64,000 bases of DNA from Halichondria panicea. Taxonomy: Eukaryota; Porifera; Demospongiae; Suberitida; Halichondriidae. The stretch is taken from contig NC_087384.1 in the NCBI RefSeq assembly GCF_963675165.1, positions 279,001 through 343,000 of the forward strand, read 5' to 3'. Below, in pieces: positions 1-64,000 of the stretch (position 1 is the first letter of the stretch; each line of letters starts with the position of its first letter). The notes under the pieces are model-generated. The model had not been told where the DNA came from. It did no database searches and saw only the letters and a list, made by a program, of their open reading frames with translations. Both the position numbers and the translations under genes were made by a program.

Positions 1-1164
1 CCACTCCTCTACAACTCGAACCAGAATTAGTCTGACGGTTTTTGCGCCACAATCGATCTCCTGCCCAGGTGTACTACGTACATGTGTGTGCATGTTTTAA
101 AGAATAAAGCCTGAAGAAATATTACTGTACTGTGTACATACCGCATATCCATCAGGGTTCACAAATGGCACGAATATGAACTCCACATTATCCAATAGGG
201 AGGTCACCTATACAAAGGAGGTAGGAAAGAGAAGAAATAAAAAAGATAGAAATTACGTGAATAGTGCTTACTTTCTCATCTTTCCCTTTGTTTTCGACTA
301 AGTAGTTGGCAATGTACATACAGGTAGCACCAGAGATCCATTCTCCTGTAAAAATAAACTAAAGATAAGTTAGTGCCTTCTATATAATTATGCAGATACA
401 TTAACATGATTAGACGCACTTACGTACTTGCATGAATCTGACACTGAAAGTAGATCTGCATTGCTCCAGTGCCGATGTGTACAGCAGGAAGGTCTCTTCC
501 CTCCACTGACTTACCAATACTAGCCACATACTTGACAATATCTTTGTAGTTACTTTCAAGCTCTTTATACCAGTTCACAATGTCCTCATATTTATGCTAT
601 AAAGTGCATGGGAGAGAAACAAACCAAAACTCATTAATTATTTATAGCCACATGACAGTCAACTCATATATTCATGATCACATGCTCAAATACTGTCCTC
701 CTAAACACAGTCTATGGATGGTAGCACAACCCCACTCACATATTCTTCAAACCACCCTGCAGCTGTCTTGTTGAACTTGCTGGTCTCCTCCATGTTCTTC
801 TCCCACTGCTGCACTAGTGCCTCCACACTGGCATGCAAGACAGTGCACTCTGGGAGCTGGTCTCTCATACTCTGATACAGACTGTAATGGAGTCTCACAT
901 CAGCATGCTCTCCAGTCATTGCCCACACATCTACCTCATCATGAGACAGGAGATAGCCAATCCTGTCACTCTGCATGTCACTAAAATGAGAGAACAGTGT
1001 GCTTAATGTGATTTAGCTGGTGTATTAGAAAATCTATTAACAGTCCACTTAGCTCACCATCTTATGACCAGTTGGTCATCATAAGAGACAGTTCTGCTGT
1101 AGTTGGAAGCAGAGGACCACCCAGCCAGGAAACACGCCACCAACAAAGACAGAGATAGCTTCAT
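1..1164 (-). CDS. Secreted M14 zinc carboxypeptidase, copy 1 (3' part cut off by window edge)
   Basis: This would be a secreted metallocarboxypeptidase that removes C-terminal residues from peptides. It begins at the ATG at 1164 with MKLSLSLLVACFLAGW, a signal peptide. About six exons are visible on the minus strand: signal (about 1059-1164), activation propeptide (about 744-977), the exon at about 432-595 ending in the zinc-site start CQIHA, its continuation EWISGATC (about 285-347), VNPDGYA (about 138-210), and an exon with GDRLWRKNR running off the left edge. HxxE (zinc ligands) is formed across an intron. The catalytic domain's second half lies outside the window. It is nearly identical exon by exon to the copy at 1388-3541 and lies 223 bases downstream on the same strand, so the pair is a recent tandem duplication. 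Family assignment is firm; the A versus B subtype is not. Confidence 0.9.
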
Positions 1165-1281
1165 TTAGGTAAGTAGATAGTAGGAGAAATGTGTAAGTAT
1201 AGCCGGAGCTCAGCTATAATTATGTGGCTGATACGAGCCCCTCCCCCACATTGCAAGGTAGATCTACTGCCCACACAATTC

Positions 1282-1326
1282 ATTAGCCTCGAGACCAGGC
1301 TGTTGCTGAGTGGTCTCGAGGCTAAC
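1282..1326. repeat. Inverted repeat (hairpin) between the two carboxypeptidase genes
   Basis: TTAGCCTCGAGACCA is followed about 13 bases later by its reverse complement TGGTCTCGAGGCTAA. The arms are about 15 bases and perfect. The tip sequence resembles the CTAGCCTCGATCCCAGGC motif found elsewhere in the window (24786, 28073, 54290), so this may be a remnant of the same mobile family rather than a regulatory site. Confidence 0.7.
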
Positions 1327-1387
1327 AATACTCTTGATAAAATGTAGCATGCAACACACTCAATATATAGACATAGAAACACAGTTT

Positions 1388-3541
1388 TTAGTTCTTAATA
1401 GGGTCAATAGGGTCAGCATACAGCTGGCTTGCAAACAGAAGTATAGCCTGCACATTCTCCTCACCAGTCGGGATTATCTGGATAAAACAAACAGTGAAAT
1501 ATGAGCTCATAAAAAGAATTAGTACCTGGTCCGGAGGTAGTTCAAATCCATACTTTCCAGTGTCTCTTAGCTCAATGGTAATGCCAGCAGCTCTGTGAGG
1601 CTTCCCTGTGTTTGCTTTCATACTGTAGAACCTATAAATTGGAAGCGGTCAAACTGAAACAATATGGCGTTTGTCAAAGCGCCTACCAATCGGACGCTCC
1701 TCCGGTGGCTATATAAAGATCGGCTATCTTCTGTGCAGTATAATTTATTCCATGTACTTTCTTTATTGCCATGCTCATATCCTCACTAAGGCTTTTGAGT
1801 CGAGCATCGTCTGGGCTGTTGTCATAGCTCCAGCCTATAATTATAGTTACAACATAATTATAGTCATAATTTATACGTACGTACATTGCTTTGATGTGGT
1901 ATTCCTTACAAGTAACCTACACTTACCATAAGGCCTGAGAATGAGCTGACTGTAAGAGTGCCAGTCAATAGCACCAATGATGTCACTTTGTGCCCTGTGA
2001 TCACATTACATGTACATGGATGTATGTATAATTATCACTGAGTGTTCAATTGTCCCATTTCCAACAGTACAATAGTAGCTTGTAATTATGGAGCTCACTC
2101 GAAATATGCTACAGTGTGCTGTACTTCTGGCTCAGAGGCCGCACTTGGGCCATGGTATGTTTCACTGCAAGGATTACCGGAACTGCCACCCTGTGGCCAA
2201 GGAGAAGTGACAACATATATCTTGTAAATGGTGTACAATGTGATGGCTTACTCCATTCCAATGGTCGTCATAGTTTCTGTTCAGGTCCACTCCGATACAG
2301 CTCGAACCAGAATTAGTGTGACGGTTTTTGCGCCACAATCGATCTCCTGTCCAGGTGTACTACATGTGTATATGTGTATGCACGGTGTATACTAATTGGT
2401 GGTTTTCAGCATGTGGGTGCCGAGTGCTGGTTCTGCTCTAACTAACAATTATTAATATTATGCACTGAAAGTTCCCATAGCTCTGGACCTGGTCTGGTAT
2501 TGACATCAAAAAAGAAATTCATGCTGCTTGCTTGCATGCTTGTATGTACTGTACCGCATATCCATCCGGGTTCACGATTGGCACAAATATAAACGTCACA
2601 TTCTTCAATAAGTTGATCACCTAGAGTGAAAATAAGACAAATGAAATACATGAATAGATACATGTGTGTGAAGTGTGTGAAGTGCTACCTCTTCATCTTT
2701 GCGTTCTGCAAGGTAGTTGGCTATATACATGCAAGTAGCACCTGAAATCCATTCTCCTATATAAGAAAGAAGAGGTTGTGTACAGTTGTAAATCAATTTG
2801 TGAGATCGTGTATGGACAGGCAAACCAAAGATATTAACATGATTTAGACGCACTTACTTGCGTGAATCTGACACTGAAAGTAGATCTGCATTGCTCCAGT
2901 GCCGATGTGTACAGCAGGAAGGTCTCTTCCCTCCACTGACTTACCAATACTAGCCACAAACTTGACAATACCTGGGTTACTACTAGCAAGCTCTTCATAC
3001 CACTTCACAATGTCCTCATACTTATGCTATGGGAGAGAAAACCATTCAATTTATAGCCCATGATCAACTTATGTTCACAATCACAACAACCCCACTCACA
3101 TATTCTTCAAACCACCCTGCAGCTGTCTTATTGGACTTGCTGGTCTCCTCCATGTTCCTCTCCCACTGCTGCACTAGTGCCTCCACACTGGCATGCAAGA
3201 CAGTGCACTCTGGGAGCTGGTCTCTCATACTTTGATACAGACTGTAATGGAGTCTCACATCAGCATGCTCTCCAGTCATTGCCCACACATCTACCTCATC
3301 ATGAGACAGGAGATAGCCAATCATGTCACTCTGCTTGTCACTAAAATGAGAGAACAGTGTGATTAATATAAAGTTAACTGGTGTATATTAATGAAATTGT
3401 GAATAAGTAAATCATAAGTATATTAACTCACCATCTTATGACCAGTTGGTCATCATAAGAGACAGTTCTGCTGTAGTTGGAAGCAGAGGACCACCCAGCC
3501 AGGAAACACACCACCAACAAACACAGGGATAGCTTCTTCAT
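1388..3541 (-). CDS. Secreted M14 zinc carboxypeptidase, copy 2 (complete)
   Basis: This is a complete member of the metallocarboxypeptidase A/B family. The start is the ATG at 3541 ([17 protein letters not shown], signal peptide). It is followed by a propeptide exon (about 3100-3330) with [20 protein letters not shown]-like sequence. The catalytic exons then read [13 protein letters not shown] (zinc HxxE, split by an intron at about 2761-2857), [27 protein letters not shown] (substrate-binding Asn-Arg), [16 protein letters not shown] (third zinc His), [12 protein letters not shown] (Tyr248 equivalent) and [12 protein letters not shown] (catalytic Glu270 equivalent). It ends PIKN-stop at 1388-1390. 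All catalytic positions are present, so it should be active once processed. By alignment to the bovine pattern, the S1' pocket residue 255 is Ser rather than Ile (A type) or Asp (B type). It diverges from the GLOD4-like gene across 223 bases. Confidence 0.92.
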
Positions 3542-3663
3542 TACAACTGGTTAACTAAACGTACTTGTGTTGTGTTCTGTTAGATTTGACCTTTGCAACA
3601 GCATGCTGATAATGAGCCCCTCCCCCTAACTGCCCACGCAATTCTAAAAGCCTCACACTAAAA

Positions 3664-3757
3664 CTGTAAAACTGTAGCTGAAGGATTATATATAAAGTCA
3701 AGAGGCTGAGCTGTAAAACTGTAGCTGAAGGATTATATATAAAGTCAAGAGGCTGAG
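3664..3757 (+). promoter_or_regulatory. Tandem 47-base duplication carrying two TATA-like boxes
   Basis: A 47-base unit beginning CTGTAAAACTGTAGCTGAAG occurs twice back to back (3664-3710 and 3711-3757). Each copy contains ATTATATATAAAG, a good TATA-like element. The second copy ends eight bases before the GLOD4-like ATG. The first TATA is therefore the more plausible promoter for an initiation site upstream of the ATG. The whole gap also separates the divergent carboxypeptidase start at 3541, so it may be a shared promoter. Confidence 0.5.
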
Positions 3758-3764
3758 CTGAGGA

Positions 3765-5568
3765 ATGGCTACTAGAAGAGCTCTCCATTTTGTATTTAAA
3801 GTGGCAGACAGGACAAGGACTGCCATGTTTTACAGAGACGTCCTGGGCATGAAGGTACGTTTGCAATTTAGAGTTTACCAGCTGTAAACATGTAGTTGAG
3901 ATTTTGTTTCGTGTTTGGTCATGTCATGCTTATAGATTCATTACTAACTTTGCGTACTCTTGTGTTTTTGTAGGTATTGCGTCATGAAGAGTTTGAGGAA
4001 GGTTGTAAAGCTTCTTGCAATGGGTAAGATACAATTTGGTTGGTAATTATTCATTCCTATTGCCAATTGTTTGCCTCAGGCCGTATGATGGCAAGTGGAG
4101 CAAGACTATGATGGGGTATGGAGCAGAGGATGACCACTTTGTTGTGGAGCTCACTTACAACTATGGAATCAAACACTACGAGAAAGGAAATGAGTTTCAG
4201 GTACTCCTATACTGTACTTTTATTAGAGTAAATTAGCCTATAAATATAGCCTATAAATCTCCACTTTACAAGCTGTCTATTTGTGATAGATATAAGCTCA
4301 GTGTTGCTCCACTGTACAGGAGATGACTATCTGCTCGAAGGCAGCTGTGGACAGAGCTCGGAAGTCTGACTTCCCTCAGGTCCCAGTGAGCGGGACTGGT
4401 CATGTGATAGTCAACGCTCCGGGAGGCTACTCTTTTCATCTTCATGAACTAGGCGTGGCCAGAAATGGTACTTGTAATAATGGAGTCACATGAGCATAGT
4501 TGTATTGTGTGACCACTATTACCAATTCCAAGATCTTGTCAGTGAATTTGTGATAATAATTATTTTAAGTGTGATTCTCTCTCAACAGATCCAGTATTTT
4601 CTGTCACTTTGAGTGTCTCAAACCTCTCCAAGTCAATAGGTATGCGTTTACTAGTTATCCTTGTGTATGTTGTTATAGTGACGTGTACTATATAGTTATC
4701 CTGTGTATGTTGTTAGTGACGTGTAGTTATACAATACACACACAGAGTACTGGCACAAGCTGCTGGGTCTGACACTGTACTCCTTCACCAACACAAGTGC
4801 TGTACTGAGCTATGGAGACAGTCAGGTCAGCTAGCAGAGTAGCTGTATATCAGCAACATAAAGTGTGTGTGCTCCTGCAGGCCAGGTTGGAGCTGGTTCA
4901 GATGACTGAGCCTATAAACAGAGCTGAAGCTTTTGGTAGGATTGCTTTTTCATGCCCAAAAGCTGAGGTATTGTGCTCACATGGACATTCCATAATTATA
5001 GTTTGGGCCATAATTATAATGATTGCCTCTCTTATCCCATTCCCTACATTGTATGCAGTTGCCTGCTATAGAGCAGACTGTGGTAGCTGCTGGACACACT
5101 GTACTCACTCCACTGGTCAGTCTGGACACACCTGGCAAAGCCACTGTACAAGTTGTCATCCTAGCTGACCCTGTAAGTCATGCGCATGTTGTTAGGAGAA
5201 AAATCTTGATGCTTTGTGCTTTGGTAGGTTATACAATCTTCCGTTTATGGGCCAAACAATACTTAAATCTTGTAACTAAAATACGTACAATAGGCATAGT
5301 TTGGGAGCAATTTCAACTAATTAAATAAGAGTATAATTATATTATGTCATGATTCTTGCAGGATGGTCATGAGATTTGCTTTGTCGGTGATGGGGCTTTT
5401 CGAGAGTTGTCTCAATTCGATCCATCCGGAGATAAGCTACTGAGTGATGTAAGTTACCTCATTGTACCACAGTCATGTCACATGATCAACCCCTCCACTA
5501 TATAGGCTATTGCTGCTGACAAGAGTGTCGAATGGTTTGCCAAACACAAAAAGACATGCGATGTATAA
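3765..5568 (+). CDS. GLOD4: Glyoxalase domain-containing protein 4-like
   Basis: This is a vicinal-oxygen-chelate (glyoxalase I fold) protein, probably cytosolic or mitochondrial; the biochemical role of GLOD4 is not settled in the family. It starts at 3765 with [18 protein letters not shown] and [12 protein letters not shown]. Further exons give [66 protein letters not shown], the second fold half [14 protein letters not shown], then [20 protein letters not shown] and [20 protein letters not shown], ending CDV-stop at 5568. Two VOC half-domains are visible and the order matches GLOD4. About ten exons are separated by short introns. It is tail-to-tail with the dynein gene (177 bases between stops). 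Confidence 0.93.
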
Positions 5569-5745
5569 AACTACAGACTATATAATTATATTATTCGTAC
5601 TGTGTACTTCAATTTGACATGTATTCTTGAAATTTCTTATAGTTATTCGTATAATTTACAAACAAACAATTAAGTCAATTAAGTCAATTATTATTATATT
5701 GAGTGACCGGGTTGCTCATACACACACAGTGTTAGTGATTAAAGG

Positions 5746-8700
5746 TTAGTCAGTGTTGAGGAGCAGACAGACTCCTTGCAGTACCCAGTGAGAAATGTGC
5801 TCTGTTGTGGCCAGATCAGCTTCAAACACCAGCCCCACTCCCATGGCATTACGACGCTCAGAGGTGGTGTACACTGGCGTTTTGAACGTGTTCTATATAC
5901 GTATGAAAAGAGAGAAAAGCAGAGAATAATAATATTGACTTTTGTATGTTAGAATAATTATTAGGGGGAAAAATTTGTATAGCAGAGGCATGTAAGAAAC
6001 AAAATTCTTAGTACATGTACTATTATTCAGTTAAATCCCTAAAGCTGCTTACCACCAGCTTGAGGCGATGAGCTTCAATGGGGATGACTCTGAGGATGGG
6101 TAGCTCCTCCACTAGCACTTTAGGGTTGGGCCTCTCCAGACAAGCCTTGTCTAGATTCCACCGAGCCCCCTCCAGATACAGTCCACTCACGTAGCAACCA
6201 GAGGGGGCCTTCTCCGTCACCTGGTCTGGGTGTGTGAACTGAGTGGGGGGGGAGCGAGTAAATAGTTTCAATTTCAGTTGTAGCAAACAGATTTTTTGTT
6301 ACATATACCGTACAATTAATAAATGGTCAGTATTAAAGATGCATAGGCTTATACGTACAATGCATAATCAATATTCTGCTACCAAACACAGTTAAATTTA
6401 CAGAACAGTTTTTTTAACAGCCGTATATTACACAGCACAATAAGTTAACACACCTCAGTGACGCTGGTGTACAGAGTGGATTTGTCGAGTGGCCATTGAT
6501 TCTTCCTGCAGGTGGCCTGTACTAGAGCAGTGAGGTAGGACTGTGGTATGTGGAGACCTGACACCCACATCACATAGGGCTCCCCATCATTCACCTGTGT
6601 ACACATTGGGATGAAAATTAACCACACTGTTGTTATTAAGCTGATATTGTATAGTGGGTAATTTTTGTTTGCATATGAACTACCCATTTTAAATATTTGT
6701 ACGTAGTTTTTAAATGATGCTATATATATACGAAAATAACCTGCTATACAGTATCGACTTTTGGAATTGGATAATTCAAGAAACTCGAGTTTAGAAAGCA
6801 TGGCTAAAGAAAGAGGATATAGTGGACAAGAAAGAGGAGTAAGAGCTAAACAATTTAATCAGCTTAGATGATTGTCTGTACTCTACTATATTAATGCTCA
6901 CCCATGTTGTGTACTGTTCGTTTCTCTTGAGGAAGTGCAGCATCCAGTTACCCAGGGACTTGAGAGTGGCTGGGGCCAGAGATCTCCAGATGGAGGGTAG
7001 TTGACCGTTGTAGAGTGAGCGAGCTACTTCATCCAACTCAGCACTCATACCTACCTCACCAGCCAAGGCCTAGTAGGAGGAGGGGGAGTGGCTTCAACAA
7101 TTGCATACGTACAAAAAAGTCATGTGTGCTTGCTGTAATTTTAAAACATCATCGTAATATTTACTTTAATTGGGACGCATATATACATATGCAATCAATA
7201 CAGTTTGGTTTATTAATTGTAGTACCTTCTGCAGGCTGCTGAGTGAGACCTCCATTCTCTTGATGAGTTTATTGAATCTCTCCAGCTCTTGTAGCAGGAC
7301 TACTGTAGTGGGTGTGATGACCTCACCAAACTTCTTACGAATCACGTCCAGTTCATACTGCTCTGGCAACTTGGCCTGTGAGCAACAAACAAACCCTCAT
7401 ACATGGATACATATTTTTAGGACTCTTAAAAGCTTCTTTTCAGTTAAGTTGTCTAAATCAAAACACATAGCATAATTATTGTAATAGAGAGTCAGTATCT
7501 CTACACTATAGGAGGAGCTCACCTGTATATCTGAGGCAATGTTCCCAATGAACTCCTCTCTGCTGATACCACTGCCTGACTCTCCAGTCTGGGGTTGCAG
7601 CTCCACCAGCTGAGACCACAAGTCCTTTGCAGCTCTCGTGAAATACCCAATCTCAGCATTTGAATGAAGTCCAAACACCTCAGGCGTGTTTGTGAGTGGC
7701 AACTCATCTATATACTCTAAATAGCTGTCTCTATGACCATCGGGAGGTATATAGTAGTCCACTTCTTTGTTGTGGTAGAAATGGAAAGGCTGAAACGTAT
7801 CAAATATAAAATCTCCCATATATTCGTCCATGTACGTTCTGAGAACTCTTCTGTCGAAATCGTCGATAGCTCTACCCCCGTACATGACCTCCCCCAGGAG
7901 GTACTTCAGAGAGCCCCACGGGATCTTTGTGTCTCCACTATCGTGCGCCTTGTTTAAGTACGTACACAAAATGTCCATACACACTCTGAAATCAGACTCG
8001 TTGAAATCGTACGACACATTCCATCCAATCTGTGGAAATTATACTTATAACTCATTGCAAACACCATGCAGTAATGCAGCTGATACGTGGGATGAAGTAC
8101 ATACTGTATAGCGAATACTTCAATCACAAACATTCCTGGGTGTTCAATAAGATGTCGCTCTACTTGAAAATTTGACACACAAAATATCCTCAAAAACTAC
8201 GCACCATACAGCATTCTCACTGGCACGTATAATTATTACTAGCATGTACAAATCACTCAGACATTCATGCAGACTATGTCTATTGCTCTCACTCTTCCGT
8301 ATTTCCTCCTCTCCTGCACCACAGCATGAAAGAAGGCCAGAGTGTAGACTAGAGTTTTGAAGGCAGTGTGTTCACAGGCATCCTTCAGAACTGACGAGGG
8401 TATCTTGAAATATGTGTTCCTCAAGTTGAGCTTCAGTCCATTCGGTGGTTCAGTCACAACCTTGAGAGAACGCTGTAGAAGATTGAGAAATGTATAAACC
8501 ATTTAAAATTAAGTTATGGTTGTTGCAAGGTATAGAACCTTTGCAGTGCCTTTATACTGGGAAACTTAGAACGTTCTGCATATTTTGAACGCCCATAACT
8601 TTAGTTCCGATAGTCCAATAACGTTAATTTTATGATTTCCTGAAAGCTTAGAAAGAGACCTTTCAAATGGTACCATCAATGTTCATATCTGAGAGATGAC

Positions 8701-11590
8701 AGAATTTCCAATTTCGACCAAATACCATGGATTATATAGCCCATGGTCTAAGGCCGAAAAATGACAAATTATGGCCCTAACAAAATTTTGGATTGAAACA
8801 CATCATTTGAAAGGTATCTTCCTAAGCTTTTAGAAAATCAGCAAATTTTTGAAATTGGATCAATGATACAAAAATTATGAGTGTTGAAAGATATTTAAAC
8901 CCCATTGTGCCATTTTGTTGACTCAGTATACCCATGCAATGCTATTGCAGCATCTATGGCAAGGGTTTGATTGTACCTGGAGAATGCCAATAGGGAACTC
9001 TGGTGTAGGAGCTGTTGTTAGCCAGAGTCTGAAGTCAGGGTGGGGCTTGGTCAGTTGCTCCAGCGCTTTCTCTAACTCCTTGAGCCAACGAATGAGCAGA
9101 TGACAGTTTTGTAGCATGAGCCAGTGACCTCTCGTGGAGGCTGTCTCCAACAGTTGCAGGGCAACCTGGGTAATGGTGACATTGTAATGCAGTGTTATAC
9201 ACATTCATACAATACCTACTGTTTTCTATGGTATACCCACAAAATGGTGTATATGGCAAACCAACAGTGGCTGTACTAAATAAATAATCGGCCTGCTTAC
9301 ATAGGTTGAACTACGAACACGTTGGGGGTCTATTAACCTGGCTGTATTATAGAGGGTAACCTGATAACAGAGTGAGCACAATAGACAGGATTCACTGTAA
9401 TTGTACACCTGTACACATACACACACATTATCACAAATTATTAAAGTATACCTTCTCCTGTCCTTGTCCCATGGCCAGGAACTTGAATCTGTTTCCCCCA
9501 TAGCCCTTACTCTCAGCCAGTTTGCCCAGCTCTCCTGCTGGGTCTGCTCCAGCACTCAGAATGAACACAATAGGAGAATACGGAGTTGACTGATCAAAGA
9601 CCCCCTCTAGACTGACCACTGGTGGCGTTACGTACTCTTCTCCCATACGATTCATGACAAAGAATGTGATGGCACGATAGACTCTGTCCACTCTGAAGCA
9701 ACGCAATAGCATGAGGTTCTGTAGGTCCGACAGTCCCTCCTTGTAGCGGCCGGGAAATGGTGATGACTCAGGAGCATCAAGGTCAAACCACTGAGGGAGG
9801 ACAAACGTGGTAACTATATCAACTGAGAGCATTTGATTTCAACTACTATTACGTAACAGTACGACAATATAATTATAATACTGAAAATTGTAGAACACCA
9901 TTACTTTTGGCTTGCTGTTACGGTGATACTAATCTATCTACGTATGTACACATGCAGTTACAGGCAATTGAAAAGCTAAAAACCGACACAATGTAATTAC
10001 TGTGCTCACCTCTTTCCAAGCTCTCTCATTCTTCTCAATATCGTCAGCCAAGGAGCCAAATATGTCAGGCTGTATAGAGCACAGCTTGATGACATCCTCC
10101 CAGCCCTGATCAGGCAGCCAGTCATACGGCTTCCTGCGGGCACTTTTCTCAAGGGAAATATTACCCTGTGTAAAGTAATGCCAATAAATGGACATTTAAC
10201 ATGCTATACAGTTATGCTAATGCTGTATACATGCATGTAGTATACCAGACCTTGATGAAGAAGTCTAGTTCCTCATGGTTGAGAGAACTCTCCACCTCCT
10301 GGATCTTGGTAGCCATGGCAAATGAGAACAACAGCTTGTGCACTTCAAACAAACCTGTGAGATTGTTACACAGAAAAGTAAAGGTACGTACCGACAAATA
10401 AAGATGAGATATACAAGGTTACATATTGTACGTACATACCAGTGCATGCATAGTTGTAGACATTGAGGGTGAGAGTGTTGATGATGTTGTTGAGCCTCTT
10501 GGGCAAGTGTGTGTCAGGCATACTCTTCTTTAAAGAGACGTTGAACACCTGCACACAGTATTAGTAAAAGAAATAGGAAATTAGATGCATGTGAGTTTGC
10601 TTATGTACATACGTACTGTAGAATGAGTAAGCTTCTTAACAAGATATTAGCTAGTGTTGTACATTCTCTGGTAATGTAGTTACATGAGAGACAGGTTAGC
10701 TATGTCATCCCCCCATCCACTATTCAACTGACTCACATCCAGATAGGAGCTGAGGGAGTACTGATACATGGAGTTAATGGCTGCCATTTCTGAGAGGACA
10801 AAGAAGAGTACAGCTCCTCTCCTAGCTGCTGGTCTGTAGCCATCCCTCACACCCTCAATCTCCTTAGCTGTCGTCTCAGCCAGCTTCAACTTCTCAAATA
10901 CCTACAATAAAGTAACAGCTTTAAATTAAAATCTACATATGCCTCTTTTAACATGTATGTACCTACACTCCCTGATATTAACATGCAGCTATAGGGCCTC
11001 ACCTCTGAAGCTTTGGACTTAGTCTCCTCTAGTGTAGCTACCAGCTCAGAATTATCCAGCATGTTACCAGTGGAGGTGGCCAGCTCTCTCAGGAGAGTGT
11101 CCTCCAGAGACTTGAGCAGACGCTTGTTCTCACTGCATACCAGGGAGGGAGGAGCTCCATTACACACAAGCCAGACACGGAAAATATGAACTAACTCTAT
11201 GTGCATCTAAGTACTCTAGCATCAATATCAAAGCATTAAAGACCAAAATGCTATAAAAGAAATGGTTCTAATACTGCAAATACTGAGAAATTCAAATACA
11301 GCCTGTGATTCGGAATAGTGATTTGTAAGAAATTACGAACAAAAAGGTGAACAATTCTGATTGAAGGGAAGTATGTATTAATGATTCTATATTGAGTAAG
11401 TATGTACCTAGTTTCCTGGATGAGCCTCTCCCTGGCTTCCTCGAGCTCCTTCTTCTCAAAGCCAACTATGACACTGAGCAGTTGGTCCTCCAGACCCTTG
11501 AGTGTGACCGTGTAGTTGATGATCATTGTACGGCCAAACACAGCAGGCGTGTACTTGGGGTTACCCAGTTTGGAGTTCAGGTACAACCTG
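5746..11590 (-). other. DNAH10-like AAA5-AAA6 and C-terminal domain exons
   Basis: Exons at about 11408-11590, 11004-11135, 10734-10905, 10436-10550, 10245-10360, 10010-10165, 9453-9790 ([20 protein letters not shown], typical AAA6 region), 8978-9165 ([20 protein letters not shown]), 8277-8475, 7512-8030 ([16 protein letters not shown]), 7225-7375, 6904-7065, 6455-6595 ([20 protein letters not shown]), 6050-6240 and 5746-5895 ([20 protein letters not shown]). This is the standard dynein C-terminus with no truncation. Confidence 0.85.
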
Positions 11591-14500
11591 CATATATAGC
11601 AGTAAGTAATACTTATGGATAAAGATTTAATGCAATGTAGAAAAACGGTACAACAAAGGATGAAGTGTCCAAAACCATAATGGAAATGGAATATGCTAAC
11701 TGGCTTAAATTCACCAAATATGTGAAAGTTTTCCCCCATTACACATGGAGGAACTCACTTGAAGCTGGGGTCAAAGTCTACCTCCTTGTCTCCTAGAGTG
11801 ATAGTTTGTCTGTTCCCAGAGCCCTTGACATTTTTATCCAACACCGAGTCAATGACAGGGTCGATGTACTCATCAACATCCTTGAACATGAACGGATACC
11901 CAAACTTGATAGCTAGCTCCAACTGTTTGAGGAAATCAGGCGTATTAAAAGTGGAAATTCGCAGATTGTTTTTCTCTTCTTTCTTACGTATCCAGTTATA
12001 AGCTTGTTGTTGAGGGTCCACACACAGAGGGTAACGAGTGGCTTGACTGGTCAGTATACCATTTTGTATAGAGAGCTCATCAGGAGGGAGTGATTCTGAC
12101 GTCCATTTGCTAATCTCGACGTCGTTCGTGAGCATATTCTCCAGTTTAAACGGCTGACTTAGAGGTATACCTTTCATCTTTACATCTTCCTGCCAATCTT
12201 CAACCAGCATACTGTGTCTAAAGTCCCAGGAGAAGGCACCCAGGTAACTCAGGAAAGCGGCAGAGAGTAGACAATCACCCAATAAACGAATTCGTTGCTG
12301 TTTTAAATCCTCCAAGTCCAGTTTCCATCTTTCTTTCTCAGAGCTAAGCCCAGAGATGAGTTTACTAGCAGCCAAGAGACGGCGCTCCATAAGATCAGCC
12401 TCTTCTTGTAGAGCCATCTTCTCAGTCATGGCCTCCTCGTACTGCTTGCTGAGGGCTGATAGCTCTGCCTCAATGCTAGCCAACTCTTTCTGAATCCTTT
12501 CCAGCTCACGTTTGCTCATTTGATAGTTACGTTCCAGCTTAGCCACCTGTGACCAATAAGTGTGAAAAATAATAAATACCACATTTTAGTACAAACATGA
12601 AAGTATAGTGTAGGTGCAATCTTCTAGTTCTATAAACACTATAGTTATCGCTGTATTTATTGAATGACCTTTTCTCTCTTTGGTTTGATCTCTCTGGCCA
12701 CGCTGCAATAGCCGAGCACAGCCTTGACAAACTTGAACAGTCCCCCACCAGCCTTACTGATATCCTTCATTTTAGCATAATCCACGTCCATACCATCCAT
12801 ACGAAACTGAGCGTTCTTGACCTGCAAGGAAATAATAAACTATAAGTTTGTGCTTGATATCAAGCATGTATGTACATAAAATTTAGGCCTTCTACGAATG
12901 AATTTTGATATCAAAGGGCATGTGCAGTATGCATGCAGATTCAACAAGAATTACAATACTGTATGCACTACTTAATACAGCAGTTTACCTGCGCCTGAGT
13001 GATTCCATCGACGTCAAGGTTTTGCAGTGAACTGAGGAAGTTGGTATCTGCCATCATTCCCTTGGCTGTCTTCCAGCTGGGATCCTTGAGTCCCCTCATG
13101 ACTACTATACACTCACACACTGTCTGCACTTGAGGGGGAGGCTTGGCAAAGGATCTGAGCACAGAAGAAGGCACCTTCAGTATAATTATATTAACCAGAA
13201 TTATAGACAATTATGTACTTCCCAACATAGGACTACTCTGTACATACATGTACTATGTACGTATACGTATGAAAGCCTTTGTGTACACTAGGGAATACTG
13301 TCAAAATTATCTTGCTAAACTCATGGTACAATATCACGCGTGCAGGGTTGTTTGTGTGTATACCTGATCTCAGTTACATCGCTCTTGTCCAGGTCACTGA
13401 GAGCTAATCTAGCCTCCTCCAGAGCAGGCAATGCTTCAGCCAGGGAAGCTTCAGCATCAGCCTTCTCAACCGCTATCACCTGTGGCATGGAGAGGGGGGG
13501 GGGCAGTATAAGATTATGCTTAGATACAACTGTCAAGAATCTCCTGGTCATAATTATTACGATATCACCTATATAGACCTCAATGCTACCTTATTCTGCT
13601 CTTCCATCTCGACACTCTTTATCTGAGCCATCTCTTTCTTCTCCTGTCCTAGAGCAGTCTTCTCAGAGATATCCTTGAGCAGTATCTCGCATCCCTCAGA
13701 CTTTTGACTGACGGCAACCTTTTGAACCTTGAGTTGCTCATTCAGTACCTTAATCTGCTCAGTAGCCTCCATCAGCTTTGTGAGACCACCTCCTAAACGC
13801 TGACACTGGTCTAACACAAATTTGTCTTTTTCTGTGAGTAGTTTTGTGTATGTGCTGATGAAATCTAGGTAGTTTTTGGGTGTGACATGATTCACACGAC
13901 GTAGTCTCTGTAGGAAGTCTTTGCTATACTTGCTGACTGAGAGATGAACGTGAACCACATGGTCTACCACGCACTGCTGCTGTGCACCGGGGATCTGGTC
14001 ATTCTGTGTGTGTGTGTGAGGGGGTACGTGTGTACATGATACTTGACTGTATTGCACTAATAACTTGCAGTTTGCTAAGTTTTGTACATCAACAGAATAA
14101 TAATTATGTCATAAATGTACATAGCAATCAGACAAACACACACAGACACATAATTATAGGTACCTCTGAAAGGAACTGACTGGCCACAGCATGCAGAGCT
14201 TGTTTGGGCCATGCAGTGAACCAGTCAATGGAGACATTATTGACAAGACCAGGGAAGTTACGGCAGCGAGTCTTGAGGATCTCACCCACTGGAGACATAG
14301 CCAGTACGATGTGAAGATTGTTAGTACATTTCTTTATGAAATATGACCATATGCTCTCTTTAGTCGGCGGCAGTCCCAGTTTAGTGGCCTCATCACGAAC
14401 TTGTCCGATTATCATTTCTTTCTCTTCATCCGGGAACAGTGCTGGTACCATACCAGAGGTGAGCATGTTGTTGATGAGCTCTAGGAAGCCTTCCTGAGCC

Positions 14501-17500
14501 ACGTGCCCATCAGTGAAGAGGAACACAGTCTACAGCCGAAAGGACAGTACGTTTTAATACCGTGGCTAAATTAACATGGGAATGCTCTTTTTGGTATAAT
14601 TATATACTTTCCTAATCACGAATATTGAAGGGGTATACCCTCAAAAAAGCATGTGTATGCATATCATTCTACTGGTAGTTGCGACTGTGCTTGTAAACCC
14701 CAATATCCATGCCAGGCATCACTCTCTTGTACAAGTGCTATGATAAAATACGTATACAAATACCTTCTTATTCTCGATGCCCAGTTTGTTGTACAGAGCC
14801 TTGAGGTCTTCTCTAAACTCCTCTTCTCCGTATCCTCTACTCAGAGTGATCTCAAATACCTCACAGCCTGCAGCGAATGCTCCCAGCCGAGCCAGACTCT
14901 GTCGTCCGCTACCACCCACCCCCACTAATAGGGCGTGGCCTTGGTCCATACGGATCACACGGTGGATACGTGTCAGGTGCTCTAAGGCATCGTCAAATAA
15001 CACCAAGTTCATGGCTTTGTGCTGCTCATTGTACTCTTCAAGAATCTGGAGAATAAGGAAGTCTTTTAACTTACGCATACTTGCAGTGTAGTAATTTACA
15101 TGTGTATACTGTACAATCTGTAGTCTACTGAAAGAGAAATGCCATTCTTAAACGAAATTTGAAACTATACATGTATGTTGACAGATGAGCTAGGTAAGAT
15201 TGTGCATTTGATTGCATTTAACTGACCTCGTCAAAGAATCCCTTTGCTGCATCATAGTCCTGCACGTCCTCGTACACTCTTGGCTGCTCTGGAGTGAGAG
15301 CTGTTCCATAATCACCATACAACAGAGGGTCTTTCAGGGCCACCTGTGCATGGACAGATAAAGCATTGAGATAGGTGATCATGATCCGTATACATTCAAT
15401 CAGTAATTTATTAAGGAGAGCTTTTGTTGTGGTGCATAACTTGAATTCCGTAGATCCAATTTCAACAATTTTATGATTTTCGGAAAGCTTAGAAAGAGAA
15501 CTTTCAAATGGTACCATCAAAGTTCATATACAAAATATGCCAATTTCGTCAAATACCATGGATAATAGCCCATGGTTAATAGCCCATGGTTAATAGCCCA
15601 TGGTTCAAGGCCGAAAAATGACAAATTATGGCCCCAACCAAATTTTGGATTTAAATACACCACTTGAAGGGCATCTTTCTGAAAATCATGAAAAATCAAT
15701 CAAGATTACATACCTCAGAATGACTGCTGAAATGCTCCTGTATCAGTTCACTAATATGTTCAGTAACCAACTCCTTGTCCTTATCGTTGGTGAGCCTATC
15801 ATAGAAGACACGGAGGCACTCGTTCCTCCAGACCCTCACCATGCTATCAGGTGTCCCGTAATGGTCGGGCAGTGTTTGGGAGAGCCCGTGGTAGATTCGT
15901 GACAAGTCTCGAAGATTGAAAATGTAGTGGAATTTCGACGGAGTAGGTGGGAGGTCACGAACTATGCGCTCGTATAGTTCCATTGTGGCAGTAGTGATGG
16001 GCTTAGACAGCGACTGGATATCTGGTAAATAAAATTATAAAATAATTCAAATTAAGAAAGCGTGCAGTTGGTATGGCATTGCTTCAGTAGTCTAAGGCAG
16101 TAGTCTAACAATGCATCCTCAACATGTACAATTGGGAGGCTGGAATGCAACATTCAATAGAGAGTTCCAATATACAAAAGTTGTTTATTTGAGTTATGAC
16201 CCTTTACCAGTTTCAAGCTTGCCTAATGAGTGGGCGTATGTTTACAGTGGGCGTACTACATGTAGTACACATTGCATGTACAATGTACTAGTTAGTGTAC
16301 CTTTATTGAAGGGCTCGAGGTGTCCTGAGAGGAGAGAGGAGTAGATGTGGAAGAGGGACTCAGACGAGGGGAAGGTCACATTGAACACGCTAAACAGGGA
16401 GATGAAACGAGGGTCCACCATGTTGCGACCACCACCAGCCTACACACAAACACACAGCAAATCATGTTATTATCACATAAGCTACACTGTATACTATAAA
16501 ACATGCCAATGACTACATAATTATATACTGTAATACATACCAGCTACTATAGAGCGTATGAATGACTTACTTTGCCCATAGCTGCAATGAAGAAGACCTC
16601 TTTGAAATTTTTCCAGTTGAGGTCCTTCCCTCTGTCATACATCCCTCCCTTCTCCAGCAGTAGCTTGAGGAGGGCTATGGGTTGCTGTGTGCCGTACGTG
16701 TCCACTTGAGGCATGTTCATATCGTCAACAAACACCAGCAGCTTCTTGCCTGCACATGGAGTGAGAGTACACACACACATGAGGCTAGTATGCAAGTCAC
16801 TGGTATATGCAGGAAATAACTAGATCTGTTCCAACCTTGCCACAGGGTAGAATGGGTATATAAGCAAATTATCAAACAACAACAATAATACATTTAGAGC
16901 TCTTAGAGAAATACAGATCTAGAATGCATTTAGATTTTTGTGTGCGCACTAAAAGTTAGCTTTCTGAGATCTGGGCCTGCCTTTATATACATGTACTACA
17001 ATAGGTAGAGGACAGTGTGGGCTACCTGGTGGTGGTCCAAAGGTGTCCTTCGTCCTCTTCTCTACGCTGGCCTCCAGGTTACGTTGCACATCCATGGACG
17101 TGGTTCTAGATGAGAAGTTCACATTCAACAGTAACTGCATGGAGAGAGAGAGAGAGAGAGAGAGAATTGGGTACATTGAATGTTCAGAAAACACGAGTAG
17201 AGAACCTAAATAAAGTTTTGAAAAGAAAACTAGTTACGTATATTTTCCTTATCACAATTATAAATTTTCCTGCATGCATGTGTATGTGGCTAGTACTGGT
17301 AGCTATCTATATCTGTCCCAAAACCCTCAAGATTTAGTACGTTCCTTACAAAAATAAAAATAAATTATGCTTCTGTTCTCACTGTTTGTTCAGAGTCAAG
17401 TTGTCTCAAAAAGTTCGCAGTGGTGGCTGTTTTAGAGGTCCCAGTCTCCCCCACAAGCACTACGGGTTTTTGTATGTTGACCATGAGCTCCAGTAGCCAA

Positions 17501-20500
17501 GTGTTCCTCACAGTGTCGACAGTAGGCACTAGAATCTCATTGAACTTTGTGTCCATCTTGTGAATGTACTCAGGTACTTTGTCCTGCCAGGGAACCCATC
17601 TACAGAAGAAATCATACTACGTATGAAAAAAAAGCTCTGTGGCGATTTTTATAAAGACTTAAGAGTACACCATAGATGGTTTTGACCACACTACAGCTAT
17701 ACACACTAAAACCTCCATTCACAGGTGGTTGTGTTTTGCATGTACATGTATACAGGAATTTGGAAATTTCATACAATCTCTTATAAGGTACCACTGACTT
17801 GCTTTGCTCCTGATCAAAGTAGTACTCGTACAGAGTTGGATAATGAGTAGGGACATCCCCTGGACCTGCCACAGCACCTTCTCCAGACACCTCATTCAAA
17901 GAGGCAAGCTTCTTCACAAAACTATCAAACTTTGTCCGACTCTCCTCAATGAGAGAAGCTCCCAGTGACCAGTAAACAGCAGCAAGGAAGATGCTCTCCA
18001 GTACAGAGGCGCCAATTCCTAGACTGGGCCCATTGCCATCCTTATCTAGGCTCTCCTCATTACGAGCAGGGAGAAGGGAGTCTAACACTGAGCACAACTG
18101 GGTCACCTAGAGGGCCATTAGACGAATAAGAGGTTGACTCCACACAGAAACAGGCTGCGTATATATACATATATAGTGTAATGCACACTTCAATATTATA
18201 GCTCAACCAATTCCTGTATTAGTGTACGGAGGTTTCATGAATAGCAATAATTGTAATCGTCAAAATTAAAGAGCCAATCGAACAATTTGCTCATCATACA
18301 CAGTCTCACAAAAACGTCAATATTCTTAGTGGGGTTTTAATTCAGAGTAGTACAGTGCTATGGACCCTATAATAATATAAGCAATCCACTGACCAGGTTG
18401 AGATTTGATAGAGGTACAATGGAGCGCAGTTTCTCCCCTTGTCTCCCATCAATGATCCCCTCCAGAATAAGGGAGATGCACGGAGGCACATACTTGTCAA
18501 ATAATTTGATAAACTCTTTCCTGTCTCCTTCGTTGACTAGGTTACTGATCCATCTCTCCCAGAACGGCTTGTAGCCAAGGTTCTTAGGGTCTACATACAC
18601 CATACCACAGCGTGAGACAGTGGCAGGACTGGCATACTGGAGATCACCAACCTGGAGTAAAAGAAAGGTAATACATCACAATAAGAATAGTACCAACCTG
18701 TAATATTTACATAGGGCAAAATTTCTACTATGTCTATACTGTAGATGTTTCAGTATTTGCAATACGCTGATGATACGTATGCAACACCATAACTGAGGGC
18801 ACAAGATACATGGGTTGATGAGTACACTACTATTACGTATGATATATACAAGTTCAATAGTCTATTTTATGGGATGTCACTAAGTATTTCTGCACACACA
18901 CCTCCACCAGGAGAGCACAGTGCTTGAGGAGTCTGATCCTCTCTCCATTAGCCAGGGTCAAGAGTCTGTTATCATCCATCACTGAGTTCATGTTCTCAAC
19001 CCACAGTGCATCCACATCACCATCAAACAAAATGTACTTTCGCTCATTTTTCTCAGTCGGTTTATTAATCTCTCTGAAGATGTTAGAGAGGAGTCCATCA
19101 GTCCAGTCTCTAGTGACAGGGTCTAGTATTCCATACAGCTCCACTACAGTGCAGGCCTTGGGGTTGAGCGTGTACATCTTGGTGCTCATACCTAGCCTGT
19201 ATAAGTATAAAGTGGACGTCTGAAAAGTATTAAACAGCTCAAACTAACGTAGCTGTAGTTGAAATATTAGTTGCATACTGTACAACTGTACCCAAAACCT
19301 AACATGAGTAGGTACTGTCGTATAGAAAGCTCTTTATAAGTGCTAACTAAACTTACATGTACAAACACAGTACAGTTTTCGGAACTTTACATACAAGTGT
19401 TCGTATTCTCTCACCTTGTTTGTGCTTGAGCGAGAGTGTTGATAACGACTGACTTGCCTCCTCCAGTGGGTCCCACCACCATGATGGTGTGACGTGTGAG
19501 CATCGTCTCATACAACTGAACCACCTTGTCAGCCTGCACAAGAAGAGCCATTCACAGAGTTACATACTACACAGCCCAATATAAACCTGTACAGTACACA
19601 TACGTAATTATACAACTGTACATTATATACAAATACGTATAGTACTAGTATAGCCATGTACTCTAGAAACAGAATTAAGACTGTGTACATGTACAATTCT
19701 TGCTGATAGGCTATACAGGTACTGCCAGATAGCAGGCAAAATATTAATTCCTTCTATTTAAGTTTCCTGTGACTAATACCACCAGTACTAACCACTGTGG
19801 GGATTGGGCCACATAAATAAACCACTCTCTACTTTGGCTGAGCCTACCCTCACCTGATGAGGGAGGAGGATGTACTTCTTCTCCACTAGAACACCCTCTA
19901 CTGCATCGTTGAACTTTGGATAACGGACGCGAGGGCAGTCCAGTCCCGGGAATAGGTCGCCAATTAGCCCCAGAAATAGAGGGACATCCTCAAACACAAA
20001 TTTGGGCAAGTTCATATCACGAAGAGCTCTCATGAGCACCATATCTTCGTTGAGATCAGGTGATCCTCTCTTTAGTTCACCGGCCATAACTAAGACAGCC
20101 TTGAGAGCTCTGAGGCCAAAGTCATAATGGTATTGACGAGACAGCTGGCCCTGGGCTAGCTTGTACAGCACTGTCATCTTCTTGGCAAGGACCTGATGGG
20201 GAGATTACAGGGATAACAAATACGTTAAATAAAGCATCTTTGTAACGACCAGAATTTTAATTCCGATGGTCAAATAACGTGATTTTCTGAAAGCTTAGAG
20301 AGAGGCCTTTCAGATAGTGCATTAAAATCAAAAGTCTATTTTCTACCTGTTTTTGACAAAATATCATAGACCATGCATACACAGAAAAATAGGAAATTCC
20401 AAATTTGGGATTCAAGCATACCATCTGAAATAGCTCCTTTTAAGCTTTCAGAAAATCATTAAATCGTTGAATTTTGACCATCAGAACTCTAGTTACAGAG

Positions 20501-23500
20501 CTAACTCCAAAATAAAGGGGACCTACAGGCTACGTATAAGCCATGATAGGAAACGTCCTAATGTACATACACAGGCAATGCTAATATCCTAGTAGTGTGA
20601 ACCACTATAGATACAGTAGCTATGGCATACCTTTGCCATGAGGAACCCCTCCGAGAAGAGCATGATCTCACAGATCTGTTGCAGATCTGGTACAATGACC
20701 ACCACTGGTCTAAAGAGAGCCTTGACACTCTCTGGTAGCTCTGTACGTCCAGCATAGCCAGGATTCATCGTGATGAAGATCCCCACTCTATTGTCCATCG
20801 TGATCTCAACTCCTTCAAACTAGTGGAAGGAGAGGAATGAAATATTTAATATACAGCAGAGTGTACCAATGGATTGGTTATACATACATTTCTAAAAGTT
20901 TATTTTAGATGGTTTTGAGGCCCCTGATCATATTAATTTTTTTACACACGCTACTTACTTGGAACTTGACGTGCTTATGGATGAGTGCGTTCTGAATGGT
21001 CTTGATTTGAGTGGAGATGACAGACAATACAGAGATGTCGATTCTGTTGAACTCATCAAAGCAACCCCATGCTCCACACTGACACAGCCCTGAGAATATC
21101 TTACCAACAGCCTGTGTGTGGGAGTACAGTGTACTTACTGTAATTATACGTACATCTAAAGTAGTAGATAGCTTACCAGCTACACTGTAAGCTGTAAGCT
21201 GTATTACGTACTGTAGTAGGGATTTAACCTCAAAAAAAGTGCAGAGCTAAGCTGTTATTGTATATGTACTGTACTTGTAGCTGGCTTTGAAATCAATGTG
21301 CTAAAAAGACAGCTATAATTATAGTGACCCTACAATATACCCACCTTGAAGTCCATACCTTCACCACAGTTGGTGACCACACAGAGCAGGCCCATAGCCT
21401 TGGCCAAGTCCTTGACAGTCTCTGTTTTGCCTGTACCAGCTGGGCCGGCTGGAGCACCACCAAGATGCATGGACAGTGCTTGTGTAATGGTGAGGTAGAT
21501 CCTATCAGTTAGAGGTGTAATCACAAGACGTCCATTGAGGCCCATGTACTCATATCCAAACCCAAACGATCCTGTGCACTGTCTCACTAAGAGCGTGTCC
21601 CTGTCCTGCTCCCAGTAGAACCTGAGCTGACTCTCCCACTCAAACTCTCTAGCCTCCATTATACTGCACACACACACAAGGGGACACAATCACAAACTGT
21701 ATGTTAACTCTTTGAACGCCCATAACTTTTGCTAATTTTGTAATAAAAAAAGCATCCATTCTGTAGCTCTAATAAAACTCTATTGTTATCTCAAATATCA
21801 ATATCAAACCTATAATACATGTAAAATCAGTAAGTCAATAGCCTTTAGTGTTGGACAAAAATTTAACATGTGCCATGTGATTATGCCTCGGTGTGCATGC
21901 GCAAGCGATGTATACGGTAGTGTGTGTTTGTGTCTGTGTGTGTGTATAAACAGTTACAGCTACTCAAGGATCAATGAAGTGCAAGTAAGAGTTTCTATAG
22001 GCTTCTAGTCATGTTTTCTTGGATTTTAATTCGTGGATTTGCAAAATAATGCTTCGTTCTCAAGTTATGCCTAGTTTTGCTTACTTGGAATGCCATTGCA
22101 GCCTTTTCAGAAGAGTCTGTAGCAAAACTTGTTCACCGAGTGTTGCTACTCTACTTAGTAGTTAGCTCTGCACTAGAATGCTAGCTATTGGTAGCTGCAA
22201 GAGTGCATGAGAAGAGAGCTGCAAGGCTCTGTTGACTTGCAGCCATTAATTTTAGACTTGCACGGTTGGCATCGATCGTTTTTAACAACAATCACGGTCG
22301 ATCATTACCCACTCTCCACTTCTTTTATTTGCAGCTGAAGTGATCCTTTACCGGTCTCTATTAGGTTGTTGCTTCTTTACTCCTTTGGTTTTTATACGTG
22401 TAGATCTATTTATTCATGTCAACAGCCGAGGGTTAGCACTTCAGTGCTCTAGTGTTATGTAGCTTTGGCATCTCCACCGAGGCATCAGCACCCGCGGTGC
22501 TTTCATTACAACTGTGCTTATATAACACACGTTGGGTTAATTAGCATCCGTATAACCCACACACATACAAATGAGTTAAAGTGATACCAGCGTGCTAAAA
22601 TAGCACGCATGTACTTACTAATGTGCCGATTTGACATTTAGTATTTAGCCGACATGTGTGTCACGATAACAGACTTGTTTTTACAGTGTATGGAAGTACC
22701 ATACACATGTGTGTCACGGTAACAGACTTGTTTTTACAATGTATGGAAGTACCACACTACACGTGTGTCACAGTAACAGACTTGTTTTTACAATGTATGG
22801 AAGTACCACACTACACGTGTGTCACAGTAACAGACTTGTTTTTACAGTGTATGGAAGTACCACACTACACGTGTGTCACGGTAACAGACTTGTTTTTACA
22901 GTGTATGGAAGTACCACACTACACGTGTGTCACAGTAACAGACTTGTTTTTACAATGTATGGAAGTACCACACTACACGTGTGTCACAGTAACAGACTTG
23001 TTTTTACGGTGTATGGAAGTACCACACTACACGTGTGTCACGGTAACAGACTTGTTTTTACGGTGTATGGAAGTACCACACTACACGTGTGTCACGGTAA
23101 CAGACTTGTTTTTACAATGTATGGAAGTACCACACTACACGTGTGTCACAGTAACAGACTTGTTTTTACAGTGTATGGAAGTACCACACTACACGTGTGT
23201 CACGGTAACAGACTTGTTTTTACGGTGTATGGAAGTACCACACTACACATGTGTCACAGTAACAGACTTGTTTTTACATATATACAAGAGTATATATAAT
23301 AATTATAAGAAAGAAACCTTGTTCATTGCAGATACTTTCACGGGGAATATACAATGTGGTTAAAATGCACATGCATGCTGTGCATATATAAGGAAGTCGT
23401 TGGGACATAATTATAGGAAAGATCAATCTGCTTCAAGAGGCCATGGAAATGATTGTGTTTTTTGCTTTACTTGCTTTGAGCTGCTCAGCTGCTGTAGCTG

Positions 23501-26500
23501 ACTCTCAGTCTCAACAAGATGACACTATGGATGCAGAATTCATTGCTCTGATGAACGTTTTCGATCAAAAAGCCAAGGAGCAGCATGATACATCCAACTC
23601 TGAAGCTGAGCTGCAAAGCCTCAATCAGAAAGCAATAGAGCAGAGTCACACATCTAACTTTGAAGCTAGGTCGCAAAGCCTCAAAGATTCACTCGCCAAG
23701 GCAATGGCGGACAGTTGCACTGGGCATTGCCGGTCAGCAAACCATGGAGATGGAGTAATAATTGGAACGGCACCATTCTGTGGCGGAAAATGTAGTGTTG
23801 ATTGTCCCCATCGTCAGTGCTACATAGGTACTCTTCACTGGTCTGACTATGGAGCGGGATGCTGGTGGGGCAACAAAGTGTGCTGCTGTGGTGAGGCAAA
23901 AATGATTTATTTCTTAACATAATTATATTATCATTATATACATGTACATGCATACAGCACACTGATAAAGTAAAGGAAAGACGAAGGACACAGTAAACTG
24001 TTACATAATGTGTTGTTTATTAGAAATCAATAAGTACAAAAGCAAACATAAGAGATTTATGTAATGGTTAGATCATGTGCATGAGATATCTATGTGTTAT
24101 AGTGTCCCAAATCCCGAGGGGACACTATAACCATAGATACCGAATGCACATGCTCTAACCCATTTAGATCCTACTTTTCATTGGCTAAACAAAACATTAC
24201 CTAAGGCAAAACATTTTTTTAAATCAAAGCCTTAGTATTATTCGTCAAGTTTTACTCATGCTGAACATGCTGAAAGAGTTCTGAACACTCAAGTTGCCCC
24301 TGTATGGATGAACTATACATGTAGTTAGCCTGAACCTATTAGCTCACCCATACCTAGAGTCTATAAACAAGCTCTCTTGCAAGAAACATTCTGCTACACC
24401 TATACACAAGCCCTACAACTATTTGTTTCTCAGTGTAGCCAAAAAGGAACAGCTTGCAAAAACTCAAGCCAATTTAAGCCAATACTCAAGTTATACAACT
24501 TGAATGCGTATAAGAAAACAAATCCCCAGAAAACCTGCAATACAATGACATTTATACAGACAATTATTATTATTTGTATTTTTTTTTTTATTGCATGCAT
24601 GCTTATAAGTTGTTGTGTACTGCATATTTAATAGCAATCATGTCAGATAGCTGTATTGTATGATCTTCACTAGTATTGTATTCAATAGCCAAAGGCATTT
24701 ATTAGACACTAGTTGATAAGATCTACATGTACATGGGAAGTACATGGGAAGTACATGGGAAAAGTGCCTCAGAGCAGGTATACTATTAGCCTCGATCGCA
24801 GGCCGCTCTTCCTCAAAGAGAGGGCCTGGTATCGACTGTTTGCGCATGCGCCACATAATCCCCAGAAACTGGGGACTCCGGATATTATCGTATAATGCTC
24901 AGTAAAACAATGACGTCACAACGAACAGAAGTGGATTGAAGAAAGTGGATAGAAGTGCGATTGTGAAGGTTTCTAGCTCCTGTGATAGCATTCTAATAGC
25001 TACCCCCTAGCCTGCTATGTTAACAAAGGACTCACAGCCTGCAACTGTGTGGACGACAATCGTCTGAACGGAGGGAAGGCTGACAATAGCCTATATGGAC
25101 AGGCCACGCCCATCTGACACTAACCTAGGTGAAAGTCTACATGTAGACTCTATTAGAAGAAATAGCTGCTGTAACCAAACGTACAGCTCTGTCTCTAGTT
25201 AGCTAGCTAGCTATATAGCTCTGTGTATGTAGTATTCTTTGTGTGTATATGTTATTCAGGATATTTTTCGGGGTTTAATGGGAAACATTACGGGGAAATT
25301 ATCCAATAATTTTGCGCATGCGCAAACAGTCAGTAGCAGGCCTCCTTTTTGAGGCCTTGTGAAGGAGGCTAGTATACTATGGGACTTAGTATACCTAGTA
25401 TTCCGTTGTCAAGTAATTGTATTGTAGTCAAGCGATTTGCGCAAGTGCACTAATATCTAAATGAGTTAGACACTGTGTCTAACTATTATATAGAGCATGT
25501 TGTCAGGTGCTCTATTAGAAATAGAGCACATAGCAACATAAGCAAATACACTCAAGTGGGATCTAAGAGTATAATATTATACAGGTATCATATGATATGG
25601 TACAATCCGACACTTATAGATCTATGGCAAGTATGTCATGCCATGCATGCAGTGTCATGAACAATGTTTGTTGAGAATATTTTAAACAAATTGCAGGTAC
25701 ATGCTCTGCTGCATATATATATCCAACTAGAAAAACATTTGCAATGTGAAAAATTGCTAGGATTGGCCAGGGGAAACAAGCACCCACGTTGGGTCAATTA
25801 GCACCCATATAACCCACACACATACACATGAGTTAAAGTGATACCAGCGTGCTAAAATAGGACGCATGTACTCACTAATGTGCCGATTTGACATTTAGTA
25901 TTTAGCCGACATGTGTGTCACGGTAACAGACTTGTTTTTACAATGTATGGAAGTACCACACTACACGTGTGTCACGGTAACAGACTTGTTTTTACAATGT
26001 ATGGAAGTATCACACTACACGTGTGTCACGGTAACAGACTTGTTTTTACAGTGTATGGAAGTACCACACTACACGTGTGTCACGGTAACAGACTTGTTTT
26101 TACAGTGTATGGAAGTACCACACTACACGTGTGTCACGGTAACAGACTTGTTTTTACAGTGTATGGAAGTACCACACTACACGTGTGTCACGGTAACAGA
26201 CTTGTTTTTACAGTGTATGGAAGTACCACACTACACGTGTGTCACGGTAACAGACTTGTTTTTACAGTGTATGGAAGTATCACACTACACGTGTGTCACG
26301 GTAACAGACTTGTTTTTACAGTGTATGGAAGTGCCACACTACACGTGTGTCACGGTAACAGACTTGTTTTTACAATGTATGGAAGTACCACACTACACGT
26401 GTGTCACGGTAACAGACTTGTTTTTACAATGTATGGAAGTACCACACTACACGTGTGTCACGGTAACAGACTTGTTTTTACAGTGATATATATATACAAG

Positions 26501-29500
26501 AGTATATATAATAATTATAAGAAAGAAACCTTGTTCATTGCAGATACTTTCACGGGGAATATACAATGTGGTTAAAATGCACATGCATGCAGTGCATATA
26601 TAAGGAAGTCGTTGGGACATAATTATAGGAAAGATCAATCTGCTTCAAGAGGCCATGGAAATGATTGTGTTTTTTGCTTTGCTTGCTTTGAGCTGCTCAG
26701 CTGCTGTAGCTGACTCTCAGTCTCAACAAGATGACACTATGGATGCAGAATTCATTGATCTGATGAACGTTTTCGATCAAAAAGCCAAGGAGCAGCATGA
26801 TACATCCAACTCTGAAGCTGAGCTGCAAAGCCTCAATCAGAAAGCAATAGAGCAGAGTCACACATCTAACTTTGAAGCTAGGTCGCAAAGCCTCAAAGAT
26901 TCACTCGCCATGGCAATGGCGGCCAGTTGCAGTGGGCATTGCCAGTCAGCAAACCATGGAAATGGAAGAATAATTGGAACGGCACCATCCTGTAACGGAA
27001 AATGTAGTAGGGATTGTCCCAATCATCAGTGCTACATAGGTACTCTTCACTGGTCTGACTATGGATATGGATGCTGGTGGGGCAACAAAGTGTGCTGCTG
27101 TGGTGAGGCAAAAATGATTTATTTCTTAACATAATTATATACATGCATACATCACAGATGCTGCTGTGGTGAGGCAAAAATGATTTATTTCTTAACATAA
27201 TTATATTATCATTATATACATGTACATGCATACAGCACACTGATAAAGTAAAGGAAAGACGAAGGACACAGTAAACTGTTACATAATGTGTTGTTTATTG
27301 AAATCAATGCTTATTATAAGTACAAAAGCAAACATAAGAGATTTATGCAATGGTTAGATCATGTGCATGAGATATCTATGTGTTATCTAGTGTCCCAAAT
27401 CCCGAGGGGACACTGTAACCATAGATACCGAATGCACATGCTCTAACCCATTTAGATCCTACTTTTCATTGGCTAAACAAAACATTACCTAAGGCAAAAC
27501 ATTTTTTTAAATCAAAGCCTTAGTATTATTCGTCAAGTATTACTCATGCTGAACATGCTGAAAGAGTTCTGAACACTCAAGTTGCCCCTGTATGGATGAA
27601 CTATACATGTAGTTAGCCTGAACCTATTAGCTCACCCATACCTAGAGTCTATAAACAAGCTCTCTTGCAAGAAACATTCTGCTACACCTACCCAAGCCTA
27701 CAACTATTTGTTTCTCAGTGTAGCTAAAAAGGAACAGCTTGCAAAAACTCAAGCCAATTCAAGCCAATACTCAAGTTATACAACTTGAATGCGTATAAGA
27801 AAACAAATCCCCAGAAAACCTGCAATACAATGACATTTATACAGACAATTATTATTATTTGTATTTTTTTTTATTGCATGCATGCTTATAAGTTGTTGTG
27901 TACTGCATATTTGATAGCAATCATGTCAGATAGCTGTATTGTATGATCTTCACTAGTATTGTATTCAATAGCCAAAGGCATTTATTAGATACTAGTTGAT
28001 AAGATCTACATGTACATGGGAAGTACATGGGAAGTACATGGGAAAAGTGCCTCAGAGCAGGTATACTATTAGCCTCGATCCCAGGCCGCTCTTCCTCGAA
28101 GAGAGGGCCTGGTATCGACTGTTTGCGCATGCGCCACATAATCCCCAGAAACTGGGAACTCCGGATATTATCGTATAATGCTCAGTAAAACAATGACGTC
28201 ACAACGAACAGAAGTGGATTGAAGAAAGTGGATAGAAGTGCGATTGTGAAGGTTTTTAGCTCCTGTGATAGCATTCTAATAGCTACCCCCTAGCCTGCTA
28301 TGTTAACAAAGAACTCACAGCCTGCAACCGTGTGGACGACAATCGTCTGAACGGAGGGAAGGCTGACAATAGCCTGTATGGACAGGCCACGCCCATCTGA
28401 CACTAACCTTGGTGAAAGTCTACATGTAGACTCTATTTAGAAGAAATAGCTGCTGTAACCAAACGTACAGCTCTGTCTCTAGCTAGCTAGCTAGCTATAT
28501 AGCTCTGTGTATGTAGTATTCTTTGTGTGTATATGTTATTCAGGATATTTTTCGGGGTTTAATGGGAAACATTACGAGGAAATTATCCAATAATTTTGCG
28601 CATGCGCAAACAGTCAGTAGCAGGCCTCCTTTTTGAGGCCTTGTGAAGGAGGCTAGTATTTATATACTATGGGACTTAGTATACCTAGTATTCCGTTGTC
28701 AAGTAATTGTATTGTAGTCAAGCGATTTGCGCAAGCGCACTAATATCTAAATGAGTTAGACACTGTGTCTATATAGAGCATGTTGTCAGGTGCTCTATTA
28801 GAAATAGAGCACATAGCAACATAAGCAAATACACTCAAGTGGGATCTAAGAGTATAATATTATACAGGTATCATATGATATGGTACAATCTGACACTTAT
28901 AGATCTATGGCAAGTATGTCATGCATGCATGCAGTGTCATGAACAATGTTTGTTGAGAATATTTTAAACAAATTGCAGGTACATGCTCTGCTGCATATAT
29001 ATATCCGACTAGAAAAACATTTGCAATGTGAAAAATTGCTAGGATTGGCCAGGGGAAACACCAAAAAGCATGGGAACAAGAAATCAGACGAGAACATAAC
29101 TGCAATCTGTTACATGCAGCAAAATTAAAGTTGATCGTGACAATGTGTGTGTAAAAGCTAGGTTATGTAGCTTTTGCACCTCCACCGAAGCATCAGCACT
29201 CGCAGGGTGCTTTCATTATGTAAGTAAGTATAGGAGGAGCTACAGAAAGCAAGTTTTCCTTTTGAAATCAGACCCTGTATGCACACATCCACACACACAC
29301 TCACACACCCACACACTCACACACCCACACCCACACATACACACATCCCCACACATTATAGAGGCTTACCTGTCCCTCACAAATCTATCAATGATGTCTC
29401 TATTGTGCACGTCCACAATGAGCACACTGTTGAACTTCTTACGATCGTTCTTACTCAATTGAGAGCGAACCTGTACACACAAGTACAGAGAATAAGAACA

Positions 29501-31425
29501 CAACCACACACAAGCACATGCAGTACTCTTGAATCAAAAGTTTGCAAAATGTACATGCACATGAACGGCACCTATATACATGCGGGTAATTTTTGGGGGG
29601 CAAAATATTCGTGGATGAGCAATATTGAGTCATTTCGTGGATAATATTTTCGTGGTTGCTGCTTGCACTGCAGGTAAAGGTCGGCAAGGTCGCTTCATTT
29701 GTGGGTCATGGTCAGACCTTCAGCCACGAAAACCATGAATATTTTGCCCCATGAAAATTACCCTCTATACAGGTAGTTCATACTATATTTGAAACGATGC
29801 ACGGTAATCATTGAACTAATAGCCTCATTTATACTGCACATAATAAAATTATTATATTATACAATTATACAGCTTGCAGAATCTGAACAGCATGCGTGGG
29901 GTATACATGCATGGGGTATACATGCATGGGGTATACATGCATGGGGTATACATGCATGGGGTATACATGCATGGGGTATACATGCATGGGGTATACATGC
30001 GTGAGGTATACATGCGTGAGGTATACATGCGTGAGGTATACATGCATGGGGTACACATGCATGGGGTACACATGCATGGGGTGTACCTACCTGTACGACA
30101 AGATCATCAATCTGTGTGTGCAGTTTCTTGGCGTAGTTTTTCATGGCCATCTTGTCTCCCTTCTTGACCTTACTGAATACATCTTCTACCTCCCAGGTCC
30201 ACCACACCTGGTTGGTGGCCAGCACCACCATGCCCTGGTAGTCGTACATCCACTCCACTCTGATGGAGGAGGAGGGGCAGTGTACAAATGGTAAAATGGA
30301 AGCAATGTACCTCTTAACTAGAATTTTTACACTACTTGACGTTCTACGAACAACACTGTAGCTACTATAGCTACAGAAACTACAATATACATTTTTATGC
30401 TGTGCTACGTACAGCAAGCATTATAATTGTCAAGTTCATCAGAACACACACACACACACACCCACCCACACACACCTTGATTTCTTGTGAGTATAGGTGA
30501 AGATGGCTTCCTTTGTGATGAGCTGGTTGGTCCGCCTCATCTCATTCAGCACCTACAGTTATACAGTGTTGCAAGACCATCTCCATACGTAACTCAATAA
30601 GTCAGTATTCAATCAACTACCAACCAACCCAGTATTCTTCCTATAATTATATACACTGTATATACATACCTGAGTCATCCAGTCCTCTACCTTGCCCTCT
30701 GCAACCACTCCTTGTCTATACTCCATCATCTCCCCCTCACCAGAGATCATGGCATTGGCCAGTGGTTCACCAGACGAGCCCTGATCAAACCGAAGCTTGG
30801 CTATGTTGTCAAACATCTGTGGAGACAAATAGAACAAAATAAACATAACACACACTAAGCGATTTGCAATACAAATTAATGTTCTTTGATATCTATCGTA
30901 CAACGAGAAAATTTGGCTATTTGGCGAATTTTACACAATGACATTGCCAAAGTAGCCACACACTTGAGACGTCAAATAAAAAAAACAGTTTTAAATGGCT
31001 CATTTACCAACTATAAATACTTGCCAAATTTTCCCATTATACGGTACACACTATTATATAGACTGACCTTGATCATGTGCTCCTGTACACAGGTGCACTC
31101 GTGGCTACCTAGTATAGAGAGCAGCTCTTCATCAGATATGAAGAAGAATCGAGGGAAGGCATTTCTTTTGGAGTCAAGATAATCGTTAAGGCTCTTTTGA
31201 CATTTCTCCAAACCACTGCTGATTGATTCTAAGTCTTGTAGTCTGTTCGGAGCATGGCAAGCATCTAGGACAAGCGGGTTTTTGTTTGTGTCTGACATAA
31301 TTTTCTTGAAAAGTTTGTCGATATTGTCAAATTTCTTTGCTTCCTCTGGTAGCTGGGCCCTGATGTCCCCACCGATGAAGATGGACTCGAGATACATCCA
31401 CTTGCGTTGGACCACCATCCACACC

Positions 31426-31483
<58 letters not shown>

Positions 31484-34400
31484 GGGGGGGGGGTATGAGA
31501 GGTAAATAACATAATTATTGTACAGTAGCTTGCCATGCAAAGTACTCACAACACTGAAACTAAAATATCTATACCAAATCCGTGCTTTTAGAGTACTAGA
31601 GTAGGCTCTATAAACAGAGTTTTGATAGTCCAATTTTAACGATTTTCTGATTTTCTAAAGCTTGAAAATTACATTGTGTGTGTACAATATTGTACACTTC
31701 ATATGATGAGTAATTGCACTAATTAAAACCTACCTCGACTACTTCACTGATGTGGGACAGTGACTTTTCCCATTTTTGCACTTTCTCTAGAAAGGGCCCA
31801 ACAAAACGTGAGGCTGCCATGCTCTGTAGGTTCATGGCATTGTCATCCAGTGTCAGCACGATCTCATCCACTGAACCAAGGATTGACCCACGCTCCTGAG
31901 TGCCCTTCATGTACCTACAGGGAGAGGGGATAGATGTACGTACCTCATACAGCTAGATCAGTGTATACACTGGACTTATGAAACTAATAGCCACTACCAA
32001 AAGGTCGGATGGTGCAATGGTTAGGCGTTCGGCTCTTGAGCAAGAGGTCCTAGATTCAAATAGCCACTACCAAAAGGTCGGATGGTGCAATGGTTAGGCG
32101 TTCGGCTCTTGAGCAAGAGGTCCTAGATTCAATCATATGATATGAATTTTAAAGAAAAACAAGCAAATTCTCAGTTTACAAAGCTGGGCTGACATTTGGT
32201 TTGATACTTGTACACGTATGTTGTACATGTATGTACACTGTAGTAGTGTGCTCACTTGTGGACTGTGAATCTCTGTCCTTGCCACGTGGAGACCACTTCA
32301 GCCAAACTCTTCTCAATACTCAGCTCCTTGTTAGCAGAGCCCACTATATCAGAGATGGTGTCAGCAAAGTTATGTAACTCCATGGCAAACAGGTTGGCCA
32401 GTGTGAATGTCTCTGGGTTCATGTCAAAGTTCTTTCCAGTCATTTCCATCAGTTTCTGCCAGTGCCTAAAGCAGGAGGTACGTGTTGCATGAGACACATG
32501 CATCAATGCAGTACTGTACTGTACATGTGCATATAATACAAAGTCTAACAGACACAGTAGGCATATCATAAAGGCAAGGTATGTTAAAACTTTTAATTAT
32601 TGCATAAAGTAAGTTGTTTGTATAGGAATAAAGAAGTCAAGTGGAACAAGACACAGTACAGTATACTTCTCTTAATTACGTATAGTTGAGAAATCAACTA
32701 ATTTTTTAGAATGGAAATACGTGGAGCATATCTAAGTTGAGACTCACCTTTCTCTGAGACCATCATTCTTGAGGTCAGCAAAGAGAGGGATGGAGTCCTT
32801 GAATCCTCTCATCCTCTCCTCTACCAGCTGACACACGGCGAGGGCTTTGACTTCTTTAGGAAACTTCTTCAAACGACGCACAAACTCTTCAATACCTTCA
32901 GTTAACTGTACTATGTTGAGGTCAGCCCACAGTGTGTCCGACCATTCCTCACGTGCAATCTGAGTGTGTGTATGTACCAGGTAGGCAGATACTGCTTCAC
33001 CATGCATTGCGTATAAGGCTTTCTTTGTTAGCAATACTTCTTTTTTTAGATCCCACTTGAGTGTATTTAGCAGGGAGCTATGTACATGTACATATATATA
33101 TATGAGCTGTAGTTCCTGGTAACAATATATAGATTGCTTGAGGATACAATAATTTTTATAATGTTGCTATCTAATTAGCCAATGAAAAGTAGGATCTACG
33201 TAACTATTTCATAGAGTTTATAAAGAGTACCCAACCAAACACCCACACACACACAGGTCATGTGACTCACCCTCTGTGCCACGTACAGCTCGTACACCTT
33301 GGCCAGATCCCTCAGCTCCTTGTCCACCTCTGCCAGGTCAGAGTACATTGTAATGGGCAAGTCAAACAACTTCTCAGCCATTGTCAGCTCTTGTCTCTGG
33401 CTCTCCTGCTCAGCATAGAGCTCCTGGAACTTCTTCAACAAAACAACTCCTGCACACAGCAAAAACAATAATATAAATAACGAGCTCCTTATCACAACGT
33501 AGCTTGTTTCTGGAGGCTTCACTACCAATATCAAAACTAAAAAAGATCTACATGTATGTACCTTTGTCAAGGTCAGTACCAACAGAAGCTGGTCCTTCCT
33601 CTTTGAACATCTGGTTGAATTTCTGAGCTTCTTGAGAAAAGCCCGACACTTGGTCATTGGTGATCTGTGAGACACAAGCATTGTGCTAAATACTGGGTCC
33701 ATCCATACATTATGAATGTACTATAAGGGTATATTGTACAGCATTGAAACTTCAATACTGTTGTATATTTTGTGTAGGGGGGGATACTTACGACGGTAAA
33801 CTTTTTCTTGACTTTGACGAGGCTCCTATCAATATGCTTGGCCTGAGCAAACAGGTCTAGCCACTTCTGTTCGATGCTCTCCACTCCTGTGAGCTCCTCC
33901 TCGGACACTGCTATCTTGTACATGGCTAGAGTTCGATAGCGCTCCTGTATATCCCTGTATTGTATCTCCACATCCAGGGACATGGACCGGATATTTGCTA
34001 TCACCCCTAGTACAAATTTGAGGTCTTCCAGAGTGTTGGGTTCTCGAGTTAGGTCAACAGAGAGGCCCTAATGATGGGGGTGGAATATGACAAAGACATA
34101 CAACAGTGTACATACATGTACATGCATGTGCGGTGTATAGTACATGTACATGCATGTGCGGTGTATAGTACATGTACATGCATGTGCGGTGTATAGTACA
34201 TGTACACATCACATGCACAGTAACCTAGGAGACAATTAATGTTGCAAAGAGATGGTTTCTATTTTGTTGGGAATATACAAGTCATGCACTGTGTACAATC
34301 ACTGATGTAAATACTGTGCTTGAAATTACAACTTCTATTTATTTTTTCGTATCCCATAGGGTCATTCCATATCAATTCAACGAAAAACGTGACGTCTTCA

Positions 34401-37400
34401 GAATTGCACGAAACTTGGTATATGTATGAGGAATGGTATGAAAACATCAACAAACAGCAGCCAGTTTCTAAAAGTGGGGAATTTCTGCATTTTTTAATTA
34501 ACTCAATCTCAGAAGCCATATTGTTTACAAACCCAACATTTTTCTGAGATGTTTTCATACCATTCCTCATACATATACCAAGTTTCGTGCAATTCTGAAG
34601 ACGTCACGTTTTAAATTTCGTTGAATTGATATGGAATGACCCATATATGTATCTCCCCCCCCCACACACACACATACCTCAATCTTGGTGGCCAGTTGAG
34701 TGAGACTCTCCCTTGCAGAATCGTTGAGTAGTTTACCGAGAGAGGTGACCCAGCAGCGAGCATTCTCCTGCAGAGCCCGGGAGAGGGGGTCCATATCCAG
34801 CAGAGCAAACTCAACCTCTTTGGTGGAGGGGTGACTAGCTACCTCCACTGCCACGCTAGCGTACACATGCATCTTCTCCTCGTATGTTACACACGATGGC
34901 TGTCTCTGAGAGAACTTTTCCAACAGAATATCCTACAGAAACAAGTGTGGTTGCGTGGATAGAATGAAATCGGTACCCTTTAAACATACATATCCTCCAT
35001 CTATTGGAAGCAATACTCGTGCTGATTTTCAAACATTTAACCTCTATATATATACATGTACAGTAGATGTACCAACTACTTCACAAAGATAAGACAAGGA
35101 GGGACTACAGCAAAAAACTTCAACGATAAGTAAAAGACCAGTATGAAAAACAGGTATACATACGTCGCTATTTAAACAAAGTTTCACTGCAGCAATTGAC
35201 ATAACAATAACAAAGTTCAGTTGGTACCACACACGCCCACTCACCCTCTGTAGCTTCCACAGGGAGCGATATTTCTTCCACCAGTTTGCCAGACGTGCTA
35301 GCTCTCCAATACTCGCCCGTACAGTCTCTTGAATTCCCTGAGCTAACTCTAACACTGACGGGTGTCTGCTCACGTCTGTAAAGAAGCTGAACACATACGG
35401 CTCATCTTGACCTGGCACTTGCACAGGCTTGGACTCGACACAAGAGCCTCTCTCCCAACGAGAGAACCGCTTCGTACTGTGGAAAATGATCAGCACATGC
35501 AAGTCTCAAATTAAGTGTACTCCACGCTAAATTAAAGCACAGCTACTGTATTTTTATGAAAATAGTAAGTATAAAAACTCAAAATGGACCTACAATGTAT
35601 GCGTGTACATGTATACACATGCGTACCCTTCTACGATATCCCTGACAACATTGACAATGAGTTTGAAGAGTTCGTTGCCATGAGGATGGAGTACAATCTC
35701 AGGCACAGAGAGGAGAGCCTCAACCTTGAACAACAGCTTCCCACTGAGCAGGAGGGCATTGTAGTACTTGAGATTGTTGGTCATCATCTGCTCACACAAA
35801 GACAGAGTCACATATTACACTGTTGTATAAGCAACTAGTACAGCGAAACAATTTAAGTATTATTTTGAGAAGAAGCTGCACCTTCACAAATGAATTGAAG
35901 AGTCTTTTCTCCCAGTAGGAATAATACTTTGCTAGTCTCAGAGACCTCCCAGTGTTGGTAAAGATGACCAGCCCCTCCACCTTGATCAGCAATGGTGCTA
36001 TACCATGATACTTGCGCACCAGAGAGCCCACCACTCCAGAGCGATAACCTTCTTGAAACTCAAAGTATTCCTGCATACAGTATACCAGAAACAAAAACGG
36101 TTCAATCCTGGGCAGGGTTAATTATTTGATCTTACCTTTGCTTCTGGTAGGTCCCCTCCTTGCTTAGGGGGAAATTGTTTGACTAGCCTCACAGACTCTA
36201 TGAGAACCAGCCTCTCCTCTATGTCCTCTGCATTCTTCTGCACTTGGTTGGCCAGGGACTCAAACTTGGTGATGGCCTGAATAGGGAGGGACACCACATA
36301 TGTATTTATTGTAAGCAATTAAACTAAGGTTGATAAAAGTATAATTGCCTAGTTGTATAATTAACTCACCTGTTCACACTTGGTGACATATTCTTGTATT
36401 CCGAGGGAGTTCCAGTTGAGTCTCTTACTGCCTGGAGTGAGAACACGTCTCAGGTTCTTCACATGATCGTCCAACAGCTCAGACTGAAAAATTGGCAAAA
36501 AAAACATACGTAGTCGGCAGGATTTGAACCTGCGCGGGCAGAGCCCAATAGATTTCTAGTCTATCGCCTTAACCACTCGGCCACGACTACCGGACACTCT
36601 AGCAATGTAATATACCCAATCTGACGTATCAAATCCAATCAATCTAGCACACATTGTATATGAAGACGACAATAACGATGGTAGTCTGAATGATACACCA
36701 TTTATAAAAAAGCACAATATTTTATTATACCTCAGCATCTGTGAGAGAAGCCAGCACATGGTGGTAGCGATGGAGCACGTGGTTAAGGCCATCCTGAAAA
36801 GCAATGAACTTCTCCTCCTGCAGAGCCACACTCCTGGCTAGGTCTGGTATAGGGAAACCCAGCTTCTCAAGGTACTTGGCCTCAGAGATCACTTGGGACA
36901 ACTCAGGGGCAAAGTTCACCACAAACTCACAGTTGTCTGGGAGAGCTACGTACGATGGAAACAAAGCAGCAATGCAACGTGTATTGGAGTAATACGCTAA
37001 TAATGAGAACTACTTTAAAACCATGAATGCCTAACACAGTAGCATTATAAGTACATACGTACATTGAACACACACACACACACACACAATGACACTACAT
37101 ACATGTATAATGCAGTCCTATACCTGATATCGAATGCTCTATTCTGGACACAGGTCTAGAGGCAGAATCAGAGGCTGGAGTCATTATGCTTGAGTGAGAG
37201 ACTGGAGGTGGTGGTTTGGAGAGCACTGTTTTCTTAAGCAGGTCAGGTAGAGTGGCCTCAACACTTTCAATCCAGTCAGTGTATAGCTCATCCTCGTAGC
37301 TTTTAATGGAGCGAGCCACGGTCAAGTACTTCTTACTAGCCTACAGTGAACACACACAAGTACAGTATTAGTTATTTCACCAAAATTGTCCCTGAAAATG

Positions 37401-38423
37401 GTCTTTAAGCTTTTTATTATAGCCATATTACTAATAATTATATACTGTATAGTGGGTTATTTTCGTATGGGGTAAATATTTTAGACCAAAAATTAAAACA
37501 GCGATTATTCTGCAATAGGTTCAACGTCACTATCCTGAGTTGTACGAATATTTAATTGGGTAGTTCACGAAAAGTTGCACCACGTAATACGAATACTCAC
37601 AGCTTTGCCTGCGTCACTGTCAATGAGTTCCTTCATCGTTTGAAATCTGAGAACTGTCTGCTTAATCCTCTGGAACAGTGACCTGGACCAACTGATGGCT
37701 CCAGCTACTCGAGGCTGTGTCTTTGAGCTAGGTGGAAAGTCTTTGTTGGCTTTGAACCTATCATTGATAGTGTCAACCTCTTTCTCAAAAGTGGCCAGAA
37801 TTTCGTTGAATTTTCTCATCATTGTGGCATTGATGGCATCACGGGCAGGGATTCGTTTAAAGTTGTGTAGCATGTCGAATGCCCCTTTGGCCGAGCGTAG
37901 GCTCAGGAAAGACTCATTGATGAAACTGTTGGCCTCTTCCTCTATCAGCTTCACCTCTTGCTGGAACCGGCTCATCAGACTGCGCCAGTCGTGTCTATAT
38001 AGGGGGCATGGTACAGTATTAGGGGTCAATATAACTGAATAGTACTTTAAGGTAAACTGTTGGAAAGAGTGGCGCTACACTGAAATTGCCTCTGTAAAAA
38101 TTGTTGCAAGAATGTACTAGCTCGCATATTGCAACCAGTACAATGTACAATTCAATAGGCAACTGTCACACTGTGTGCTGTACCTGCAGGCAGGGTCGTA
38201 GGGGTCAAAACGTGTGGTCTCCAGGTCTAGTACAAGACTGTTGACTCGCTCCAACACCTTCTCTATCCTCTCAGGGTCACCAGTCACAGACTTCATCTCA
38301 GGACCAAATATATTGTGGAACTCTTCAATTGTCTAGAGCAACAAAATCTCATCAAACATACAGAAACAGAATGCACCAGAGAGAAGTGAGTGTGGTGTGT
38401 GTGGAGTGGGTGTGTGGAGTGTG

Positions 38424-38466
<43 letters not shown>

Positions 38467-38504
38467 TGTGGTGTGTGTGTGGGTGTGTGTGTGTGTGGAG
38501 TGTG

Positions 38505-38546
<42 letters not shown>

Positions 38547-38567
38547 TGGAGTGTGTGTGTGTGTGTG

Positions 38568-38601
<34 letters not shown>

Positions 38602-41600
38602 AGTGTATGTGTGTGTGTGTGTGGAGTGTGTGTGTGTGTGTGTGTGTGTAGTGGGTGTGTGTGTGTGTGTGAACAGAATGCATCCTCATGGCCATGTACT
38701 GACAAAAATTGTATGTCTTACAAAGCACATGTTCCTACAGTATTCGCGTACTGTGTAAAGCGTACCTGAGCAACATTGTAGATATCACTGCAGACTTGAG
38801 CAATGTAGTTGGATCTCTCAAACAACTTCTTCTGATCAAACTCCCAGCGTGTGTCTCTCCCAGACTGCTCTATCTTCTTCCTCACGTCTAGATAAGATGT
38901 CTTCCATGTCTCCAGACACCGACAGCCCTCAGAGGCTCTGGCCTTGATCACAGATAAGGAGTTCCTGCAAGAAGGGATCAATACAGAGCTACTTCACAAC
39001 TGGACTGGGCCAGCAGTATACTGGGGTTTATATGTACAATCCACTTTAATTAATATGACAACACATAATTGAAAGCTTTAAGGACAACTACATTTTCTAC
39101 TTTCATCAACAATAATTATTACAACGTGTAGCAGTAAACTTGACCCTTACTTGAAGATGGTTCTAACATTGACGACTCTAGCAACTCTCTGACACAGCTC
39201 CCAGGAGATCCGTCCCATGAGGGGCACCATACGATCATCAGTATTATAGTGTCGTGAGATGACCCACACCATTCGTAGTGCATTCAGCATAGCAGGCAGA
39301 GTGTCGAGAATAATGGCAAAGTTTGCTCCATGTGCAAGGTTCTTGAAGTGCCTCTCTAGAGTTCCCAAAAACCTGACATTGTCTTTAGCCTCGAGGTAGT
39401 ACTTGTTCAGTTCAGAGCGATGATACTCGAAATTAGAGTAGGAGGGAACCCCTGCAATTTTCAATACGATTAGTGCCGTTTGAATCTCAGTCATTTTGAG
39501 TTGCTCGTAAAGAGCGCTAAGAGCAGAGTTTCTCTCCCTCCAGAAGTCTATCTCAGCTAGTGGTCCTTGTCCTTGCGGCTGCTTGTGTAGCTGCTCATCT
39601 ACCGTGGTTGAGAGTATTCTTGCCCAGCTTTCCAGGGCCGTGTTCAGTTTATTGACGAGGGTTCGATTACGGGCTATAATTGAAGGGTCTTCCTCTCCAA
39701 GGGTCACACCAGGGGGCATCTCTAACTTGACCTCACCCTCTATCTGCTGTATGGTACGATGAACCTGAAAGGAAAAAAATTATAATGAAATTTGTGCCAT
39801 TTTGGAAATATAATTATACATACTAAAGTCTATTTGTGTTGAGTTCGGCCCCAGAAGTTATGTGGTCAATTATGGCTTCATTTATGCTTCTTGTGGTTGT
39901 CAAGTATGCCTAGGACTTCTACATGGAAAATGCCGACTTTTAGCTGGTTGGAGCTTACCTACAGCATACCGTAGAAACTGGATTATTAGCGCTTACTCGA
40001 TTATAAGCGTATCTTTATTTTAAGCGCATGCTCAACTGCAGGCTTTTTATACTCGAATTGAAGCGCTTTTCCAATTATGCGAAGGTTATTAGTGAAATGT
40101 TAGAATTGATTCATATTTATCGTTAGCTAGCTTGTACAGTGCAGGATAGCTATATAGCTGGTGATATCCATCTGTAAGGACTCTCTGGGCATGCTGTTAC
40201 CTTGTCTGATCATGCTGAGAGAATGTGAGACATGGATGAGGTCAAGTTCCTGGTCAATATGACTGTTTTTATAATATGAATTTAAATGATGGAAATGAAC
40301 TGTAAAATGAACTGTAACATAATAGTATGATATAGATTCAGTTAGAATTGCCTGCTGGCACACTTTCTAGCCAGCTCTCATCACAGAGACATCCGGTTGC
40401 TGGGTGGGGCTCAAAATGACTGCATTATAGGCGCATTCTCGAATATAAGCGTATAGAGCTCTGCTATTGACCCTAAAAGCGCATGCGCGAATAATCCAGT
40501 TTCTACAGTATAGATAGAAGCGCTTTTTAACAAGGAATCCAATGGTATATGAAACTTTGAAGTATGACAAAGTTATGACAACTTTATGAAGGTCAAACTC
40601 AACACAAATAGACTTTACAACCAATTATGACGATTCTAAATGATTTCACAGTTTTGCTTACTTGAATTGAAAATTTCTGCACATTGATAAGCAGTTCATC
40701 CCTCATCATGAGACGTGAGTCTGACTTGGCCAGCTCTAGTTCACTGAGGGATTGACTCTCACCCGAGCAGCTAGATGCTTCAATATCATCCTCACAACTC
40801 TGCTGACCTAGGGAAACAACCAACAAAATGATTTCTTTATGTACACATTCTAGCTATTACACGACTTGAGGTATAATATTATGTATACGTAGATGTAGCC
40901 TAAGGCCAGACTGTGACTATAATTACAGTCAAAAATGGTACAGTCAAGTAGGTTTGCAGACATGCTCCATCAAGTATTAGAGACATAACTCCTGCAGTTC
41001 ATAGTACTGTTTAGAATACCACTACGATTGCCTACAGAGGTACTGACCTGCCAGCATGAGCATGGGAATGTAGATCTGATTGAGTAGCTTCTTGAGGGAA
41101 TTGAGAGGCTTGCATGAGATGGTCCCTACCTCAAAGCACAGTGGGAGGGTGGCGTTAGCAGCCTCTAGGCTTGAGGGAATGGGCACTGCTTCTTGCCCCA
41201 TGCGTACAAAGTAGAAGCCCACTGTGGATATGTCCTCAGGTAGGTGCTTGTAGCAGAGAAAGAGCTCTGTCTTCCTCACTACCTTCTTAACCATTTTCTG
41301 TAAGTAAATGAAAAATCGTTTAGTTTTTTGTGATAAACGGCGCTATAAAGCTTACTTAGTACATTGTGTACAGTAGTGTAGCTATTTGTGCTCATGGTCA
41401 GATAAACAATTTAGGTCAAGCAAATGTGTACATGTACAGAACGTAACTACAACTAGACACCATCCAATGTGCTTACTTTCTTCAGAACCTTCTTGGTCTG
41501 GCTACGAGTCTCATCGTCTTTACTCTGCTCCTCTTCTTCGACTGAGCTCTGTTCGCCTCCCTCGAACTGTTCAGCCTGCTCCACAAGTTGCTCTATCAGC

Positions 41601-42073
41601 TCCTCTACAAGTGAAGAACACAGACATACGAGTTGTGGCTTAGCACAATACAAAGGGGAGGGGCTAGCTATCTAAGCTAGCTATCTAAGCTCCACATGGC
41701 ACACTTGGTACTAGTACGTAAGCTTGCTAAAATAATGACAACTTGACACAGCGTATAAATGACTGTGATGATGTACAGAGCCTAGAAACACCTACGTACA
41801 AAGTACAAAGTATGTACGCATGGTACATGTAGAATACCAATGTGACTCCTTACCCTCCAGTTCCTCCATCTCAACTTCTACGTCATGCTCTAGAGGATAC
41901 ACTATCAGAGCAGAAGAGTATTTGCCTTCTACTGGGCTATTCAATTTAGAGACCAACTCCTTCCCATATCTTTCATCTTCTCTGGTCAGCAATGTCTCAA
42001 ACAAAGAGTGATCAGTCAACCCAAGAGCAGCATAGGTGAGCTCCTTCATCCACAGTACACGCTTGTCCTCCAT
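5746..42073 (-). CDS. DNAH10: Axonemal dynein heavy chain, inner-arm type, DNAH10-like (about 63 exons)
   Basis: This is the motor heavy chain of an inner-arm axonemal dynein, an ATP-driven microtubule motor of cilia and flagella. It starts at 42073 with [19 protein letters not shown] and ends CLLLNTD-stop at 5746-5748. Tail exons run from 42073 to 29370, then the AAA ring with P-loops GPAGTGKT (AAA1, about 21440), GPTGGGKS (AAA2, about 19460), GETGTSKT (AAA3, about 17440) and GVGGSGRQS (AAA4, about 14910). After AAA4 come the stalk and microtubule-binding exons (about 14003-11757), AAA5-AAA6 and a C-terminal domain. Recalled human DNAH10 has the same [14 protein letters not shown] after the AAA1 P-loop and the same [16 protein letters not shown] stretch, which favours DNAH10 over other heavy chains. 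No frameshift or stop was seen in recognised exons. Exon edges given here are approximate. The introns host a tRNA, two nested genes and several mobile elements. Confidence 0.94.
8587..8890. mobile_element. Foldback MITE, family 1 (complete copy)
   Basis: The left end CCCATAACTTTAGTTCCGAT...GAAAGCTTAGAAAGAGACCT recurs inverted at the right end (AAAGGTATCTTCCTAAGCTT...AAATTATGAGTGTTG). A small inner palindrome lies around CCATGGATTATATAGCCCATGG. Related copies occur at 15440, 20240 and 53614, with fragments at about 21716 and 31620. There is no coding capacity, so it is non-autonomous. It sits in a dynein intron. Confidence 0.75.
11757..14003 (-). other. DNAH10-like stalk coiled coil and microtubule-binding domain
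   Basis: About 13590-14003 gives the end of AAA4 and the outgoing stalk helix ([20 protein letters not shown]). Then about 13362-13480 ([20 protein letters not shown]), 12990-13175 ([20 protein letters not shown], microtubule-binding domain), 12668-12823, and a long exon 11757-12550 with the returning stalk helix ([20 protein letters not shown]) leading into AAA5. The alternating helix-globule-helix order is that of every dynein stalk. Confidence 0.85.
15440..15695. mobile_element. Foldback MITE, family 1 (right end shortened)
   Basis: It shares GAAAGCTTAGAAAGAGAACT, TCAAATGGTACCATCAAAGT and GGCCGAAAAATGACAAATTA with the copy at 8587. The inner palindrome unit AATAGCCCATGGTT is repeated three times. 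The right terminal repeat is cut short about 20 bases before the dynein exon at about 15713. Confidence 0.7.
20240..20510. mobile_element. Foldback MITE, family 1 (diverged copy)
   Basis: It shares ATTTTCTGAAAGCTTAGAGA at the left and AAGCTTTCAGAAAATCATTA inverted at the right, with a more diverged middle than the 8587 copy. It lies within a dynein intron. Confidence 0.6.
21341..21663 (-). other. DNAH10-like AAA1 exon with the main ATPase P-loop
   Basis: The exon encodes [18 protein letters not shown], then [20 protein letters not shown] and the Walker A motif [20 protein letters not shown], followed by [12 protein letters not shown]1 is the principal hydrolysis site of dynein. The exon begins after TGCAG at 21664 and joins in frame to the exon ending at 29370, so the 7.7-kb intron splits the protein between linker and AAA1. 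Confidence 0.92.
22456..22508. repeat. Left flanking direct repeat of the nested cluster
   Basis: Sequence TTATGTAGCTTTGGCATCTC continuing through CACCGAGGCATCAGCACC to TGCTTTCATTA recurs in the same orientation at 29163-29217. It is not present between the two units, so the pair bounds the tandem duplication. Confidence 0.75.
22651..23278 (+). repeat. 54-base minisatellite A, twelve units, mostly with a CACGTG E-box
   Basis: The period is exactly 54 bases. The unit runs GTGTGTCACGGTAACAGACT, TGTTTTTACAGTGTATGGAA, GTACCACACTACAC. Units start at about 22653 plus multiples of 54. Nine of the twelve have CACGTG at the unit joint; the first two and the last have an ATGTG variant instead. The array ends about 165 bases before the nested gene A start. 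Because 54 is a multiple of three, frames stay open by chance; I do not regard it as coding. Confidence 0.92.
23385..23392 (+). promoter_or_regulatory. TATA-like box of nested gene A
   Basis: TATATAAG lies 51 bases before the ATG at 23443, which predicts a transcript start about 25-30 bases before the ATG. The same box is found at the matching place in unit B. Confidence 0.6.
23443..23922 (+). CDS. Small secreted cysteine-rich protein, nested copy A
   Basis: I do not recognise a named family. The 159 residues begin with a clear signal peptide ([20 protein letters not shown]). A charged pro-region follows, with two 20-residue repeats (about 42-61 and 62-81, each QKA.EQ..TSN.EA..QSL). The C-terminal domain has ten cysteines at 92, 96, 113, 117, 121, 126, 140 and 147-149, including [10 protein letters not shown] and [11 protein letters not shown]. 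The layout (signal, acidic pro-region, disulfide-rich end) is that of secreted effector or defence-type peptides. The gene is nested antisense in the dynein intron. A donor-like GTGAGG after VCCC and an acceptor before CACACTGATAA allow an alternative spliced end with a shorter tail. Function is unknown. Confidence 0.85.
   Translation: MEMIVFFALLALSCSAAVADSQSQQDDTMDAEFIALMNVFDQKAKEQHDTSNSEAELQSLNQKAIEQSHTSNFEARSQSLKDSLAKAMADSCTGHCRSANHGDGVIIGTAPFCGGKCSVDCPHRQCYIGTLHWSDYGAGCWWGNKVCCCGEAKMIYFLT
24062..24166. repeat. Hairpin (inverted repeat) downstream of nested gene A
   Basis: ATCTATGTGTTATAGTGTCCC is followed after about 10 bases by GGGACACTATAACCATAGAT. Outer arms (GGTTAGATCATGTGCAT versus ATGCACATGCTCTAACC) extend the pairing to about 45 bases per side with mismatches. 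The matching site in unit B is about 27351-27450. It could be a small foldback element or an RNA structure in the 3' region. Confidence 0.7.
24776..25385. mobile_element. Non-autonomous TIR element, family 2, in unit A
   Basis: The left end GTATACTATTAGCCTCGATC...GACTGTTTGCGCATGCGC is repeated inverted at the right as GCGCATGCGCAAACAGTC...AGGCCT...GAGGCTAGTATACT. The arms are about 70-75 bases. The inside has no ORF of note. A copy sits at the same place in unit B, so it was present before the duplication. Confidence 0.7.
25909..26485 (+). repeat. 54-base minisatellite B, eleven units, ten with CACGTG
   Basis: It has the same 54-base unit as array A but is more uniform: every unit reads GTCACGGTAACAGACTTG, while array A mixes CACAGTAAC and CACGGTAAC. 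Ten units carry CACGTG. It ends about 170 bases before the nested gene B start. The uniformity suggests recent homogenisation within this array. Confidence 0.92.
26597..26604 (+). promoter_or_regulatory. TATA-like box of nested gene B
   Basis: TATATAAG, at the same spacing before the ATG (26655) as in copy A. Confidence 0.6.
26655..27134 (+). CDS. Small secreted cysteine-rich protein, nested copy B
   Basis: Paralogue of the gene at 23443, also 159 residues, with the same signal peptide, two 20-residue pro-region repeats and all ten cysteines. Residues 1-85 differ from copy A at one position (35, Ala to Asp) plus one silent change. From residue 86 on there are twelve amino-acid differences (for example [10 protein letters not shown] instead of [10 protein letters not shown], and YGYGCWW instead of YGAGCWW) and no silent difference that I can find. 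Non-coding flanks are nearly identical between the units. The 3' end carries a 66-base tandem duplication (27093-27219) that repeats the last Cys codons and the donor-like GTGAGG. Function is unknown; secreted and disulfide-rich. Confidence 0.85.
   Translation: MEMIVFFALLALSCSAAVADSQSQQDDTMDAEFIDLMNVFDQKAKEQHDTSNSEAELQSLNQKAIEQSHTSNFEARSQSLKDSLAMAMAASCSGHCQSANHGNGRIIGTAPSCNGKCSRDCPNHQCYIGTLHWSDYGYGCWWGNKVCCCGEAKMIYFLT
27093..27219 (+). repeat. 66-base tandem duplication at the 3' end of nested gene B
   Basis: TGCTGCTGTGGTGAGGCAAA followed by ATGATTTATTTCTTAACATA occurs at 27093 and again at 27159. The junction reads ATCACAG before the second TGCTGCTGTG and GTGAGG after it, so the second copy looks like an 11-base exon with its own splice sites. 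Only one copy is present in unit A. Confidence 0.8.
28063..28685. mobile_element. Non-autonomous TIR element, family 2, in unit B
   Basis: Same element as at 24776-25385, with ATTAGCCTCGATCCCAGGCC at the left tip and GAGGCTAGTATTTATATACT at the right, plus small indels. Confidence 0.7.
29163..29217. repeat. Right flanking direct repeat of the nested cluster
   Basis: TTATGTAGCTTTTGCACCTC...TGCTTTCATTA matches 22456-22508 in the same orientation. Confidence 0.75.
29280..29354. repeat. CA-rich microsatellite
   Basis: Imperfect ACACTCACACACCCACAC tract just downstream (minus strand) of the donor of the exon ending at 29370. Confidence 0.85.
29584..29763. mobile_element. Short foldback element
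   Basis: GGGTAATTTTTGGGGGGCAA...AATATTCGTGG at the left is matched inverted by CCACGAAAACCATGAATATT...GGGGCAAAATATT-type sequence ending ATGAAAATTACCC at the right. About 180 bases, in a dynein intron, no coding content. Confidence 0.6.
29890..30082. repeat. 15-base minisatellite next to a dynein splice donor
   Basis: About thirteen copies of a 15-base unit (CATGCATGGGGTATA, with CATGCGTGAGGTATA variants). On the coding (minus) strand it begins about ten bases after the donor GTAGGTAC of the exon ending near 30092. Confidence 0.9.
31427..31492. repeat. GT microsatellite with a G tract
   Basis: About 27 GT pairs followed by a run of G, directly next to the dynein exon end near 31425. Confidence 0.9.
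31620..31670. mobile_element. Family 1 MITE fragment
   Basis: GATAGTCCAATTTTAACGAT and TTTTCTAAAGCTTG match the left terminal repeat of the MITE at 8587; the rest is missing. Confidence 0.45.
31987..32132 (+). repeat. Tandem dimer of a tRNA-derived (SINE-like) sequence
   Basis: A 73-base unit occurs twice. It contains GGATGGTGCAATGGTTAGGC, which looks like a tRNA D arm and A box, and GAGGTCCTAGATTCAA, which looks like a B box. The start resembles tRNA-Gln genes (ATGGTGTAATGGTTAG), but there is no full acceptor stem. It is more likely a SINE head or decayed tRNA than a working gene. Confidence 0.5.
34113..34205. repeat. 28-base minisatellite
   Basis: TACATGTACATGCATGTGCG plus GTGTATAG is repeated about three times in a dynein intron. 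Confidence 0.85.
34359..34642. mobile_element. Foldback element with near-perfect arms of about 90 bases
   Basis: Left arm GGGTCATTCCATATCAATTC...GGAATGGTATGAAAACATC (34359-34448) is repeated inverted as GATGTTTTCATACCATTCCT...ATATGGAATGACCC (34548-34642). Arms differ only by a few bases near ACGTTTT. The centre of about 100 bases is unique. It is non-coding and recent-looking. Confidence 0.85.
36497..36504 (-). terminator. Pol III terminator of tRNA-Ser
   Basis: Eight T in a row on the minus strand, four bases after the tRNA 3' end. Confidence 0.85.
36509..36590 (-). tRNA. tRNA-Ser(AGA)
   Basis: The 82-base sequence folds as a serine tRNA. Acceptor GTAGTCG pairs with CGACTAC, with discriminator G. 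A box is TGGCCGAGTGG, the anticodon loop is CTAGAAA (anticodon AGA), there is a long variable arm, and the B box is GGTTCAAATCC. A run of eight T follows at 36504-36497 (minus strand), a good Pol III terminator. It has no intron. It lies inside a dynein intron in the same orientation as the dynein gene. It closely matches animal tRNA-Ser-AGA. Confidence 0.96.
38386..38672. repeat. Long GT-rich satellite
   Basis: Nearly 290 bases of GTGTGTGT interrupted by GGAGTGT and GTGGGTG units, in a dynein intron. It creates long spurious ORFs on both strands. Confidence 0.95.
39824..40617. mobile_element. Outer TIR element hosting another element
   Basis: TAAAGTCTATTTGTGTTGAG at the left is matched inverted by CTCAACACAAATAGACTTTA at the right. 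Arms are about 22 bases or more. The middle is taken up by the element at 39967-40511. It occupies nearly the entire dynein intron between exons at 39766 and about 40661. Confidence 0.7.
39967..40511. mobile_element. Inner TIR element inserted in the outer one
   Basis: TACCGTAGAAACTGGATTAT at the left and ATAATCCAGTTTCTACAGTA at the right form terminal inverted repeats. Subterminal repeats ATTATAAGCGTA and GAATATAAGCGTA are present. About 545 bases, with no transposase. Confidence 0.75.
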
Positions 42074-42256
42074 AGCCTTGCTTTGCTTTGAGAGCCAGAA
42101 GCAACTTCAGAAGGACATCAAAGCCGCTTGCTCTTGCACATACTTGATCGCTAAGCAACTACATGTAGAGATTGTATTCATTGATAGTGTTGTCTAGGTA
42201 CGCCCACTTCCTTACTTTGGTTTGCGTGGGCGGCTAAGCTTACTTCCTGTATTTAC
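42074..42256. promoter_or_regulatory. Short divergent promoter gap (dynein / ASPH-like)
   Basis: Only 183 bases separate the dynein ATG (42073, minus) from the ASPH-like ATG (42257, plus), so a shared bidirectional promoter is likely. No clear TATA box was seen. Confidence 0.4.
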
Positions 42257-43279
42257 ATGATTAATTTGTACATGTACATGAAATACCCCTTCCTGATGGA
42301 AGACCTATTATCTTCTGAGTGGCCTTTTAGTGGAGTTTCACTGGTCATATCTATCATTGGAGGCTTGATACTGGTAGCACTACTATTCAAACGATCGTAT
42401 TCCACTGTAAAGGATCCATCACTGTGTGATTCACCCAACTGTGTAAGATGCAGGCAAAGCAAAGAAAGCGATCAAGTCATCACCAATACTCTAAAAGAGA
42501 GATGTCTCCAATACATAACAAAGTATCGATGTGCAGCAGCGAATCCCAATCAAGTTCTAGCAGAAGAATATCCACGAATATTGGACGCCATCTCAAGTCT
42601 TGCTGACAAACCAAACATTCTCGCCTCAGTGTACGAGTTCTCTGGCTATAAACTCAGCAATGAAACTCAACATCCACACATCTGGACAGTTCCTGACCTC
42701 ACGAGAAGGCCATTCTGGAATCCACACACAATCGTACAAATTAAGAGTATTTTCACAACAGCTGTCTTCAATCGAGTGCTGGAGGACTATAAAACGGTCA
42801 ACTCAACCGAGCAAGGATGGAAATTGAACAACACACCCACTGGGAAGTGGAGAATTTATCCGATCTTCAATCAAGGAAACAAGGTTGTCGATAATTGTGT
42901 CAATTGCTCGGATACAGTACGAATTGTGGAGTCAATACAAACATTCATGCACGGCTGTGTCTATGGTAACACTATGTTCTCAGTGCTGCACTCCAATAGT
43001 GTGATTGAGCCACACACTGGACCGTGTAACTTCAGACTTAGATGTCACCTTCCGTTAATAGCCCCCTCGGGATTTAAGGTTCGAGTTGCCACGGAGACCA
43101 GAGAATGGACGAGGGGAGAGCTACTGGTATTTGACGATTCGTGTGTGCACAGTGTGTGGTATGAGGGGGCGGGGTCAGGGGTGGAGCCTCGTGTGGTCCT
43201 GATACTCGATATTTGGCATCCAGAATTGAGAACTAATGAAATTGATATGTTAAGACATTGTTATTCTGATTCATTTTAG
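42257..43279 (+). CDS. Aspartyl/asparaginyl beta-hydroxylase family protein (ASPHD-like), intronless
   Basis: This is a 340-residue 2-oxoglutarate and Fe(II) dioxygenase of the ASPH family, which hydroxylates Asp or Asn in EGF-like domains in the ER. A short N-terminal cytosolic stretch is followed by one membrane segment (about 27-44, VSLVISIIGGLILVALLF), giving a type II protein with a luminal catalytic domain. Catalytic features: His253 in EPHTGPCNFRLRCHLPL, His298 in LVFDDSCVHSVW (iron ligands) and Arg312 in PRVVLILDIWHPEL (2-oxoglutarate). It lacks the long TPR region of full ASPH and is closer in size to ASPHD1/2. It is a single exon among multi-exon neighbours. The start at 42257 is the first in-frame ATG; the ATG at 42296 (codon 14) is an alternative. 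Confidence 0.9.
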   Translation: MINLYMYMKYPFLMEDLLSSEWPFSGVSLVISIIGGLILVALLFKRSYSTVKDPSLCDSPNCVRCRQSKESDQVITNTLKERCLQYITKYRCAAANPNQVLAEEYPRILDAISSLADKPNILASVYEFSGYKLSNETQHPHIWTVPDLTRRPFWNPHTIVQIKSIFTTAVFNRVLEDYKTVNSTEQGWKLNNTPTGKWRIYPIFNQGNKVVDNCVNCSDTVRIVESIQTFMHGCVYGNTMFSVLHSNSVIEPHTGPCNFRLRCHLPLIAPSGFKVRVATETREWTRGELLVFDDSCVHSVWYEGAGSGVEPRVVLILDIWHPELRTNEIDMLRHCYSDSF

Positions 43280-43553
43280 TCATAATTACTATATATGCTC
43301 ACGAATAATAATAATAATAATAATTTATATACGATACGTCCAGTCATGCAATTTAATCTGTAGCTATTTATGAATTTGATTAATAATTAAACGATTGCAT
43401 TGCATATGGTATAAAAGCTGACATGTCACATTACTGATGACATAATTATAATAACATAAAACTGCCACGGCACAGAAAATTAAAACACTAAAAAAAAGCA
43501 CACAACACACGGTATACTGAATGGAATAACACAAATGAATAGTTTTGCACAGT

Positions 43554-46500
43554 CTAGGGGGACCCAGTGGCACTACGAGCGTACGCCACTTTTCTCTTGA
43601 GCTGCAACGCTAACTGTCGTGCCTCCTCCACATTGCGCTCTGCCTCAGCCGACTCTCTCTCCAGCTCTGCCAAGCTCTTGTTGTCCACCATTATCACGAC
43701 ATCTATACGGGGGAGGGGGGAGGGGTCACACACGATACAATAGCAAGGAGCAATATAGCAGTGCCCAGTTTACTGCATAATATCAGCCATGCACACACAC
43801 ACGTATAGTTTGTTAAATAATTATAGCAAGTGCTTGCATGTACTGCTAGCTCAAGTATTCACAGCTCCTAACAAGGTATGATAATTCTCTAGTGATACAT
43901 AATGAAGCTAGCTCCCTGTGCATGGTACTGTACTGTACACTCACTTGAATGGTTGCTGCTATTGCCGCTGGAATTACTGGTGTCAGTACTGACATTCCGG
44001 TTCAAGCCCTTGGTGGCTGCCTTTAGGTGACTTGGTGGTGGTGAGTCCTGGTGGGAGGGGTTACGTCTCATGGCCCTATGACGACTGAGACTAGGGGAGA
44101 CTGAGATACGTCTAGAGTCTGCATATAATAGGAGCGAGACATTACAAACTATGCAGATATGCAAAAAAGTCTTTGTATTGGGAAAGCCACATTTGAAGCC
44201 CCCCCACCCACATACAGCCTCACACAATCCACCCACACCGCCCCCATACACAGCCTCACACCTCATAGAAGCCCCCACCCACACACCGCCCCCACACCGC
44301 CTCACAGAAGCCCCCACCCACACACAGCCCCCACACCGCCCCCATACACTGCCTCATAGCCTCACACACCTTCCTCTGACTCATCACTGGACACAGGGTT
44401 GGAGCTGAGCTGAGAGCCAGGAGTAGTGTCTCCTGACACAGGCAGATCATCGTCTGCGTACTCTTTAAGAATGTCTGCAGGGACCCATCCTTCCTTGCCA
44501 TCACAGTTCACATACCACACATCTGGAAACCAACCAACAGAGGAGGATATGACAACTTGTACACACTTACTATCAGTTGTACGGTTGTACGTACAATGTA
44601 CAGTATACAAAGAATGATGTTGAATACATTGTGGAAAAGCAGGGTCAGATACATGCAGTGCTCAGTGCTCTTATAATAATAATAATATACTCTTAATGCA
44701 TAGTTATATATATGTAGTCTGTTTGTTAGTCATAATTAATTAGTTCTATAAGCCGTATAGATCGTTATCTCACCGTCATCAGAATCGTCGATGACACACA
44801 CAATTTGTCCCTCGTACAGATCAAGCTCGTCCACGTCTTGTTTAAGGTAGTCCTCAGTTGCCATATAACATCCCTCCAGGTCCATCTCCTCACCAGCCTC
44901 ATCTAGATCCTCTAGTGAGCCAGACTCTGGGGTTGGGAGGAGCAGTGTTAGTATTTATAGGGTACCACTGACACAGTTATTTATGGGGTACCACTGACAC
45001 AGGTCAATACTGTTTAGATTACAACACCCCAACGTTATGTGTATGACAACTAGTGTCAAAGTGAACTGTAGCTAGCCTTAAGACATGTATTAAGTGCTTT
45101 CGTTTCGTTTACAAATTGTGGTAAGCGCATGAGTTGCTTCATTGCTATACATGGCAGACAGAAAGTGCTTGAGTCTTTGAGGAAGTAGACAGGTAGGCAT
45201 TTCAAACCATATTCATAGCTAGCTCTTACAATAACAGGTAGTGAATAATGCTACCACTTTTGCACTAGCACTTTTGCACTAGCACTGCACACACAACAAT
45301 CCTGCTATGAGCAGTCCATGCTCATTTGACAAATGTACACACTCATATTATAATTATACTGTTACTGAATTTCTCACCGTCCTTCCATTTCTCGAGTCCA
45401 ATAGTGCTCTGAGATGAGGAGTCAGCAACTGCAAAGGCGTCGTCACTCTCACTCATACCCAGTAGTGGTTCAGAGCGTGACTCCAGGGGTTCAGGGGATT
45501 CCCCTTCCTCTGTGAGATCATCAAGCCCCTCCTCTTGAGTGAGGCACAGGGAGGGGATTAAACCTTGACCTCTAGTATCGTTGTTCCTGTAGAGAACGAG
45601 TTATTTATCATACACACGTTTAAACTTTAGAAACAATGTATTTACCAGACATAATTATAACTGTACACGTAGACACACTATAATGTCATTATGTGATATA
45701 GTTGTACCGCTATAATAAGTGTATTGTGTGCGTGAGATCATTTGTACCCTCCTGCAGTTCTATGTAAGCTAGTACATACAACTGCACGGCTTAAGCCACA
45801 TACACACTAAGATAGCCAATTAAGGTAATTAAGGTTCAGAGGAGGTACCACATCTGTGAGGAGCAGGATAATAGGTCATATGTAAAACCTTCCACCACAC
45901 ACAATGTAAGGTAGTACTCACTCCATCTAAACATGTACTTGTTGCCCTAGCTCTCACCTGACCATCCACCACCCATCACAGCTGACACTGAGCAGCTCGA
46001 CTGTCTCCCCTCTCCTCACACTGAGCTCGTCTTTTTGCCCTGCCCTGTGTCCTCGAACCACCGCCATCTGGGTCCCAACAACCTTGTCAATCCCGCAATT
46101 AGACCCTGCCCTATCGTCCAGTATGGGTCGTAGGAATGTAGCAGGAACCCAGCCAGAGCGACCGTGTTGGTCCTCACCATACCACCAGCCTAGAGGGAGG
46201 GAGGGAGGGAGGACTGTGATTAGGATTGGTTTTGAATGTATGTATGTTAACACGCTAAGTCAGGTAATTGCTAAACACTACATGTATATGCAATGAAGGC
46301 GTGATGTCACCTAGCCCTCAAATTAAATACCATAGTTGGAAATAATGTTGAAGATTATGCACGCACACAGTGTCAATGCAGCAGTGTATCACTCAGGCTT
46401 GTAATACACAATGAATGCATGCATACATCATACATCATACATGTACATACCGTGATCTTTCTTGTCCACGACCTTGACTGAGTCATTCTTGCTGAGTGTC

Positions 46501-49500
46501 AGCTCAAATCTCTCAGCAGATCCCTCAAACGCAGCCATGGCTTGGTAAAGTGTGAGAGATTGCTTCTCCGGGTCCTTTGCTTGTCCATATCTACGAGTGG
46601 TACGATCACCAGACCCCAACCTGTGTACCACGAGAAGACAGAGAAGTTGAACAATGCAGTACATTCTGGGTAAAACTATTAGCTAAAAATGTTTGGTATA
46701 AAGAGTACAAATATTATGTGTGGGCCTATAAAAACAATGTAATCGAGCTTACCACTTCGGCTTAATTGTAGGAACAATTCTCGTACTCTTTCTGCTGACG
46801 AAATTCCTGCGAATCTGCCCACAAAAATATCATTATTTGAAATACAAGCAGCGTGCTGTATGTGTGTGTGTACTCATACAAGCAAGGTGTTGTATCTGTG
46901 TGTGTGTACTCACCTTCTTGACGTAGACAGTGGCCTGCCTCTTGTCAAACCTCTTGAACATAGCCCCAGGCACATATCCCTCACCACCATTATACCTGCA
47001 TGCACACAGACATACAAGTACAGTCATGTGCAGTTTTGCTATAGTTATAACCTTAAATGTACACATGTACATCAAATTGTAAGTTTTCTCACAAAACCAT
47101 TTTGGGAATGACTTCCAAGAACGTTTTGCCATGTTCATGCAGTTACATATCTCACTAATTGCTTAACTTCCTTAATTCATACAAGTGTGGGTTTCCATGG
47201 CACGGCTGTGTGTGTGGTGTGTGGTCAAGTTTCATTTGGCAAAGGAGGTGGTTTGATCATGCACACACATTGTTGAGAATGGGATGTTTTTGGCTGAAGC
47301 CTGTCAATGTGTGTACTCCTACAAGGCCACCTGTTGCATGAACTTTGACAGGGGGAGGGGGTTTGAGAGCTAGGACACGCAGCCATGCATGCAGCATTAT
47401 ACTTACTTCCTTTAGATAGGAAGGAGATTTTTTTTAATAGGATATGACCTTTGCTGTGTGTACGTAGACCGTGAGAGAACATCACTTGGACAGGGAGAGT
47501 ATAAACTCTTGGGTTTAAAAATATACCCCCTTACAGCACATGTCGGCTCAAATCTCATACACAATATTAATTCTTGGTTTTTAACGGGCGAGCATAAATT
47601 ATTAGCTTACTTAGTTATCAAAAGTATGCAAGTCAGTTTGTCATTATTGTCACTATTTCCTCACCTGACTAACCACCACCCGTCCACGTGTTTCTTAATC
47701 ACCTTCACGACAGCCCCTCGAACAAAACTGAGCTCATCTTCTCGAGAGGATTGGTATTTGGAGATACTAATGTACCGTGCCCCCTCTGCAATGGAGTATA
47801 ATAATGACGGACGGAAGTCACATGACATACAATATATCATCGTTGTTGTTATTTTATGCACATGCATTATTGAAGCTAGTCCCTTCCATATTGTCATGAT
47901 CATATCTTACAGACAAAGTCCAGGAAGGTAGTACTCACTACGGAGCAAACTCATTTGCTAAGAGTAAAGTCACCATTTGCTCCAGTAGGAAATTATTATA
48001 GTCATATGATATAGACCCTGTAGCAATTATGCCCCATCCCCCCCACACCACACACCCACACACTCCACACCACACTCACGTCTTTCTGGGGCTATAAGTC
48101 TCTCGTTCTCCTGTGCCTCGCTCTGAAGGTCCTCCGGGTCAACTGGCACAAGGAAAGAGGCAGGAGCCCACCCAATGGACCCGCCATTGTCCACCATCCA
48201 CCAACCTGTGAGGGGTGTGACAAGTGTGTAAAGTGTGTGAGGCTCGTATATATTAGGGCATGTTATTATTAGCTAGCAAATGAGATCAGAACCAGTAGCA
48301 ATGAGATAATATTGATAGTATGCACCAGTCAACCATTCCTCTAGAACACACAGTAGGCTGGTATCAAAGCCAACAGTGTTTACTAGCAAGGCACCTGAGA
48401 GGCTTCTGTGGGGAAGCAGCTGCATTTGTAAATTTTGCAATGCAAAAAGTCTTTGCTCAACCACATTCATTTACAGTTCTTAGCAGAGTACTCTGACATG
48501 TAGCTAATTCAATTGAGAATAATAAGATTATGGTCACGGTCTATCGACACCTCCCCCATAGCTAATTGGATAAGAATTCAAGTGTGTCTGCGAGCGAGAG
48601 TGGTATGTGTGTGTGGTGGGTGTACTCTTACCGCCGGGATCTTTCTTCATGACCTGAACTATTGCTCCCTCGGGGAAGCTGAACTTTGTCTTCTTGTCCG
48701 AGTAGTTGGCCACAGAGAGATAGGAGCGGAGAGACACGGGACCACTGATGGTTGAGTCCTCATCTGAAGGTGTGGTGTGATATTGAAATGCTATACCTTT
48801 GTTACTATACCTTTGTTATCATTATATGAAGTCTCACATGTGGCTACATATAGAACTTCTTTACTATAATGAAAACTCACTTGCAATAACACGGTTGCTT
48901 TTTTTGCCTTTACTCTTGTGCCTGCATTGACAAATTAACAGGTACATAATAATATTATATACTCATAATTCATCTTACAGCCAGCTGCAAGCAATGGAGC
49001 ATTCAACAAACACACGACTGTATAAGGTTTGATGCATCTACAGTAGTTAGCACTCCTTAATTGTGCCAAGCCAGCAGATGTTTGGCAATGAGATAGCCTT
49101 ATAAAGTAGATATTGAATAGTGTTATGAACTGTATCAAAGGTATGTGTGTGTATACACCACTGAATTGGTATGGTGAAGCAACCCAGTCAATTTGCAAAA
49201 CTTTGGGAGAGTTTTCCGGTATTCAATATTTACTAAGCAACAAATTTGCTATTATTATAATTACTTTGATTTAGGTGATCCTGGTACAGAGATGTCTGAT
49301 GCTTTCAAGGAGAAGAACTCGCTGACAAGATCACACTTGACAATGGAGGCAGGCAGTCCGGGAATCTCTTTGATATACGAACTGAGTAGCTTCTCGAACG
49401 ATCGATCATCGCTAATGGCTCTCTGTATACCAAATATAGTTTGCTTGAGGGGACAGTCTGGAATCACCCTCTCACTCTTCTTGAAATAGCCGGCCTCGAC

Positions 49501-50197
49501 AGGAAATCGAGCAATGATCTTTGACTGCAAAATGATAATAATCGTGTTAAGTGCAATTAGCAATCACTAAAAGTAATTGTTTGTCTTGCTAATAGCTTGT
49601 TTCCCACATGTCTAGATAAAGACTAAGCAAACAGTGATGGGAACCATTGTAACTTTATTCTAATGTCAATTTTATAGAACTTACTTGTAAGACAGCCATG
49701 TCCTTGAGTGTCCTGAACATCGTGTACTGGCTCTCGTCTGACAATGTCACCTCAATTGCATATTCCTTCTCCTGCAAACCAAAGAACACTAAAATATTAA
49801 TAGTTCTCCACCTACACACATGCTATAATAGAGTACCAGTAGGCGTATAGCAACAAGCTAGTGTTTTCCATAATACTATATGATACAGGATATCTATGTA
49901 TGGAAACCCCAGCTACCTAGACTATACAATAAGCTATATACTGTCTAGTGCAGCTTCACCCACAAACACAAATAAAGCAGGCAGCAGGCAAAAATGAAAC
50001 ATCCGAGAAACCTATGCAAACTAGAGCTACAAATGTTACAGTTATAGTCAACTACAAACAGCATGCAACTAGATCAAGCAGATACAGCACCATGACCATT
50101 TTCCCCTCACCTTTTTATTCTTGCGAGCTTCCTTGTCCTGGCCGAGCAGCTTGGCCTGCACCACGTATCTAACCTTGAGATCATCGACTGTAGACAT
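43554..50197 (-). CDS. PX and multi-SH3 adaptor (TKS/p47phox organiser family)
   Basis: This is a scaffold that binds phosphoinositides through PX and proline-rich partners through SH3 domains. In animals the family organises NADPH oxidases and invadopodia. It starts at 50197 with MSTVDDLKVRYVVQAKLLG. PX exons lie at 50112-50197, about 49684-49774 and about 49262-49525 (RFPVEAGYFKKSERVIPDCP, EFFSLKASDI). Five SH3 domains follow: about 48764-48080, 47788-46912, 46622-46140, 46090-45500 and 44928-44500. Each has an ALYDY-like strand and a GWW or VWYV core (for example KKHVDGWWLVRYNGGEGYVP). After a Ser-rich acidic linker, the last exon holds a short coiled coil (LAELERESAEAERNVEEARQ) and ends TGSP-stop at 43554. 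About sixteen exons. A genomic piece of it (47152-48851) has been copied to 59988-61751. Confidence 0.85.
44190..44370. repeat. C-rich imperfect satellite in an SH3 gene intron
   Basis: Repeated CACACCGCCCCCACACC and CCTCACAGAAGCCCCCACCC units, directly next to the exon near 44372. Confidence 0.85.
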
Positions 50198-50846
50198 CTT
50201 CTTGCACTTGTTCTTGAGATATTTGCTATGTAAGTATCTTGTAGCTTATCAGTTGATTTGTTGTTTATATTACTAGATTGAGCTTGAGAATTCAGCTTTA
50301 TATACAAATGGCGACATTCCACCGGAAGTGCCTCATTTCCCTTAAAATGGTCAAGGTCATAAAAAATTGTTATCTTGTGACATGACATTTCCCCTGAACC
50401 AAACCTGTCATATGCGGTAACCTTGACGACAAAGAATGAATCGCGCAAATGGACCATGAAAAACAGAACTACTCAAATTACAGTACGCTATAATGAAATT
50501 GGAACATAGAAATAATTAACTAAAAAGCATCACATGATCACATGGTAATAGTTGTAGTTCTTGAGTCTTGACCAGACGATGCAGACGGTCCATTCTGCAG
50601 AGAAGAATGCATTTTGCAAGCAATATAATAACTTTGGTGTTTTCCCAGGGCCCACTTTCAGTCTCAGTTATTACAATGAGAAATGCCACTAATTAAACTA
50701 TCTCACGAACCCTATCAATAATGCACAAATGCACTTTAGATTAATGTACGCACTATTTCCCACCAATTACCCGCCAATTGCCTACAAATGGCAAACACTC
50801 AATAACACATTAACACAATCACACGATAAAAAAGGAACCCATAACA

Positions 50847-52745
50847 TTAGCTCACGGTAATGGTCAGAGAGGTAGATTGCTGTTGAGGTACGTTAGCTCC
50901 CTCTCCTTTAGTAGTGGAGGAGACGCCGTTGGACTGGTTTCCTTTCGCTGGAGGGGGCTCTTTTTTTGCACGAGTTTTAGCCGCCCTGACTTGTCGTGTG
51001 CTTCTCTCCTCCAGTACGAGCCTGTCCCTAGGGTAGGATACAAAGCCAGGGAGAGTGTTGAACATGTGACAGAGCTCAGAGTGCTCAAGGTTGAATATCA
51101 TGTTTGGAGTGAGCTTGACAAAATTAAGCAAATCGTTTTTATCTGAACAGAGGTGAGTCAAGGAGATTGCATTGCACGTAATAGAGTAGCCCAAGGGTTA
51201 AGTGCTCTGATACACATAATAGAGTAGCTCAAGGGTTAAGTGCTCTGATACACACGGCATTGTATGCAACAACAGCAGCCATCAGAAGTGACGCTAACTA
51301 TATTAGATCGAGATTGATTGTGGAAGTGCATAATTTTGCTTTTTAGAATCCAAACAGCAATATACAACTTAATTTAGTATAAAAGTACAACTTTTCACGG
51401 AAAAACATCGGATAAGGACAAAAACCTAGGGCATCTGTGTTCATGAAAATACGATAACGGAAATGTCGACACAGGAATTTATCATTGAACAGCAACACCT
51501 GTATGATGAGACATTCCTTAATGAATCCACTCAAGTGTTTATACTTAGAAATCGTGACAACAGTGAAACAGGTATTAACAACACAACCAGTTCACATACT
51601 GAAAATCAATAAATATAAACAATAAACCATCTACGAGAGGGGGGGGGGGGCAACCGCATGCGTGTACGTAACTAAGGGTATTCATTTTTAATCATTACAA
51701 TAACTATTTTTATGATGAGTTAAGGGTATTAACAGGAGGGTATTAAGATATACTTGATATACTCTTGGTATTAATAAACACATATGCATGTGTACTCAAG
51801 GATACAAGCATAGCCAGTGATGATTCCAGCCAAGTTAGCAATGATTGAGATCTGCTCCGTTGTTACCACCTGAATCACGAGCAATATCACGAGGGGGTAC
51901 AAACCACGGGGTACGTAACCACAGCAATTATGGGATATTTTCTCTTTATTCACGGTCACACTCAGGGCTAATATTAACACACCAAACAGTATACCAGAAT
52001 AACCGCTAATACAGTCGTCCAGGACTGGAGGATAGAAAAAGGAAATAAAGAACTCCAACAGCATTTGAATGACGGCACATGAAGTTCCAAATATCATCAT
52101 TACGTTAAAGAGATAATAACTTCCTAAATTTCTCTCGATGGTTTTGGAGAAAGAGCTCAGGAAGACGATGTTTAATAACATGTGTGGGAGGGAGGAATGG
52201 AAATGGCTGTACGTGAAGAGACGATACACTGGGGGACGAAAAGATTAGTATAATGTAACCAACACCGGAGATTACTTACAAACAAATATCAAATATAGAT
52301 GTCAACAAGTACTGAGGCTAATTAAATTCTATTTCAAAATCAACAGAACCCTCCTGCCGTGTGGGAAATGTTTTGGCATACGAAGTCCCATTAAATGTTT
52401 AATGTAAGTAATACCATTGATCTTGTAGTCTTACGAGTTCGAATACTTAGTTAAACATTGCTGACCTTGCATTTTCTCAGTCACACCCCTAGTGCTCAAG
52501 CACATTGATTTAATGTCCAAGAATGACAGCATGGCAATCATCTGCATTGCTATTAGAAACATCACGGTACAAAATGTAACAAGAGTGAAGGATTGTGCCC
52601 ATTCCACGACTCTTTGGGGGGACAACACGACAAATCTCATGAGCTTTTTGAGAAGCCCCACACATTTTCCTCCAAGTGCCTGGGCCGGTTGTACTGGCCC
52701 GCACTCCAACTGCAGGGCGCTCTGTGTACAGTCGAGATCCTTCAT
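50847..52745 (-). CDS. Rhomboid-like multi-pass membrane protein, catalytic His apparently lost
   Basis: Exon 1 (about 52470-52745) starts MKDLDCTQSALQLECG and contains a hydrophobic segment FTLVTFCTVMFLIAMQMIAM. Exon 2 (about 51784-52229) begins YRLFTYSHFHSSLPHMLLN, the usual rhomboid loop 1 and TM2 region, then LSSFSKTIERNLGS, then GYSGILFGVLILAL, which holds the GxSG serine. Its last membrane segment reads SIIANLAGIITGYAC, where active rhomboids have His before LAG or LGG; here it is Asn. Exon 3 (50847 to about 51140) is a basic, Gln-rich cytosolic tail ending LTITVS-stop; a donor at GTGAGC would allow an alternative short last exon near 50600. It may be a pseudoprotease. Exon edges are uncertain, and a possible extra exon at about 51343-51534 is unresolved. 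Confidence 0.7.
51178..51256. repeat. 40-base tandem duplication
   Basis: AATAGAGTAGCCCAAGGGTT plus AAGTGCTCTGATACACA occurs twice in a rhomboid-like gene intron. Confidence 0.85.
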
Positions 52746-52965
52746 AGAGCTTTCAGTGAGTTAGAAGACAGAACAGTACAGAGGTACAAGGTATGTGTAG
52801 AGCTTCTTGGGCTGGTAAAGGGTCGTTCTTGGATAATGATTGGATCAGTAAACGTAAACATAGCCACGTGGCCTAGGCTAGGTTATATGAAATTGACGAC
52901 CCATACCAGTCAAACAAGGAAACGGAAGAGCTGTTGATGTTGTTGTGCAGCATTAGCATTGCAGC
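52746..52965. promoter_or_regulatory. Divergent promoter gap (rhomboid-like / GPN3)
   Basis: 220 bases separate the two ATGs. No TATA box is obvious; it contains GCCACGTGGCC-like sequence (TAGCCACGTGGCCTAGGC near 52861), an E-box palindrome. A shared promoter is likely. Confidence 0.4.
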
Positions 52966-55501
52966 ATGAAGTATGGACAGATAGTAATGGGTCCTGCAGG
53001 GAGTGGAAAGGTGATTACCTGTTGAGCATAAAGAATGGCTATTGAGAGTTTCCCACACCCACACCACACACACACCCACACACACACAGTCCACTTACTG
53101 CAGCACTGTTGTCAAGCACTGTCATGCCTCGAGGAGAGCAGTGTATGTGGTCAACCTGGACCCAGCTGCAGAGCACTTTGATTATCCAGTGCATGTTGGT
53201 GAGAATAGTGCAGAAATATTACCTTAATAGCTAAATTTGGTGAATCATGCACTTTTCAACCATTTATACTAGCACTGTCTTCTGCATACTTATTTACTAC
53301 AATATTGTTTTCAGATGTCCGTGAGCTGATTCATATCGACGATGTGATGGAGGATGAGGATATTAAACTAGGACCAAACGGAGGACTAATTTTCTGTTTA
53401 GAGTGAGCCACAATCTCTTTATTGCCCGTTCTAGATTTGTGTCACTCCATAGCTTAGTGGATTGGCTTCATATTTTACGTGCTTTAGTACCTCACAAGTT
53501 AAAGCAATAGTTGCTCAAAGTGTAAGAACTATGTTTCCTTGCACTTGACAAATGTAGGAAACAGACTTTTTATGGTAGCAGAAAGAGTACCCAAACCATT
53601 GATTAATTGAACATCTTTCAACAGCCATAACTTTAGTACTGTTGATCCAATGTTAAAAATATTAGGATTTTCTGAAAGCTTAGAAAGAGACCTTTCAAAT
53701 GATATCATCAAATTCCATATTTGAGAGATAAAAGTATTTACCAATTTGGCTGTACCATGGATTATAGCCCATGGTCTAAGGCCGAAAAATAACAAATTGG
53801 AGCCCCAATGAATTTTGGATTGAAACACATTATTTGAAAGGTCTCTTTCTAGGCTTTCAGAAAATCAAAAAAGTTTTGACATTGGATTAACGATACCAAA
53901 GTTATGGCTGTTGAAACTGTTTAAATACCTCCCCCCCTGTTTCAATGGTTTGGAGACTGTTTCAACTTGAATTCTATGGATTCAATTTTAAAAATATGAT
54001 TGTTAGCTTCCTACACTTACTTGTCTTTAAATATTCTAACGTGTAAGAAATAGTTACTGTGTTGGTTCCTTTTGTGATGAAAGTGTCCGTTCCAAAATCC
54101 AAATTTAGGTACCTGGTTCAGAATCTGGACTGGTTACAGGAGCAGATAGGTGACGGAGGAGATGATGACTACTATATATTCGACTGCCCAGGTTTGTCAT
54201 GATTTGTCGATAGTTTCCAGTCCAAGACAGTTTCCAGAGAATAAGGTATTATCCACACTCTTCCATTCATTGTGCGTACCAGTCATATCACTAGTCTCGA
54301 TCCCAGGCTGTAAGAAGGCTAATCAAATCACTAGCCTCGATCCCAGGCCGTAAGAAGGCTAATCATATCACTAGCCTCGATCCCAGGCCGTAAGAAGGCT
54401 AATCATATCACTAGCCTCGATCCCAGGCCGTAAGAAGGCTAATCATATCACTAATCCCCCACCCACTCGTACAGGCCAGATTGAACTGTACACTCATCTT
54501 CCTGTGATGAAGCAAATTGTTGACAGACTTCAGAAATGGGATTTCCGACTGTGTGGAGTGTTTCTCCTAGACTCGCAATTTCTCATAGAAGCGAGTAAAT
54601 TCTTTGCTGGATCGATGACAGCTTTGTCGGCCATGGTAACCTTGGAGTTGCCCCATGTCAATGTACTCTCTAAGATGGATCTGCTAGACGAGAACGATCG
54701 CAAAGAAGTGGATAGGTGAGCCTCTTTTTATAGTCATGCTCTGTTTAGCCAGACAATCACTTGATTAGACAAAAATTACTTCCAGTGAAAGGTTAAAAGT
54801 TTAAGTTTTTTGTACTTGTAACACTGCATTCTAAACCAACTTGCAGGTATCTCGACCCAGACCCAACCTCTCTCCTTGCTGACCTCAACACTTCCATGAG
54901 CAAGAAATACCACAAGTTGAACAAGGCCATCGCAACAATAGTAAGCATATGATTGTGTGTGTGTGTGTGCGCGTGTGGTGCATCACTATCACTGAGCTGT
55001 GTGTGTGTGTGGGTGTGTGGTGCATCACTATCGTCAACAGCTACAGTTTAAGATACAATCTTACCCACCCACACACCACCCACACACACACACACACACA
55101 CCCACACAGCTCAGTGACTACGGACTGGTGCAGTTCATGCCTCTGGACATCAACGATGAGGACAACATTGGAAACATCCTCCTCTATGTAGACAGTGCCA
55201 TACAGTACGGAGAAGACCTAGAGGTGCACGTACCAAAGGTAATTAACTGTGGACATATGTACACTAATAGGAAATGTTCCAGTCTGCCTGAATGCTTTAG
55301 TACGTGCACTCAAGGAGTGTACAACTATCACTGCTTTGCTTTTCTATATGTGCATGCTCTTAGTGAAGCTATAGCTTTATATTAGCCTAGTCACCACGCC
55401 CACTTCCTCTCCTTGTAATTAGGTACATGATATAATAATAATGAGTTATTTTTTTCCATCTACTGCAGCTTGAAGCTGACGATGATGGTGATGACACATG
55501 A
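52966..55501 (+). CDS. GPN3: GPN-loop GTPase 3
   Basis: This is a small GTPase required with GPN1/2 for nuclear import and assembly of RNA polymerase II. It starts [15 protein letters not shown] at 52966, with the P-loop split by an intron before [25 protein letters not shown] follows, then the family-defining GPN loop in [12 protein letters not shown], the switch motif [20 protein letters not shown], the base-recognition [14 protein letters not shown], and the C-terminal [14 protein letters not shown]. It ends DDGDDT-stop at 55501. Eight exons: 52966-53010, 53091-53198, about 53314-53404, about 54109-54192, about 54474-54714, about 54847-54940, about 55110-55240 and about 55470-55501. The order and motifs match GPN3 rather than GPN1 or GPN2. 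Confidence 0.95.
53614..53920. mobile_element. Foldback MITE, family 1 (complete copy in GPN3 intron)
   Basis: TTCAACAGCCATAACTTTAG...GAAAGCTTAGAAAGAGACCT at the left is matched inverted by AGGTCTCTTTCTAGGCTTTC...AAAGTTATGGCTGTTGAA at the right. Arms are about 85 bases. The centre has CCATGGATTATAGCCCATGG and GGCCGAAAAATAACAAATT as in the 8587 copy. Confidence 0.8.
54287..54452. repeat. 40-base tandem repeat, four copies, built from a family 2 TIR tip
   Basis: The unit is ATCACTAGCCTCGATCCCAG plus GCCGTAAGAAGGCTAATCAT. The CTAGCCTCGATCCCAGGCC core equals the tip of the TIR element at 28063. It lies in a GPN3 intron about 20 bases before the next exon. Confidence 0.85.
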
Positions 55502-55696
55502 ACTAGCTGCATGGTCATCTGAACTGCAAATCATTTTGTTCCTAACAGTACTAATCATAACTTGTATAAAATAATTAATTATTATGAGCAAATAAATACA
55601 AACGCATGTACACAACGATATAATACGATTCATCACTTTCTTGTATACACTTATACGAACAGTTCATTAATTTATCCTGTATAAATTTGTCAATTG

Positions 55697-56830
55697 TTAT
55701 TCCTCAAAATGACTGCAAATTGTATTTTCATTATTGGTAACCCGATGACTTCTCTTTCCATCATCACTCTCAACAATAGTCCTGCAAACATTTTCAATCC
55801 CAGCTTTACCGTATTTCTTGTGAATTCTCTTGAGATCCTTGTAACCTAGTCCACTGGAGGCAATCTTATCAGCCATGTATCTAGTGATCGGCAACTTGGA
55901 GCTCAACCCAGGAAGGTCAGAGTACAAACGACTGTTCATAGTGTTCATTAATACGGCCTTTGCCTCAAAGAATTTCATAACAGCAAAAGCTGAGCCAGCC
56001 GTGCTTGCTTGAGACAGTAATAAATTTGGAGGTAGCTTGGATGGCGAATCAAAGATAATTCTTGATAATGCATCGACATCGTTTACAGCATTATGGGCTT
56101 GAAATGGTTCTCCAAACATTGTTTTGTAGATATTACTTAAACTAGCGCTTCTTGGTGAGTTAGCATCCATTGAACTCGAAGTGAGGCTACCTTTTAAAAA
56201 CGGATAGGAGTCTGCAAAACATATTCCTAATCGGTCCAATTTGTCTCCTGAGATGCCAAATTGTTGGAAGCTATTGCACAAGACAGGAACATCGAACACT
56301 TTTGAGCAGTAGCCAATCAGAACAGTGTGTTTGGCTAGCGTAGACAGTTCACTTAGGTGATGGTAAAATGCTGTAATTCCTTCTCTATATGTGAGGGCCT
56401 TCACACATTTGCCGTAGTGGGTTAGATATCGATCGTTGCCGGCATATTTTACCACAATACCTGTAACTAAACTTGCTCCAGGGTCTATGGAAATGTTTGG
56501 AATGATGTATGTAGACCACAATGATCTCTCATGGTTGCTTATCCTCTTCGCTGCAATCTGACATATTTCAGAGTTCGTTTTCAATCCAGTAGTCTCCAAG
56601 TCAAACACCACAAACTGACAACTGTCTTGGTCAAAGTTTGGCAGAGAAGTAGCCAATATCTCCTTAGGACGCTTCAACACAGGAGGTGCTTCAACGGTGG
56701 ATAGTGTGGGAAGAGTGGGTAAAGGGTCGACATCATCCAGCCGCTGTGAGCTTGGAGCCGTCTTAAGCTTGGTCTTTATTGTAGCTCTAGGAGCCCAAAA
56801 TGAGTAGTTAGCACAGAGGATTCTTTTCAT
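55697..56830 (-). CDS. DEDDh 3'-5' exonuclease-like protein, intronless
   Basis: 377 residues in one exon. Exo I motif FVVFDLETTGL (Asp77, Glu79), Exo II around SKVFDVPVLCNSF and Exo III AHNAVNDVDALSRI (His and Asp) make a DEDDh nuclease of the RNase T / DNA polymerase epsilon-subunit / TREX fold, able in principle to degrade DNA or RNA from the 3' end. The N-terminus is basic and low in acid residues up to about 30, so a mitochondrial or nuclear signal is possible. A C-terminal helical extension (ASSGLGYKDLKRIHKKYGKA) follows. It starts at 56830 and ends CSHFEE-stop at 55697. It is not a close match to TREX1/2 in motif spacing, so I give no symbol. It lies tail-to-tail with GPN3 (195 bases). 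Confidence 0.82.
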   Translation of the reverse strand: MKRILCANYSFWAPRATIKTKLKTAPSSQRLDDVDPLPTLPTLSTVEAPPVLKRPKEILATSLPNFDQDSCQFVVFDLETTGLKTNSEICQIAAKRISNHERSLWSTYIIPNISIDPGASLVTGIVVKYAGNDRYLTHYGKCVKALTYREGITAFYHHLSELSTLAKHTVLIGYCSKVFDVPVLCNSFQQFGISGDKLDRLGICFADSYPFLKGSLTSSSMDANSPRSASLSNIYKTMFGEPFQAHNAVNDVDALSRIIFDSPSKLPPNLLLSQASTAGSAFAVMKFFEAKAVLMNTMNSRLYSDLPGLSSKLPITRYMADKIASSGLGYKDLKRIHKKYGKAGIENVCRTIVESDDGKRSHRVTNNENTICSHFEE

Positions 56831-57132
56831 CTTTCAAAATGCCCACATGGCCATGGGACTTTCCCTTATTGCAGCCATACAAGCCAGGGAATTTCCCTAA
56901 TCTCGCAAACCACGCCCCTTAATTCAGCTCTTGGAGCTGCCCCTACCATCATCTACATGTACAGTCTCATTTATAATGTCACTTGTCTTCAAAGCTATGT
57001 GGACTGGTGATAATTGTTGTAGGAAAAAGCTTCGAACAAGCATTAATAATGAATAATATTGTTATGAATAGGAATGCCAGACACAATTAACAATAATATG
57101 AAACACAAAGAATCGTGTGGAGATGTATAAAG
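56831..57132. other. Intergenic gap
   Basis: About 300 bases between the exonuclease start and the stop of the modular gene. AT-rich to the right; I see no gene or repeat in it. Confidence 0.6.
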
Positions 57133-58928
57133 CTATGCAATAGTAGAGTCATTGATCGATCGTTTTGCAATAGAATATATATACTTCATTTCTTCTTTGA
57201 GACGTTTGTTTTCTTCCGTTAACTCCTCAACTTTCCTCTCAGCCTCGAGCCTTCTTTTCCTAGAATCCAGAAGGTGCTGCTCTAGACTATTCAACAGGTC
57301 TTCAGGGTCACTTGGTATGCTAACATTTTCTTCAATATCTTCATCTGTACTATCTTCATTCGTTTCGAAATTTTCGATATCAATGATGGGGACTTCTGGT
57401 TGGTCAGTTTCAACTGACGAGGCAGAGTTTTGCTGATCAACTGGAGGTAATCTGTGAGCAATGATGCAACACACATTAATATCTGTAAATTGATGGGCAT
57501 TACTTACATTGTGTACTGCTCAGGACATTTCTTCAGAAAAGCTGCCAAAATCTTTCTCATATTTACTGCCCTGCGCTCTAAGAAAAATTTATATGACAGA
57601 TTTTGCAAAATCTATATACTAGGCTCATACCAGACGAAGAAAACAGCACATCTTTTGGCCACCAACTTGGACAGTTCTCACTCTTATAGATTTCTTTGCT
57701 GTTGCCACCCTTCACATCTGCATTATTATCTATAGCTAGCTAGATCAGGTAGGAAATAGACTCAGAAGCTTACGGGTAGGGTTCACAATGTGTGAAATGG
57801 TGCTACGAAGAGCTATTCCAGTGTATTCATTAACATCAGAGCTTGGAAGAACTATCTTTGAGTCTGCCATTATCTTGGCTTTCTTTGTACCAATGAGTGA
57901 GTCTTTTAGTAGATTAGTTCTAACGGTCGAGGCAGAGTTTTGCTGATCAACTGGAGGCGATCTGTGAGCAATGATGCAACACACATTAATATGATGGGCA
58001 TTACTTACAATGTGTACTGCTCAGGACATTTCTCCAAGAAAGCTGCCAGTACTTTTGTCCGGTGTACAGCAATGATACCATTCGCGACGGCCTTGGGCCC
58101 TAAATAATAATTTAATGACATGTATGATAATATGCGTATATATATATATATACAACTACCTGTGTGCTTTTGACCACATACCTTTCAAAGGAGAAAATGC
58201 CACATCATTTGGCCACCAACTTGGACGATTGTCACTCGTGTAGACGGCATTGGCCTTCCGACGACCTACGACAAAACTTAAAAAATATTTTCAGCTTATG
58301 CAAAATAGAATCATACCTTCAGGGTTTACAATATGTGAAATAACTCTACAAACAGTGCTCATATAGTATTCCCTAGCATCAGAACTTGGAAGAACTATCT
58401 TTGCACCAACTGCAGGGTCTTCTGGTTGGTCAGTTTCAACTGTCGAGACAGAGTTTTGCTGATCAACTGGAGGTGATCTGTGAGCAATGATGCAACACAC
58501 ATTAATATCTGTAAGAGCGTGACTTTCCACACTTACATTATGTACTGGTCAGGACATTTCTCCAAAAAAGCTGCTAATACTTTTCTCCGTTTTATAGCAG
58601 TGATACCATTCGCGATAGCCTTGGGTCCTAAAACACAACAAAATATACGAACTACAATTCAAATTCTATTATAGACTGAGTGCTTCTGACCATACCATTC
58701 AATGGGGAAAACACCACATCTTTCGGCCACCAATTTGGACGATTGTCACTTGTGTAAAAGTATCTTGTTGTCTGACCTACACAGAAAACTTAAAAAGTCA
58801 ACATTTGGGTTGTAGATCAGAATCATACTTTTAGGGTTCACAATACGCGAAATTGTTGTCTGAAGAATGTTTGCAGAATATTCCTCAACATCAGAACTTG
58901 GAAGAACTATCTTTGAGCCTTGCATCAT
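57133..58928 (-). CDS. Unrecognised modular protein: three WWP/RRKVL modules plus coiled coil
   Basis: I do not recognise a named family. It starts MMQGSKIVLPSSDVEEY at 58928. A set of exons repeats three times: (a) SKIVLPSSD..EY...ISHIVNP, (b) YTSDNRPNWWPKDVVFSPL, (c) AIANGITAIKRRKVLAAFLE plus KCPDQY, joined by a linker SPPVDQQNS. Module positions are about 58928-58545, 58480-58020 and 57960-57500. The last exon (57133 to about 57455) has an acidic stretch (NEDSTDEDIEENV) and a coiled coil (LEAERKVEELTEENKRLKEE), ending INDSTIA-stop. The conserved aromatic b motif and basic c motif suggest a DNA- or protein-binding fold of about 110 residues, repeated by exon-set duplication with kept intron phase. 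The coiled coil suggests dimers. Cellular role unknown; nuclear is a guess. Confidence 0.7.
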
Positions 58929-59177
58929 CTTATCTTCTACTTTTCAAAGCCATATGGATTTGGTACTAATCGTTACAGGGAAAAGCTTTGAATAGGCAAC
59001 AGCAAGCCTCACTTGATAGCTATAGCCACGGCAGTTAAAGTACTGCACAATTCAGCCCAGACCACCCTAGTGGCAGCAAATAAGCATACACACCAAGTTG
59101 AATACTGTAAAGAAATACTATACACAAAAGAAAGTGAACAAACTATCAAGTTCAATTTGTTGGTATGAGGGACTAAA

Positions 59178-59987
59178 CTAGTGATGGAGTTGTGATCGTT
59201 TCACAATAGAACCTATACTCTTCATTTCTTCTTTGAGACGTTTGTTTTCTTCCGTCAGCTCCTCAACTTTCCTCTCAGCCTCGAGCCTTCTCTTCCTAGA
59301 ATCCAAAAGGTGCTGCTCTAGACTATTCAACAGGTCTTCAGGGTCAATTGGTATGCTAACATTTCCTTCAATATCTTCGTCTGTACTATCTTCATTCGTT
59401 TCGACATCAACAATGGTGTCTTCTGGTTGGTCAGTTTCAACGGTCGAGGGAGAGTTTCACTGATCAACTGGAGGTGATCTGTGAGCAACATACATTAATA
59501 TCTTTAAACAGATGGGCATTACTTACATTGTGTACTGGTCAGAACATTTCTTCAGAAAAGCTGTCAGTACTTTTCTCCTGCCTTTAGCTTTCATATCTGT
59601 AAAATAGAAAATGAACTTGAGGCAGTTCTATAGACCTCCCAGAGTCTCTATCTTGAGTCAATGTAGAATATTGTTTCTTCAGTAAAACAGTGATGTTTAA
59701 AAATGATATAAATACTCTACGTATAATTATACTGAATGCTGTGTATACCTTCCGCCCTAATGAATGGTACATCAGTCGGCCACCAGCTGGGACAATTAGC
59801 GTTGGAGTATATGAAGTTTCACCCTGCAAAAACATTCATGTTAGTGGTTTATAAGACAATACAAACGACTTGCTTTGGGGATTTAAATTCTTTCGAATTA
59901 GCCAAATGAGACTAGATTGAGAGTAGTCATTTGCACAAGAGCTGGGTAGGATAAGCTTTGGGCTTGCATGTTGTGCAGCAGTGCTGA

Positions 59988-59988
<1 letters not shown>
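59178..59988 (-). pseudogene. Broken copy of the WWP-module gene (3' half)
   Basis: It holds the linker start, the exon with ANCPSWWPTDVPFIRAE (about 59757-59830), an RRKVLTAFLKKCSDQY exon (about 59530-59600) and the coiled-coil exon ending at 59178. The linker exon reads PPVDQ then TGA where the intact gene has CAA, an in-frame stop near 59460. Upstream (59988) the copy breaks off into the displaced SH3 segment. It could still be expressed in part, but is most likely dead. Confidence 0.65.
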
Positions 59989-61751
<1,763 letters not shown>

Positions 61752-62137
61752 TATGTACTGGTCAGGACATTTCTCCAAAAAAATTGCTAATACTTTTCTC
61801 CGTTTTATAGCAGTGATACCATTCGCGATAGCCTTGGGCCCTAAAACACACAACAAAATACACCTTACATGTGAACTACAATTCTATTATAGACTGAGTG
61901 CTTCTGACCATATCATTCAATGGGGCACATCTTTCGGCCACCAATTTGGACGATTGTCACTTGTGTAAAAGTATCTTGTTGTCTGACCTACAAAAAACTT
62001 AAAAAGTCAACATTTGGGTTGTAGATCAGAATCATACTTTTAGGGTTCACAATACGCGAAATTGTTGTCTGAAGAATGTTTGCAGAGTATTCCTCAACAT
62101 CAGAACTTGGAAGAACTATCTTTGAGCCTTGTATCAT
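61752..62137 (-). pseudogene. Broken copy of the WWP-module gene (first module only)
   Basis: It matches 58538-58925: start MIQGSKIVLPSSDVEEY at 62137, then RPNWWPKDV and KRRKVLAIFLEKCPDQY exons. After PKDV several bases are missing and the donor is AT instead of GT. The gene then runs into the displaced SH3 fragment at 61751. No C-terminus. Confidence 0.75.
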
Positions 62138-62384
62138 CTTATCTTCTACTTTTCAAAGCCATATGGACTTGGTACTAATCGTTACAGGGAAAAGCTTTGA
62201 ATAGGCAACAGCAAGCCTCACTTGATAGCTAGCCATGGCAGTTAAAGACTGCACAATTCAGCCCAGACCACCCTAGTGGCAGCAAATAAGCATACACACC
62301 AAGTTGAATACTGTAAAGGAATACTATACACAAAAGAAAGTGAACAAACTATCAAGTTCAATTTGTTGGTATGAGGGACTAAAC

Positions 62385-63618
62385 TAGTGATGGAGTCGTG
62401 ATCGTTTCACAATAGAACCTATACTCTTCATTTCTTTTCTGAGACGTTTGTTTTCCGGCTTCCGTCAGCTCCTCAATTTCCTCTCAGCCTCGAGCCTTCT
62501 TTTCCTAGAATCCAGAAGGTGCTGCTCTAGACTATTTAACAGTCTTCAGGGTCAATTGGTATGCTAGCATTTTCTTCAATATCTTCATTTGGACTATCTT
62601 CATTCGTTTCGACGTCAACGATGGTGTCTTCTGGTTGGTCAGTTTCAACCGTCGAGGCAGAGTTTCAGGGTCTCTATCTTGAGTCAGTGTAGAATATTTG
62701 TACTCTTTAAGTAAAACAGTGTGACATTTTAACACATCAGTTATGTTATACTGTACCTACAAACAAACTGTACATTCCGCCCTAATGAATGTCCCATCAG
62801 TCGGTCACCAGCTGGGACAATTAGCACTGGAGTATATGAAGAAGTGTCGTCCTGCAAAAGAATTCTGTCAGTGGTTATAGGACAACACAAACAACTTAAG
62901 TTGGGGATTTAAAATTGTTTGAATTAGCAAAATGAGATGATGTTGATAATACAAGAGCTGGGTAGTTGGGCTTGCATGTTGTGCAGCAGTGCTGATTGTG
63001 GCTCCAACTGATTGAGTACGATTAGCTCCAGTAGGTGGTGTTTGGTTCATTCCTACAGGCTCTTCTTGATCACTTTCAGAGGAACTTTGTGGGCTGACTT
63101 CTCTTACTGGTTGCTTATCACCAACAAGTGGGGAAGAGGTGGGATTGAGTAGCCGTTTCCTGGGAGATCTGTGAGGAAAAGGGTATAATCAAATACATCA
63201 ATTTGCATAAAACTTACATTGTGTACTGCTCAGGACATTTCTCCAAGAAAGTTGCCAATACCTTTCTCTGTTGTACAGCAGTGATACCATTCATGACAGC
63301 CTTGGGTCCTAAAGAAAACAACAACACAATGTAATGACACGCGTGATAATGCATGCGTATCTACTGTTAGCCTTTGTGCTTCTGACCATATACCTTGCAA
63401 AGGGGAAAACACCACATCATTTGGCCATCAATTTTCTCACTCCTGTAGGCCGTCCTAGCTACCTACTAAAAATGTTCAGCTTATATCTGCAAAATATAAT
63501 CATACCTTTAGGGTTCACAATAAAAATTATGTGAAAATTAATGATGGTATAAACAGTGCTTATAATTATAATATTCCTCAACATCAGAGCTTGGAACTAT
63601 CTTTGAGCCTGGCATCAT
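62385..63618 (-). pseudogene. Degenerate WWP-module gene copy
   Basis: The start MMPGSKIVPSSDVEEYY is at 63618, but stops follow after LYHH. The WWP exon near 63400-63460 has lost part of the DNRPSWW stretch. The QRKVLATFLEKCPEQY exon (about 63215-63310) is intact. A Ser/Pro-rich linker exon (about 62910-63175, SSPLVGDKQPVREVSPQSSS) is present, a remnant of which is also seen at 59930-59988. NCPSWWPTDVP-like sequence follows, then a coiled-coil exon with a stop created near 62545 (GAC TGT TAA). An RRKVL exon is deleted relative to 59470-59640. It looks dead overall. Confidence 0.65.
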
Positions 63619-63911
63619 CTTGTTCAAGCCATGTGGACTTGGTATTAATTGTTATAGGGAAAAGATTTGACAACAAGAGAGGAGGATTCTCATTATTATG
63701 CCATATGGCCATAGGACTTTCCCTTATTGCAGCCATACTTCTTGTACCAGCCACACAATTTACATTGCACAAGTTGAATCATGAGTGAACGTACATGTAA
63801 CATAAGAATGACAGAAAAGATGAACACAATGAGAGATATAATTATAAATGAGATTATGAATACAATGACATCATACGAATCATAAACACAAATAACAATG
63901 GGGAGATAGCT

Positions 63912-64000
63912 ACACATTAGTATAGAGTCATTATTCATTGTTTCCCTTCATTTCTTTTCTGAGACGTTCGTTTTCTTTCGTCAGCTCCTCAACTTTCCTC
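63912..64000 (-). CDS. 3' end of a further WWP-module gene copy (cut by window edge)
   Basis: The minus strand reads RKVEELTKENERLRKEMKGN then NE-stop, the coiled-coil end of the family, with differences from the 57133 gene. The rest lies beyond the window, so intactness is unknown. Confidence 0.6.

Follow-up and report, generated by a model that had tools for sequence, protein, structure and literature searches.

Cysteine spacings of the types C-x3-C, G-x-C and C-x-C mark the CS-alpha-beta superfamily. According to an excerpt of PMC5116183, this superfamily is defined by a third disulfide bond in addition to the cysteine-stabilised helix (CSH) motif, and its defensive peptides, including the macins and the sponge ASABF, are small and contain 6-10 cysteines, like the two sponge proteins described here. 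For Mytilus, a marine invertebrate, an excerpt of PMC10138031 describes the mature region of CRP-I as being under positive selection. Among the papers listed in a literature search, no title names a diversifying secreted cysteine-rich family of sponges. Sponges host dense microbial communities and, to our knowledge, few of their effector families are known by sequence, with little evidence of selection acting on them.

Two genes of Halichondria panicea, A and B, were compared within the window, i.e., the whole stretch of 64,000 nucleotides that was analysed. They are tandem duplicates with a unit size of 3.2-3.3 kb, and the host of the duplication is a dynein heavy-chain gene, which runs antisense to both. 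The locus contains the following features:

19788..20177, minus strand, dynein heavy-chain exon (AAA_6; PF12774, E 6.8e-36) on one side of the nested pair
22540..25780, plus strand, tandem duplication unit 1, carrying gene A (left edge approximate, by eye)
22652-23278, 54-bp repeat array within unit 1
23385..23391, plus strand, TATA-like box TATATAA upstream of A (by eye)
23443..23922, plus strand, gene A, single open frame of 159 amino acids
25790..29062, plus strand, tandem duplication unit 2, carrying gene B (left edge approximate, by eye)
25909-26485, 54-bp array within unit 2
26597..26603, plus strand, TATA-like box TATATAA upstream of B (by eye)
26655..27134, plus strand, gene B, single open frame of 159 amino acids, layout as in A
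31011..31424, minus strand, dynein heavy-chain exon (DHC_N2; PF08393, E 1.3e-53) on the other side of the nested pair

When the arrays are left out, the noncoding parts of the two units differ in 32 of 2042 aligned columns, in line with the near-identical flanks noted in the first-pass annotation. The duplication that gave rise to A and B is recent.

Both products look like secreted precursors. They start with a signal-like segment, which is followed by a helical pro region and then by a compact domain with ten cysteines; in A, these parts comprise residues of about 1-19, about 20-85 (both limits by eye) and 92-149, respectively. This layout suggests that the proteins are secreted and that the precursor is cleaved. 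Helices were predicted in B by a structure model of the whole protein (mean pLDDT 61), and a model of the domain only reached a pLDDT of 80 and a pTM of 0.63. The domain has the spacing C-x3-C-x16-C-x3-C-x3-C-x4-C-x13-C-x6-CCC and is, judged by its sequence, a member of an unnamed ten-cysteine family, defined here as the IGTAPFC domain family. The framework, near variants included, is present in 63 of the 70 proteins retrieved, the last protein search having scored the best 7992 candidates by shared words; the seven proteins without it are P0018, P0025, P0026, P0048, P0068, P0069 and P0070. A total of 77 domains was found, 22 of which have the spacing of A and B, and this spacing is exactly the commonest one (3, 16, 3, 3, 4, 13, 6, then CCC). 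Relatives detected by profile search include P0037 and P0038 of the haptophyte Diacronema lutheri as well as proteins from plankton sequence sets. They share the domain, which occurs twice with the strict framework in P0037, but, unlike A and B, they have several domains per protein. In P0060, from another source, the ten-cysteine domain is combined with a PAN domain, and the PAN_1 match falls outside the former. No Pfam model scored above its curated cut-off over the domain in A, B and 16 retrieved proteins, NCBIfam gave no match for B, P0006, P0012 and P0020, and four family motif strings gave none in the open-licence PMC literature. Contigs of bacteria, archaea and viruses gave no close relative in a pattern search with B; a sigma-70 scan was discarded as meaningless for an animal gene. 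The origin of a domain that lacks a Pfam or NCBIfam match in these scans and occurs in a sponge and a haptophyte needs explaining.

Codon-by-codon comparison of A and B localised their divergence to one patch:

23698..23856, plus strand, diverged patch in A, codons 86-138
26910..27068, plus strand, diverged patch in B, codons 86-138

Codons 1-85 contain two differences, one silent (L9) and one replacement (A35D). From codon 86 onward, 12 codons are changed (86, 90, 93, 97, 103, 105, 112, 114, 119, 123, 124, and 138) by 18 base changes; all 12 are replacements and none is silent, the ten domain cysteines are all retained, and codons 139-160 are identical. The two differences, the 12 changed codons, the 18 base changes and the ten retained cysteines had been given in the first-pass annotation and were reproduced, and its claim that change is confined to the disulfide-rich end is upheld by the density of 18 differences in 192 bases (codons 86-149), compared to 32 in 2042 in the noncoding flank (Fisher p = 4.7e-8). 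The densest 160 columns contain 18 of the 52 differences, while the maximum of 20,000 permutations was 15, and clustering is also seen after merging neighbouring changes (12 of 38 events, p = 1.5e-4). The tandem duplication with its 54-bp arrays is a hard context for assembly, and two haplotypes or paralogues might have been mis-joined or mis-called over this stretch. This is highly improbable, given that both frames are open with all cysteines in place, and that the changed sites are those that vary in the family: their mean entropy is 2.56, above the 1.91 +/- 0.27 of randomly drawn sites other than cysteines (p = 0.006; 51 of the 70 retrieved proteins, in an alignment including the close relatives P0001 and P0002).

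Taken alone, the lack of silent change is weak evidence. Four of the 12 codons account for 10 of the 18 base changes, and because 2-3 bases changed in each, they are nearly bound to be replacements. The probability of zero silent changes is 0.08-0.13 if the eight codons with one changed base are counted, 0.02-0.05 if the 12 codon events are, and 0.003-0.011 if all 18 bases are treated as independent. The replacement excess over the flank is a strong signal: in codons 86-152 (dN 0.113, dS 0.031), 12 codons are changed (16.8 steps, Nei-Gojobori) versus 2.5 expected at the flank rate, an about fivefold excess by codon events (p = 1.3e-5). The concentration of base changes in four codons would also fit relaxed constraint or local mutation, that is, loops that tolerate change and a few multi-base events in one or both copies. 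However, relaxation reaches the neutral rate at most, and the fivefold excess lies above it.

Two intact paralogues, C and D, are located 4.8 Mb from A and B, so that one genome contains four intact copies, all with an upstream TATATAA motif (by eye). Their last cysteine gap is 7, not 6 (read from the alignment); for the codon comparisons, codon 142, which C and D have in addition, was deleted, and the comparison run that included the P0001 distances left out one residue of C. With C as outgroup, 11 of the 18 bases changed on the B side and 5 on the A side, with 2 unassigned (hand count), and therefore both lineages have changed. Between A/B and C/D, which covers a longer span of time, codons 86-152 have a dN of 0.17-0.21, a dS of 0.07-0.12 and an omega of 1.8-2.5, compared to an omega of 1.0-1.4 by counting in the pro region (codons 1-85); by codon maximum likelihood (ML), the pro region alone also exceeded 1 (omega 1.9, LRT 1.4, not significant), which makes the contrast less sharp than by counting. 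The ML tests use thin data, four sequences of which two are nearly identical, are inflated by multi-base codons and assume a single tree, which any recombination breaks; they gave an omega of 3.1 (p = 0.034) for codons 86-152 alone without a shared-rate assumption, of 23 (p = 1e-6) for the A/B branch when one silent rate was applied to the domain and the pro region, and of 11 (p = 0.0014) for this branch without the four multi-base codons. The test of the internal branch was marginal (omega 2.3, p = 0.06; without multi-base codons 2.5, p = 0.04). The neutral yardstick between the pairs is uncertain: the 5' flanks differ in 10-11 of 130 bases, and the poorly aligned 3' flanks in 36-41 of 133. 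At the 5' flank rate, 24 replacements between A and C were seen versus 13.5 expected (p = 0.006), whereas judged by the 3' flank the domain would not be fast.

The pair C/D has a flank divergence similar to that of A/B (39 mismatches in one C/D match of 4539 columns and 47 in another of 2927 columns), but its codons 86-152 differ by a single silent change and by no replacement, which contradicts a constant omega of 3. The pattern of a fast-diversifying secreted cysteine-rich protein, with replacements in excess of silent changes and of the flank while the cysteines are kept, is found in A/B and not in C/D. The diversifying selection proposed in the first-pass annotation is borne out in part: the domain is replacement-rich between A and B and between A/B and C/D, and dN/dS remained elevated in the latter comparison when more copies were included, but not within C/D. 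Relaxed constraint gains from the strongly different 3' flank, and from the omega near 1 in codons 1-85 between the pairs, which implies a protein without strong constraint overall. It is nevertheless improbable, as it has to contend with the A/B branch test, even without the multi-base codons, and with the excess of A-C replacements at the 5' flank rate.

B carries an insertion, overlooked in the first-pass annotation, that is absent from A, C and D:

27093..27158, plus strand, 66-bp insertion in B (aligner placement; positions up to 48 bases further right fit equally well)

It begins about 25 bases past the last patch change and consists of 48 bp that repeat the 3' end of the gene exactly, followed by a diverged 18-bp tail that is similar to the 3' flank without matching it (about four changes needed, by our own reading). 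Recombination may have caused this insertion, a possible scar, and its position beside the patch favours some recombination event. Recombination by itself could even account for the patch: conversion or template switching would have brought in B's patch from a diverged paralogue or allele, as a tract that begins no later than codon 86 and includes the 18-bp tail. The 66-bp partial repeat would be what this event left behind, and the cluster would mirror the donor's age instead of selection. The donor would contain B's patch, then ACATGCATACATCACAGA. The presence of the insertion in B only agrees with this scenario, as do the diverged tail next to a second copy of the 3' flank that equals A over 141 bases, and C and D without any such patch; the 48 bp preceding the tail, however, match A exactly. 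In codons 86-149, 8 of 64 residues separate A from the public protein P0001, and 12 of 64 separate it from B; in codons 1-85, A is nearer to B (1 of 85) than to P0001 (6 of 79). The conflict between the two parts does not reach significance (Fisher p = 0.077).

The 131-Mb assembly was searched for a donor with protein B, two DNA stretches over the patches of A and B, and four family proteins. Among the best candidates, the matches were the four intact copies, A to D, and these fragments:

C14 5722520, fragment
C14 5694211, fragment
C16 about 1944640-1944878, fragment

The fragment at C14 5722520 appears to contain a frame shift and lacks the third cysteine, and C and D have 36-43 differences from A/B after frame base 255 and no identical patch; these were rejected as donors, and no donor emerged from the matches. 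Gene conversion had been named as the main alternative in the first-pass annotation; the identical third paralogue that would mark it was not found among the best-scoring candidates of the genome, while the insertion beside the patch lends it some support. At the tract's own divergence, a diverged donor should have brought about 3.9 silent changes, and none is seen (p(0) = 0.02). The omega of codons 86-152 alone and the five changes on the A side also argue against recombination as the sole cause, although three of these five bases lead to residues shared with P0001. We regard it as rather unlikely. An import into B would alter when the replacements arose; silent changes are still scarce.

The best reading, of moderate confidence, is amino-acid diversification of the mature domain, in which the cysteine scaffold would stay constant and the residues between the cysteines would be pushed towards change. 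The most plausible reason is that the domain binds a variable target, e.g., a microbe, a competitor, a symbiont or a partner molecule. By analogy, A and B may have a role in defence or recognition, or a venom-like one. Under this diversification, several changes in B may have come together by recombination with a diverged copy, now lost or unsampled, which would have brought already diversified sequence into B. A wider proposal, which we consider unlikely, is that an old unnamed ten-cysteine extracellular domain of demosponges and marine microalgae would serve as a diversifying recognition or defence module in sponges, its copies swapping diverged mature-domain cassettes by short recombination tracts, with selection and conversion jointly making new specificities. 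If the pattern holds across individuals, the locus would be a handle on what sponges recognise or fight. The insertion is a test case for the interplay of selection and conversion in duplicates of recent origin.

Like the CS-alpha-beta peptides, the domain has C-x3-C in a predicted helix, G-x-C, and C-x-C at the last strand, where the model places the CCC; a CSH motif with a third disulfide bond is putative. In contrast to them, the model has a second helix and extra strands in between. Foldseek with the models matched none of them and gave no convincing PDB match, every match having an E value of at least 3.2 and being treated as chance. No convincing sequence or fold similarity to CS-alpha-beta members was found, with a missed match possible at a model pLDDT of 80. 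Compared with the Mytilus family, as described in the excerpt of PMC10138031, the framework differs, with ten cysteines in A and B versus a six-cysteine knottin-like array of variable spacing in CRP-I, and gene presence/absence varies between individuals in Mytilus, while here four intact copies were found in one genome. The precursor organisation is alike, a conserved signal and propeptide being followed by a diverse mature cysteine-rich region (PMC10138031).

The window is C8:279001-343000 of a eukaryotic genome of 131 Mb and 39 contigs. The genes A (23443-23922) and B (26655-27134), nested plus-strand paralogues, occupy the two units of a tandem duplication, each roughly 3.2-3.3 kb long (start spacing 3212-3290). 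An array of 54-bp repeats accompanies each gene (11.6 copies for A, 10.7 for B). Both genes are single open frames of 159 codons, their 3' end may be spliced, and by eye the product consists of a signal-like start, a pro region in which units of about 20 residues recur imperfectly (in B with predicted helices of low confidence), and a ten-cysteine domain. In the window, the minus strand encodes a dynein heavy chain (matches to DHC_N1, DHC_N2, AAA_6, MT, AAA_9, and AAA_lid_11), and the pair lies antisense within this gene, between its AAA_6 and DHC_N2 exons. Further dynein-like frames were seen by eye nearer to A and B on either side (about 21385-21660 and 30100-30310), therefore one intron may contain the pair.

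19788-20177, minus strand, AAA_6 exon of the dynein gene (domain match)
22652-23278, 54-bp tandem array upstream of A
25909-26485, 54-bp tandem array upstream of B
31011-31424, minus strand, DHC_N2 exon of the dynein gene (domain match)

Two alike open frames at 47458-47931 and 60379-60762, each with APRTKLSSSSREDWYLEILMYR, suggest a dispersed repeat. The genome contains one match to a degenerate pattern for the silicatein active-site motif (reversed control: none). Its surroundings are GDCGASYAFSAMGALEG, and the top solved-structure match of this region is silicatein alpha (6zq3, E 2.5e-11), followed by cathepsins. A demosponge is therefore the most probable host.

The first-pass annotation had claimed that the mature domains of A and B differ solely by replacements, and all its counts were borne out in a codon-by-codon comparison. 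The two genes differ at 32 of 2042 aligned bases in the noncoding flank, at 2 of 255 bases in codons 1-85, and at 18 of 192 bases in codons 86-149, a clustering that exceeds chance. The 12 changed sites are positions that vary within the family. The pattern is real and beyond chance, and its firm part is the excess of replacements over the flank. Taken alone, the lack of silent change is weak evidence, because four codons have multi-base changes; the simulated p value ranges from 0.003 to 0.13, depending on the counting of changes.

Two further intact paralogues are located on the same contig, about 4.8 Mb from A and B:

C8:5065644, intact copy D
C8:5075032, intact copy C

They lie in a tandem duplication of their own, about 9.4 kb in size (G000:C8:5058001-5084000, covered by stretches L007-L009), and the compared frames differ at 2 bases. 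All four genes have an upstream TATATAA box in common, and gene C has a 60-bp repeat (L008:7149-7273). An array with a 54-bp period is also present in this region (L008:923-1588), with a consensus that appears unrelated to the A/B arrays. An elevated omega with more copies, a point on which the proposed selection depended, was found between the pairs: A/B versus C/D yielded a dS of 0.07-0.12, a dN of 0.17-0.21, and an omega of 1.8-2.5 in codons 86-152, compared to 0.06-0.08, 0.08-0.09, and 1.0-1.4, respectively, in codons 1-85. It was not found between C and D, whose codons 86-152 differ by a single silent change and by no replacement, and this counts against diversification. The flank is an uncertain yardstick for A/B versus C/D, because 10-11 of 130 aligned bases differ on the 5' side and 36-41 of 133 on the poorly aligned 3' side; the divergent 3' flank therefore weakens this older comparison.

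Maximum-likelihood codon fits (MG94-type, own implementation rather than codeml, tree ((A,B),(C,D))), which rest on four sequences, two of them nearly identical, gave an omega of 4.1 (p = 2e-4) for codons 86-152 when these and codons 1-85 were assigned a common silent rate, and of 3.1 (p = 0.034) when they were not. Codons 1-85 alone had an omega of 1.9, indistinguishable from 1. With separate branches, omega was 23 for A/B (p = 1e-6), or 11 without the four multi-base codons (p = 0.0014), and 2.3-2.5 for the internal branch (p = 0.06, and 0.04 without these codons).

B alone among the four paralogues has 66 extra bases at 27093-27158, the placement of which can slide right by up to 48. They comprise a duplication of 48 bases of the gene's 3' end and the 18 bases ACATGCATACATCACAGA that separate the two repeats. 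ACATGCATACATCACAGA is akin to the 3' flank (ACATGCATACAGCACACTGA in A), yet different, and a stretch of about 17 bases is absent. B's second copy of the 3' flank matches A at each of 141 bases, so that the first tail appears to be older or of foreign origin. The insertion, absent from A, C, and D, could be a recombination scar, in which case the patch (codons 86-138) would be an import from elsewhere. Recombination as the sole cause of the cluster we regard as unlikely. An import would fit the position of the public A/B-type protein P0001: in codons 86-149, P0001 differs from A at 8 of 64 residues and B differs from A at 12, while codons 1-85 have the reverse order (A versus P0001 6/79, A versus B 1/85), an incongruence that is suggestive only (p = 0.077). 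However, the third paralogue that the annotation had envisaged as conversion donor was missing: no copy with B's patch was found in the 131-Mb assembly among the matches listed. In addition, import alone predicts raised silent changes, too, but no silent codon was seen versus about 3.9 expected (p = 0.02; Nei-Gojobori assigns 1.2 silent steps to the multi-base A/B codons). Given this deficit, replacements appear to have accrued faster than silent changes even under import, before or after the duplication, in this small data set. With C as outgroup, the 18 changes divide into 11 assigned to B, 5 assigned to A, and 2 that are ambiguous (own count); three of the five A-side bases (codons 86 and 119) yield residues common to P0001.

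Three protein searches, the last with the best 7992 candidates scored, retrieved at least 70 relatives. The ten-cysteine framework ending in CCC is present in 63 of 70 retrieved proteins (77 domains in total), 13 of which bear it more than once, and the most frequent cysteine spacing, 3,16,3,3,4,13,6, is that of A and B. In an alignment of 27 sequences, the ten cysteines, I107, G108, A110, P111, D135-Y136-G137, G143, and K145 vary little or not at all. The haptophyte Diacronema lutheri is the one named source organism among the family matches listed; others are from the plankton and protist sequence sets mmetsp, eukprot, and merc, or from contigs, and the contigs nearest to A-D presumably derive from sponges. 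The distribution between sponge and algae is patchy. Two or three copies per protein occur in the haptophyte and several other or plankton-source proteins (P0037, P0027-P0036, P0039, P0006, and P0060 are the proteins concerned), and in one case, P0060, a PAN domain stands beside the ten-cysteine domain. No family scored above cut-off over the domain in Pfam (18 proteins scanned) or NCBIfam (4 proteins scanned). The weaker matches P0026, P0069, and P0070 have mainly the pattern GTAP.C...G.KVLC in common and contain fewer cysteines, which may point to a wider superfamily. The genome of A and B also contains apparent partial or decayed copies:

C14:5694211-5694300, partial or decayed copy
C14:5722520-5722663, partial or decayed copy
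C16:1944640-1944878, partial or decayed copy

One of them appears frame-shifted with the third cysteine replaced, and one has a stop.

In the predicted domain (pLDDT 80, pTM 0.63), one helix spans C-x3-C, another helix is short, the strands are short as well, and the CCC sits in the last strand; a structure search with the pLDDT 80 model revealed no convincing relative in the PDB. The net charge (K+R-D-E) of the 58-residue domain is +1 in A, +2 in B, and -3 in C, so that a plain cationic antimicrobial role is not indicated for every copy.

We slightly favor, as the best reading, that a ten-cysteine domain, probably secreted, has diversified, and that B may in addition have undergone recombination. 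A stable disulfide scaffold would then display variable residues toward a putative target. The domain family, found in sponge and alga, is nameless in the libraries searched, and the evolutionary pattern of A and B is already known from other animals. In mussel CRP-I, the signal and propeptide are described as conserved, whereas the mature cysteine-rich region is under positive selection (PMC10138031). A and B resemble defence-type peptides such as CRP-I in layout and rate pattern; this likeness lies in the manner of evolving and is not one of membership.
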